Below, piece after piece: positions 1-43,379 of a stretch of 43,379 nucleotides of DNA. The notes under the pieces were generated by a model. That model did not search any database. It saw nothing but the letters and a program-made list of their open reading frames with translations, and was not told the DNA's origin. Positions within the stretch are counted from its first letter, which is position 1; each line of letters opens with the position of its first letter. The position numbers and the translations under genes are program-made. The stretch is taken from assembly GCA_937958645.1 (NCBI GenBank), contig CALGNI010000043.1, forward strand, positions 1 to 43,379, given 5' to 3'. The stretch is from Candidatus Absconditabacterales bacterium. Its GTDB lineage: Bacteria > Patescibacteriota > Gracilibacteria > Absconditabacterales > Absconditicoccaceae.

Positions 1-142
1 TACAGAAGTTCGAAGAAAGTTCAAAAAAATGAATTGGCTTGTTTGCTATCATTTCCTCGAGGAGGCAATTCTTCACTGCTCGAAAAAAGATAAAAAAACA
101 ATCTTTCTATCTCTTTTCGAAGTAAATCATCACCTCCTTAAT
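1..142 (+). repeat. Structured leader repeat, copy 1
   Basis: This stretch recurs almost unchanged at 10616-10755 (a few substitutions and one indel), and both copies lie just upstream of a large gene. Visible structure: a palindrome TCCTCGAGGA, an SD-like AGGAGG (about 60-66), a 12-bp hairpin whose arms CGAAAAAAGATA and TATCTCTTTTCG flank an A/T-rich loop, and then ATCACCTCCTTAA, which resembles the 3' tail of 16S rRNA. AGGAGG can pair with CCTCCT to close the whole element. An ORF from ATG 29 runs through into the downstream gene, but in copy 2 the equivalent frame closes at a TAA, so I read the element as non-coding. It may begin before the window. Confidence 0.75.
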
Positions 143-163
143 TCCTTTGCATACAAAGAATTT

Positions 164-3100
164 ATGGCAAATCGTGCACCAAATAACCCTAACCAACCAA
201 CTAATCCAGAGAATCCTACTGGATCATCTTTTAATGTAAGTAAATCATTTCAAGAACTGGAGACTACCTTAAATGCTGGGAATCTTGCGTCGGAAATAAT
301 CGAAAAGAAAAAAGCATTATTTTTAGAATGACTTACTTCAAATATTTTTTCACATGCTACTTATCCTGAATTTAAGTCAGAGCAAGATGCAGCCTGAAAT
401 ACGGCATTAGAAATAAAAGATTATCATGCGCGACTTGCAACAAAAGATGCAGAATTTAAGAGGATTTATGATTCAGTTCAATCCTTAAATGCTGCCGGTT
501 TATCTCTTAGCGATGTTAATGCGGTTGGTCTTGGTAGTTTAGTTTCTTCTGCATCTCAAGAGGTGACTGTTAACAATACCAAATTAGTTTCACTCAAGAA
601 GCATTTGATCGACAAGTCATATAGATCTACGATCTGATGATATATTCAAACGATGAAACAAAAACTATGAGCCGATGTGATCTGAGCAGGAGAGTATGCA
701 AAAATGGAATCTTTTATTATGAAGTTTTTGGATCCAAGTACAGGTACGGTGACTTTGCCTTGAGACAAGAAAATTACTTTCAAATCAAAGGATCTTTCTT
801 TTCAGAAAGTAAATGGAAACAGTATTGCCAACTTGGATCAGTATAGTCTTTCAGGAGATACTTGATATGGCTGAAACCTCTTTGTACCACATTTTGTGAT
901 TGACGCTGAACGCACTGACCCAGAAATCGCTAAACTTCTGATGTCATGAAATGGTACTGTTGCTAATACTTGATCTACAGTGAATTTCACTGATAAGCAT
1001 CTAAAGTTTTTGCCCTATGTATTTATGAGTGCGGCATTAGGTGATGCAGCTGAAGCTACCAAAAAAATTAGAGCTTCGTTGGGATTAGCCCCGATACAGC
1101 TTGAGAGTTCTCAAGATTGAGTTGATCGTGAGATGGAGTGAATAGATACAGTTCCAAACCACAAAGAATTTGCAGAGAGATTTAATAATCTTTCTTGAGA
1201 TGCTTGAGTGAGATTTATAGACGGGAAACTAGATCCTCAAGAATCGTTTCTGTATTTTAATGATTTTGGGCAAGGAATTCATGATCTCCCTGGTGGTGGT
1301 AATAACCGAGTAAAGGCTTCTTTGGTTCAGGAGTGAGATAATATTAGAGTAACTCTACAAGATAATACCGATTTTGATATGACAGTGGGTAAGAAAAGTT
1401 TCACCTATCCTCTCAATGGATCAAGTATGGATTTTTTGATCGATAATCGAGGAGGAAGCGATAATATAATCAAAGCCAAACCAAGTGCCTCTCTCAAGGA
1501 TTTGACAGAATCATTATGATATCTTTGAGGATCAAATAATCTTTGATGATTTGATGATGAAGCTTTGCAAAGCGCACGGTCTGGATGACATGTATATAAT
1601 GGAGATGAAACAAGATCTCATGATGAGAGTATGAGAAATATTTCTGATATCACGTATTTATGATCCCCTTCATGAGGTAACGAGTATACCTTTTATAATG
1701 TAGATCAATGATCTGATTCAGTAACCGTGAGTTATAGTAATCGATCCAAAACCATGGATTATACTACCTTTGCCTTATTTGTTTTAGATAAAGGTTTATT
1801 GCCTTTTTCTGATCATGAGTATGAAAATGCAACCAAGAAGATTGAAGAAATTGAGCCTGGATCAGTCTATAAAAACGGATTTTGGAAACGAATTTCCATT
1901 TGATCAATCGGAGCAATGTTGAAGTGAATCCCTGATGCATTTATGGCTACGCTCAAAAAAGATGAAGAACTTAGAACTGCGGAAGCAGAAGTGTGGCTTT
2001 ATGAAAAACTATGATTTATCCCATGAGTAGATAAGTATGATGCACAGAAGAAATTAGATGGCTTGGTCTTATGAGAAATGGAACAAAGAAAGAATCAACT
2101 CTTGGGTATGGATGTCGAAGGTAACTCTGCTACCTCTGAGAAGAAAGAATGAATAGCTGAAGTTGATAAAGATTTTCAGAATCTTAATTTTGGAAATAAG
2201 TCACATATGCGTACCTTGTGAGGTGATTTTTTGTATGTGTTGGAGCTAAATGAACTTTATGAATGACCTCTATCGAAGTATTCATCTGAACATATGTGGG
2301 TGAAGAAATTGTTGTGACCAAAGCATTATGCTGCCTTTAGAAAAGAATATCACAAAGAATATGCTGCGATTAGAAATCTTCCTGAAGGATCTGCTGATAG
2401 AAGAGATGCATTGGTAAAAATGGAACTCAATTATATTGCTAAACACACCAAAGAAGATAAAGAGTTGCAAAGAGTGTATGGAACGAAGTTTTATAAAACG
2501 ATTGAGGATTATACAGAAGAGAAAATCGGTACTACTGCGAAAGGGGTGAAGGAACATTCAGTCAATTGGCCATTTTCTCAAGTATTTGGTGCAGCGAAAG
2601 CTTCATTAGGAAAACTTAGTTCTGCTAAGTTTATTGGATTTTTGGAGGTGGCTTTATCTAAAGTAGATACTAAAGCGCAAAGAGATTTGGTGAATAAGTT
2701 GATTTTGCAGTATTATGTTACATGAACAAATAGTAAAGCAATTAAAAATAATGCCGATAGACTTGAAGATATGGGGAGAAGATATGGTAATCCTTTGTTG
2801 AAGTTAGCGAATAATATTAATGCTTCCAGAATTATTGTTAATCTTGCTGATCAACTTACCAATCGTGGGAAAGCATTATCCAAGACCTTATCATACTGAG
2901 GGCCAACTCCCCAAAATGGGGAATTTATTGAAATGCATAATTATAGTTTAGGGGGAGAGGATGGTAAAGGATCTCATAAAGATAGATTGAAGCAAAGTGA
3001 ATCTTGGCGAAAGAAAAATGGAAAAACATTTACCAACGCTATATATTTCAATTCAACTGATATTTTCAAAAAAATAGCAAGCCTGAAATCTACATCAAGC

Positions 3101-3784
3101 ACTGATGAGGAAAAAACACAACTTCAAGACATCAAGTATTTTTATGAATTTGCTGTATTAGGAAATGATGGTCCTACTTTATGAGATAATGAAAGTGCAC
3201 ATCAAAGTTCACCGCTATATTCTGATAGTATTATGAATTTGACTGGTGGTGCTTTCAAAGATTTAATGTTCAAAGGGTTTAATAAGTCAAATTGAACCTT
3301 TAGTGATAGAAATACGAAGTTGTTGTGGAGTAATCTCTTGTCGAAAATCACTAACTTGGATGCTCAAATTTCTAGCTGATCCAAAAATGAAGAAGAACAT
3401 CTCTTGCACTTTGTTACCAAAAAATATATTGATTTCTTCCAAGGGGAAATGACTACATGAGATTTCAATTGATTTAAAAGAGCATTGAAAAAAGGAAATT
3501 GAGAGGGCGCAAAAATTGCTATTGAAAATACCGCCTTTAGAAAATGATATTACCAAGATGAGTCTATGGAGAAAACATTTTTAGCTTTTGCTGAATTTTT
3601 TAAGAAACATGCAAAAACAATAAATGAAAATTATGCTTCAGGTGGTATGATGACTTCAGTTTTTAATGATTGATGATCAAATTGATCTAAAAATACTAAA
3701 TGGGAAACAGAGATTAAGGATCGTGTGAGAAAATGAGTTAAAAGTGACGAAGACGATGAGTATGGAGATGAGACCTATTATTAG
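164..3784 (+). CDS. Large orphan cytoplasmic protein, 1206 aa
   Basis: A single frame with about 50 in-frame TGA (Gly) codons, closed by TAG. I do not recognise the family. The N-terminus is Asn/Pro-rich (MANRAPNNPNQPTNPENP) with no signal peptide or membrane segment. The body is mixed charged and helical, with Lys/Glu-rich stretches around residues 650-900, and the C-terminus is acidic (SDEDDEYGDETYY). ATG 164 is chosen because the upstream in-frame ATG at 29 lies within the leader repeat, whose second copy does not keep this frame open. A TACAAA box sits 6 nt before ATG 164 and no SD is present. A terminator follows the stop. In size and style it resembles the 769-aa protein at 35101, though I see no clear homology between them. 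Confidence 0.8.
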
Positions 3785-3812
3785 AAGACGTTTTTTTTGA
3801 CAAAAACACCCC

Positions 3813-3843
3813 AAATACCTATCATTAAGGTAGGTATTTTTCT
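3813..3843 (+). terminator. Rho-independent terminator after the 1206-aa gene
   Basis: Arms AAATACCT and AGGTATTT flank a short loop and are followed by a T run. It lies between the TAG at 3784 and the mscS-like start at 3859, so the two genes are separate transcripts. Confidence 0.75.
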
Positions 3844-3858
3844 CATAAATTTACAACA

Positions 3859-4851
3859 ATGAACAGACTCCATTCAAAATGAATTATCATACTATCAAGC
3901 TTGCTTATGGCTTGAGTTGCTTTTGCGCAAGAGGAAAGTTCTTGAGCTTCATCTTCGTGAGAGAGTTGAGGAACGATTTTTGGTCTTTGGGCAATTAGAG
4001 ATCTTCGAAGTTTTATTATCAAGTTGTGAATTGCGATTATCGTGACTGCAGTATTATTTTTGCTCTCTAGTTATTTTTCTAAATTTGTAGCTAAAAGAAT
4101 CCGTTCAAATAGTATCGGAGACGATGAATATACTCGTAAGGTGAGTGGATTGATCGGTGAAATTATCTTTTATACCTTGATTATCTTTTCTTTCTTGATT
4201 GGATTTATGATCATCGAGGTTGATTTTGCTCGAGTATTGTGAGGGATCTCGTTTGGTATCGGTTTTGCGTTCAAAGATATTCTTTGAAATCTTATTTCTG
4301 GTATCTTAGTATTGACCAATAAAGAGTTTAGACTCGGTGATATTATCGAGGTGGACTATCAAGATAAGACATATTTCTGAAGAATTGAAGAGATTACGAT
4401 TAGATATACGGTGATTAGAACCTTTGATCTGAGAAAAGTGATCGTGCCAAATCTCGACATGGTGATGAAGCCCGTAAGAACCTATGACGGTGAAGAATTG
4501 GTGAGACTGGAAACGCAATTGACTATTCATTATCAGACTAAGGTGGAACGAGGGCTATGAGTCATTAGGGATGCAGTGAATTCTCTAGGATTTGTGAAAG
4601 AAAAAGAGAGCACCAAAGTAATGTTAGAACAAATGGGTGACCATGGACTAGAGATCAGAGTGTACTTCTACATAGATCCTACCGCAGGAAAACTCATTCC
4701 CGTTGCCAAATCAGAAGTGAATGACGCGATCTATGCAGCCTTCAACAAAGAAAGCATCGTGATTCCATACCCACATAGTACTATCACCGTGGATCACAAT
4801 GATAAGAATTTGATTGGGACGATGTTGTATGTGGATAAGGAGACGAAATAG
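3859..4851 (+). CDS. MscS-family small-conductance mechanosensitive channel
   Basis: 330 aa. MscS channels open under membrane tension and release solutes during hypo-osmotic shock. An N-terminal signal-like hydrophobic stretch (residues 8-24, ending AFAQ) is followed by a Ser/Gly-rich linker, membrane segments near 52-75 and 96-118, and the Gly/Ala-rich pore helix at about 125-150 (GGISFGIGFAF, then GNLISGILVL). The next segment, EFRLGDIIEV, is the start of the MscS beta domain, and VPNLDM also fits the family. The length is typical of MscS (about 290-350 aa). Ten of about 26 glycines are TGA, including ones in the pore helix. Start ATG 3859 has no SD. Alternative: a paralogue of the YnaI/YbdG type. 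The family assignment is firm. Confidence 0.92.
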
Positions 4852-4852
4852 T

Positions 4853-5310
4853 AGACGAGTTGGGCAAGTTGGACAAGTTGGTCGAGTTAGGCAAGTTAAT
4901 TGCTTGCCAATAAGCTAGGACCGAAGGGACGAAGATTGTAGCTGCAAGAAATATATGCCGAAGGCAAGGGTAAATTAGATGAGTGGTATATTAGTATTTT
5001 AGTAAGTTAGTAGATTAGATGAATTGAAATACCGTCATCCCGAATGTAGGGACATAATTTCTTATGTCCTGAAACGAGGGATCTCGAGAGGCTTGATTTG
5101 AAGGGATTTAGTAAATTAGACGAGTTAGATAAATTAATTACTTGCCTATGAGCTAGGACCGAAGAGACGAAGTGAATAGATGCAAGGAATATATGCCGTA
5201 GGCAAGGGTAAATTAGAGGAGTTGATATTTAATGTATTTGTTCATTATCCTGAACGTAGGGGATAATTTCTTATGCCCTGAAATGAGGGATCTTGAGAGG
5301 GTTTTGTATA
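4853..5310. repeat. Two diverged copies of a ~240-bp non-coding direct repeat
   Basis: No gene is visible between 4852 and about 5540. Copy A (about 4887-5105) and copy B (about 5124-5300) share three blocks in order: a TTGCC-AGCTAGGACCGAAG block, a block ending ATATATGCCG-AGGCAAGGGTAAATTAGA, and a hairpin block whose arms (GGACATAA and TTATGTCC in copy A) precede GAGGGATCT-GAGAGG. The start of copy A (4853-4897) is built from 9-bp units like GAGTTGGGC and AAGTTGGAC, resembling the minisatellite at 14849-15066. GCCGAAGGC and GCCGTAGGC are small palindromes. This looks like decaying intergenic repeat material rather than a gene. Confidence 0.65.
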
Positions 5311-5389
5311 ATGAATTAAGGAAGCTCTGAAATAGCCTATATTTTAAGAAATAATTGCATTTCATAAACATGAGCAAAAAATGAATTGG

Positions 5390-5432
5390 TTTATTTCGAA
5401 GAAAGAATACCAAGAAGCTTGCTTCGACGGTA
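5390..5432 (+). repeat. Inverted partial copy of the 3' part of the 5617-6063 gene
   Basis: TTTATTTCGAAGAAAGAATA and the following bases to GCTTGCTTCG match, in opposite orientation, the part of the minus-strand gene that encodes FISKKEYQEACF (about 5670-5706). It is a short gene fragment, followed by TCCTCGAGGA, the same palindrome found in the leader repeats. The upstream AAAAAATGAATTGG also resembles the leader repeats. Confidence 0.6.
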
Positions 5433-5538
5433 TTCATTTAAGCTTCCTCGAGGAACCGTGAAAAATGAAATAATCGAAAATAATAAAAATTCTTTTCAAT
5501 TCTTTAATTTTTCAGAGGTTCCTTAATAATATGTTTTC

Positions 5539-5563
5539 AAAAAAAAATGAGCCCTTAGGGCTC
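5539..5563 (-). terminator. Terminator of the 5617-6063 gene
   Basis: A perfect stem GAGCCC-TTA-GGGCTC (5549-5563) is followed on the minus strand by a run of about ten T. It ends the transcript of the minus-strand gene upstream. Confidence 0.8.
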
Positions 5564-5616
5564 AAAACAAACTAAACTAGTTTGAACAATTATTTCTTTT
5601 TTTTCGATTGGAATGA

Positions 5617-6063
5617 TTACCGACGAAGCAAGCTTCGCGGTATCCTTGGTTGGAATTGTTTTTTATTTGCTACGAAGCAAGCTTCTTGGTATTCTTTCTT
5701 CGAAATAAAAAGAAATCTTTTGGTTGTGACATTTTTTACTTCTCTAATATCAGTCATATCAAAGGATAGAGTCGATGGATCAATTCCTTGCTCATAACAA
5801 TATGAGGTTACTAAGCTTGATGCCAAGTAATATGCTACATATTGACTATCATGACTTGTACCTACTGTTTGACTAAATAACAGTTGCACACCTTGCTGCT
5901 CACGCAATTTTTGTAAAGTAGTATTAATTTCCTCTTTATTTAATCCTATTTGTTTTTGTTTGTTAAACTTAACATTTAATGTTGAGCGATTTTTCATTCT
6001 AGACTTGAGTTCATTAATTCTCTCTTTTTTAGGTAATTTCCAAAATTCTTTTGTATAGTTCAT
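5617..6063 (-). CDS. Orphan 148-aa protein, no TGA codons
   Basis: I do not recognise this protein. It starts MNYTKEFWKLPKKERINEL, is basic and probably helical, has no signal or membrane segment, and ends in a basic tail (IPRSLLRR). All four glycines use GGN codons, unlike the surrounding genes, so it is open in both the standard code and code 25. The last 35 codons run through two CGAAGC/GCTTCG hairpin sequences, suggesting that the C-terminus was extended or replaced by a small repeat. A fragment of the same 3' region lies inverted at 5390-5432. A strong terminator follows. It could be a recently acquired gene. Confidence 0.7.
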   Translation of the reverse strand: MNYTKEFWKLPKKERINELKSRMKNRSTLNVKFNKQKQIGLNKEEINTTLQKLREQQGVQLLFSQTVGTSHDSQYVAYYLASSLVTSYCYEQGIDPSTLSFDMTDIREVKNVTTKRFLFISKKEYQEACFVANKKQFQPRIPRSLLRR

Positions 6064-6240
6064 TTCTTTTGTTTTTATGGTTATTAATTCATAAGCATAA
6101 TGTTCAAGATCGAATTAAAGTCAATATATTTTTTCAAATCTTTGGAAGAAAAATTTACAGTAGCACTCAAACACAAAAATGTAGCTTCGCTTGCTTTTGC
6201 CTTGAGGAGCTAGCGGATTTGAAAAATCTTTTTCTACTCC

Positions 6241-6267
6241 ATAGCACCCAGATCAACAAAGTGCTAA
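6241..6267 (+). promoter_or_regulatory. CIRCE operator 1 (HrcA site)
   Basis: ATAGCACCC, nine bases, then AAGTGCTAA. This matches the CIRCE consensus TTAGCACTC-N9-GAGTGCTAA at 15 of 18 arm positions with the exact 9-nt spacer. It lies immediately upstream of the dnaK -35 box. CIRCE is bound by the heat-shock repressor HrcA. No hrcA gene is visible in this window. Confidence 0.8.
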
Positions 6268-6274
6268 AAAAGTC

Positions 6275-6303
6275 TTGCATTTTATCCATAGCATGCGTAT
6301 ACT
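6275..6303 (+). promoter_or_regulatory. dnaK promoter
   Basis: TTGCAT (6275-6280), a 17-bp spacer and TATACT (6298-6303) form a good vegetative promoter. Transcription would start near 6310, giving a leader of about 64 nt before dnaK. The -10 box lies inside the second CIRCE-like element. Confidence 0.7.
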
Positions 6304-6314
6304 CTAGGTGCTAT
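6288..6314 (+). promoter_or_regulatory. CIRCE-like operator 2 over the -10 box
   Basis: ATAGCATGC, nine bases, then AGGTGCTAT. The arms match the CIRCE consensus at 12 of 18 positions, again with exactly nine bases between them. It overlaps the dnaK -10 box, where a bound repressor would block RNA polymerase. It is weaker than operator 1, and the claim rests mainly on the pairing and the spacing. Confidence 0.55.
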
Positions 6315-6373
6315 GTTTTTCTATGTAGCTAAGTGAGGCGATTTTGCCACGTATTTATTTGTTAAATATAACC

Positions 6374-8275
6374 ATGAGTAAGATTATTTGAATCGATTTA
6401 GGAACTACCAATTCTGCATTTGCACATATGGTAAGTGATAAATCAGAAATTATTGCTAATGCTGAAGGGCATAGAACTACTCCAAGTATCGTGTATATCA
6501 AAGGTGACGAACTGATCGTGGGGGAGTTGGCTAAAAGAAAAGCGATTCTTGAACCAAAGAATGTGGTGTATGAAGCGAAGAGATTTATCGGATCTAAATG
6601 GTCAGAGGTAAAGAAGGAAGCTCAGAAAATGCCATATGAGATGAAGGAAGGGAAAGATGGAGGTGTACTTATTGTCGTTGACGGTAAGGAATACAAGCCA
6701 GAACAGATTTCTGCGTTCGTGTTGCAAAAGATCAAAGCTGATGCTGAGAAGTTCTTAGGAACGCCTGTACATCATGCAGTGATTACGGTACCAGCGTATT
6801 TCAATGATAGTCAAAGAAATGCAACAAAAGCTGCTGGGGAAATCGCAGGTCTCAAGGTAGAACGTATTATCAATGAACCAACTGCAGCGGCGCTTGCATA
6901 CGGTGTTGATAAGTCAAAGGACAAAAAAGTTGCAGTATTTGATCTATGATGAGGTACTTTTGATGTAACTATCTTGGATATTGGTTCTGAAGGGACCTTC
7001 CAAGTGCTTAGTACTTCTGGTGATACACATCTAGGATGAGCTGATGTTGATCAAGTTTTGATTGACTGGTTGATTGCAGGATTCAAGACTAAAGAAGGTG
7101 TTGATCTCGCTGATAATCCAATGGCCTTACAAAGACTAAAGGATGAAGCAGAAAAAGCAAAGAAACAACTCTCACAAGCGGAAAGTGTGGATATCACTAT
7201 CCCATTTATCGCTCAAGATAGCTACGGACAACCAAAGAATTTGCAAGAAACTCTAAGTAGAGCGAAGTTCGAACAAATGGTAGGGTCAATCCTAGAAAAA
7301 ACAAAGAAACCTGTACAAAGTGCACTAAAAGATGCAAAACTTAATCCAGGAGATATCGAAGAAGTGATTTTGGTTGGGTGATCTACCAGAATACCCATGG
7401 TACAAAAGATCGTTTGAGATCTGTTTGGAAAAGATCCAAAAGCTACCGTAAATCCTGATGAAGCAGTGGCTAGTGGTGCCTCTATTCAATGAGGGATTAT
7501 CCAAGGTGATGTACAAGATATCTTGCTTCTTGACGTGACTCCATTGAGTCTTGGTGTAGAAGTAGAAGGTCATATGGTAGATGTAGTGATTCCTAGAAAT
7601 ACTACTATCCCAGCGAAGAAGACTAAGACCTATACCACAGCAGTTGATAACCAACCAGCAGTATCGATTCATGTGCTGCAAGGTGAAAGACCAATGGCTG
7701 CAGACAACAAGAAACTCGGAGAATTTAATCTTGATGGTATCCCACCACTTAGAAGAGGTGAGGCTCAGATCGAAGTAACTTTCGATATCGATGCTAATGG
7801 TATCTTAAATGTATCAGCTCAAGAAAAGACCACAGGAAAAGAACAAAAAGTAACGATACAGTGAGCGACAGGATTGTCTGATGAAGAAATTGAAAAAGCT
7901 CAAGCTGAAGCAGCAGAATTCGCTGAAGAAGATGCAAAAAAGAAAGAATTGATTGAACTGAAGAACAAAGCTGATTCTATGGGATATCAAATCACAAAAT
8001 TCCTAGACGAAGCGAAAGAACAAGAAGAAAAGAATCCAGAAGCGAAACTTGCAGATGAAGACAAGGAAAAATTGGAAGGGCTAGCAAAAGAAGCTATCGA
8101 TATGAAAGACAAAGAAGATGTAACCAAAGATGAACTCGAAAAAGTAACCAAAGAAATCGAAGAAGCTCTCAATGGTATGTATCAAAAATACGGAGGTCAG
8201 TGGAATAGCAACGCAGCTACAGACAATCCAGAATCTGATGTGATAGAAGCTGATGAGGTGATTGACGCGGAGTAG
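6374..8275 (+). CDS. dnaK: Chaperone DnaK (Hsp70)
   Basis: 633 aa, full length for the family. DnaK binds exposed hydrophobic segments of unfolded proteins in an ATP-driven cycle with DnaJ and GrpE, neither of which is in this window. The ATPase domain has [10 protein letters not shown] near the start, [40 protein letters not shown] (about 190-199, the first two G being TGA) and EEVILVGGSTRIP (about 330-342). The substrate domain begins [12 protein letters not shown], and the Lys/Glu-rich lid ends QKYGGQWN. Eight glycines are TGA. The ATG at 6374 gives the canonical MSKIIGIDLG start and has no SD. Expression is probably HrcA-controlled through the operators at 6241-6314. Confidence 0.98.
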
Positions 8276-8310
8276 AAGGAAGGTAGAATGAAGAAATAAG
8301 AATGAAGAAA

Positions 8311-8346
8311 AAAAAGCCTCTCAAGGAAATTTGAGGGCTTTTTTTG
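8311..8346. terminator. Bidirectional terminator between dnaK and the minus-strand operon
   Basis: AGCCTCTCAA-GGAAAT-TTGAGGGCT is followed by T7 on the plus strand and by T8-9 on the minus strand. It serves dnaK from one side and the 9235-8357 genes from the other. It is nearly identical to the terminator at 9343-9377. Confidence 0.85.
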
Positions 8347-8356
8347 ATTTAAAATG

Positions 8357-8491
8357 TTACTTTATAGCGTAGTGAATTTTCACTGATATTGCGATAATTA
8401 TAACCACAAGAATAATTGGAAACCAAAGATTCTTGAAGGAAAAAACTTTTTTCATAAAAGCCTTATCTGACTGTTTTTTTTCTGTATTCAT
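8357..8491 (-). CDS. Small single-pass membrane protein, 44 aa
   Basis: MNTEKKQSDKAFMKKVFSF is a charged N-terminal part, followed by one hydrophobic helix (about residues 22-37, FPIILVVIIIAISV) and a short tail. It ends in TAA just before the terminator. In length and layout it matches the 46-aa protein at 9402-9542 (charged Lys-rich head, then one membrane helix), and it occupies the same last place in the parallel mini-operon. No glycine is present. The function is unknown. Confidence 0.6.
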   Translation of the reverse strand: MNTEKKQSDKAFMKKVFSFKNLWFPIILVVIIIAISVKIHYAIK

Positions 8492-8506
8492 GATTCGATA
8501 TTTTTT

Positions 8507-8587
8507 TTAATATAATATTTCTCCAAGAAGTTTAGAGCTAGTATTGAGTAAAGAAGTAATAAGTAATTCAATTGTTTTTGATTTCAT
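8507..8587 (-). CDS. Very short ORF (26 aa), possibly a truncated relative of the 90-aa protein
   Basis: ATG at 8587 lies 3 nt after the stop of the 8591-9235 gene, giving MKSKTIELLITSLLNTSSKL and then LGEILY. The end resembles the segment VTLGEIF in the 90-aa protein that holds the matching position in the other mini-operon. It may be a real small peptide or the remnant of a truncated gene. The support is positional and weak. Confidence 0.35.
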   Translation of the reverse strand: MKSKTIELLITSLLNTSSKLLGEILY

Positions 8588-8590
8588 GAT

Positions 8591-9235
8591 TTATGGTTTT
8601 TTTGATAATTTTAGTGATTTTGTTGGTAGATAATATTGTGTATGAATTTTAGTGTCTTCGACAGCTTTATACCCATGTAGAATACTCTCAATGAGTTCCT
8701 TGAGAGACTTCTCGATGGAAGAATTTACTAATTCGGACATTGGTGTTTCTTCACACCCATGAAATGCTACTCTGCAAATATAGGCATTATCATGATTTTT
8801 CATGTCGAGTAATTGAAGGCCGTACTTTATTGGATCGTACTTCACAAAGCACTTCATCCATCGTATCAAGGTCGGACGAACCACGTAGTGACATGTTTTT
8901 AGTACTTCAACTATCTTTTCGAAAACTGTATCTAAGGTGTCTGGGTAAATACTTTTTTGACTTATCTGAAGTCCGTATAGATGCATTGGATTTGATGTTG
9001 CAGGATTGCCCCTCATTCCATAATTTGAATGATTGTCTTTTTCTGCACATCGATCAGCATGTTCAAACCATTTTTCGTCGGTGATTTCGCCTTCTATTGG
9101 AGCCAGATATAAGGCTTCAAGATCACTCTTATCGTTAATCTTTTCTAGGAGATGATCAATGCATGCTTGATCTCTTGCAATTTTTTGTAGTTCGACGATT
9201 GTTAAATCCTCCAAACGAGGAGCTATATTGTTCAT
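8591..9235 (-). CDS. Orphan protein (214 aa), paralogue of the 9899-10474 product
   Basis: No known family is recognised. It is soluble, without a signal peptide. It shares with the 191-aa protein an N-terminal ELT-IA pattern and a central block: EVLKTCHYVVRPTLIRWMKC here and EVIKTCPLDTVRSVLSFMLC there, each followed by FVK and later by Q-LL. The start at 9235 (MNNIAPRLEDLT) is preferred over the in-frame ATG at 9268 because the roughly 45 bases before it, including ACCTTAAAATA, align with those before the paralogue's ATG. All seven glycines use GGN, none TGA. It is first in a mini-operon with the 26-aa and 44-aa ORFs. Confidence 0.75.
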   Translation of the reverse strand: MNNIAPRLEDLTIVELQKIARDQACIDHLLEKINDKSDLEALYLAPIEGEITDEKWFEHADRCAEKDNHSNYGMRGNPATSNPMHLYGLQISQKSIYPDTLDTVFEKIVEVLKTCHYVVRPTLIRWMKCFVKYDPIKYGLQLLDMKNHDNAYICRVAFHGCEETPMSELVNSSIEKSLKELIESILHGYKAVEDTKIHTQYYLPTKSLKLSKKP

Positions 9236-9342
9236 AGTTAGTATTTTAAGGTTCACGAATATTGACATAATAGAGTTAATGTTTCTTATTGCAAGATGTT
9301 CTTCCGTTTACCAGCGTGTTTTTTGCGGATATATCTAAAAAT

Positions 9343-9377
9343 AAAAAAAGCCTCTCAAGGAAATCTTGAGGGCTTTT
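9343..9377 (-). terminator. Terminator of the upstream mini-operon
   Basis: AGCC-T-CTCAAG, loop GAAAT, CTTGAGGGCT, then T7 reading on the minus strand. It is almost identical in sequence to the hairpin at 8311-8346, supporting duplication of the operon together with its terminator. Confidence 0.8.
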
Positions 9378-9401
9378 GTAAATAACTATGATGTTTGAAT
9401 A

Positions 9402-9542
9402 TTATTTTACAAATTGCAATAAAATTGCGACAATAATATATAAGACTGCAACAATAATCAAAAATCTCATTCCTTTTAATGAAAAAGCTTGTTTTATGTT
9501 ATTTATAGCTTTTTCGTCCTTTTGTTTGTTGTCTTTACTCAT
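9402..9542 (-). CDS. Small single-pass membrane protein, 46 aa
   Basis: MSKDNKQKDEKAINNIKQAF is followed by one membrane helix, about residues 26-43 (FLIIVAVLYIIVAILL). It ends in TAA 25 nt before the terminator and is the last gene after the 191-aa and 90-aa genes. The same design is seen in the 44-aa product at 8357-8491. Its single glycine is GGA. The function is unknown. Confidence 0.6.
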   Translation of the reverse strand: MSKDNKQKDEKAINNIKQAFSLKGMRFLIIVAVLYIIVAILLQFVK

Positions 9543-9614
9543 GATTTAGTATTTTTATTAGAAGATGTAGTTTAGAGTTACTATTAAGCTAACCCAATAT
9601 AGAACAATAATGGC

Positions 9615-9887
9615 CTAAACAATTCTAAATCGATCATTTGCCATTTCGGCAAACGTACTCAAAAATATTTTTATATAAATTATGCTCAAAAATATAAATA
9701 ATAATGAGGTATTGTTTATTCCGAAAATACAAAATATTGACTGTTTACCACACCAGTATACTGCTGGAAATGTTATGAATAAGTATATCGATGAGAATAT
9801 CTCACCAAGGGTTACTTGAATTTTTCTACTTAGATGTAATCTAACTTTTTGATTGATGTTTTTAAATATATTGATTCCTTCTGTCAT
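9615..9887 (-). CDS. Small membrane protein, 90 aa
   Basis: Two hydrophobic stretches, about residues 33-50 (FSSIYLFITFPAVYW) and 57-77 (LLFIFLSIIYIKIF), flank a short loop containing Cys. The amphipathic N-terminus reads MTEGINIFKNINQKV. It starts 11 nt downstream of the 191-aa gene, so the two are probably co-transcribed. All four glycines are GGN. I do not recognise a family. The position and small size would suit a membrane partner of the 191-aa protein, but that is inference. Confidence 0.65.
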   Translation of the reverse strand: MTEGINIFKNINQKVRLHLSRKIQVTLGEIFSSIYLFITFPAVYWCGKQSIFCIFGINNTSLLFIFLSIIYIKIFLSTFAEMANDRFRIV

Positions 9888-9898
9888 GATTTGTGCTT

Positions 9899-10474
9899 TT
9901 AGTTATGTTTTTTAATAAGTTGATATGGATTATGACTTACATCATGCTTTCCATGATTTCTTTCGTATTCAATTCGATATAGATGATTGAGAAATGAGAC
10001 ATGCTCTTCATTGATCAAAGAAATATATGTTCTTCGTTCTTGAGGATTAATTTCTCTATGTTCGTCTCTGGAGATTAATACACTCAAGAACTTTCTCCTT
10101 TCACTAGATATAAGAGAATGATCTTGATATAAGAGATATTGACAATATTTGGAAGATGCTTTAACAAAGCATAGCATGAATGATAAGACACTTCTTACAG
10201 TGTCTAATGGGCATGTCTTGATCACTTCACATGTCCAAGCAAAAAGACGATCATGGATCGGTTTATATTCAGGATGTTTAATTATTGCTGAATAAAAATC
10301 CATTATCTTTGTGGGTTCATTCTTTTCAAACCTCTCAATCAGATTGTCTATTGCCTCACCGGTATTTTTTAGAAGATGAAGATTAAAGTTTCCATAATTC
10401 TTTTCGTTCGATGCAATCTCAATAAATTGCTCTTTTGTTAACTCCACCAGAGGAATAATGGTTTTTACTTCCAT
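9899..10474 (-). CDS. Orphan protein (191 aa), paralogue of the 8591-9235 product
   Basis: A soluble, charged, probably all-helical protein with a His/Asn-rich C-terminus (HGKHDVSHNPYQLIKKHN). Its central segment EVIKTCPLDTVRSVLSFMLC then FVK aligns with the 214-aa protein. I know no family for it. All three glycines are GGN. ATG 10474 is preceded by CCACCTTAAAATATACAAAC, matching the leader of the paralogue, with a possible -10 (TAAAAT) about ten nt before the ATG. It is the first gene of a three-gene mini-operon with the 90-aa and 46-aa membrane proteins. Confidence 0.75.
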   Translation of the reverse strand: MEVKTIIPLVELTKEQFIEIASNEKNYGNFNLHLLKNTGEAIDNLIERFEKNEPTKIMDFYSAIIKHPEYKPIHDRLFAWTCEVIKTCPLDTVRSVLSFMLCFVKASSKYCQYLLYQDHSLISSERRKFLSVLISRDEHREINPQERRTYISLINEEHVSFLNHLYRIEYERNHGKHDVSHNPYQLIKKHN

Positions 10475-10615
10475 AGTTTGTATATTTTAAGGTGGACGAA
10501 TGTTGATAGTGTAGTGAATAGCTGTATAATATCTACTCCAAAATTTGACAAAACCCCATATCTACCCATATAATTGTGTTAAGGAAATGATGAAAAACTT
10601 AGCGAAGAGTTAGAA

Positions 10616-10755
10616 TACAGAAGTTCGAAGAAAGTTCAAAAAAATGAATTGACTTGTTTGCTATCATTTCCTCGAGGAGGCAATTCTTTACTGCTCGAAA
10701 AAAGATAAAAAACAATCTTTCTATCTCTTTTCGAAGTAAATCATCACCTCCTTAA
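10616..10755 (+). repeat. Structured leader repeat, copy 2
   Basis: Near-identical to 1-142: the same TCCTCGAGGA palindrome, AGGAGG, 12-bp hairpin and ATCACCTCCTTAA. It sits 22 bases before the subtilase start. The copies stop resembling each other right after CTCCTTAA, so the element has a sharp 3' boundary. The 303-base gap 10475-10777 otherwise holds only the divergent promoter region of the 10474 gene and A/T-rich sequence. Confidence 0.8.
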
Positions 10756-10777
10756 TAACTTTATTACATGAATTGGT

Positions 10778-13132
10778 ATGAAAACGATTTCTTGGGGAGT
10801 GGGGTGAATTGGTATTCTGTCTATGATAGCGGTGTTTTTTCTTGGTTCTTATCAAGTGCATGGTCTGGAGGTAGATGGGTTTCCTTGTGCAGAACTTGCT
10901 GTAGTAGAAGCTAAATTGTTACAAAATCCAGAGATCAGCCAATATATCGGACAATGATGTGCTGCGATAAATCTGCTGGTGAAAGATACTGGTGCATACC
11001 AATGTGTGCAAGGATATAAGGATGGAGATTGTGAACAGATGAATGAGATCGATCATATCTTGGTAGGGAGTATTGCGAACGATATCTTGGTGGGGATAGA
11101 TGATGACATCAAGAAAAAAATAAAAGCAGAGTCAGAACCTGTGGTACAGCAACCAGTAGTTCCGCCAACTATTACTTCGGTTCAAGCGCCAACTAATACA
11201 CAAATAGTTGCTCCGCCTGTGATCATTTCAAGACCAACAACTACTTCTCGTGCCAGCACGCCGCTCACCAGAACATCACCGACCAACTCTGTGAGTACTG
11301 AAACTACGGACTTATTTGGTGTGTCATTGGTAAATGGTGTTCCTAGTTACAATCCCAATCCATCTGATGGAACAATACCTTTGTATGATCCAGGAAATCC
11401 TGAAAATACTTTTGTTGACGCTGAAACAGATACGCTAATACAGGATGATGAAAACGTGAATGATAGTTCAGATACTATAGATAACAACATACAGCAGGAA
11501 AACTATGAAATCTCTAATGAACAATCAAGTTTCTTCTCTCGTTTGTTGTGATTGGGCGGAGGTGCATCAAATAATTCGATAAAATGAAATGTTGGTGGTA
11601 GTGATGATAGCAATGATGACCAGATAGGTCTGGATGATAGCTGAAGTCTTAGGTATGCTAGCAAAGCATATAGAAATCCACGTGAGTGAGAGGTAACTGT
11701 AAGAGGATATCTTCCTGAAGAATATCATGATAAGATTATCGATGGTGAAATGTATGTCTATACACCAACAGATCTCAATGATGAAGTATTGGATCAAGTA
11801 AAAGAAGATCTTGTTAATGAATACCTCTGAGATATTATCTCTATTGAAGACATCTTCGATGGATCAAGAATAGGAACGAAGTTAACAAACGATTTTGTAG
11901 TAAGATATAAGACAGGAAAACAGACATTTGATGATATTGTTCAGTTTTTGGATAAGAATGATTTGTATGTCTCAGAAGCATGAGTAAATGCAGTGCCATG
12001 ATTTGTTTTTGATGTAGCTGAATCACAACAGACTCAGATCATTTGATTTAGTTTTGCTGAAACGTTCTCAAATCTAAAATCAACAGTGAAAGGATGGTTT
12101 TGATCTGAAGAAAAAGCAGTGATGTTTGGTACTCAATCTTTCGAAGGATTGGATCAATGGCATTTGGATTCTGTTTGATATAATGATATCGGTGAATGTC
12201 TTGAGTGATGACGCCCAGTGAAAATAGCGGTGGTTGATAATGGATTTGATACTAATCATGAAGATCTTGATGATGCGATCGTTGCTATGTATGATGAAGC
12301 GGATAAAGATAAGAATATTCAAGTTCCAAATTATAAGAAAGAATGGAATCATGGTACCAAAGAAGCCGGATTGGTAGGGGCTGAAACAGATGACAAATGA
12401 GTGAAATGAATCTTTCCAAATTCAGAATTGATTTTGATAAAAGCAACAAAAGATAATGCCAGCGGGAAGGATATCACCAATGGAATCGAGGCTATTGCTA
12501 CAGCATATGAACTTGGAGCTGATGTGATAAATCTTTCACGATGAGGATATGGAAATGTTCCTATTCTTTCAAAAGTTACTAAGGCGATAGCAAGTAAGGG
12601 AGTATATGTCGTAGCTGCTGCAGGTAATTTCAATAAAGAAGAACCATTTTATCCTGCCGCATATGAATGGGTGATCGCAGTGGCAGCGGTAGATGAAAAC
12701 TGAGAGAAAGCGAGTTTCTCTAACTATGGTGATTGGGTTGATATTGCTGCACCAGGTGTTGATATCTTAACCACTGACCTAAATGATACTTATGAAGAAT
12801 TTAATGGAACTTCTGAAGCCTCTCCAATTGTTGCATGAGCATTGTGATTAGCAGTGTCTTATGGTTTAGATCGAAATGATATCAAAGATAATGTGGCATC
12901 AATAGATGATGACCGTTTAGGAGAGTGAATCTTGGATGTAAGATTTGTCTGCGATTTGATCCCTGATGACTTTAGCTATGAATGACCAGAACATAATAGT
13001 TCAGATGATTCTCAAGGAGGTATAAAGAAATCTACCTTGATTATGATCGCATGATGACTTTTGATCTTATTGTGATTAATTGCACTTTTGATTGATAGAC
13101 TGAGAAAAAAGAACAACACTATAAGTGCATAG
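10778..13132 (+). CDS. Membrane-anchored subtilisin-like serine protease (peptidase S8)
   Basis: 784 aa. An N-terminal signal segment (about 5-27) exports it. A Pro/Thr/Ser-rich and then acidic low-complexity stalk covers about 120-250. A pre-region of about 280-450 may be a propeptide. The S8 catalytic domain has Asp487 (VVDNGFD), His525 (WNHGT), the oxyanion Asn in VVAAAGNF and Ser679 (NGTSEASPIVAG). A C-terminal membrane helix (about 752-774, LIMIAGGLLILLGLIALLID) with a basic tail keeps it on the membrane, facing out. Many glycines are TGA. ATG 10778 is chosen because it puts the signal peptide in frame, whereas ATG 10768 is out of frame. A small exported protein follows 31 nt later. The family is firm and the substrate unknown. 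Confidence 0.92.
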
Positions 13133-13163
13133 TGAGTGCATAACTTTTATATTTCTTTACTTC

Positions 13164-13979
13164 ATGAACTCAACTCCCTTCATCGGTATGATTATGGTAG
13201 GACTTGGTATAAGTTTTATGGGTATTTGAGTGATGAATAAAGAAAATACTGAACAATACGATGTTGATACGTGATCTCAGACCCAATCTGCTGACGAGTA
13301 TTTTGCAGACCATGAAAGAAGAAATGCATTTGGAAATACGTTTACCTTAGATCAAGGACATGTCTTCCAGATAGCTACAGATGAAAAGTGACTGATTGAT
13401 CTGACGAGTTTAATGACCATCAAATCTTGGCAAGAAGGATGTAGAGAAAGTGAAATAGACCGAGTATGAGAGGGGGACTCAGTAGCAAGATGTGGTGATG
13501 GAGTACTCCAAGTAAGCTCAGATCCAGATGGTTGAGAAGTCATTAACTTTCTCGAATGAGAAGACAAACGTATAGATCAGTGAGAAAAGATCCTTGGAGA
13601 AAAGCTTGTAGCAGAGGATGCCTTCCTTCGTTGAAAAATATCAGGAATCAAAGGATATGTCTTAAATCAAGAAAATCTTCCTACTCATATTGTTTCAGCT
13701 TTTTATATCGAATGAGGAATTAATGTAAGCATTAAGGAGCTTACTGAAACTTGAGTGTCAACAATATTTGTCCATACGATCCATGAGGATTCTCACTGAG
13801 CGAGTTCCGCACTAAACAATAGTATTTGATTTGGATCAACCGATAACGGTTCAGTATTTTTTGAGTCTAATTCACAGATGATCCCTACCAACTTTAAGCT
13901 TAAGCAATGAACAAGAATCTTTGCTTGAGTTGTGACGAATGCTATCTGAACATGAATTGATAATATTACTATTGAATAA
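13164..13979 (+). CDS. Exported protein of unknown function, 271 aa
   Basis: One N-terminal hydrophobic helix (about 6-24, FIGMIMVGLGISFMGIGVM) acts as a signal anchor. The rest is a soluble acidic domain rich in beta-prone segments and Gly, including EGCRESEIDRVGEGDSVARC (two Cys that could pair) and HTIHEDSHGASSA. No family is recognised. It lies 31 nt after the subtilase, so the two may share a transcript and a cell-envelope role, for example as substrate or partner (inference). A terminator follows. About 18 glycines are TGA. Confidence 0.75.
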
Positions 13980-13985
13980 TTAGCA

Positions 13986-14014
13986 CCCTTCTTTCTGGAG
14001 AAGGTCTTTTTTTT
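13986..14014 (+). terminator. Terminator after the 271-aa gene
   Basis: CCTTCT-TTCTGG-AGAAGG is followed by TCT8. It separates the subtilase pair from exonuclease III. Confidence 0.75.
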
Positions 14015-14058
14015 GTTGTTGCTTTAAGTACAGTATTTGTATTTAGCATCGATAAACA

Positions 14059-14844
14059 ATGAAAATACTTACTTGGAATGTAAATGGAATTCGTGCTGTA
14101 GTGAAAAAAGATTTTCTATGAATTATGAAAAAAGAAGATCCAGATGTGTTGTGTTTGCAAGAAACGAAAGCCTTTCATCATCAGATGCCACCCGAGCTTA
14201 GAACAATGGCGATGACAAATATTTGTCGACATGCATGAGAAAGACCTGGATATGCGGGGACCGCGATTTTTTCAAAGAACGCATTTATTGCCTCTTGTAA
14301 TACGTTTGACCATTCGAAGAAATTTCATGAGGATGGAAGAATCACTGAAGCTGAGATAGCTGATAAAATCTTGCTCATCAATGGGTATTTCCCCAATGGT
14401 TGAACTAGAGCAGATGGAACAGAAATGTTGAGTTATAAGTTAGCATTTTATGATGAACTAGAGGAGTATCTCTTAGGTAAAATGAAGGAAGGATATGAGA
14501 TTATTCTCACGGGAGACATGAATATCGTCCATACAGAAATAGATATCGCAAGACCCAAAGAAAACCAAAAAAGCATTTGATTTTTGCCTGTAGAAAGAAA
14601 AAGAATTGAAGATTTCATGAAAACATGCTGACTCACCGATATGTTCCGTCATTATCATCCAGAAAAGATTGATGAATATACTCGATGGAGTTATAGAGCT
14701 GGAGCTAGAGAAAGAAATGTAGGTCGACGTATCGATTACTTCATGTTAAGTCCATGACTCATCGATAAAGCGGTTTCATTTAGACATAGACAGGATATTA
14801 TGTGAAGCGATCATTGTCCGGTGGAGTTGGTTATTGATTTGTAG
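14059..14844 (+). CDS. xth: Exodeoxyribonuclease III / AP endonuclease
   Basis: 261 aa, normal for the ExoIII family. It cleaves DNA 5' to abasic sites and degrades 3' ends in base excision repair, in the cytoplasm. Motifs in order: ILTWNVNGIRA at the N-terminus; LQETK (the metal-binding Glu); LTGDMNI.H around Asp153; NVGRRIDYF; and the final GSDHCPV with the catalytic Asp251-His252 pair. The glycine of GSDH is TGA. The start gives the canonical MKILTWNVNG. The TAG stop lies directly against a 9-bp minisatellite. Confidence 0.96.
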
Positions 14845-14848
14845 ATGA

Positions 14849-15066
14849 GTTGGGTAAATTAGGTAAATTAGGTGAATTAGGTGAATTAGGTAAATTAGGT
14901 AAATTAGGTAAATTAGGTAAATTAGGTAAATTAGGTAAATTAGGTAAATTAGGTAAATTAGGTAAATTAGGTAAATTAGACAAATTAGGTAAATTAGGAA
15001 AATTAGGTAAATTAGGTAAATTAGGTAAATTAGGTAAATTAGGAAAATTAGGTGAATTAGACAAAT
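14849..15066. repeat. 9-bp minisatellite, about 24 units (GGTAAATTA)
   Basis: A tandem array of GGTAAATTA with variants GGTGAATTA, GACAAATTA and GGAAAATTA. It starts a few bases after the xth stop. Because the unit is a multiple of three and has no stop in most frames, it gives spurious ORFs on both strands (Gly-Lys-Leu repeats on plus, Pro-Asn-Leu and Tyr-Leu-Ile repeats on minus). Copy number probably varies between strains by slippage. Related 9-bp units occur at 4853-4897. Confidence 0.95.
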
Positions 15067-15071
15067 TGGGC

Positions 15072-15198
15072 GTACGTCATTCTGAATAATAGATATATTC
15101 AATATAATCCTTTAGTTCGGAGGAACGACTGCAGGATCTCGAGTGGATACTGGCCTTGCGAGATTCTTCAATACGCTACGCTCCTTTCAGAATGACGC
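15072..15198. repeat. Interspersed inverted-repeat element
   Basis: GTCATTCTGAA (15073-15083) and TTCAGAATGAC (15187-15197) bracket a segment containing GGATCTCGAG and TACGCTACGCT. Related sequence occurs near 5033-5110 and near 42715-42815. It is a dispersed palindromic intergenic repeat with no coding frame. The rest up to ruvC (15199-15240) is A/T-rich, with two CAATC-TTCAA repeats. Confidence 0.6.
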
Positions 15199-15240
15199 AA
15201 ATAATTTTCAATCATCAATTTTCAATCTTCAATTACTGTT

Positions 15241-15732
15241 ATGTACCTTTGAATCGATCCCGGAATAAGAAAACTTTGATACTGACTTCTGGATGAGGAG
15301 GGTAAGGTGGTTTTGTCATGAGTGATTTTATCTGATGAAAAATCACCAACCAGAAATGATCAGTTTGCGAGGATGGTAGATATTGCAAGATTTTTTGAAG
15401 AGTTGATTGATGAGTATCCTATCAAAGCAGTATGAATCGAGAAGTTATTTTTCACCGCTCGCAATCAAAACAATGCAGAATTTGTCTATGGAGTAAGAGG
15501 AGTTATCGGAATGCTGTTTTCTCGCCATACAATTACCTTATACGAGCGAACTCCTCAGGAAATCAAGAAATATATCAGCTGAAATGGCAATGCGAGTAAA
15601 GAGCTTATGCTTGCAGTGATCAAAAAAATGTTTAGCCTTACGGATGAAGAGCTAAAACGACATGATGCTGCGGATGCGATCGGTATTGCATTGATGGTTA
15701 AAAACTCAATGAATTTGAAGAATCCTAATTAG
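15241..15732 (+). CDS. ruvC: Holliday junction resolvase RuvC
   Basis: 163 aa, typical length. RuvC cuts four-way DNA junctions symmetrically during recombination with RuvAB. The RNase H-like fold shows GIDPGIRKLGYG with catalytic Asp6, GIEKLFF with Glu67, and RHDAADAIGIAL with Asp142 and Asp145, so all four acidic residues are present. Six of 13 glycines are TGA, including the first and third in the opening motif. No SD precedes ATG 15241. The preceding gene xth is also DNA repair, but the repeats between them argue against an operon. Confidence 0.96.
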
Positions 15733-15757
15733 TATTTTTTACTTTTCTACCATATTT

Positions 15758-17533
15758 ATGACCCGTACTATAATGTGAGTGCTATCTGCTTGTGTATTAT
15801 GATCTAGCTGAGTTTTAGCTCAGTTTGTTACGCAAAAGCCTGTATCGGTTCCACCACCACCTCCTGAGTTTATTCTCGATGGAGATTTTATCCCTAGCGA
15901 TATTCCACCTCCAATTCCTCCGGAAGTACTGATAGCTCTTGAAGATGAAGCTTTACTTGCAGAGATGTTAGAAAACTGATATCCAGAATCAATCTGATTT
16001 TGTGATTTTTCAGCTCAGGAGCAAGAAACTGTCATGATGGTGAGAGATTTGTTTGAAGAATATGGCGAATCAAGAATTGTGCAGAAATTGTATAGTGATC
16101 CAGAAGTACAAGAGTTGATCAGAGTGTATATAGATGAATTTATTCTTAAGTCTGATGCTATCATTAGTATGTGCAAGCAATGAGTATGGTCTCAGATGAA
16201 TATTCCTCGAAACTATGATGAGTTTGAATCAGGGATAATGCAATTCGTTGAAATTCTTTGATTGTTAAAAAAGCGAGAAAATACACGCTTGTGAGTCGAT
16301 CCTGTGGCAGATAGTTTTGATAGTCTGCGTAACATCTTGATGGGAGATAGTGAAGCATATTTACTTGATGATGGATGGGTTTCAAAGACAGGAAAATTTC
16401 TGTTAGATCTTTCAGTTCAGGATAGTTTTTCTGATGTAGCCATCAATCTTGATGCAGACACTTCGAGTGTATGAAAAAAAGATGCTTCAGTATTAGATGG
16501 AGCATTTCAAGTTTGAGGTACTGTGGATATCCGTGGTGAATGAGATCAGATAAACACAAGCGGAGATATGAGCGCAGAGATGAAGATACTTGATGGTCAT
16601 TTGTATATCAAACTAAAGGACTTTGATATTGAGTTGGGAGATATAAATTTCGATAATCAATATGACGCTGCATGATTAAATGAAATGTTGGCATGAATCA
16701 ATGTAATCCAATGAAAATATATTGATATTCCCTTGATGCCAGAAGCTCAGGATCCCTTGTCGTCTTTCAATCCATTTATAGGAGTAGGAAATCCTTTACA
16801 GCAACAAGAAATGCTTCTTTCAATGCTATATAATGACTGGCTCACCACTGTAGATATGCAATGAGATATACTCGTTGCGTGAATAAATCCTCTAGCATGT
16901 AGTGCAATGGAAATGATGAATGAAGTATCTTGATGTTTAAGTTCTTGGCAATCAATGAGTGACATGAGTCCAAATGGAGGAATGTTATTTATGAAACCTG
17001 ATGGAGATGCTATGACTATGTGAATAGTCCCAGAGTTTGCAGCTGCGATTGAAAATGATGAATTACTTAAGATAGCTGGCATTCCTTTACTTACTTGGAA
17101 TGATGAAAAATTACTTGAGTTGAGTATTCCTTTGTATGACGATGATCAGTTTATTTGATGAGTGAGTTACAAGGATAATTTGCTTACGATAAAAGCTGAG
17201 TTTGAAGAAGAAAGATACAATTATGATACAGGAGACTACGATCTCTCTCCAGTTCGTATAGAGGTCAAATGAAAGACAGATGCAGATACGATGAATCTTA
17301 TCGGTACAGTTTCTTGAGATACTATGAATGCAAGATTTACGCTCGATCTCGACGGAAGTTTGGAGAGTATGGTTGGGAATATGACTCTTGATGTAAACGA
17401 TAGCTCCGAATATGGAGCCACAGTGAGTATGAATATGACCTTTGGGCAAGAGATGGTGGATATTGACCCAGTAAATATTACAAAGCCAGAAGATCGAGAA
17501 ATACTAAATCTTGAAGACTTAATTAGACTGTAA
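15758..17533 (+). CDS. Exported protein of unknown function, 591 aa
   Basis: The N-terminus MTRTIMGVLSACVLGSSGVL then AQF looks like a signal peptide. A proline-rich stretch follows (VSVPPPPPEF and later DIPPPIPPEV). The middle is acidic and helical (about 60-190). From about residue 230 to the end there are alternating polar and hydrophobic segments typical of a large beta-rich domain (DMSAEMKILDGHLYIKLKDF, TMNARFTLDLDGSLESMVGN). This resembles the beta-sheet lipid- or ligand-binding repeats seen in other Patescibacteria exported proteins, but I do not recognise the family. Conserved Cys occur near 435-450. A terminator follows the stop. About 25 glycines are TGA. Confidence 0.75.
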
Positions 17534-17554
17534 GATTGAAAATTATGAGACTGT

Positions 17555-17597
17555 AAAGACAAAAGGGACGATTTCTTCGTCTTTTTTGTCTTTTTTT
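17555..17597 (+). terminator. Terminator after the 591-aa gene
   Basis: AAAGACAAAAGGGACGA, loop TTTC, TTCGTCTTTTTTGTC, then a T run. It is a long, slightly imperfect stem. Confidence 0.8.
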
Positions 17598-17648
17598 GAA
17601 GACTTGAGTACCTTAAGGTATACAATTTTTATTTTGTATTAGAAAAAT

Positions 17649-17897
17649 ATGAAAAATGCAGGACATTGAGAAGGATTAGTACATCTTTTGGCGGCGATTG
17701 GATTCTTTTTGTTGTCAGCGCTATTGCTCTTGGCTCCAGAAACTATTACGATTGGAGGTGCTATTGGAATCTTAGCATTTATGTTGGGACTGAAAACCAT
17801 TGGTAACTTGATTATCGATTCTCATAACAAGATTCACTATCATGGTAAGTCAGCTAAGGTAGCTAAGGCTACAAAAACGAGTAAAAAGAAAAAATAG
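17649..17897 (+). CDS. Small two-helix membrane protein, 82 aa
   Basis: Two hydrophobic helices (about 9-29, LVHLLAAIGFFLLSALLLLA, and 34-55, ITIGGAIGILAFMLGL) are followed by a His- and Lys-rich cytoplasmic tail ending KTSKKKK. The function is unknown. One TGA glycine lies in the N-terminus (GHGEGL). TATTAG lies 6 nt before the ATG and no SD is present. It is monocistronic, framed by terminators on both sides. Confidence 0.75.
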
Positions 17898-17921
17898 GAC
17901 CCCATAAATGTCCTTGAAAAA

Positions 17922-17946
17922 GCTCCCTTTGCGGGAGTTTTTTTTA
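17922..17946 (+). terminator. Terminator after the 82-aa gene
   Basis: GCTCCC-TTTG-CGGGAG followed by T8. Confidence 0.8.
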
Positions 17947-17976
17947 TTAAAACTTAAGGAAAACTGAAGGAACCAA

Positions 17977-18004
17977 TTGAAATTTTGATCGCAACAGCTA
18001 TACA
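17977..18004 (+). promoter_or_regulatory. Possible leuS promoter
   Basis: TTGAAA, 16 bases, TATACA, ending 27 nt before the leuS ATG. This is a moderate match. A second candidate -10 (TATTGT) sits 4 nt before the ATG. Confidence 0.4.
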
Positions 18005-18031
18005 AGAGTTAGTTTATCTCTTATTGTTGTT

Positions 18032-20869
18032 ATGAGCAAAGATACAAGATTTTCTCCGGATTTTACCTGAGTAGCAAAAGATAAAAGTTACTATGCACTC
18101 ACGATGTTTCCCTATCCATCTGGTTCTGGATTGCACTGCGGTCATGCTTCTGTTTTCACGATCAATGATGTGGTAGCCAGATACAAACGTATGCAATGAT
18201 TTGCCGTGTTAAACCCTTTTGGTTTCGATGCTTTTGGTCTTCCTACAGAAAACTATGCGATTCAGCAGGGAAAGCCTGCTCGTGAAGTAACCGACATCAA
18301 TAAGCAGCATTTTCTAGATCAAGTGGAAGCATTGAATATGAGTTTTGATATGGAAAGAATTATTGATACCTCAGAACCTGAGTATTATAAATGGACGCAA
18401 TGGATTTTTTCAAAACTCTATGAGGCGGGACTAGCATTTAAAGACACGCTCTGGGTAAATCGATGTCCTTCATGTATGACGGTGCTAGCAAATGATCAAG
18501 TGGTTGATGGTGCTTGTGAACGCTGTAAGTCTGAGATCATCCAAAAGAAACATCCTCAGTGGTTTATTAAGATCACAGACTATGCTGACAGACTTATTGC
18601 GGACTTAGATACTGTAGACCGACCAGAAGAAACTAAAATAGCGCAGAGAAATCGAATTGGGAGATCGGAGGGAGCTGAGATTGAGTTTGAGGTGGCCCTC
18701 ACCCCCCAGCCCCCTCTCCCAACCACTCCTCGTGCCTCGTCACTAGGAGAGGGGGAGGAAGTGAAAATCACCTGTTTCACGACACGTCCTGATACGATCT
18801 ATGGAGTGACTGCGATTGTACTCGCTCCAGAGAATACACTCTTGGATGACATGCTTGATGATGAACACACAACGAAAGTACATGAATACAGACAAACTAC
18901 CTTGGCCAAAACTGCAGTCCAAAGACAGAAAGACCTCAAAGAAAAAACTTGAGTAAATTCTGGTTTGTTTGCAATACACCCACTCACACAAAAAGAAATC
19001 CCTATCCGATACGCTGACTATGTACTAGCTGGATATGGTTCGTGAGCGGTGATGAGTGTGCCTGCACATGATGCGAGAGATAAGGAGTTTGCGGAGAAGT
19101 TTGGGTTGGAGGTAGTTCAGGTGATTAGGCCATTGGTTTCAAATACTGATTTTGATTCAATTGAATTAGAAAGAATTTGATGATACTGTATGATTAAACA
19201 TGAGTCTGAAGAAATGTATTTGGTGGTAAAAGCAGATTGAAAAATAATGTTTCCTTGATGAGGAATTGATGAATGAGAATCTATTCAGCAGTGAGCTGTA
19301 AGAGAAGTAATAGAAGAGACATGATATAAGAATATCGAAATAAAATCTAAGTTGATCGAGATGAATGCAAAGCATTATTTCAAAAAGATTGGGTGATGAG
19401 CACTAACAAATGCTACTATCTTTAAAGCTAGTTTAATGAACGATGAAAATAACTGATTGTCACTAACAAAAGATGAAAAGAAATCCGGAATGCAATATAT
19501 TTGGATGTCTGAACAGCAGATTGTTTCTGAAAATAAAGATGTAGTCTGGGAGTATCTGTTTAATGTTCTTTTGTGAAAAGTAACTATTCGCGAATGAACG
19601 CTTATGAATTCATGAGAATTCAATTGATTATCTCACGTTGACGGACAAAAGATGATAACGGCTCATCTTGAAGATCTATGAGTAGGAAGAAAAAAAGTGA
19701 CATACAAGCTACGTGACTGGTCTGTAAGTAGACAGAGATATTGGGGGAGTCCGGTGCCGATTTGGTATGATGAAGAAGGTAATGATCACCTCGTTCCAGA
19801 ATCTGAACTCCCCGTAGTGCTTCCTTTAGATCTAGAAGATTATAAACCCACAGGAAAGAGTCCATTGGAGGATCATCCTACGTTTCCGAAGTATGGTGAG
19901 AATGGAACCCGCGAATGCGACACCCTGGACACCTTCATGTGTAGCTCGTTCTATTTCCTTCGTTTTCCTGATGCGCACAATGATGAGGAATTGATTCGTA
20001 AAGAGTTGGCTGAGAGTTTGTTGCCGGTGGATTTCTATAGTGGAGGGAAAGAGCATACAGTCGGTCATTTACTATACTCTCGCTTTATCCACAAATTTTT
20101 GTTTGATCAATGATATGTGGATAGCCCAGAGCCTTTCAAGAAATTGATTCATCAAGGAATGGTGCTTGGATCTGATGGGCGCAAGATGGGGAAGAGATAT
20201 GGTAATGGAATAGATCCTACTGAAGTGGTCAATAAGTACGGTGCAGATGCAGTAAGGACCTATATGATGTTTATGTGACCAGTAGAAGCCGATAAACCAT
20301 GGAGTGATACGGCATTAAATGGTGTAGCTAAGTTTTTGAAAAGAGTGGAGAGACTTATGGATGATGGGTTTATATGAGATGAGAATGATGAAATAGAATC
20401 AGCATTAAATATAGCAATAAAATGAGTTACAGAAGATATAGAAAAACTAAAGCTAAATACTTGTATCTCTAAGTTGATGATATTAAATAATTTTGTTCAC
20501 ATGAAGAATGCAGGATCTAATAAATTAAATATATCAAAGAGACAACTATTAATAATAGCTCAATTATTAGCTCCATTTGCTACTGAATTAGCAGAAAAAA
20601 TTTGGAAAAACATGTGATGAGAATGAGATGTTCATTTCAGTCTTCGACCGATTTATGATGAAACTAAAATCATTGAAGCTGCAATAAATATTCCCGTACA
20701 AATTAATGGTAAAGTCAGGTGATTTCTAGTTGCTGATACATGACTAACTGAAGATGAGGTTGTTAGATGAGCAATGACATTAGAAAATATAGAGAAACGA
20801 TTGGAATGAAAAGACCTAGTGAAGATTATTTGGGTCCAGGATAAGATTTTGAATTTGATTGTGAAATAA
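18032..20869 (+). CDS. leuS: Leucyl-tRNA synthetase with an inserted Nudix domain
   Basis: 945 aa. It charges tRNA-Leu with leucine in the cytoplasm. The Rossmann core has the HIGH motif as HCGH in [13 protein letters not shown], a zinc site (CPSC and CERC), the editing (CP1) motifs [12 protein letters not shown] and [27 protein letters not shown], and KMSKS as KMGKR. Between residues about 375 and 515, where other bacterial LeuRS have a short link from VPAHD-RD to VNSGEF, there is an extra domain with a complete Nudix box (GGIDEGE, seven residues, REVIEETGY). A GC-rich palindrome is also translated at residues 222-243. The length exceeds the usual 810-870 aa by about the size of the insert. 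The C-terminal domain ends ILNLIVK. Confidence 0.96.
18693..18760 (+). repeat. GC-rich palindromic element translated inside leuS
   Basis: CCCTCACCCCCCAGCCCCCT opens it, and the arms CCCCCTCTCC (18710-18719) and GGAGAGGGGG (18746-18755) can pair. Its composition is far from that of the A/T-rich surroundings. It stays in frame as [20 protein letters not shown]. The sequence type resembles short GC-rich palindromes dispersed in many bacterial genomes. Confidence 0.75.
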
Positions 20870-20878
20870 AACACGAAG

Positions 20879-20904
20879 GCGCGGTCGACGACCGCGCATT
20901 CTCT
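20879..20904 (+). terminator. GC-rich hairpin after leuS
   Basis: GCGCGGT-CGACG-ACCGCGC, a perfect 7-bp stem, begins 10 nt after the stop. The following ATTCTCTTATTG is only weakly T-rich, so it may be a weak terminator. Confidence 0.5.
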
Positions 20905-20920
20905 TATTGTATAGTACGAT

Positions 20921-21550
20921 ATGATTATAAGAATCCGAAAAATAATCAAGTTCACATTACTCTCTACGTTATGAATCGTTTTTTTCATAGTTTTTTCTTG
21001 GAATTATGTGGAAAAAGAGGGAGCGAAAGGTATAGTCGAGTTGGAGAATATCCCTGATGGGTATACTACCGCACTGATGTTATGAACGAACACGAGATTG
21101 AGCAACGGTCGATGGAATGCATTTCATTATTATCGTGTGGAAGCGATAATAGAATTGGTGAAAGCTAATAAGATTGATACTGTATTGGTTTCATGAGATA
21201 ACTCTCGTGTAGAGTATAATGAGCCAGAAGCAATTCAGGCTGATTTGATAGAATATTGAATCCCTGAAGATATCATAGAATTAGATTACGCATGATTTCG
21301 TACCTTAGATAGTGTTGTACGTTCCCAGACTGCATTTGGAAAAGAAAAAATTATTATCGTCTCGCAAAGATTCCACATCGAGAGAGCATTGACGATAGCG
21401 AGACACTTTGATATAGATGCAGTATGATATGTGGCTGCTCCTGTATCAATCGAAGTAGCACCGCGTGTGTATGTACGTGAAGTGTTGGCTCGTGCGAAAA
21501 TGGTCTTGGATTTGTTTGTGTTGGGGACGAAGCCAAAGTTTGAAGTATAA
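20921..21550 (+). CDS. SanA/YdcF-like DUF218 membrane protein
   Basis: 209 aa. A single N-terminal membrane helix (about 10-27) anchors an outward domain of the DUF218 type: ALMLGTNTRLSNGRWNAFHY, then YRVEAIIELVKANKIDTVLV with SGDN, then EAIQADLIEYGIPEDIIELD, R-LDSVVRS, and IIIVSQRFHIERAL. These match the SanA (vancomycin sensitivity) subgroup, linked to envelope barrier function in enterobacteria. The biochemical role is not established. TATAGT lies 5 nt before the ATG. Some key glycines (LGTNT, SGDN) are TGA. Confidence 0.85.
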
Positions 21551-21592
21551 AAAGAGTACGATTATGATATGTTTATTGTTTATGTATTACTT

Positions 21593-22303
21593 ATGAATTT
21601 ATCATGAAAGACTGCAATATTAACCTGAGCGAGTAGTTGACTTGGAAAATCAATTGCTTGAAAATTGATCGCACAAGGAGTGACAGTCATTGCCCTTGCC
21701 AGAACTGAAGAGAAATTGCAACAAGTGCAAAATGAATTTTGAGCTGAACATTATCATTACTTTGTTGCTGATATTTCAGATAAGGCGAGTATCAAAAACG
21801 TGGCTATACAAATACTCGCTACCTATGATACGATCGATCTTCTGATCAACAATGCAGGGATCTGGCATCAAGGAAGCACTGAAGAGCATTCATTAGATGT
21901 CCTGGAGCAATTATTGGCTACCAATGTGTTTGGTGTCATGGGAATGATCAATGCTTTTTATCCAGCGATTAAAAAGCAAAAACATGGATGTATCTTTACG
22001 GTAAACTCTCTAGCTGGTGTAGAGGGAAATAAAGATCGATCAGCATATTGTGGAACGAAGCATGCACTTACGGGATATATGAAATACTTCAGGGAGGAAG
22101 CTGCAGCAGATGGAATCAAAGTGATGCAGATTCACCCTTGAGGGATGAATACTAGTTTGTTTGAGACTTTTAAATCTGGGTTTGGTGAGCAAGAACGAAT
22201 GATGGATAAAGAAAAAGTTGCTGATATCGTACTGTTTATGATCTCACAGCCTGCAGACATGAATATCGATACGCTCGTGGTGAGAAAGTTTTTTGAACAA
22301 TAA
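21593..22303 (+). CDS. Short-chain dehydrogenase/reductase (SDR)
   Basis: 236 aa, a classical SDR. The NAD(P)-binding TGASSGLG motif starts near residue 11 (two G by TGA), followed by DLLINNAG, the catalytic Ser in NSLAG and the Tyr152-x3-Lys156 pair (SAYCGTKHA), then HPGGMNT. The substrate is unknown. The first-strand motif with an Arg in ALAR suggests NADPH preference (inference). It lies 43 nt after the sanA-like gene with no terminator between them, so they could share a transcript. Confidence 0.93.
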
Positions 22304-22327
22304 TTACCGTCTAAGCAAATACTTTAG

Positions 22328-22333
22328 TATAAT
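22328..22333 (+). promoter_or_regulatory. TATAAT box 6 nt before the ABC-F start
   Basis: A consensus -10 ends six bases before ATG 22340, so transcription would begin at or next to the start codon. No SD can exist on such a transcript. It is one of the clearest cases of the leaderless arrangement seen at many genes here. Confidence 0.6.
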
Positions 22334-22339
22334 TCTCCC

Positions 22340-24007
22340 ATGAAAAGCAAAAATGCGTCACTCACTCTCACAAACATCTCTCATTCACGATGAGCGAAGG
22401 ATCTTTTCGAGAACGTGAATGCTACGATCGTATGAGGGCAAGTGGTATGACTGATATGACCAAATGGAGCTGGGAAATCAACCTTGATGAATATCATGGC
22501 TTGAGATGTTGAACCTCGATCGGGTCAGGTAGAGACGGTCTGAGAGCTTGCTCTGGTTGCTCAGTGACTTGATGCAGATCTTACGATGACAGTACATGAG
22601 TATATTATTTCTGATCGTGATCACACGGCGACACTCGAAGAGCGAGAGATTATGATTGCTATAGGAAAGGTATGAGGAAAAGAAATTGATATCCACCAAG
22701 CACTCGAGACGCTTTCAGGAGGACAAAAAACCAAAGTGAGAATCGCTAAGTGCCTTCTGGATGATGTAAATATCTTGTTGTTGGATGAGCCCACCAATCA
22801 CCTTGATCATCAAGGGATAAAGGCACTGCAATGAGTAATCAAAAGATTTCATGGTCCTGTCGTGATCGTGAGTCATGATAGACAGTTTTTGGATGACGTG
22901 AGTACCGATATTTTTGATCTTCGTTGGTGAAATTTGGAAATCTATGGATGAACGTACACCGCATATATGCATGAAAGGAAGGTAAGAGCTGAAAAACAAA
23001 TGGAGGCATGGAAAGATCAAGAAGACAAGAAGAAAAAGGCAGAAAAGTGGCTTGCAGAACTTAAGGAAAGAGCGAGTTTTTATGATAGTCCACGTTGGGG
23101 GAAATTAATTAGATCAAGAAAGAAGTTGTTTGAAAGAAATTTCGTTGATGGTAAGATAGAAAGAGTGCAAGAAGAAAAACAAATGGGTATGGCTGTTTCG
23201 GGAGGGAAACATAAAGACAAAGAAATGCTCTTGCTTGCACCAGGAGAAGTGGGGAGAATGAAAGATACATGAGATGCGATCTTTGCAAGTTCATTGCCTG
23301 AGTGATCCCATGAGTTATATATGATCCTAGAAGAACTAGAGATCTTAGGGAAAGATCGTATGGTGATGGTATGAGAAAATGGAAGTGGAAAAACAACACT
23401 ACTAGATGTACTGAAAAATAATCTCCCTACGCAAAATACTCCCAAGTGAACTCATAAACTCATTAGTCGATGAGCAAGTATGCGTATCGGATGGTTTTCA
23501 CAGCATGATGAATCACTCAGGGTAGATGATCGCGTGATGTGATGGTGTCTGCGTACCTTTCCTGCAGGACGAGATGAGGCTATGATTAGATCAAAACTCG
23601 CAGGCGCAAATATTCCAGAAGAGGATTTGGTAAAAAGAATGTCAGAGTTGAGTTATGGACAAAGAGTAAAGATTCGTTTCTTACAGTTGATGTTAAGTTC
23701 TTATGATCTGCTTATCTTAGATGAGCCAACGAATCATCTTGATATCTCTACCAGAGAAGCATTGGAAATGATGCTCCAGCAATATGAAGGAGCATTGTTA
23801 GTAGTAAGTCATGATAGACGATTTATCCAGCAAATAGGAATTCTGAGTCAACGAAGCATACAGGATAATGAAATGAAATTACTCCCTCGAGTAGGAGAAA
23901 AGTGACCACATGTGAATTATGTCTCAAGTCGAGAGAAGGAAAAGATCAAACAAGAGCAGGAGAAGGAGAGTGAGGATGAAGATGCTTATGATTTTATGAA
24001 TAATTAG
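22340..24007 (+). CDS. ABC-F family ATPase (ribosome-associated)
   Basis: 555 aa with two ATP-binding cassettes and no membrane segment, as in ABC-F proteins that act on the ribosome (EttA, Uup, resistance types). Cassette 1: Walker A GPNGAGKST, signature LSGGQ, Walker B LLLDEPTNHLD, switch His in VSHDRQFLDD. The linker (about 215-290) is the charged helical P-site tRNA interaction motif region (EKQMEAWKDQEDKKKKAEKW). Cassette 2: GENGSGKTT, a degenerate signature LSYGQ, LLILDEPTNHLD, VSHDRRF. The C-terminus is a charged tail (EKESEDEDAYDF). It cannot be assigned to one subfamily by eye. Confidence 0.93.
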
Positions 24008-24010
24008 TGT

Positions 24011-26125
24011 ATGCACAAAACCCTCAAACACTATTTCGGTTACGACACCTTTCGTCCTTTGCAGGAGGAGATAATTTCGTATGTGATGGAAGGGAATGAT
24101 GCATTGGTGATCATGCCAACCGGATGAGGGAAGTCGTTGTGTTTTCAGCTGCCTGCATTGTTGCTTGATGGATTGACAGTGGTGATTTCTCCATTGATCG
24201 CGTTGATGAAAGATCAGGTGGATGCTTTGAAAGCGAACGGTATCCCTGCAGCATTTCTCAACTCTAGCCAGGATGATTTCCAAAGACAAGAAATCATAAA
24301 GAAGATTCAAAACAAAGAAATAAAATTACTCTACCTCGCGCCAGAGAGCTTAAGAACCTTTGAGTTTATTCGTGGACTGACGGATATTTCATTGATAGCA
24401 ATAGATGAAGCACATTGTATCTCGAGTTGGGGTCATGACTTTCGTCCTGCATATACACAGTTGAGTCAGTTGAAGCAGATCTGTCCAGGTGTGTCTATAG
24501 TCGCTCTTACTGCTACTGCAGATAAGACTACCAGACAAGATATGCTGGAGCAGTTATGAATGCCTGATGCGAAAGTGTTTCTGAGTTCTTTTGATAGACC
24601 AAATCTTTCTCTTACCGTTCGCCCTGGTCAAAAAAGAATAGAGCAAATCAGAGCGATCTTATCAACCAAGCCTTGAGAGTCATGAATTATTTATTGTTTG
24701 TCTCGTGGATCTACGGAAAAATTAGCTGAGAAACTCCAAGCGTTTGGTATCGAGGCTCAAGCTTATCATGCGGGAATGACTCATGCCAAGAGGGAGAAAA
24801 CGCAGGAAGATTTTCTTATGGATCGTAGTCAGGTGATCTGTGCGACGATCGCTTTTGGGATGGGGATTGATAAATCGAATGTAAGACGAGTAATTCATTA
24901 TAATTTACCAAAGAATATAGAAGGATATTATCAAGAAATCTGACGTGCAGGACGTGACGGGATGCCATCGGATACGATCTTGTTTTATTCATATGCTGAT
25001 GTGATTCAACTCACCAAATTTGCTGAGGATTCTGGAAATGCGTCTGTGCAGATTGCTAAACTAGAAAGAATGAAACAGTATGCTGAATCTTTGACTTGTA
25101 GAAGAAAAATTTTACTTCATTATTTTGGTGAAGGAAGGGGTGATGACTGCGGTAATTGTGATGTGTGTAAGCATCCTCCAGAACTATTTGATGGGACAAG
25201 ACTTGCTCAAAAGATCTTGAGTACGGTCTACAAACTCAAACAAACCGAGCCAATGAGTGTAGTGATTGATGTACTTCGTGGATCCAAAAATGCGTATGTT
25301 ATGAGCAGATGATTTCATGCATTATCGACACATGGCTTGCTGATCAAAAAGACTTCCCAAGACCTACAGCGATATATTATTCAATTATTAAACTTAGGAT
25401 ATCTCGAAATGGCATTTCATGCCCGCGATGCTTTGATACTAACGGACACTGCTAGGCAAGTATTGTTCGATGGAACGCAAGTGCAATTGGCAAAACCTCA
25501 TCAAGAGCATATTTCTCTCGCTGCACCAAAATGATCAATAAGTAAGAAAAAAAGCAGCTGATTCTCACTGTTTGAACAACTCAAAGACTTGAGATTATCA
25601 TTGGCGAATAGTAGAGGAGTCCCCGGTCATACTTTATTGTCTGATGCTACGCTCAAGCATATAGAGGAAGTGCAGCCTACCACCATGGCAGTATTGAAAA
25701 CGATTCAGTGAATGGGAGACACAAAGCTTGCTGCGTATGGTAAACAACTCATAGAGCTCGTAAAGGCCTATCAAACAGTTTCATGATCTCGTCGTTCATC
25801 GTGATGATCGACTAAAGTAAGTAAATGATCAACCTTCATGCAAACTTATGCACTTTTGCAACAATGACAAACCCCTCAGCAAATCGCTCAGACTAGAGAG
25901 CTGTGAGTAGGAACGATTTACAATCATATTGCACGTTTGTATAGTTCAGGAAAAGATATCGAAATGTCCAAGTATATTACTGACAAGAAAATTGAATTAG
26001 TAGCACAAGCAATGACTGCAGTGAAACATGAAGGAAAACTTAAGCCATTATATGATTATATTTGATGAGCTGTGAGTTATGATGAGTTGAGATTGGGGAT
26101 GAGTGTGGTGGAGAAGAATTCTTAG
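24011..26125 (+). CDS. recQ: ATP-dependent DNA helicase RecQ
   Basis: 704 aa. It unwinds DNA 3' to 5' in recombination and fork repair. Core motifs: FRPLQEEII (the Q motif), PTGGGKS (middle G by TGA), [21 protein letters not shown], and GRAGRDG with arginine fingers. The zinc site follows ([12 protein letters not shown] then CGNCDVC), then the RQC winged helix and an HRDC-like domain ([14 protein letters not shown] to IELVKAY). The C-terminal segment ([20 protein letters not shown] to YNHIARLY) is the HTH domain found in many RecQ proteins. It starts 3 nt after the ABC-F stop, so it is probably translated from the same mRNA. Confidence 0.96.
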
Positions 26126-26318
26126 AGTCTATGCCATCTGATACCATTTAGCTCTCATTATTTTTTCTTCTTCTCTTGTTCTATAGACTTTTTCCATTAT
26201 ATATACAATAATTATCAAATTAATTCACGTGTTACATAAGTAACCCTTCCAGAGTAATTATCTCATTTCTTTCTTCTTTATTTCACTCAAAGAATTTTTT
26301 TTATTACCTATATTTTTT

Positions 26319-28088
26319 ATGATACCCACGAAAACGCACTCTCGTTCAGAGATACTAAAGAGATTTTTCACTCCCGTTGCATGATTTAAATGAATCTATA
26401 TTGGCTTGATCCTGTGATGACTGATTCATTGATGACTTGCGCTTTGACTTACTCATCTATTGAGATTAATTGTAGATGAAGTACAATCAGGTCAACTTTG
26501 AAATATAACACTGTATATATGAATTATTGTACTCCTTTGGATCATTTATTGAGTAAATGTATATATTTCTGCTCAATATACTCTTAGTTCTATTATACCT
26601 ACTTCAAACAGAGATTTGATGAAGGAATATATGTGAAAGTTTCTTCATCTTAGCTCATTGTATGTGGAGAAGATCTGATCATGAAAACGAATTAATATTA
26701 TTGAAAGATGAGTAGAGGCTTGGTCTCATCTGCTTGAATCAATATGATGGAATTTCACTAAAGTGTGATCTCGTATTGTTTTTTCACTTTTGTATATCGT
26801 CTTTATCGATCTAAAATATGGGATTTTTGCAATGCTTGTTGTTTTGTTAGTAATGTATATTCATTATAAACTGCAAGATAAGGCGTTTCTTCATAGAAGA
26901 GATCGTAAGGATTCTACTATTTGAATTTCCAGGACCGTAGTGAGACAAATTCAATCACATATTGAAATTCTCCAAGCGGATAGGGAGAAAAATGAACTCA
27001 AAACTTATAATGTCTATGCAGATGAAATCTTGAACAGCAATAAACGAATCATGAGATTTAATGGATGAGGGCAATTTATTGCAAAATCGCTGATTGATAT
27101 CTTGAGAGTATGAAGTGTGTTACTTGTTACGTATTGATTGTATTGAAATTATGTTTCTATCGCTGAATTTGTTTCCCTTATGATGATTCTTTCTCTTTTG
27201 GATTGAACGATTTGGCAAGCTACACGTATGTATGTTGATATGCTCAGAGAATATGTTCATATTGAGAAACTTCGAGATGTATTTGATGCTGCTCCTGAAT
27301 CTCTTTCTTGTCATATAGGAAAAGAAATTGTTTTGAGTAAATGAAATATCAATATTAAGAGTCTTAACTTTTGATACTCTCAGGATATGAGTGATCTTGT
27401 CTTCTCAAATTTCTCTCTAGAGTTTGCTTGAGGAAAAAGAACTGCTTTGGTGGGGATGAGTTGATCCTGAAAATCTACCTTAGTCAAACTCATCGCTTGA
27501 TATCTGAAGCCCAATTGAGGTTCAGTCGTAGTTGATGATCAAGATCTTTTAGATGTCTCTTTGAAATCATATTATAAGCATATTGGTTATTTGACCCAAG
27601 AACCAAGCGTTTTCGACGGTACGGTATGGGAGAATCTTACCTATGCAGTTGATGAGACTACTGTAAACAAGAAAGAGCTAAAGAAGAAAGTGGATGCTGC
27701 AATCAAGCATGCTAAATGTGAATTTGTGTATGATTTCAACGAATGACTAGATACAGAGATAGGAGAGAAAGGTATTAGGTTATCTTGAGGACAAAGACAG
27801 AGATTAGCAATTGCCAAGATCTTTATCAAAGATCCAGAGATCATTATCTTAGACGAACCAACTTCAGCATTAGATAGTTTCTCTGAAGAATGAATCACTG
27901 AAGCGATGCATAATTTGTTTGACGGAAGGACAGTGATTATTATAGCGCATAGACTCCAGACTGTGAAAGAGGCAGATGATATTATCTTGCTAGATGAGGG
28001 GAAGGTAGTTGAAAGAGGTACACACGATGAATTAGTAAATCAATGAGGACAGTATGCTAAGATGTTAGAATTACAGAGCTGATTTTAA
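26319..28088 (+). CDS. ABC exporter, fused membrane and ATPase domains (ABCB/MsbA-like)
   Basis: 589 aa half-transporter that works as a dimer in the cytoplasmic membrane. Six membrane helices lie in residues about 20-310. The ATPase domain has Walker A GMSGSGKST (both inner G by TGA), Q-loop YLTQEP, signature LSGGQRQR, Walker [13 protein letters not shown] and H-loop IIAHRLQT. The C-terminal end is [14 protein letters not shown]. The substrate cannot be told. Upstream, 26126-26318 holds no gene, only A/T-rich sequence with a GTTAC-ATAA-GTAAC hairpin. TATATT lies 4 nt before the ATG. Two echoes of its 3' end follow. Confidence 0.93.
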
Positions 28089-28273
28089 AATGGAAAATGT
28101 AATTTTCTTATTTAAAAATCTAGCGGCGTAATTCGTGACAGATACGAGGAACGAGTATATGTTAGAGCTTCAGAGTTGATTTTAATTTGAGATGAAATCT
28201 CAAAATTAAAATACAACGAGGAAGCGACAAACAAATCCGAAGGATTATGCTCGAACTTCAGAGCTGATTTTAA
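28062..28273 (+). repeat. Three serial copies of the ABC exporter 3' end (MLELQSGF-stop)
   Basis: The last nine codons of the exporter (28062-28088) recur at 28159-28185 and 28247-28273. All three read ATG Leu Glu Leu Gln Ser TGA Phe TAA but use different synonymous codons (TTA or CTC, GAA or GAG, TTA or CTT, AGC or AGT). A hairpin (ATTTTAATTTGAGAT with its complement, 28179-28212) follows the second copy. Nothing else in 28089-28342 looks coding. Probably these are 3' remnants of lost tandem paralogues. Confidence 0.7.
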
Positions 28274-28342
28274 TTTGAGATGCAGTTGTTCTTAGTGTTG
28301 AAATAAGTAGTCTTTTAGTGATTTATCTGCTTAACAATTCTT

Positions 28343-28900
28343 ATGTCTCGTATTGAGATCTCTCCGGACATTTATTTAGATAGAATATCGACCAAAGATA
28401 CTTCTCGTTTGCAGGAGATTGCAAATAATCCTGTTTTGAGAAAAAATATGGGAGATACCTTTCCGTATCCATACACCATGAAAGATGCGGAACGATTTGT
28501 GAACAACTGTGATGAAGAGTTTAAGAAAGAATTTGGAGAAAGAAATTATTGAATATATATAGACTGAATCTATGCATGAAATCTATGATGGCACCAAAAG
28601 AAGAAGTGAAGAGAGTTATATAATGTACACCTAGGATATTGGTTATGAAAAGAGTATCGATGAAAGTGAATTATGACAAAGATTATGTCGAAGGTGCTGT
28701 ATGCAATAGATAAGGAGATTCCTGCTCGACACCGTATCTACGCAAATGTAGTTGCATCTAATCCTTGATCTCGTAGAGTGTTAGAAAAGAACTGATTTAT
28801 TTTGGAATGAACTGCTAGAGAAGCCCATCGATATGATAATGCTTGGTATGATAATTGGACATTATCGTTGTTGAAGTCCGAGTTTGATGGATTAGCATAG
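28343..28900 (+). CDS. GNAT N-acetyltransferase (RimJ/RimL type)
   Basis: 185 aa. GNAT enzymes move an acetyl group from acetyl-CoA to an amine. The order fits the RimJ/L group: the N-terminal YLDRISTKDTSRLQEIANNP, then TMKDAERFV, LGYWLGKEYRGKGIMTKIM (the acetyl-CoA loop, R-x-x-G-K-G with one G as TGA), YANVVASNPGSRRVLEKNGF and LEGTAREA. All are typical, so the fold is secure, but the substrate (ribosomal protein, other protein or small molecule) is unknown. TAACAA-like sequence sits 5 nt before the ATG. Confidence 0.92.
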
Positions 28901-28929
28901 TTAAAGCAATCTTTTATAAAGCAATCATT

Positions 28930-29940
28930 ATGAACTGAATACTTATCGTCTTGCTGCGAGCATGATTATCTTATCTCTTCTCATCTTGATTTGGAAAAAA
29001 GAATCCACTGAAAGAGGTGTTTAATGGAGTGAGTTCCTTCACCAAAACATGAAAAAAAATGAAAGAAGTCGTTAATTTGAATGAAGGTTGAAATTCTTTT
29101 ACCCCTTGAGATATCTCTATGGAATGAATTAAAAAGATTGTATGAAACGTTGGTAAAGTATTATTATTGCTTTTGGTATTGTTGATCGTTTCTTCAGGAT
29201 TCAAAATTGTTGACCCAGGTGAAAGATGAGTGAAGGTTACTTTGGGTAAAGTATCTCCTATTGAACTCGAAGAAGGACTTCACTGGAAGGTGCCTCTTAT
29301 TCAAAACATAAAATCAATGTCTATCCAAGTACAAAAACTAGAAACGATCTCTAGTTCTGCATCGAAAGATCTCCAGTCAGTACAAACAGACATGGCTTTG
29401 AATTATAACCTCAAGCCAGGAAATATCGTAACGATGTTTCAAAATGTAGGTGATGAAAAAGTGATAGCCTCTAAGATTATTGATCCTGCTATTCAAGAAT
29501 CGGTCAAAGCTGCTACAGCACAATTTACTGCAGAAGAATTGATTTCAAAGAGACCTGAGGTGAATAAAGTGATGTTTGATCTTCTCGTAAATAAATTGGA
29601 TGCTTTGTGAGTAAAAGTGGTAGCGGTGAATATCGTAAACTTTGAGTTTTCTGAAGCATTTGATGTTGCTATCGAGGCGAAGGTAAGGGCAGAACAAGAA
29701 GCGCTTACAGAACAAAACAAACTAGAACAAATTAAATTTCAAGCTCAACAAAGAGTGGAAACAGCAAGAGGTGAAGCAGAATCAATTCTACTAAAAGCTA
29801 CGGCAGAAGCTGAAGCTAATGGCATCGTTGCAGCATCACTTACAGAACAACTCGTAAAATACGAAGGACTACAACAACGAGACGGTGTGTTACCGAAGGT
29901 GACAAGCGATGCGGGGTTATTGTTGCAGGGGGAGTTTTAA
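28930..29940 (+). CDS. SPFH/prohibitin-family membrane protein
   Basis: 336 aa. A membrane helix (about 78-95, VLLLLLVLLIVSSGF) is followed directly by the SPFH domain: KIVDPGERGVKVTLGKV, EEGLHWKVPLIQNI, and VQKLETISSSASKDLQSVQT then DMALNYNL. A charged coiled coil (about 265-310, with ARAE-, EQNKLEQIKFQAQQRVETA) and a short tail LLLQGEF complete it. Prohibitin-like proteins form large membrane rings around proteases such as FtsH. An unusual N-terminal extension of about 75 residues with an extra hydrophobic start precedes the helix. TATAAA sits 9 nt before the ATG. A terminator follows. Confidence 0.92.
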
Positions 29941-29956
29941 GGAAAAGCTAAAAGCT

Positions 29957-29993
29957 AAAAAAGAGAGGATGATTTTTCATCTTCTCTTTTTTT
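29957..29993 (+). terminator. Terminator after the SPFH gene
   Basis: AAAAAGAGAGGATGA, loop TTTT, TCATCTTCTC, T7. Confidence 0.8.
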
Positions 29994-30020
29994 ATACCCA
30001 AAGATCTCTACAGTATTTCT

Positions 30021-30653
30021 ATGAAAACAAGATATAAAGAATTGAAGAAAATGGCAAAAGGTGCTGAGATCTTGACGGTCACGAAGTACTTTGACGAAGC
30101 TGAAACCTGAAAAATTATTCATTCATGAATTTCTCTGATTGGAGAATCAAAGGTTCAACTCGCGAAGAAAAAATATCATTACTTCCAGGAAAGGGATATG
30201 CAAGTCTCGATGCATTTGATCGGTCATCTCCAGTCCAATAAAGTGAAAGAAGCTATTCACATCTTTGATTGCATCCAATCTGTTGACGGCTTCAAGCTTC
30301 TTAGAAGAATCAATGATGCTGTTCTTTCGTCTAATCATAAACAGACACAAGAAATCTATCTTCAAGTGAACGCTACAAAAGAAGAACAGAAATATGGATT
30401 CACCGAAGAAGAGACTCGTAGGGCATTTGGAATGTGTTTAGAATTTCCTTGAGTAGATTGCACAGGGGTAATGTGTATGGGACAACTTAATGATCTTGAA
30501 AAAACGCAAGCTGCATTTCGTATATGTAGATCGCTTTGTGATGAATTTTGATTGCAAAACTGTAGTATGGGAATGTCTAAAGATCGAGAACTTGCAGTGG
30601 ATGAATGAGCTACGTTGTTGAGATTGGGGTCAGTTCTTTTTTCTGAAAAATAG
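30021..30653 (+). CDS. yggS: YggS/PLPBP pyridoxal-phosphate homeostasis protein
   Basis: 210 aa, single-domain PLP-binding barrel. The PLP-forming lysine is Lys22 in ILTVTKYF. HLIGHLQSNKVK, a Gln-x-Asn pair (IYLQVNATKEEQKYGF), GVMCMGQL, and the final SMGMSKDRELAV then EGATLLRLGS phosphate-binding part are all present. The family keeps free PLP and vitamin B6-dependent metabolism in balance. TACAGT ends 6 nt before ATG 30021 (leaderless-like). It is followed 13 nt later by an orphan gene. Confidence 0.95.
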
Positions 30654-30666
30654 AGAGCCTTGATAG

Positions 30667-31227
30667 ATGATTGATTTGTGAGGAGATGAGTTTTGATATA
30701 AAGTTTATAACATGGAAAATGCACGATACAATGAAATGGAAACATTGAAGTTTGCATTATACTATGATCCGTATATGCAGGATTATGAGTTAAAGTCTTA
30801 TCCTTGATTTGTTAACTCAAAGTATATGAGTGACGATATTATTGATGATGAAGGGACAGTGAATAAATTAATGATTGATGTTCATAAGAAATATTTATTT
30901 TATACGAGTAAGTTAGCTGATGAACTTCTAGCTTCGTTGAGAGATACATGACCTAGAGATTACTTTGTTAGTCTAGATGAAAAACTTAGAGAATGAAAAG
31001 AAGACTTTCAACGTAGATACAATGATCGAAAAGTTTTTCTTTCATGAACAAGATTACAGACTCCAACACCCGAAATCTTAAAGGCTTGAAACGATCTATT
31101 TGCAGAGATTGATAATAATATTAAAAAAATAGAAAATGATGCATGTTGATCAATCCCAGAATATGCCCATCACGTAGCGCAAGCACTCCTAGCAAAGCAA
31201 AAAGTTTTTTTAACTCCAAGAAAATAA
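30667..31227 (+). CDS. Orphan soluble protein, 186 aa
   Basis: No family is recognised. It starts MIDLGGDEFGYKVYNMENAR (an internal in-frame Met at 30712 is an alternative start). It is acidic to neutral and helical, with Tyr-rich early segments (FALYYDPYMQDYELKSYPGF) and a Lys-rich end (KQKVFLTPRK). No membrane segment or signal. The start overlaps no other gene: 13 nt after yggS and 1 nt before the DUF2177 gene, so the three may form one transcript. Confidence 0.7.
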
Positions 31228-31228
31228 T

Positions 31229-31630
31229 ATGCACTGATGAATCCTTCTTCTTATAGCAATTGCTGTGTATGCAATGCTTGATATTCTTTGAGCAAGTTTG
31301 ATTATTAAATTTTTTCATAGCAAAATTGAAAAACTCTTAAGAAAAGAAGTTGATCGATTGGCTGCATTGATCGTTTGGATATTGATGGCGTGAGGTTTAC
31401 TTATTTTTGTGGTGAACTCTCCAGCTGTGAATGATGCATGAGATGCATTTAGTATGTGAATGATCTTTGGGATGGTGGTGTATGGAGTATATGAAGCAAC
31501 CAATAAAGCCCTACTCAAAAAGCGAACTCGATCACTATTTCTAGCGGATACAGCTCGATGAATGTTCTTATGTGGTACGATGAGTGTCATCTTACGATAT
31601 TTGATTCAGACTTTTGGATTGAGTATGTAG
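31229..31630 (+). CDS. DUF2177-family membrane protein
   Basis: 133 aa with four hydrophobic helices. The pattern YAMLDILGASLIIKFF at the start, then LIFVVNSPAV, then VYGVYEATNKALLKKRTRSL with FLADTARGMFLCG, follows the DUF2177 family (Y-D-TN-A and D-W-G in other members; Arg replaces Trp here). The function is unknown. The ATG lies 1 nt after the TAA of the orphan gene, implying coupled translation. The downstream gene is convergent. Confidence 0.8.
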
Positions 31631-31706
31631 AAAGGTTAGAAAAATTAGATAATGGTAAATTACTGATGCAAAGATAGGTTGGATGTATTAGGCAAGAAAG
31701 ACATCT

Positions 31707-32942
31707 CTATTCAACCTCGACCTCAAATTTCTGTATTACTTGACCATCCACTGCAATACTTAAGGTCGTCATTCAGCTTTTTTGTCATTTGAATAGAAGT
31801 TGTTTTTTTCCTTGGCTTACGAATTGGAACTCATCAAAGTAGAGTTTGAGGGTATCGGAATTAGTGTTTATTGTTACTGATTTACTCAAGAGACCTGATA
31901 ATGGCTTTCCTTGTTTGTCTTTGAGTTCAAAACTGATTTTTCATAAACGACCTACTCAAAGAGTCTCAGTAGAAACCGTGGCTGTTAGATCAAATGGTAA
32001 GGAGTCTCTTTCGATAGTATCTACTTTGGACTTAGGTAGAACAATTTCTTTTTTCGTAACTGAAGCTGCACTTGTAAGAGGTTTTTTTGCTTGCTCTCAT
32101 TGTATAATTGATTCCTTGAAGTTTTCGTTTTTTTCTAAGAACTCTTGCACTTTATTTAGTGTTTCGTTCTTGTTCTCCAAGAGTATTGGTGTCTTGAGTA
32201 TTTCTTGGTCTTTACTGCCCTCAATGAGCAATTCGATTTCGATTTCTTTGTTTATTTTGTTATGAAGGAATTCAAATGGGTTGTGAGTGGCTTTATGGAG
32301 TTGCGTTTTACATAGTCAGTGCTGTACTGCTTCCATATACCCAGTATCACAGTCTGCGTATGCATAAGGAGTCGTTGGAGACGCTGCAGTAATGATTTGA
32401 AAATCTACATGATTTCACAACGGACCCATCGTAAATCCTGTATTTCCAATTTCACCAATCAGCTCTCATCAAAGAACTTTCTCTCAAGCGCTTACATGAC
32501 TCTTGTCAAGGTGAGCATAGCTTGAATAGATAATATCATCACCATCTTGATGCTTGAGAATGACCGTATTTCCATAGCCATTGATATGCTCACTTTTTTC
32601 AACAATTCAGTCATGAATAGCATATAAAGGAGTTCCTTTAGCGGAAACTATATCAATCCCTGGATGTCCTCAAGTTTCCCCATCATTTGTATGATATGAT
32701 GATTCATACAGCACTGAGAAAAGAAGCTTTTGACTTGTTTTCTGTGGTCAGCTGATTACTGTTTCTTCAGGAAGTATGAACGCTAATTTACATGAGGAAC
32801 CATGCTCAGTTCGATGTGTTGCTTTGCAGCTAGGGTCTGATATTTCGTTTAGAGGTAACTGTCGAGCATATACTGCTTGAAAACCTATCAGAGTAATAAC
32901 TATTGCTGACATAATCAAGTACTTCATGTTGTTTGTGTTCAT
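31707..32942 (-). CDS. Exported M23-family (LytM-like) peptidase
   Basis: 411 aa. A signal peptide (about 7-26, YLIMSAIVITLIGFQAVYA) exports it, and the next part has two Cys (CKATHRTEHGSSCKLAF). The M23 fold is clear: HPGIDI with metal ligands His93 and Asp97, YGNTVILKHQDG, YSSYAHL with His144, and IGNTGFTMGPLGNHVDFQI. The family's usual H-x-H is H-x-D here (His178, Asp180), so one zinc ligand would be Asp. A Lys/Glu-rich middle leads to a C-terminal domain (about 320-411) that looks immunoglobulin-like. Family members cut peptidoglycan cross-links or act as regulators of such enzymes. Confidence 0.88.
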
Positions 32943-33073
32943 TTGTATTTTTGATTAAAAGAATCATTAGGCAAAGAGTCTAGCTCTAGATTTCACTTAC
33001 ATTTACTCTACTATAGAAGAATATCACTCAAAAGACAAAAAATACCGTCCTGTTTTTAGTTAGCTATCGACTT

Positions 33074-34405
33074 ATGAATAAAAAAATGTTTAGTAAGCTA
33101 CTTCAACGATGCGCAAAGCGTTATTTGAAGGGGAAAGATCCCTATATTATCGGTATTACGGGAAGTATGTGAAAAACGACTTCTAGGATGATCATAAGTC
33201 AGGTGTTGGAGACTTTATTGCCTGATACGAGCATTATTACTTCTCCTAAGAACTTCAATTCAGAAATTGGCTTAGCATTATCAATCTTAGACATACGTTC
33301 ATTTACGCCCACAGTATTTGGTTCGATGAGAGCATTATTTCAATGATTTTCTGCACTATTTTCTTCGTCAACTCCAGCAGTGATGGTGCTAGAATATGGA
33401 ATAGATGGGCCAGGAGATATGGATGAATTGTTGGGAATATGTGTGCCTCATTGTGCGTTGTTTACGTGACTGGATATGGTGCATAGCGAAGCGTTTGAAA
33501 GTCCTGATGAGATCTTGGTAGAGAAGGGAAAGCTGTTGCTCGCAGCGAAGGAGCTTGTCTTGTATCCATGATCAGCGCTATATATGAAAGATCTTCTTAA
33601 TCAGATTGAAGTTGATGTTCTTTCGTATGGATCAGTTTCATGAGAGCAGCAGGATATAGGGTTTGAACAATATCGTATGATTAAGGATTCTGGAGACCGT
33701 ATTTTATCAAATTTTGTCTTAGATCAAGGGCATGAGGAGATAGTATCTTTACAAAGCAATCTTGTCTGAGAAATTTCAGCGTCATATACGAGTATCGGTG
33801 TAGAGTTAGCAATGATCGTATGAAAAAGATTGGGACTTGCTGTGGCACCACAAGAATATCTTGAATTTGAGCTCCAACCAGGAAGATGGTCATTGTTTCA
33901 TGGTCCATATGATTCATTGATTGTTGATAGTAGTTATAATGCTTCTCCCAAGAGTATGGCAGCCACGATCAAGCAAACCATCACCGTTCGTAATGAACTT
34001 TATCCGGAGTATGAGTTGTTGTACTGTATCGGTGATATGAATGAACTTGGAGATTTTTCAGTCCAAGCACATGAGACTTTAGCAGGAATGCTTTCCCAGT
34101 CTGCAGAACATATCTTTCTTACGTGAACCCAAACGCTCCATACCGTATCAGAATTACAAAAAATATGATATTCATCGTCGCGTTTTGAACATCATGATAA
34201 TGCCATACATCTTTGAACTGCTTTATCCTTATATCTTGAAAAACACTTGGATAAAAAGTATATGATCTTGGCGAAGGCGAGTCAATGAGGTCAATTTATG
34301 GAAGAGTCAATCGCTTGTTTGCTTGAGCCTGAGCAAAGAGACTTGCTTCCAAGACAGTCAGCTGTGTGGAAAAAGAAAAAAAGCGATTACTTCAGTTTGC
34401 ATTAG
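33074..34405 (+). CDS. murF: Mur ligase, MurF-like
   Basis: 443 aa, normal for MurF. The ligase joins D-Ala-D-Ala to the UDP-MurNAc tripeptide in peptidoglycan synthesis. Motifs: ATP-binding GITGSMGKTTSR (about 27-38), KNFNSEIGLALSIL, LEYGIDGPGDMDEL (E-x-G), FTGLDMVHSEAF in the position of NI-HL--F, the D-YN-P-SM signature VDSSYNASPKSM, and the C-terminal ASQGGQFMEE. It is shorter than MurF at the N-terminus, where the first binding domain is nearly missing (the P-loop begins at about residue 27), as in MurT/cyanophycin-type or reduced ligases, so a different Mur-like substrate is possible. Confidence 0.75.
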
Positions 34406-34456
34406 AAGCGATAATTGCTACCTTTTTACTATTCGATTTTTAATTTATAAATTTCT

Positions 34457-34948
34457 ATGAAGAAGATATTTCTTAGTTTATGAGTGATGCTTTTCTCTAG
34501 TATTCTTGTGTGATGTTCATGAGGTTGAGCTACTGGTGATGATGGAACGCCATCTTGAGATGCTAAAGTGTGTAATGGTACTGATTGTTTCAATGTTCAA
34601 CTTGCATCAACCACTGCGCAACTTCAGCAATGACTGATGTGAGTAGAAGAAATGGCTGATGATGCATGAATGTTGTTCGTTTTTCAAAACCCATGAATCC
34701 ATGAATTTTGGATGAAAAATACTCTCATTCCCTTGGATATGATTTGGTTGGATGAAGAAGGAGAAGTGCTTTATGTAAAAGAATACGCTCCACCATGTTC
34801 ACCGGAAGACTCAGAAGCTAATGATTGTCAGCTTTTTGGGCCTCCAGAAGGAACGCTCGCATCGTATGTCCTTGAAGTAAATGCAAACAAGACCAGAGAA
34901 GTAGGAATCTATGAAGGAGTGAAGTTGGATTTGTTAAATGTGAAATAG
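34457..34948 (+). CDS. DUF192-family lipoprotein
   Basis: 163 aa. A lipoprotein signal peptide with lipobox LVGC (the Gly is TGA) is followed by a Gly/Ser-rich linker. The DUF192 domain has LASTTAQLQQGLMGVEEM, AGMLFVF, HEFWMKNTLIPLDMIWLDEE, and YVLEVNA. These are the family hallmarks (R-GLM-R, G-LF-F, FWM-NT--PLD). The family's role is unknown. A pair of Cys (CSPEDSEANDC) is probably an external disulfide. TATAAA lies 5 nt before the ATG. Confidence 0.93.
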
Positions 34949-34989
34949 GTAAGTTAGTAGGGAGGAATTCCCCCCTCCATTATCAATGT

Positions 34990-35020
34990 AATCATGGCGG
35001 GAGACCGCTGTGATTTTTTT
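34990..35020 (+). terminator. Terminator after the DUF192 gene
   Basis: AATCATGGCGG-GAGA-CCGCTGTGATT followed by T-run. An additional GGAGG-CCTCC hairpin lies just upstream (about 34960-34978). Confidence 0.8.
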
Positions 35021-35100
35021 GTGCTGGAATTTTGCTTAATAATCGGGTATATGTATACTATATGGTGATGAATATTTTGTTTACAGTGAGTTATATAATA

Positions 35101-37410
35101 ATGGACCCAGAAAAAATAATAGCAAATGAGTATGAAGGAGGCAACGTAAATTTTTCTGAAATCTTAAAAAATAAAACAAATCTGTCTTTGGGTGAAATAA
35201 AATTTGAGAATAAAGAAACAGAATCAGCAGCTAGTGAAATTCTGTACCAATTCAAAAGAGATGTAAATAGCTTTATTGCATCAAGTTTTACACGTGAATG
35301 GCCTGATTTTCATATTCCTTATGTAGATTATAATCAAGAGAAAAAGTACTCGCGAAGACGAGATAAAAGAATGACTCCTATTGATCCGAAAATATTTAAT
35401 ACTCAAAAGATAAGAAGAACCATTATCAAAGAAATCAAAGAATTGGCTGCAAGAGATCCATTAGCATGAAAGACCATGAAAGACGTACGAGAAACTATTC
35501 AAGGAGCTGCAAAGGATATTTTGGAGGCTTGAAAAGCTATTGATGTGAGACATAAAGTTCAATGATTCGATACAAATTCGTTTGGTTCTATGTTGAGTGA
35601 AGACAAAAGAACAACTTTTGACAAAGTTTGACCAGCTCGTTGATCAGATTATTTGCAATGTCTCTATAAATTATCAGGGTCAAGAAAAATGGAGTACTTC
35701 AAGGAAAATAGCGAATGAACGTTCTTAGAGATGACCCTAGCAGGAAAGAAATTTTTCCACAAAACATTTCTTAGATCTATCGAATTTATGAATGACTGGG
35801 ATCCTGTTTTTGATAAAAGCAAGGTCTTTGATCAATCTGTGCTTGATTCGATGCAAGACCGTGATTATATGACATTGAAAACAGAAGATTTTTTGAGAAT
35901 GATTCATCAGTTGTTCAGAGATCTTCCAAAAGATATGTCTAAGCAAGATAAGTGAGAGGTGAAGAAACATAGAGGTGGATTCTTGAATCCATTTACTGGA
36001 TTTTTGTATATCAACACAATTTTGGATGAAGAAGAATTGAAAGAATATAGTGAATACCTAAATGCGTGATTAGATGAATTTCCATGATTCAAAAAGATTG
36101 AAGAAGAATTTGGAATTACGATCCATAAAAAGTTTAGATTAAAAGAGTTGAAATCGATTATGCTAAAGTTGATGTGAGGAGCAGATGTCACTACTTTTTC
36201 CGATTTGTTTTGATTTCGTTTGAAATATTTTCCTAAACCTCCATTGGATGAAAACGGGAGGCTATCAGAAGAAGAGGTGAAAATCATTGCTAGATTGCAA
36301 TGAGCTCTAGCTCAATATCTAGCGGAACGTTTTAAATTGGCTGACCTTACGTATCAGATTCCTAGCAAAGGTGAAAGTGATGTCCAATGATTCGAGATGA
36401 GTACAACTTGAATTTTTGCTTCTTTGAAGACAAATGAAAAAAATAGAGAACTTATATGAGACGAGCTAGCTTCACATCATCCAGACATGAATTTTGTACG
36501 AAAGGAGAAGGAGAGATCAGTAAGAGCGAAATGACAAAATGACTGATTTAGTGCAAGTAAAACAAAAGCTATTTTCATCTCTGACAAAGGGTATTCATAT
36601 GGTGTTGAAGGAGAAATAGTGCCATGGATCAATGCAAATAATGCTGGTAGAGCACATCCAGAATTTTTCTTAGTACAAAAGATTTTGTCGTTGATTTGTA
36701 GAATCAGAGTAGTGTGTACAATCAATGAAATGAAAGTGCTCGTGAGAAACGCTTTGGAAAGAATGTATGAGCAACAAGATAAAGAAATTACATCAAATGA
36801 AATAGATCCGGAGATTCAGCCAGAATTAGCTGATGCATTAGTGGAGGAAGTTGCAAAAATGAATGCTAGCAATCAGTTATTTACACTCAGTAATGGTGAA
36901 AAGATTAGAATCAAAGATTTTTTGGCAGATGATGAATCCTCAAAAAGACTTATGAATATTCTCGTAGCTGATGTGTTAACCTGAGATCTGCGTAGTAAGA
37001 AACCTAAGTTTGCTCCATTTTTACATATGAGTGATCTAGATACTAATACGAAGGAGGAATTACAATTCGCAACAAAGAATAAGAGAGCAGAGAAATTTAC
37101 TATTGATGTAGATATGAATTGAGAAATAGTCACGAGCTTCAAAAATGTTTTTTTCACCTCTAGTAATATCAATAATAGCCTTATTACTGGAAATGTTCCT
37201 TGTAATGCTTTTGTTTTAACGCCTACTAAAGGAAGCAAGAAAGAGTTCTACGATGTCAATACGGTGTATGATGCAGATTCTAGTTGAAAAGCACCTCATA
37301 CACAGTTTAAGCAGAATGCGAATTTATCATGAATGTACTCCTGATCTGATGGAGTCAAAAACACCATTTCTAAAGATTTATGAAATAATTTCACGAATAA
37401 AGCTGAGTAA
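35101..37410 (+). CDS. Large orphan cytoplasmic protein, 769 aa
   Basis: I do not recognise a family. It begins MDPEKIIANEYEGG and is charged, helical and soluble throughout, with no signal or membrane segment. Notable segments are basic EKKYSRRRDKRM (near 80), a Lys/Asp-rich centre, EVKKHRGGFLNPFTGFLYIN, and a cysteine pair VQKILSLICRIRVVC around 535. The end is Asn/Gly/Ser-rich. About 26 in-frame TGA. In-frame Mets upstream (35032, 35062, 35068) would add a hydrophobic leader, so start 35101 is a choice. A promoter-like TTGCTT-16-TATACT ends at 35059. Confidence 0.75.
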
Positions 37411-37466
37411 TTTTTGACAAAATCACCCCTCACTCATATACTTATAGTAGTATTTTTCCAACTACT

Positions 37467-39041
37467 ATGAACAATCAGGCCCACATTTATACCTATGATG
37501 ATGTCCAGAAAATTAAGCCTCAGCTTGATGCACTTTCTTTGGTTGATGAAAGTACCAGTACAAAGGCTCGTACCTTGGTGTTTGGGCGCGAAGGTAATAT
37601 ATTGAAGGTGCTTACGACGAACGACTTTCCTGGTTTATTTCATCAAGTAGAAGATAGACTCTTGATGCAAGACTTTGAACTTGAAATTTATTATACAGAT
37701 ACTACATCGTTTTGAACTGCACTTGCTTGGTTTTGATTGCTGAAAGACAAACAAGCAAAAGTCAAAGCTGATGATCTTGAAAAAATGAACTCCAGAGGTG
37801 ATATTGCTGTAACTCTTATCAAAAAGATGATCCAAGAGCAAGATAAATATACCGAAGAAGAATTTATCAATCAATTGTTAGCGCTTAGTTATCAAGCTGG
37901 TGCCTCTGATGTGCATTTTCAGTCTGAAGAAGTCTGAGTAGTGATGCGTCTTAGAAGAGATGGTGTCTTAGAAACCATTACGATTTTTACGCACGCTTCA
38001 TGGAGAAAGTACACTATGAAGATGAAATTTATTTCGGGTGCGAAAATGAATCTCGATGATACCTCGCAAGATGGGAGGTTTGATATTGAAGTGCAGCAGC
38101 CTGACGAAAATATTAAGATTGATGTAAGAACAAGTATCCTTCCTGGTCTTAGGTGAGAAAGTATTGTCCTGAGATTTTTGGATGCACGTAAGGGCCTTAT
38201 GACTTTTGAAGATATTTGATTTGGTAGCTATCATACAAAGTTATTGGAAGAACAACTTGCAAAACATTCTGGATTGATCTTGGTGACTGGACCAACAGGT
38301 TCCTGAAAAACCACGACAGTATATTCATTGATCAATTATTTGAATTCACCAGAAAGAAAAGTAATTACTCTGGAAGATCCAGTAGAATATGAGCTGCCAG
38401 GTATTGAACAATCGCAAATCAATGCGGAGAAGTGATATACTTTTGAGGAATGATTGAAAGGTGTGCTAAGGCATGATCCTGATATTATTATGGTGTGAGA
38501 AATTAGATCTTTAGAAACCGCAGAGATGGCTATCAATGCAGCACTGACATGACATTTGGTGATCTCGACTTTACATACCAATTCTTCGATCGATTCGATT
38601 GCTAGACTTGTGAATATGTGAGTAAAACCTTATATGCTTTGATCTGCGCTCAATGCTATTATTGGGCAAAGACTAATAAGAAAGTTGGCAACGCAAGAGA
38701 CATATACACCTAGTGCAACTGATGAAAAATACCTCAACTCAATGATCAAAGAAATTAAAGCTCATACGAAAGGAATCAAAGCGGAATATACTGGAACTTT
38801 AGTTCGCCCTAAGGGTGGAGAGCGTTCTAGATCAAAAGGATACAAAGGAAGAGTAGCGGTACTTGAAGCATTGGATGTTAATGAAACGATTACCAAAGCT
38901 ATTATGCAAAAAAAGGATTCATACGAAATCTTAGAAATCGCTAAGAAAGAATGATATTTAACTCTTGAACACAATGCTGTATTGAAAGTATTGGAATGAG
39001 TAACAAGCCTTGCTGAGATCAGAAGACAGTTGGGAGAGTAA
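37467..39041 (+). CDS. pilB: Type IV pilus/type II secretion assembly ATPase (PilB/GspE)
   Basis: 524 aa. It powers pilus extension or secretion at the inner face of the membrane. An N-terminal domain of about 130 residues is followed by the ATPase: Walker A GPTGSGKTTTVY, the Asp box with [20 protein letters not shown], Walker [15 protein letters not shown], and the His box [14 protein letters not shown]. After [15 protein letters not shown] no Cys tetrad is found, so the zinc-binding insert of PilB/GspE is absent. PilT is less likely given the N-terminal domain. No other pilus genes are in the window, although several are expected elsewhere. Confidence 0.9.
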
Positions 39042-39053
39042 AAAGGAGCATAT

Positions 39054-39079
39054 AGAATGCAGAATGCAGAATGCAGAAT
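39054..39079 (+). repeat. 7-bp tandem repeat AGAATGC
   Basis: Three and a half head-to-tail copies of AGAATGC right after pilB, just before the terminator. Small and probably slippage-made. Confidence 0.8.
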
Positions 39080-39088
39080 AAAGAAGAG

Positions 39089-39120
39089 ATAAAGAGAAAA
39101 AGGAACTCTTTATTTTTTTT
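39089..39120 (+). terminator. Terminator after pilB
   Basis: ATAAAGAG, a nine-base A-rich loop, CTCTTTAT, then T7. The region from here to 39272 shows no gene. It is A/T-rich with repeated AAAACAAAA and GATAA-TTATC. Confidence 0.7.
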
Positions 39121-39272
39121 AGATGAGATAATTTTTTGAAGATACACGTATTTATTTCAGAATAGACTTGACAAATTTAATAAAATCAGTAAACATAGGT
39201 TATAGAATTCAAAAAACAAAAATCATAAACAAAACAACTCGATAAAGATAATTTTTTATCATTTGTTTTCTT

Positions 39273-42200
39273 ATGAAAAACATTTTTCTATGATTACTTT
39301 GACTTGTTTTGGCTATCCTAGCAGGACATCAAGCATATTTATCAGGGATAGCATCGTATGCACCTGCATTGGCTGAACAGAAAGGACTTGTATTAACTCA
39401 ATGATTCACCGATGTCGATGGTGATGGAGTTGATGATGTTTCTGATAACTGTATTGGTGTATACAATCCAAATCAAGCAGATTCAGATAATGATGGATTT
39501 GGTGATGCTTGTGATCCTACAGGAAATTGATGAAACACGTGAAATACATGAAACACATGAAATACTTCACCTTGTGGATCAGGATGAGATACCGATGGTG
39601 ATGGTATTTGCGATGTAGTAGATAATTGTGTATGAGTATATAACCCTGGACAACAAGATTCAGACTATGATGGTGCAGGTGATGCCTGTGATACTCCATC
39701 AACCAATGGAACATGTGGATGGTCCTTAGGTTCATGTACAAGCGGTAGTCCAGCATCAATTCATGATACTTCTTGTGGTCAAGCAGATACATGGAAATGT
39801 ACTGGGTCAAATGGATGAAGTACTGATCATTGTTCAGTGCCAGACCCATGTCCTTCAACTAACGGACAATGTGGAAGCTCATATGGATCTTGTACTTCTG
39901 GTCAAGCGACAAATCATAATGATACCAGCTGTGGTCAAGCAGATACATGGTCATGTAATGGGTCAAACGGATGATCAAACGATTATTGTTCAGTTCCTGA
40001 TCATTGCCCATCGACCAATGGACAATGTGGAAGCGCTTACTGAGTTTGTGTATCAGGTCAAGCAGCAAATCATAACGATACCAGCTGTGGACAGGATGAT
40101 ACATGGTCATGTAATGGATCAAACGGATGATCAAACGATTATTGTTCAGTGCCAGATGTCTGTGCTGTCCATCCAGAAAACGGAAATTGTTGACGAGATT
40201 TTTGATCATGTCATACCGGAACACCGACTAATATGAATAACACAGCATGTGGACAAGACGATACTTGGTCTTGTGGTTGATCAAATGGATGATCGAGTGA
40301 TTATTGTTCAATTGCTGATACTTGCCAAGTGCAACCAGAAAACGGATCTTGTTGAACAAGTTTTGGATCTTGTACTTTATGAAATGCTGGTAATCAGAAC
40401 AATACTGCATGTGGACAAGATGATACATGGGATTGTTTTGGGACTAATGGATGAACTGATGCATGGTGTATGATTCCTGATGTTTGTACTGTAGTTCCTA
40501 CGTATGGAAACTGTGGATCTTCATTTGGTTCATGTACATCATGATTAGCAATCAACTTGAACAATTCATCATGTGGACAGTCAGATACATGGACTTGTGC
40601 TTGAGCGAATGGAGGAAGTTCAGATTCTTGTTCAGTTCAAGATATTTGTGCACCTACACCAACTCCACAACCACCAGTATACGTACCACAACCACCTGTA
40701 TATATTCCTACACCAGCTCCAACTCCAGTAACCTGAATTTGTGCCTCATCATTTGGAAAATGTTTATGATGAACACCAAGAGGACTCAATGATACTGTAT
40801 GTGGATCAGAAGATACATGGACTTGTGCTTGAGCAAACGGTTGAGCATCAGATTCATGTTTTGTACTAGATCTTTGCCAAGATCCTTGTGCACAAAGATG
40901 AGGTGATGAAGATAATGATGACGTATGTACTTTTGATGATAATTGCCCGACGCAATACAATCCATCTCAAGATGATGATAATGGATATCAAGATAACTCA
41001 TGAAAAGGTGATGCTTGTGAAACTGTTCCTAGCTGTCTCAATCTCTGAGGAGATTCAGATGACGATGGAGTATGTGACTTAGAAGATAATTGTCCTTATG
41101 TATCTAACGCTAATCAAAGAGATAGTTATGGAGATATAAGAGGAGATGCATGTGAAGAACAAGAAATCATAAAAGAATGTGTCCATGGCGATACGAGAGC
41201 TTGTTCAGGTAATTCACTAGGAGTTTGTGATGCTTGATTCCAAAATTGTATTAACGGATATCGAGATGATTACTGTGAGGCAGTGGTGACTGCTAGTACA
41301 GAAATCTGTGATGGAAGAGATAACGACTGTGATGGAAGCACTGACGAAGGTGGTGTTTGTGAACCAGTATGTGTTCCAAGAAACGAAGTATGTGATGGTA
41401 GAGATAATGATTGTGATGGAAGAGTGGATGAAGGAAATGTCTGTGAACCAGTATGTGTTCCTAGAGCAGAAACTTGTGATGGTAGAGATAATGACTGTGA
41501 TGGAAGTATAGATGAAGGAAGTGTTTGTGATGCTTGTGCAGGTAAATGAGGAGATGCTGATGACGATGGAGTATGTGGACTTCTTGATAACTGCCCAAAT
41601 GAATACAACCCAAGACAAGAAGATAGAAATGGATACTTGGATAATAGAGGAAATGGAGATGCATGTGAAGTGCTTCCTGTGGCTCGTGTAAAAAGAGCTG
41701 TTTCTCCATCATATAGATGTATAGATTCTGATCGTGATAGTGTGTGCGACGATGAAGATCATTGTCCTTCACAGTTCGGATTGATCAATAATTATGGATG
41801 TCCTAGTGTAGGATTCAATCATTATCAACCGATTGATTCAGGTTGTTCGACTAGATGATGAGATTCAGATAGAGACGGAATATGCGATTTCTCAGATATT
41901 TGTCCTAATATTCCTGGTATAGCGATCAATGGAGGATGTGAAGGAGATAACTTCTGTCCGTATGGATATGTAGACGATGGAAATGGAGGTTGTGGAACAC
42001 GATGGAATACATGAGGACAAGGACTTGGATCAGTAGGATGAGGAACCACCAAGAGTGGATATGAATGTAAAGCATGAACAGCTCCGAACGGATACGGAGG
42101 ATGTACAAAGCTTGATGATGCTTTTCGAGGTTCTGCTGCAAATGGAGCAATCACTGCATGACAAGCTGCGATCCCACTATGGAAATCATCAACGCAAACA

Positions 42201-42656
42201 GGAAATACATGATACTCTAGCGGTATTGGTGGAGGATATTCATCTACCAACTACGGGAAATCATGATCAAAAACCACCAATGAAGGATACGCATGTAAAG
42301 CATGAACTTCAGCAAATGGTTACGGAGGATGTTCAGCATCACCATATCAAAGTTCAACTAACGTGAGTTCATCATACGCAAAGATCCAATATGCAAACTC
42401 ATTACCAAGTCACAATTTCCTAGCTGATGGAAGAAGAAACCCAACAGGAACTTCAGGATCTACTAATACAGGATACAACTGTAAAGCATGAACATCACCA
42501 AATGGTTTCGGATGATGTTCACTAGATCAACAATATCAAAAGTTTGATAGTTCAGGGCAAACACTATATAGATGGAATGGATGATTGTGAGGAAGCAATA
42601 GTTATGTGAAGTTTGATAGTAGTGGGCAGACTCCTTATAGATGGAATGGGAGCTAG
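39273..42656 (+). CDS. Giant secreted Cys-rich repeat surface protein, 1127 aa
   Basis: A signal peptide (about 4-36) leads to the secreted part. Layout: (1) two thrombospondin type-3-like calcium repeats ([20 protein letters not shown], then [13 protein letters not shown]); (2) seven repeats of about 51 aa (39705-40870) with the core CG-x-DTW-C-GxNGG and NGxCG-SFGSC; (3) a Pro-rich spacer ([19 protein letters not shown]); (4) more DDDG-CD---DNCP repeats; (5) three DGRDNDCDG units, as in MopE-type metal-binding motifs; (6) three GY-CKAGT--NGYGGC units; (7) two [13 protein letters not shown] units at the end. Extremely rich in Cys, Asp, Gly and Asn. Very many Gly are TGA. Likely an adhesin or cell-surface fibre. 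Calcium binding and disulfides are inferred. Confidence 0.88.
39705..40870 (+). repeat. Seven ~150-bp repeats in the surface gene
   Basis: Protein-level repeats of about 51 aa (the last lacks its first part). They begin at [11 protein letters not shown], then at [81 protein letters not shown] and, after the Pro spacer, ICASSFGKC. Copies two and three are also close at DNA level. The others have diverged, so the array is a mix of recent and older duplications. Confidence 0.9.
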
Positions 42657-42714
42657 AGTTTAGAAATTAGAATTTGGAGGGAAGAAGAAAGAAGAGAGAA
42701 GGAAGATATTAGTA

Positions 42715-42815
42715 TAGTTCGTCGTTCTGAATTTATGATGTACCTATATGTGAACGAAGTGCTTGGTTATAAGTGATATATGCAAAGCAAATTTCAGAAT
42801 CCATAGTGAACGATT
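42715..42815. repeat. Interspersed element between the surface gene and the last gene
   Basis: GTCGTTCTGAA near 42720 and TTTCAGAAT near 42800 form an inverted pair like that at 15072-15198, with GAACGAAGTGC between. The rest of 42657-42850 shows no gene. Confidence 0.45.
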
Positions 42816-42850
42816 TTCAAAGATGTTGAGATTTACCATAGTGATCTTAT

Positions 42851-43379
42851 ATGAAACAACCATACGAAACGCAAAGACGATGATATTTATCAAATAAATT
42901 GGAGGGCTTTTGAATTACTCAAAAGCCTAATTTTTCAAAATTACTAGAAAAAATAGATCGCTCGATAGAGAAAAATTTACAAGATGAGTCTTGAGTAGTT
43001 GTAGATAGGGTTAGAAAAGAAATTTCCTATAACCTCTTAGTGATACTCCACAGATCACAGCAATCAAAGCAGAAAAAATCTACATCTCCTATCACAGCTA
43101 TGTATGCTAACCAGTCACTGCTTTGAGTGCTCGGTATATCAGAATTATCTTATCATGAGATAAAAAATATCTCTGGTAATGAAAGTTTCTCATCGATAAC
43201 AGGGATGCAGAATGGAAGATGAATGATAAAAGAAAAAGACTTTGAGGCCTTAATAAGGCTGTGTACGGATGAAGGAGAGGTGAATTATGAACTAATGAAA
43301 TCGATAACAGGGATGCAGGCGTGAAGATGAATGATAAAAGAAAAAGACTTTGAGGACTTAATAAGGCTGTGTACGGATG
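42851..43379 (+). CDS. Tandem-repeat helical protein, partial (runs off the right edge)
   Basis: 176 codons are visible, with no stop. The N-terminal 110 residues (MKQPYETQRRGYLSNKLEGF...) are helical and not recognised. From about residue 115 there are near-perfect 36-aa repeats of SITGMQNGRGMIKEKDFEAL then IRLCTDEGEVNYELMK. The second unit, SITGMQAGRGMIKEKDFEDL, differs at few residues. Such GMQ-GRGM-KEKDFE units look like short two-helix repeats stacking into a solenoid. No signal peptide is seen. TGA is used for Gly inside the repeats. Confidence 0.75.
43194..43379 (+). repeat. 108-bp tandem repeat inside the last gene
   Basis: Unit 1 spans 43194-43301 and unit 2 starts at 43302 and reaches the edge. 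They are nearly identical at DNA level (AATGGAAGATGA versus GCGTGAAGATGA is the main difference), so the duplication is recent or kept uniform by recombination. Confidence 0.9.

What the first reader, a model, noticed from the sequence alone, without database searches (positions are those of the whole stretch)
8311..10474. Duplicated mini-operon of unknown function
Two minus-strand units lie in tandem: 191-aa + 90-aa membrane + 46-aa single-pass protein, and 214-aa + 26-aa remnant + 44-aa single-pass protein. The large proteins share EV-KTC-...-R-...-M-CFVK-...-Q-LL, the small ones share layout, the leaders share CCTTAAAATA before the ATG and the terminators are nearly the same. A soluble partner with small membrane proteins, duplicated and diverged, is a pattern seen in toxin/immunity, phage-defence and signalling modules. 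I recognise no domain, so this is open.
Basis: partly seen in the sequence, partly recalled or inferred. Interest (0 to 1): 0.65.

Follow-up and report, generated by a model that had tools for sequence, protein, structure and literature searches.

The report
Imported duplicated orphan membrane-gene cassette
A bacterium that reads the stop codon TGA as glycine carries, inserted between two of its own genes, a twice-repeated block of orphan genes that contain no TGA at all; the block was probably captured from a bacterium with the ordinary genetic code, and it looks like one of dozens of such imports in this genome.

Summary
The duplication is real. Two minus-strand units lie in tandem between dnaK and a subtilase gene. 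Each has a soluble protein (191/214 aa) and a single-pass membrane protein (46/44 aa), a shared 24-nt leader (21/24 identical) and a shared terminator (34 of 35). The "26-aa remnant" of the 90-aa gene is not supported. No homologue, domain or fold was found anywhere searched.

The host uses genetic code 25 (TGA=Gly, about 40% of Gly codons), yet the five main unit ORFs have 0 TGA in about 16 Gly codons. TGA does occur in the shifted and reverse frames of both large ORFs. In a same-genus genome dnaK and the subtilase gene lie 153 nt apart, so the block is an insertion. About 8% of sampled genes of 150 aa or more are also TGA-free, scattered among TGA-rich neighbours, with A-rich SD-less leaders like those of a Saprospiraceae genome. 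Three TGA-free frames carry a Bacteroidota type IX secretion tail.

Best reading: a captured, diverging accessory module that evolved under the standard code. A soluble partner with a membrane micro-effector (toxin/immunity- or Abi-like) is the likeliest mechanism, but only inferred. Codon usage other than TGA does not separate the block clearly, and no donor was found.

The parts
9899..10474 (-). unit 1, large soluble protein, 191 aa, no TGA; predicted all-helical
9615..9887 (-). unit 1, 90-aa membrane protein with at least one strong TM segment (residues about 50-83)
9402..9542 (-). unit 1, 46-aa single-pass protein: Lys-rich N-terminus, TM to the C-terminus
9343..9377 (-). unit 1 intrinsic terminator
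10483..10506 (-). unit 1 leader element TCAACATTCGTCCACCTTAAAATA, followed by ...AACTATG
8591..9235 (-). unit 2, large soluble protein, 214 aa, no TGA
8507..8587 (-). 26-aa ORF of unit 2; not demonstrably a remnant of the 90-aa gene
8357..8491 (-). unit 2, 44-aa single-pass protein, homologue of the 46-aa protein
8309..8343 (-). unit 2 terminator; T-runs on both sides, so it may also serve convergent dnaK
9242..9265 (-). unit 2 leader element TCAATATTCGTGAACCTTAAAATA
8276..10544 (.). outer limits of the inserted block between dnaK (ends 8275) and the promoter of the S8 gene
   Evidence: gap absent in same-genus genome G107, where dnaK and the S8 gene are 153 nt apart
10545..10574 (+). perfect sigma-70 consensus (TTGACA-18-TATAAT), probably the promoter of the S8 gene
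   Evidence: a promoter-like sequence lies at the matching place in G107 (by eye)

Best explanation
The feature is a horizontally acquired accessory cassette: two tandem, diverged copies of one transcription unit. Each is transcribed from its own leader and ends at its own terminator. It evolved where TGA is a stop codon (a standard-code bacterium, plausibly Bacteroidota, or a phage or plasmid compatible with both codes) and was inserted between dnaK and the S8 gene of a code-25 Patescibacterium. Shown: the duplication, the lack of TGA in real coding frames, and absence of the block from a same-genus genome. Inferred: each unit pairs a cytosolic helical protein with a single-pass membrane micro-protein, N-terminus in the cytoplasm by the positive-inside rule, so that the soluble protein holds or triggers a membrane-acting effector (toxin/immunity- or abortive-infection-like). 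Divergence of the proteins against near-identical terminators suggests diversifying selection on the proteins. Confidence is about 0.75 for the origin and 0.25-0.3 for the mechanism; the figure below is for origin plus architecture.
For: TGA is 39-40% of Gly codons in host genes (416 of 1065 in the window; 5703 of 14240 in 505 genes) but 0 of about 16 in the five main unit ORFs (P=3e-4). TGA occurs in every shifted and reverse frame of both large ORFs, so these are selected reading frames. In G107 dnaK and the S8 gene are 153 nt apart against 2502 nt here. 41 of 505 sampled own genes of 150 aa or more are TGA-free, spread over 27 mostly TGA-rich contigs; their leaders are A-rich (0.56 against 0.32 for TGA-rich genes), close to a Saprospiraceae genome (0.49), with almost no SD. 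The unit leaders are A-rich too (P=5e-5 for seven leaders including orf148). Three TGA-free frames carry the type IX secretion tail PF18962, two of them on contigs that also hold TGA-rich genes. Paralogy of the units. Membrane segments.
Against: No donor or homologue was found, including in 398 genomes of the order of a Saprospiraceae genome. Synonymous codon use other than TGA favours the foreign class only slightly (+11.6 nats over all units) and is nearer the host than Saprospiraceae genome G631. The units hold few glycines, which limits the TGA test, and a surely native gene, ribosomal protein L9, also has 0 TGA of 8 Gly codons. The absence from relatives rests on one genome. The unit-level mechanism has no direct evidence.
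Confidence: 0.6

Rival explanations
1. Phage- or plasmid-borne accessory cassette (moron or superinfection-exclusion type) from an element compatible with both codes, not a Bacteroidota chromosomal gene.
For: Predicted code-11-compatible, TGA-avoiding phages of Gracilibacteria are described (PMC10746230). Small ORFan membrane proteins fit morons; weak colinear PHROG hits (phrog_6955 E=0.077, phrog_5134 E=0.0097).
Against: No phage, plasmid or viral-contig match (the plasmid hits are weak and unrelated). In the window only orf148, on the other side of dnaK, is also TGA-free; no phage hallmark gene is apparent nearby. The PHROG hits are not significant.
Confidence: 0.25
2. Native, fast-evolving lineage-specific genes that lack TGA by chance or because they have little glycine.
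For: Only about 16 Gly codons; other codon usage is near that of the host; ribosomal protein L9 of the host also has 0 of 8.
Against: P=3e-4 for 0 of 16; TGA present in all shifted frames of both large ORFs; unusual leaders; block absent from a same-genus genome.
Confidence: 0.15
3. The small ORFs are not genes; each unit is one gene with an AT-rich 3' region.
For: Very short; the 26-aa ORF is unsupported.
Against: The 46- and 44-aa proteins are related beyond shuffles that preserve their segments, and both have a single TM segment.
Confidence: 0.07

Closest known systems
Toxin/immunity or abortive-infection pairs (soluble regulator with small membrane effector)
   Same: Layout: soluble protein followed by a very small Lys-rich single-pass membrane protein; duplicated and diverged; accessory and patchy.
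   Different: No family match in PADLOC, Pfam, NCBIfam, PHROGs or PDB; no activity known.
Code-11-compatible phages of Gracilibacteria (PMC10746230)
   Same: TGA-free coding sequence that can be read in a TGA=Gly host.
   Different: Here a chromosomal block in a two-gene interval, no phage hallmark gene seen; no relatives in the phage collections.
HGT genes of Vampirococcus lugosii (PMC8080830)
   Same: Acquisition of foreign genes by a code-25 Patescibacterium.
   Different: There HGT was inferred from phylogenies; here from the absence of TGA, leader type and synteny, which also works for ORFans.

Membership tests
Known anti-phage defence system | match to a PADLOC-DB model | tested here: not met
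   0 hits for 7 proteins
Known protein family | Pfam or NCBIfam match above cut-off | tested here: not met
Toxin-antitoxin / immunity module | toxicity of one product neutralised by the other | not testable with these tools
   needs expression assays
Toxin-antitoxin / immunity module | two co-directional small genes in one transcription unit | tested here: met
   gene gaps, shared leaders and terminators by sequence only; transcription not measured
Horizontally acquired insertion | absent at the orthologous place in a close relative | tested here: met
   G107, dnaK to S8 gene 153 nt; one relative only
Horizontally acquired insertion | compositional signature of foreign origin | tested here: inconclusive
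   no TGA and A-rich leaders met; other codon usage only slightly shifted
Horizontally acquired insertion | identifiable donor or homologue | tested here: not met

The most novel reading that the evidence does not exclude
Absence of TGA is a genome-wide watermark of ongoing gene capture by a code-25 Patescibacterium from the Bacteroidota it lives on or eats. The cassette is one such capture: a new family of interbacterial-conflict or defence modules (helical soluble protein with membrane micro-protein) whose paired copies are diversifying.
Probability: 0.25. Interest if true: 0.75.

Novelty: new variant of a known kind. Interest (0 to 1): 0.5.

Why it matters
In a genome where TGA is an everyday glycine codon, a gene without TGA betrays an origin under the ordinary code even if it has no homologue in any database. 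That makes it possible to list recent imports of an uncultured epibiont, including ORFans, and to guess its partner (here Bacteroidota, by the type IX secretion tails). It also bears on the idea, discussed in PMC8080830, that TGA recoding shields these bacteria from foreign genes: about 8% of sampled genes look like imports that pass because they contain no TGA. The cassette adds an orphan pair of families with a layout worth testing.

Tried and rejected
Spurious weak hits of the 191- and 214-aa proteins in class and phylum genomes: per-genome E-values of 1e-4 to 1e-1 over hundreds of genomes, in frames with stops or unrelated genes. The hit falls in an unrelated 530-aa frame. Fold matches to importin/HEAT/CID proteins (E at least 0.18, TM about 0.3) are meaningless at this model quality; viral fold matches likewise; the 214-aa model is too poor to use (pLDDT 42). 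Rfam matches are all below the gathering score. The CdiI match in PDB is noise (E=0.33). A Bacteroidota locus was not accepted as a search centre; its genome handle was then used. A codon-usage model was tried as independent proof of foreignness and gave only weak support.

Full report
WHAT IS THERE. On the minus strand between dnaK (ends 8275, +) and an S8 peptidase gene (starts 10778, +) lie two units. Unit 1 has 191-aa, 90-aa and 46-aa ORFs; unit 2 has 214-aa, 26-aa and 44-aa ORFs. Both have a leader TCAAyATTCGTnnACCTTAAAATA followed by AACTATG, and an intrinsic terminator identical in 34 of 35 positions. The leader and the terminator were found nowhere else in the 1.55-Mb genome. The 46- and 44-aa proteins are homologous (0 of 10000 segment-preserving shuffles in global mode, 6 in local mode). 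The 191- and 214-aa proteins share a 36-residue core (E=2e-4 for the pair; 19 of 10000 shuffles), but their DNA no longer aligns better than shuffles. The claim that the 26-aa ORF is a remnant of the 90-aa gene fails.

THE SETTING. The host uses code 25: dnaK, leuS, recQ and all other long plus-strand genes of the window need TGA read as a sense codon, and 416 of 1065 window Gly codons are TGA. The five main ORFs of the block hold about 16 Gly codons and no TGA; the chance of that at the host rate is about 3e-4. TGA is present in every shifted and reverse frame of both large ORFs, so its absence marks real reading frames kept free of it. A further minus-strand ORF upstream of dnaK (5617-6063, 148 aa) is also TGA-free.

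INSERTION. In the same-genus genome G107 dnaK (89% identical) is followed after 153 nt by the orthologous S8 gene with nothing between. In the window the gap is 2502 nt. The S8 gene has a perfect sigma-70 consensus at 10545-10574, so the block lies within 8276-10544. This rests on one relative, because the other same-genus genomes gave no full dnaK match.

OTHER IMPORTS. In about 766 kb of the genome, 41 of 505 ORFs of 150 aa or more have no TGA. They are scattered over 27 contigs whose other genes mostly use TGA. Their leaders are A-rich (0.56 against 0.32 in TGA-rich genes) and almost without SD, close to a Saprospiraceae genome (0.49). Among them are a protein with a type IX secretion tail and a dihydroorotate dehydrogenase / amidohydrolase gene pair; several others begin with signal peptides of the kind usual in Bacteroidota (my reading). 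A search of the whole genome for the tail found three TGA-free frames; on C97 one lies beside a gene with 20 TGA codons. One contig (C103) showed only TGA-free long frames in the piece seen and may be a binning contaminant. Some TGA-free genes are surely native by chance, such as ribosomal protein L9 (named from its sequence, not by a family search).

RELATIVES. None were found: 288 class genomes, 49 family genomes with a profile, 380 phylum genomes, scans of species genomes and viral contigs, phage and plasmid records, nine genomes behind fetched loci, mostly Bacteroidota, and 398 genomes of the order of the Saprospiraceae genome. Pfam, NCBIfam, PHROGs, PADLOC and PDB give nothing significant. 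AlphaFold2 from two sequences gives an all-helical 191-aa model (pLDDT 65, pTM 0.60) without a significant structural match.

HOW IT MAY WORK. The small proteins have a Lys-rich N-terminal half and one hydrophobic segment that runs nearly to the C-terminus, so by the positive-inside rule the N-terminus is cytoplasmic. The large proteins are soluble, charged and predicted helical. A soluble partner that holds or triggers a membrane-acting micro-protein is the simplest functional reading; the extra 90-aa membrane protein of unit 1 is unexplained. The expression signals stayed alike while the proteins diverged, which is what diversifying selection on the proteins would give, but recombination of the flanks would do so too. 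None of this has been tested.

ORIGIN. The best reading is import from a standard-code genome, with most of the divergence of the two units before import, since neither has gained a TGA. Bacteroidota are the likeliest source class by analogy with the other imports; Absconditabacteria, relatives that also use code 25, have been reported to co-occur with Bacteroidetes (PMC8406219). A phage compatible with both codes is the main rival (PMC10746230). Against a clear verdict: synonymous codon usage without TGA barely separates the block from host genes and is nearer the host than genome G631.

VERDICT. A real, duplicated, orphan and probably imported cassette; its function is unknown and the mechanism given is an inference. 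The wider observation, TGA-free genes as a mark of import in a code-25 genome, is of more general interest than the cassette itself.

Noticed in passing
window 18032-20869 (+): Leucyl-tRNA synthetase whose editing domain is interrupted by a NUDIX hydrolase domain (Pfam NUDIX E=8e-10 at residues 402-497, directly after the editing-domain match 206-376).
   Followed up: partly
window 5617-6063 (-): Another TGA-free orphan ORF (148 aa, 0 of 4 Gly codons TGA) with a very A-rich leader, upstream of dnaK on the same strand as the units.
   Followed up: partly
window 14853-15060: Tandem array of about 23 copies of the 9-mer GGTAAATTA, 94% matches, between an exodeoxyribonuclease-like gene and a RuvC-like gene.
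   Followed up: no
L188:949-3345: TGA-free pair of genes, dihydroorotate dehydrogenase and an amidohydrolase (dihydroorotase-like), on a contig with TGA-rich genes: a possibly imported pyrimidine pathway.
   Followed up: partly
L080:9869-11548, L097:988-2523, L099: TGA-free genes with MopE-type motifs and/or type IX secretion tails in a Patescibacterium genome.
   Followed up: partly
L089:1455-4972: Run of five TGA-free orphan ORFs, with one nearly TGA-free ORF among them, several with membrane-like segments: a second, larger island of the same kind.
   Followed up: partly
window 42851-43379: Incomplete protein with repeats of about 22 residues (SITGMQ.GRGMIKEKDFE.LIRLCTD) and no Pfam match, cut by the contig end.
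   Followed up: no

Follow-up and report, generated by a model that had tools for sequence, protein, structure and literature searches.

A Nudix domain nested in the editing domain of an Absconditabacterales leucyl-tRNA synthetase, and related nested enzymes in editing synthetases of Patescibacteria

The bacterial leucyl-tRNA synthetases (LeuRS) of known structure, from Thermus thermophilus (1h3n/1obc) and Escherichia coli (4arc), share with the protein described here the whole synthetase body and the editing motifs TTRPDT and AHD. The PF13603 editing domain is treated in the accessible part of a survey as insertion-only, with no host events (PMC13114784). According to the accessible text of two further papers, synthetases produce Ap4A, which Nudix hydrolases break down (PMC10148737), and Rickettsia palindromic elements occur in frame within genes (PMC10969869). 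A class Ia synthetase with an extra enzyme, an IleRS with a GNAT domain, is known by name from NCBIfam (NF040702). A search of a library of freely readable journal papers found no description of what is reported here, and interchangeable enzyme modules in editing synthetases look like an undescribed arrangement.

The Nudix insert of the window LeuRS

We analyzed a 43,379 nt stretch of DNA (the window) from contig CALGNI010000043.1 of Candidatus Absconditabacterales bacterium (GCA_937958645.1). The initial annotation placed a complete Nudix domain inside the editing region of its LeuRS, at 19154-19580, which corresponds to residues 375-517. We located the following features, all on the forward strand:

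18032..20869, +, LeuRS gene with the nested Nudix domain; 945 aa, open frame under code 25
18695..18760, +, palindrome-type repeat at site A, translated in frame; residues 222-243
18779..18796, +, editing motif TTRPDT, intact; residues 250-255
19058..19081, +, editing motif VPAHDARD, intact; residues 343-350, with AHD at 345-347, including Asp347
19142..19588, +, insert at site B; approximately residues 371-519, by comparison with relatives that have no insert
19235..19522, +, PF00293 (NUDIX) match; residues 402-497, 39.2 bits (cut-off 21.1)
19259..19327, +, Nudix box with every pattern residue present; residues 410-432 (23 residues)
20183..20197, +, KMGKR, a variant of the KMSKS motif; residues 718-722

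The window LeuRS matched TIGR00396 (leuS_bact) with 815.7 bits (cut-off 548.4), the one match above cut-off in the window genome (91.5% complete), so that under code 25 the LeuRS and Nudix profiles both scored above their cut-offs. Its HIGH and KMSKS signatures are the variants LHCGH and KMGKR, which are common to some close relatives. The insert starts 24 residues past the intact editing residue Asp347, and the editing motifs reported to flank it are indeed intact, except that the sequence to its right, given earlier as VNSGEFNGLS, actually reads LMNSGEFNGLS. The box (G410-x5-E416-x7-R424-E425-V426-I427-E428-E429-T430-G431-Y432) is the exact fit to Gx5Ex7REUxEExGU that had been claimed. Together with the PF00293 match and the predicted fold described below, it bears out the presence of a complete Nudix domain. 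When the insert alone was compared with NCBIfam, 11 families matched, all far below cut-off. A role in anti-phage defence was set aside: the only matches were those of PDC-S07, a candidate-defence model that carries no description, to the Nudix part (20.5 bits in the window LeuRS and 51.9 bits in the IleRS).

An AlphaFold model of the whole window LeuRS (pLDDT 87.9) matched T. thermophilus LeuRS 1obc with a Z score of 44.6 and an rmsd of 4.5 Å over 720 residues. Modeled alone, the insert adopted a Nudix fold with a pLDDT of 90.9, and its top structural match was Ap4A hydrolase 3i7u (Z 15.7, rmsd 2.1 Å, 127 residues), followed by Ap6A hydrolase Ndx1 1vc9 (Z 15.5), 2azw (15.3), and MutT1 (14.9). 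Foldseek ranked 2azw and 3i7u first, and 2azw was also the best hit (48.1 bits) when solved structures were searched by sequence profile. As the structural neighbors are tied within a Z score of 1, we regard the Ap4A assignment as a lean.

The insert is missing from many relatives, yet it recurs at the same site, and we found no case for an assembly breakpoint. Because 41 other LeuRS rows, from other genomes, carry Nudix at the same place and the insert model is well predicted, chance and misassembly are excluded, in agreement with the initial annotation; with a frame that is open under code 25, an artefact of assembly or frame is virtually out of the question.

The GC content of the insert is 0.30, compared with 0.40 in the remainder of the gene, and TGA makes up 12 of its 15 glycine codons, compared with 19 of 57 in the rest of the gene (Fisher p 0.0025). 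This composition suggests that the insert has long been resident in a TGA-glycine lineage, perhaps with a history unlike that of the gene body; with 12 in-frame TGA codons, it is unlikely to have been acquired recently from a donor that uses the standard code. An intein or other self-splicing element was rejected, as Pfam and NCBIfam matched the insert with Nudix families only and with no splicing or homing-endonuclease domain. We found no terminal inverted repeats at the boundaries of the window Nudix (the best inverted match scored 13, which was reached by 18 of 200 controls) and no transposon ends around the Nudix in 12 further site B rows tried (of the 41). The window genome gave 16 Nudix matches; two of these are placed in synthetases (LeuRS and IleRS), eight belong to short open frames (114-211 aa), and no free member of the LeuRS-associated Nudix group was detected there at an E value of 1e-10. 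The window Nudix is divergent within that group (at most 30% identity, end branch of 2.15), and it does not have the NR of HKxxNR, a motif common in the group.

Distribution and relationships of LeuRS-associated Nudix domains

Site B held a Nudix domain in 42 of 126 LeuRS rows, the window's included, in a set that is biased by the search; two of the 42 rows (L035 and L163) are identical. The lineages concerned are several within Patescibacteria and one clade of Bacilli. Frequencies from the contig scan with the window LeuRS are biased because it took the best 80 of at least 585 candidates; among the 77 of these that were compared, 31 had a Nudix at site B, 2 had another insert, and 44 had none. 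A search of relatives (58 other genomes, 48 compared) gave 10 with Nudix, 2 with DUF559, 2 with a serine hydrolase, 1 with an unidentified insert, and 33 with none, where "none" denotes fewer than 110 residues between 358 and 532 of P0001, so that some such links are longer than others (L154 has 52 extra residues). The window's genus itself is mixed at site B, with Nudix in the window, DUF559 in G002, and nothing in G004; no LeuRS was found in G001 or G003.

We then scored a phylum sample of 145 genomes with a profile of 41 site B Nudix domains. Here 20 rows reached at least 94 bits, of which 19 lie in LeuRS (including the window's); the remaining one, in G121, is short, decayed, and not part of a LeuRS. 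One more LeuRS (G195) scored 64.8 bits, and none of the other Nudix rows listed for these genomes exceeded 72.3 bits. Across 145 genomes belonging to a Bacilli family, 32 rows reached at least 128 bits: 27 in LeuRS (26 verified, plus L023), 2 in long frames (937 and 931 aa), and 3 in stand-alone genes. Profile A2 was made from LeuRS inserts, the window's among them, and its scores for such inserts are therefore partly circular.

The whole Nudix box is kept in 36 of the 42 site B rows and is broken in L012, L018, L029, L033, L036, and L157. Read by eye, all 42 rows also carry the editing motifs TTRxDT and AHDxRD, which rules out the Nudix as a stand-in for lost editing. The TTR motif has been lost, again by eye, in at least five rows that have no Nudix (L115, L118, L131, L141, and L148). 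Among the Bacilli LeuRS pairs listed that show no exchange, omega for the Nudix, a simple dN/dS estimate with dS near saturation, was mostly about 0.1-0.5, so that the domain evolves somewhat faster than the body. It reached 1.08 between L029, with its broken box, and L017, and the domain thus can decay in place.

In a tree of the LeuRS core from which the insert was excluded, the presence of Nudix needs at least 19 changes. This tree leaves out 25 locus ids that are duplicates or partial genes. One of these, L149 (G047), spans site B, which is empty in it. In the Nudix tree, a node with support of 95/86 unites 44 rows, namely the 42 site B domains, the L153 domain from a different position in LeuRS, and a single free row that is very long; placing the 42 site B rows in a single clade was not rejected (p-AU 0.272). 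Long branches and many open forks limit grouping in both trees. The two trees conflict at several points: the Nudix domains of L139 and L158, from the window's family, group with L011 and L015, those of L022 and L030 stand apart from other Bacilli, L042 groups with L152, and L018 with L036. By sequence, the site B Nudix domains are a LeuRS-associated group whose tree is discordant with that of LeuRS.

Within Bacilli, several pairs also combine very similar LeuRS bodies with far-diverged Nudix domains. Body and Nudix dN were 0.126 and 0.757 for L300/L319, 0.139 and 0.776 for L302/L319, and 0.157 and 0.938 for L311/L321; the pair L302/L304 is a counter-case (0.103 and just 0.200). We read these values and the tree conflict as domain exchange, and the Nudix domain thus appears to have been exchanged between LeuRS genes, presumably by recombination in the flanks.

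Three Bacilli genomes (G370, G348, and G343) contain a stand-alone gene of 276-278 aa in which a partial LeuRS editing domain surrounds a Nudix; one such protein, L317, matched tRNA-synt_1_2 with 29.9 bits and Nudix with 46.9 bits. These genes have lost TTRPDT and the AHD aspartate, carry a deletion, and retain a full Nudix box; between pairs of them, omega was 0.07-0.10 for the Nudix and 0.16-0.35 for the remaining sequence. Each of the three genomes has its own LeuRS with an empty site B. The decayed editing remnant, the retained box, the low omega, and the empty site B together make it most likely that the Nudix came out of LeuRS in these genomes and has been retained on its own account. 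Its survival in a gene apart from LeuRS speaks against any direct part in editing. A further genome, G338, has an intact free member (161 aa, 124.7 bits). Peptidase_S66 is encoded next to it, a serine hydrolase about 2 kb away, and another Nudix close by. The tie of the Nudix group to LeuRS is therefore not absolute, and strict confinement is ruled out by this member, the decayed G121 copy, and the three stand-alone fusions.

Other enzymes nested in editing synthetases

LeuRS, IleRS, and ValRS of Patescibacteria host, by their sequences, a recurring set of nested enzymes at several sites: Nudix, serine hydrolase, HAM1, HAD, histidine phosphatase, and nucleotidyltransferase. The guests in LeuRS that are supported by Pfam include the serine hydrolase PF06821, PDDEXK_3, Y1_Tnp, HAM1, and a second-site Nudix. 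L159 has two Nudix stretches; L216 has Nudix and HAM1 (Pfam); and L218, a LeuRS of 1795 aa, has HAD, HAM1, Nudix, and nucleotidyltransferase (Pfam), as well as a second HAM1-like piece seen by eye. Visual inspection suggested up to five guests in the LeuRS of G061, of which Pfam supported four, and in L138 an ASCH match fell slightly under its cut-off (19.8 versus 21.2). The IleRS of the window genome (L165) contains nested Nudix and His_Phos_1 domains, and another IleRS (L277) combines serine hydrolase, Nudix, and His_Phos_1. Among ValRS, L278 has HAD, serine hydrolase, and His_Phos_1, and L217, identified as ValRS by eye and by a PF10458 match, has HAD and Nudix. By eye, the nucleophile serine is retained in the serine hydrolase inserts, as is the histidine in those that include that end.

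The host bias of these guests was examined with PF06821, which gave 149 rows over 286 phylum genomes, counted by hand among the matches listed. Twenty lie in open frames of at least 900 aa, and their hosts are LeuRS (17), IleRS (1), ValRS (1), and a glycosyltransferase (1); the other 129 lie in frames shorter than 900 aa and are mostly free genes. Among the HAM1 matches listed for the same sample, two are in frames of at least 900 aa, both LeuRS (L254 and G103); HAM1 frames of 766 and 759 aa are unlike LeuRS, IleRS, or ValRS, and the 766-aa one is a HAM1-IMPDH fusion. A control deaminase family, PF00383, had none of its 150 listed rows (likewise counted by hand) in such long frames, the longest being 520 aa. 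It is an imperfect control, because the weakest HAM1 and PF00383 matches fall outside the listing, whereas most synthetase-nested PF06821 matches are weak; the host bias is thus strong, but the counts give no exact rate.

The LeuRS of G002 (1324 aa) carries DUF559 (93.9 bits) at site B and nucleotidyltransferase-like and alpha/beta hydrolase inserts at other sites. Its DUF559 is flanked by inverted repeats, matching at 24 of 28 bases, that belong to the palindrome family seen at site A of the window, and similar repeats (23 of 27 bases) accompany DUF559 at site B in G033. These repeats beat 196 of 200 (G002) and 194 of 200 (G033) controls, which may overlap the true site. No transposon ends were found around the three serine hydrolase inserts tried (L137 and L150 at site B, L041 at site A). 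The site A stretch of the window LeuRS is 87% identical over 77 bases to the G002 copy at the same place; residues 228-237 of the repeat were modeled with a pLDDT below 50, its hairpin was not better than those of shuffles (z -0.33), and the window genome holds just one second copy, which is weak.

Possible roles and comparison with known systems

Our leading interpretation, in which we place about even confidence, is that LeuRS carries an autonomous, probably active Nudix that is separate from editing, has a small nucleotide as its substrate, and has spread by exchange. The Nudix would be a metal-dependent pyrophosphohydrolase housed in a loop of the editing domain, while LeuRS itself would charge and proofread with its own intact sites; the domain would belong to a LeuRS-associated group spread by exchange between LeuRS genes, as part of a wider habit in which class Ia editing synthetases of Patescibacteria (LeuRS, IleRS, and ValRS) may serve as hosts of interchangeable small enzymes. 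The architecture, its recurrence and conservation, the tree conflict, the host bias, and the escape with a dismantled editing domain are the observed basis of this interpretation. The 33 of 48 compared relatives that have no large insert at site B count against it, as do the broken boxes in six site B rows, the free member in G338, and the divergence of the window Nudix. The substrate would most plausibly be a dinucleoside polyphosphate or a similar adenylylated by-product. We hold this Ap4A-like first guess weakly, because it is drawn from the production of Ap4A by synthetases, its degradation by Nudix hydrolases, and the place of Ap4A/Ap6A hydrolases at the head of the fold list. The initial annotation had likewise proposed a hydrolase that cleans up a by-product such as diadenosine polyphosphate. 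Such a hydrolase would be compatible with the mostly kept catalytic residues and the predicted fold, but the Ap4A/Ap6A hydrolases do not stand out from the other neighbors with which they are tied. For its other suggestion, recognition of a cap-like group on RNA, we found nothing in support.

A broader version of this account, which we consider possible and hold tentatively, is that LeuRS, IleRS, and ValRS of Patescibacteria and some Bacilli are platforms that dock exchangeable modules (Nudix, serine hydrolase, HAM1, HAD, and histidine phosphatase), which would sanitize by-products or inhibitors, be swapped by recombination at fixed sites, and sometimes be released. Clean-up leaves unexplained the guests of nucleic-acid or transfer type (DUF559, PDDEXK_3, Y1_Tnp, and nucleotidyltransferase-like) at the same sites. 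These very mixed guests, some of mobile-element type (Y1_Tnp, PDDEXK_3, and the DUF559 of G002 and G033 with its inverted repeats), instead fit the strongest rival, a passenger with no link to charging: small genes inserted in frame would persist in tolerant loops of large essential synthetases, since a loss careless of the host gene would kill it, and their substrates would be unrelated to charging. The turnover of guests within the window's genus and the several sites per protein, with as many guests as in the LeuRS of G061, point the same way. We nevertheless find the passenger account doubtful, because the bias toward LeuRS, IleRS, and ValRS is strong (19 of 20 serine hydrolases in long frames), the guests are a recurring set instead of a chance assortment, no listed row of the control deaminases falls in such frames, and members of the Nudix group are found in LeuRS of different phyla and at two positions in the enzyme.

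From the patchy, exchangeable distribution one could also suppose a resistance trait, with the nested enzyme breaking down natural inhibitors of LeuRS that are nucleotides or mimic adenylates. Agrocin 84 is an inhibitor of LeuRS of the adenylate-mimic type, and the S66 family includes MccF, which cleaves aminoacyl-adenylate mimics, so that the free LeuRS-type Nudix of G338, beside Peptidase_S66 and near a serine hydrolase gene, would suit this idea. That neighborhood is known from one genome, however, and S66 enzymes are common; we consider resistance improbable. The title of structure 3zgz names the agrocin 84 toxic moiety with LeuRS. Less probable still is a structural role, with the Nudix fold kept as a spacer or as a contact for tRNA or protein and catalysis irrelevant: the six rows with a broken box would allow it, but the full box is kept in all the others, and the escaped gene retains it while its editing part decays. 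In returning to an active Nudix that is exchanged between LeuRS genes, we infer recombination as the means of exchange, as well as catalysis, the substrate, and a benefit of tethering.

Synthetases rank among the most conserved enzymes, and here their guests change between sister species; a single essential synthetase can house several enzymes, and the editing domain here takes the part of host. Should these guests work on products or inhibitors of the synthetases, they would reveal new reactions connected with tRNA charging in a large group of bacteria of which few have been cultured. The three genomes with an escaped Nudix are a natural experiment that separates Nudix function from charging and editing.

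Compared with the bacterial LeuRS enzymes of known structure, the window LeuRS has approximately 149 extra residues in its editing domain and KMGKR in place of KMSKS, and approximately 58 residues that precede KMSKS in T. thermophilus LeuRS (chain 580-637) are missing from it. Its Nudix resembles the solved hydrolases 3i7u, 1vc9, and 2azw in fold and in its complete box, at 19-21% identity, and differs from them in being nested in a synthetase. The IleRS with a GNAT domain is likewise a class Ia synthetase with an extra enzyme, and there both guest and host differ. The Rickettsia palindromic elements, as far as the accessible account of them goes (PMC10969869), are translated mobile palindromes that may be like the repeat at site A of the window and the flanks of DUF559 in G002, but here whole enzymes are nested, and the Nudix has no such flanks. 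The inserted editing domain is the same one for which the accessible part of the survey describes insertion in every case and hosting in none (PMC13114784); by hosting a Nudix in LeuRS, it contradicts that description and is here the host of another enzyme.

Signature motifs and inserts in the class Ia synthetases

In the LeuRS of the window, the KMSKS signature is replaced by KMGKR (20183-20197), and we found the same variant at five of the loci compared (L125, L153, L154, L156, and L157). The TTR editing motif is gone from five LeuRS of the same class (L115, L118, L131, L141, and L148), which suggests that editing has been lost in these enzymes.

The LeuRS at L218:677-6061 (genome G061) is 1795 aa long and carries nested HAD, HAM1, LeuRS-type Nudix, and nucleotidyltransferase domains, each at a different site; a second HAM1-like piece is perhaps also present. 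L126 (G004:C66), a LeuRS from the genus of the window, contains approximately 1.1 kb of additional DNA at the position of residue 623 of the window LeuRS, where its reading frame is apparently interrupted.

Two other synthetases of the window genome (G000) also have added segments. The IleRS (L165:1-3225, G000:C14) has a Nudix domain that, judged by eye, is N-terminal to the editing motif, and its C-terminal part contains a histidine phosphatase domain. The ValRS (L166:2125-5178, G000:C87) has, by eye, about 110 additional residues near a stretch that matches LeuRS site C.

Nudix and HAM1 domains outside LeuRS

An intact Nudix domain lies within a decayed LeuRS editing domain in the following stand-alone genes.

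L317:1165-2067, stand-alone editing-remnant/Nudix gene
L318:1237-2079, stand-alone editing-remnant/Nudix gene
L320:1423-2292, stand-alone editing-remnant/Nudix gene

In L317, a CYTH-domain gene adjoins this gene. At L292:6394-8490 in G338, a free LeuRS-type Nudix gene adjoins a Peptidase_S66 gene and another Nudix, and a serine hydrolase gene lies about 2 kb from it. HAM1 is joined to an IMP dehydrogenase domain in a single 766-aa frame at L255:2258-4555 (G332), and the start of L256 (G192) resembles this fusion.

Other large frames in the window

Two very large frames read with code 25, at 29-3781 (1251 aa) and 34825-37407 (861 aa), had no Pfam matches at E 0.001. The 1127-aa frame at 39273-42653 contains MopE metal-binding repeats, together with a thrombospondin type 3 match slightly below the cut-off, and is perhaps a surface protein.
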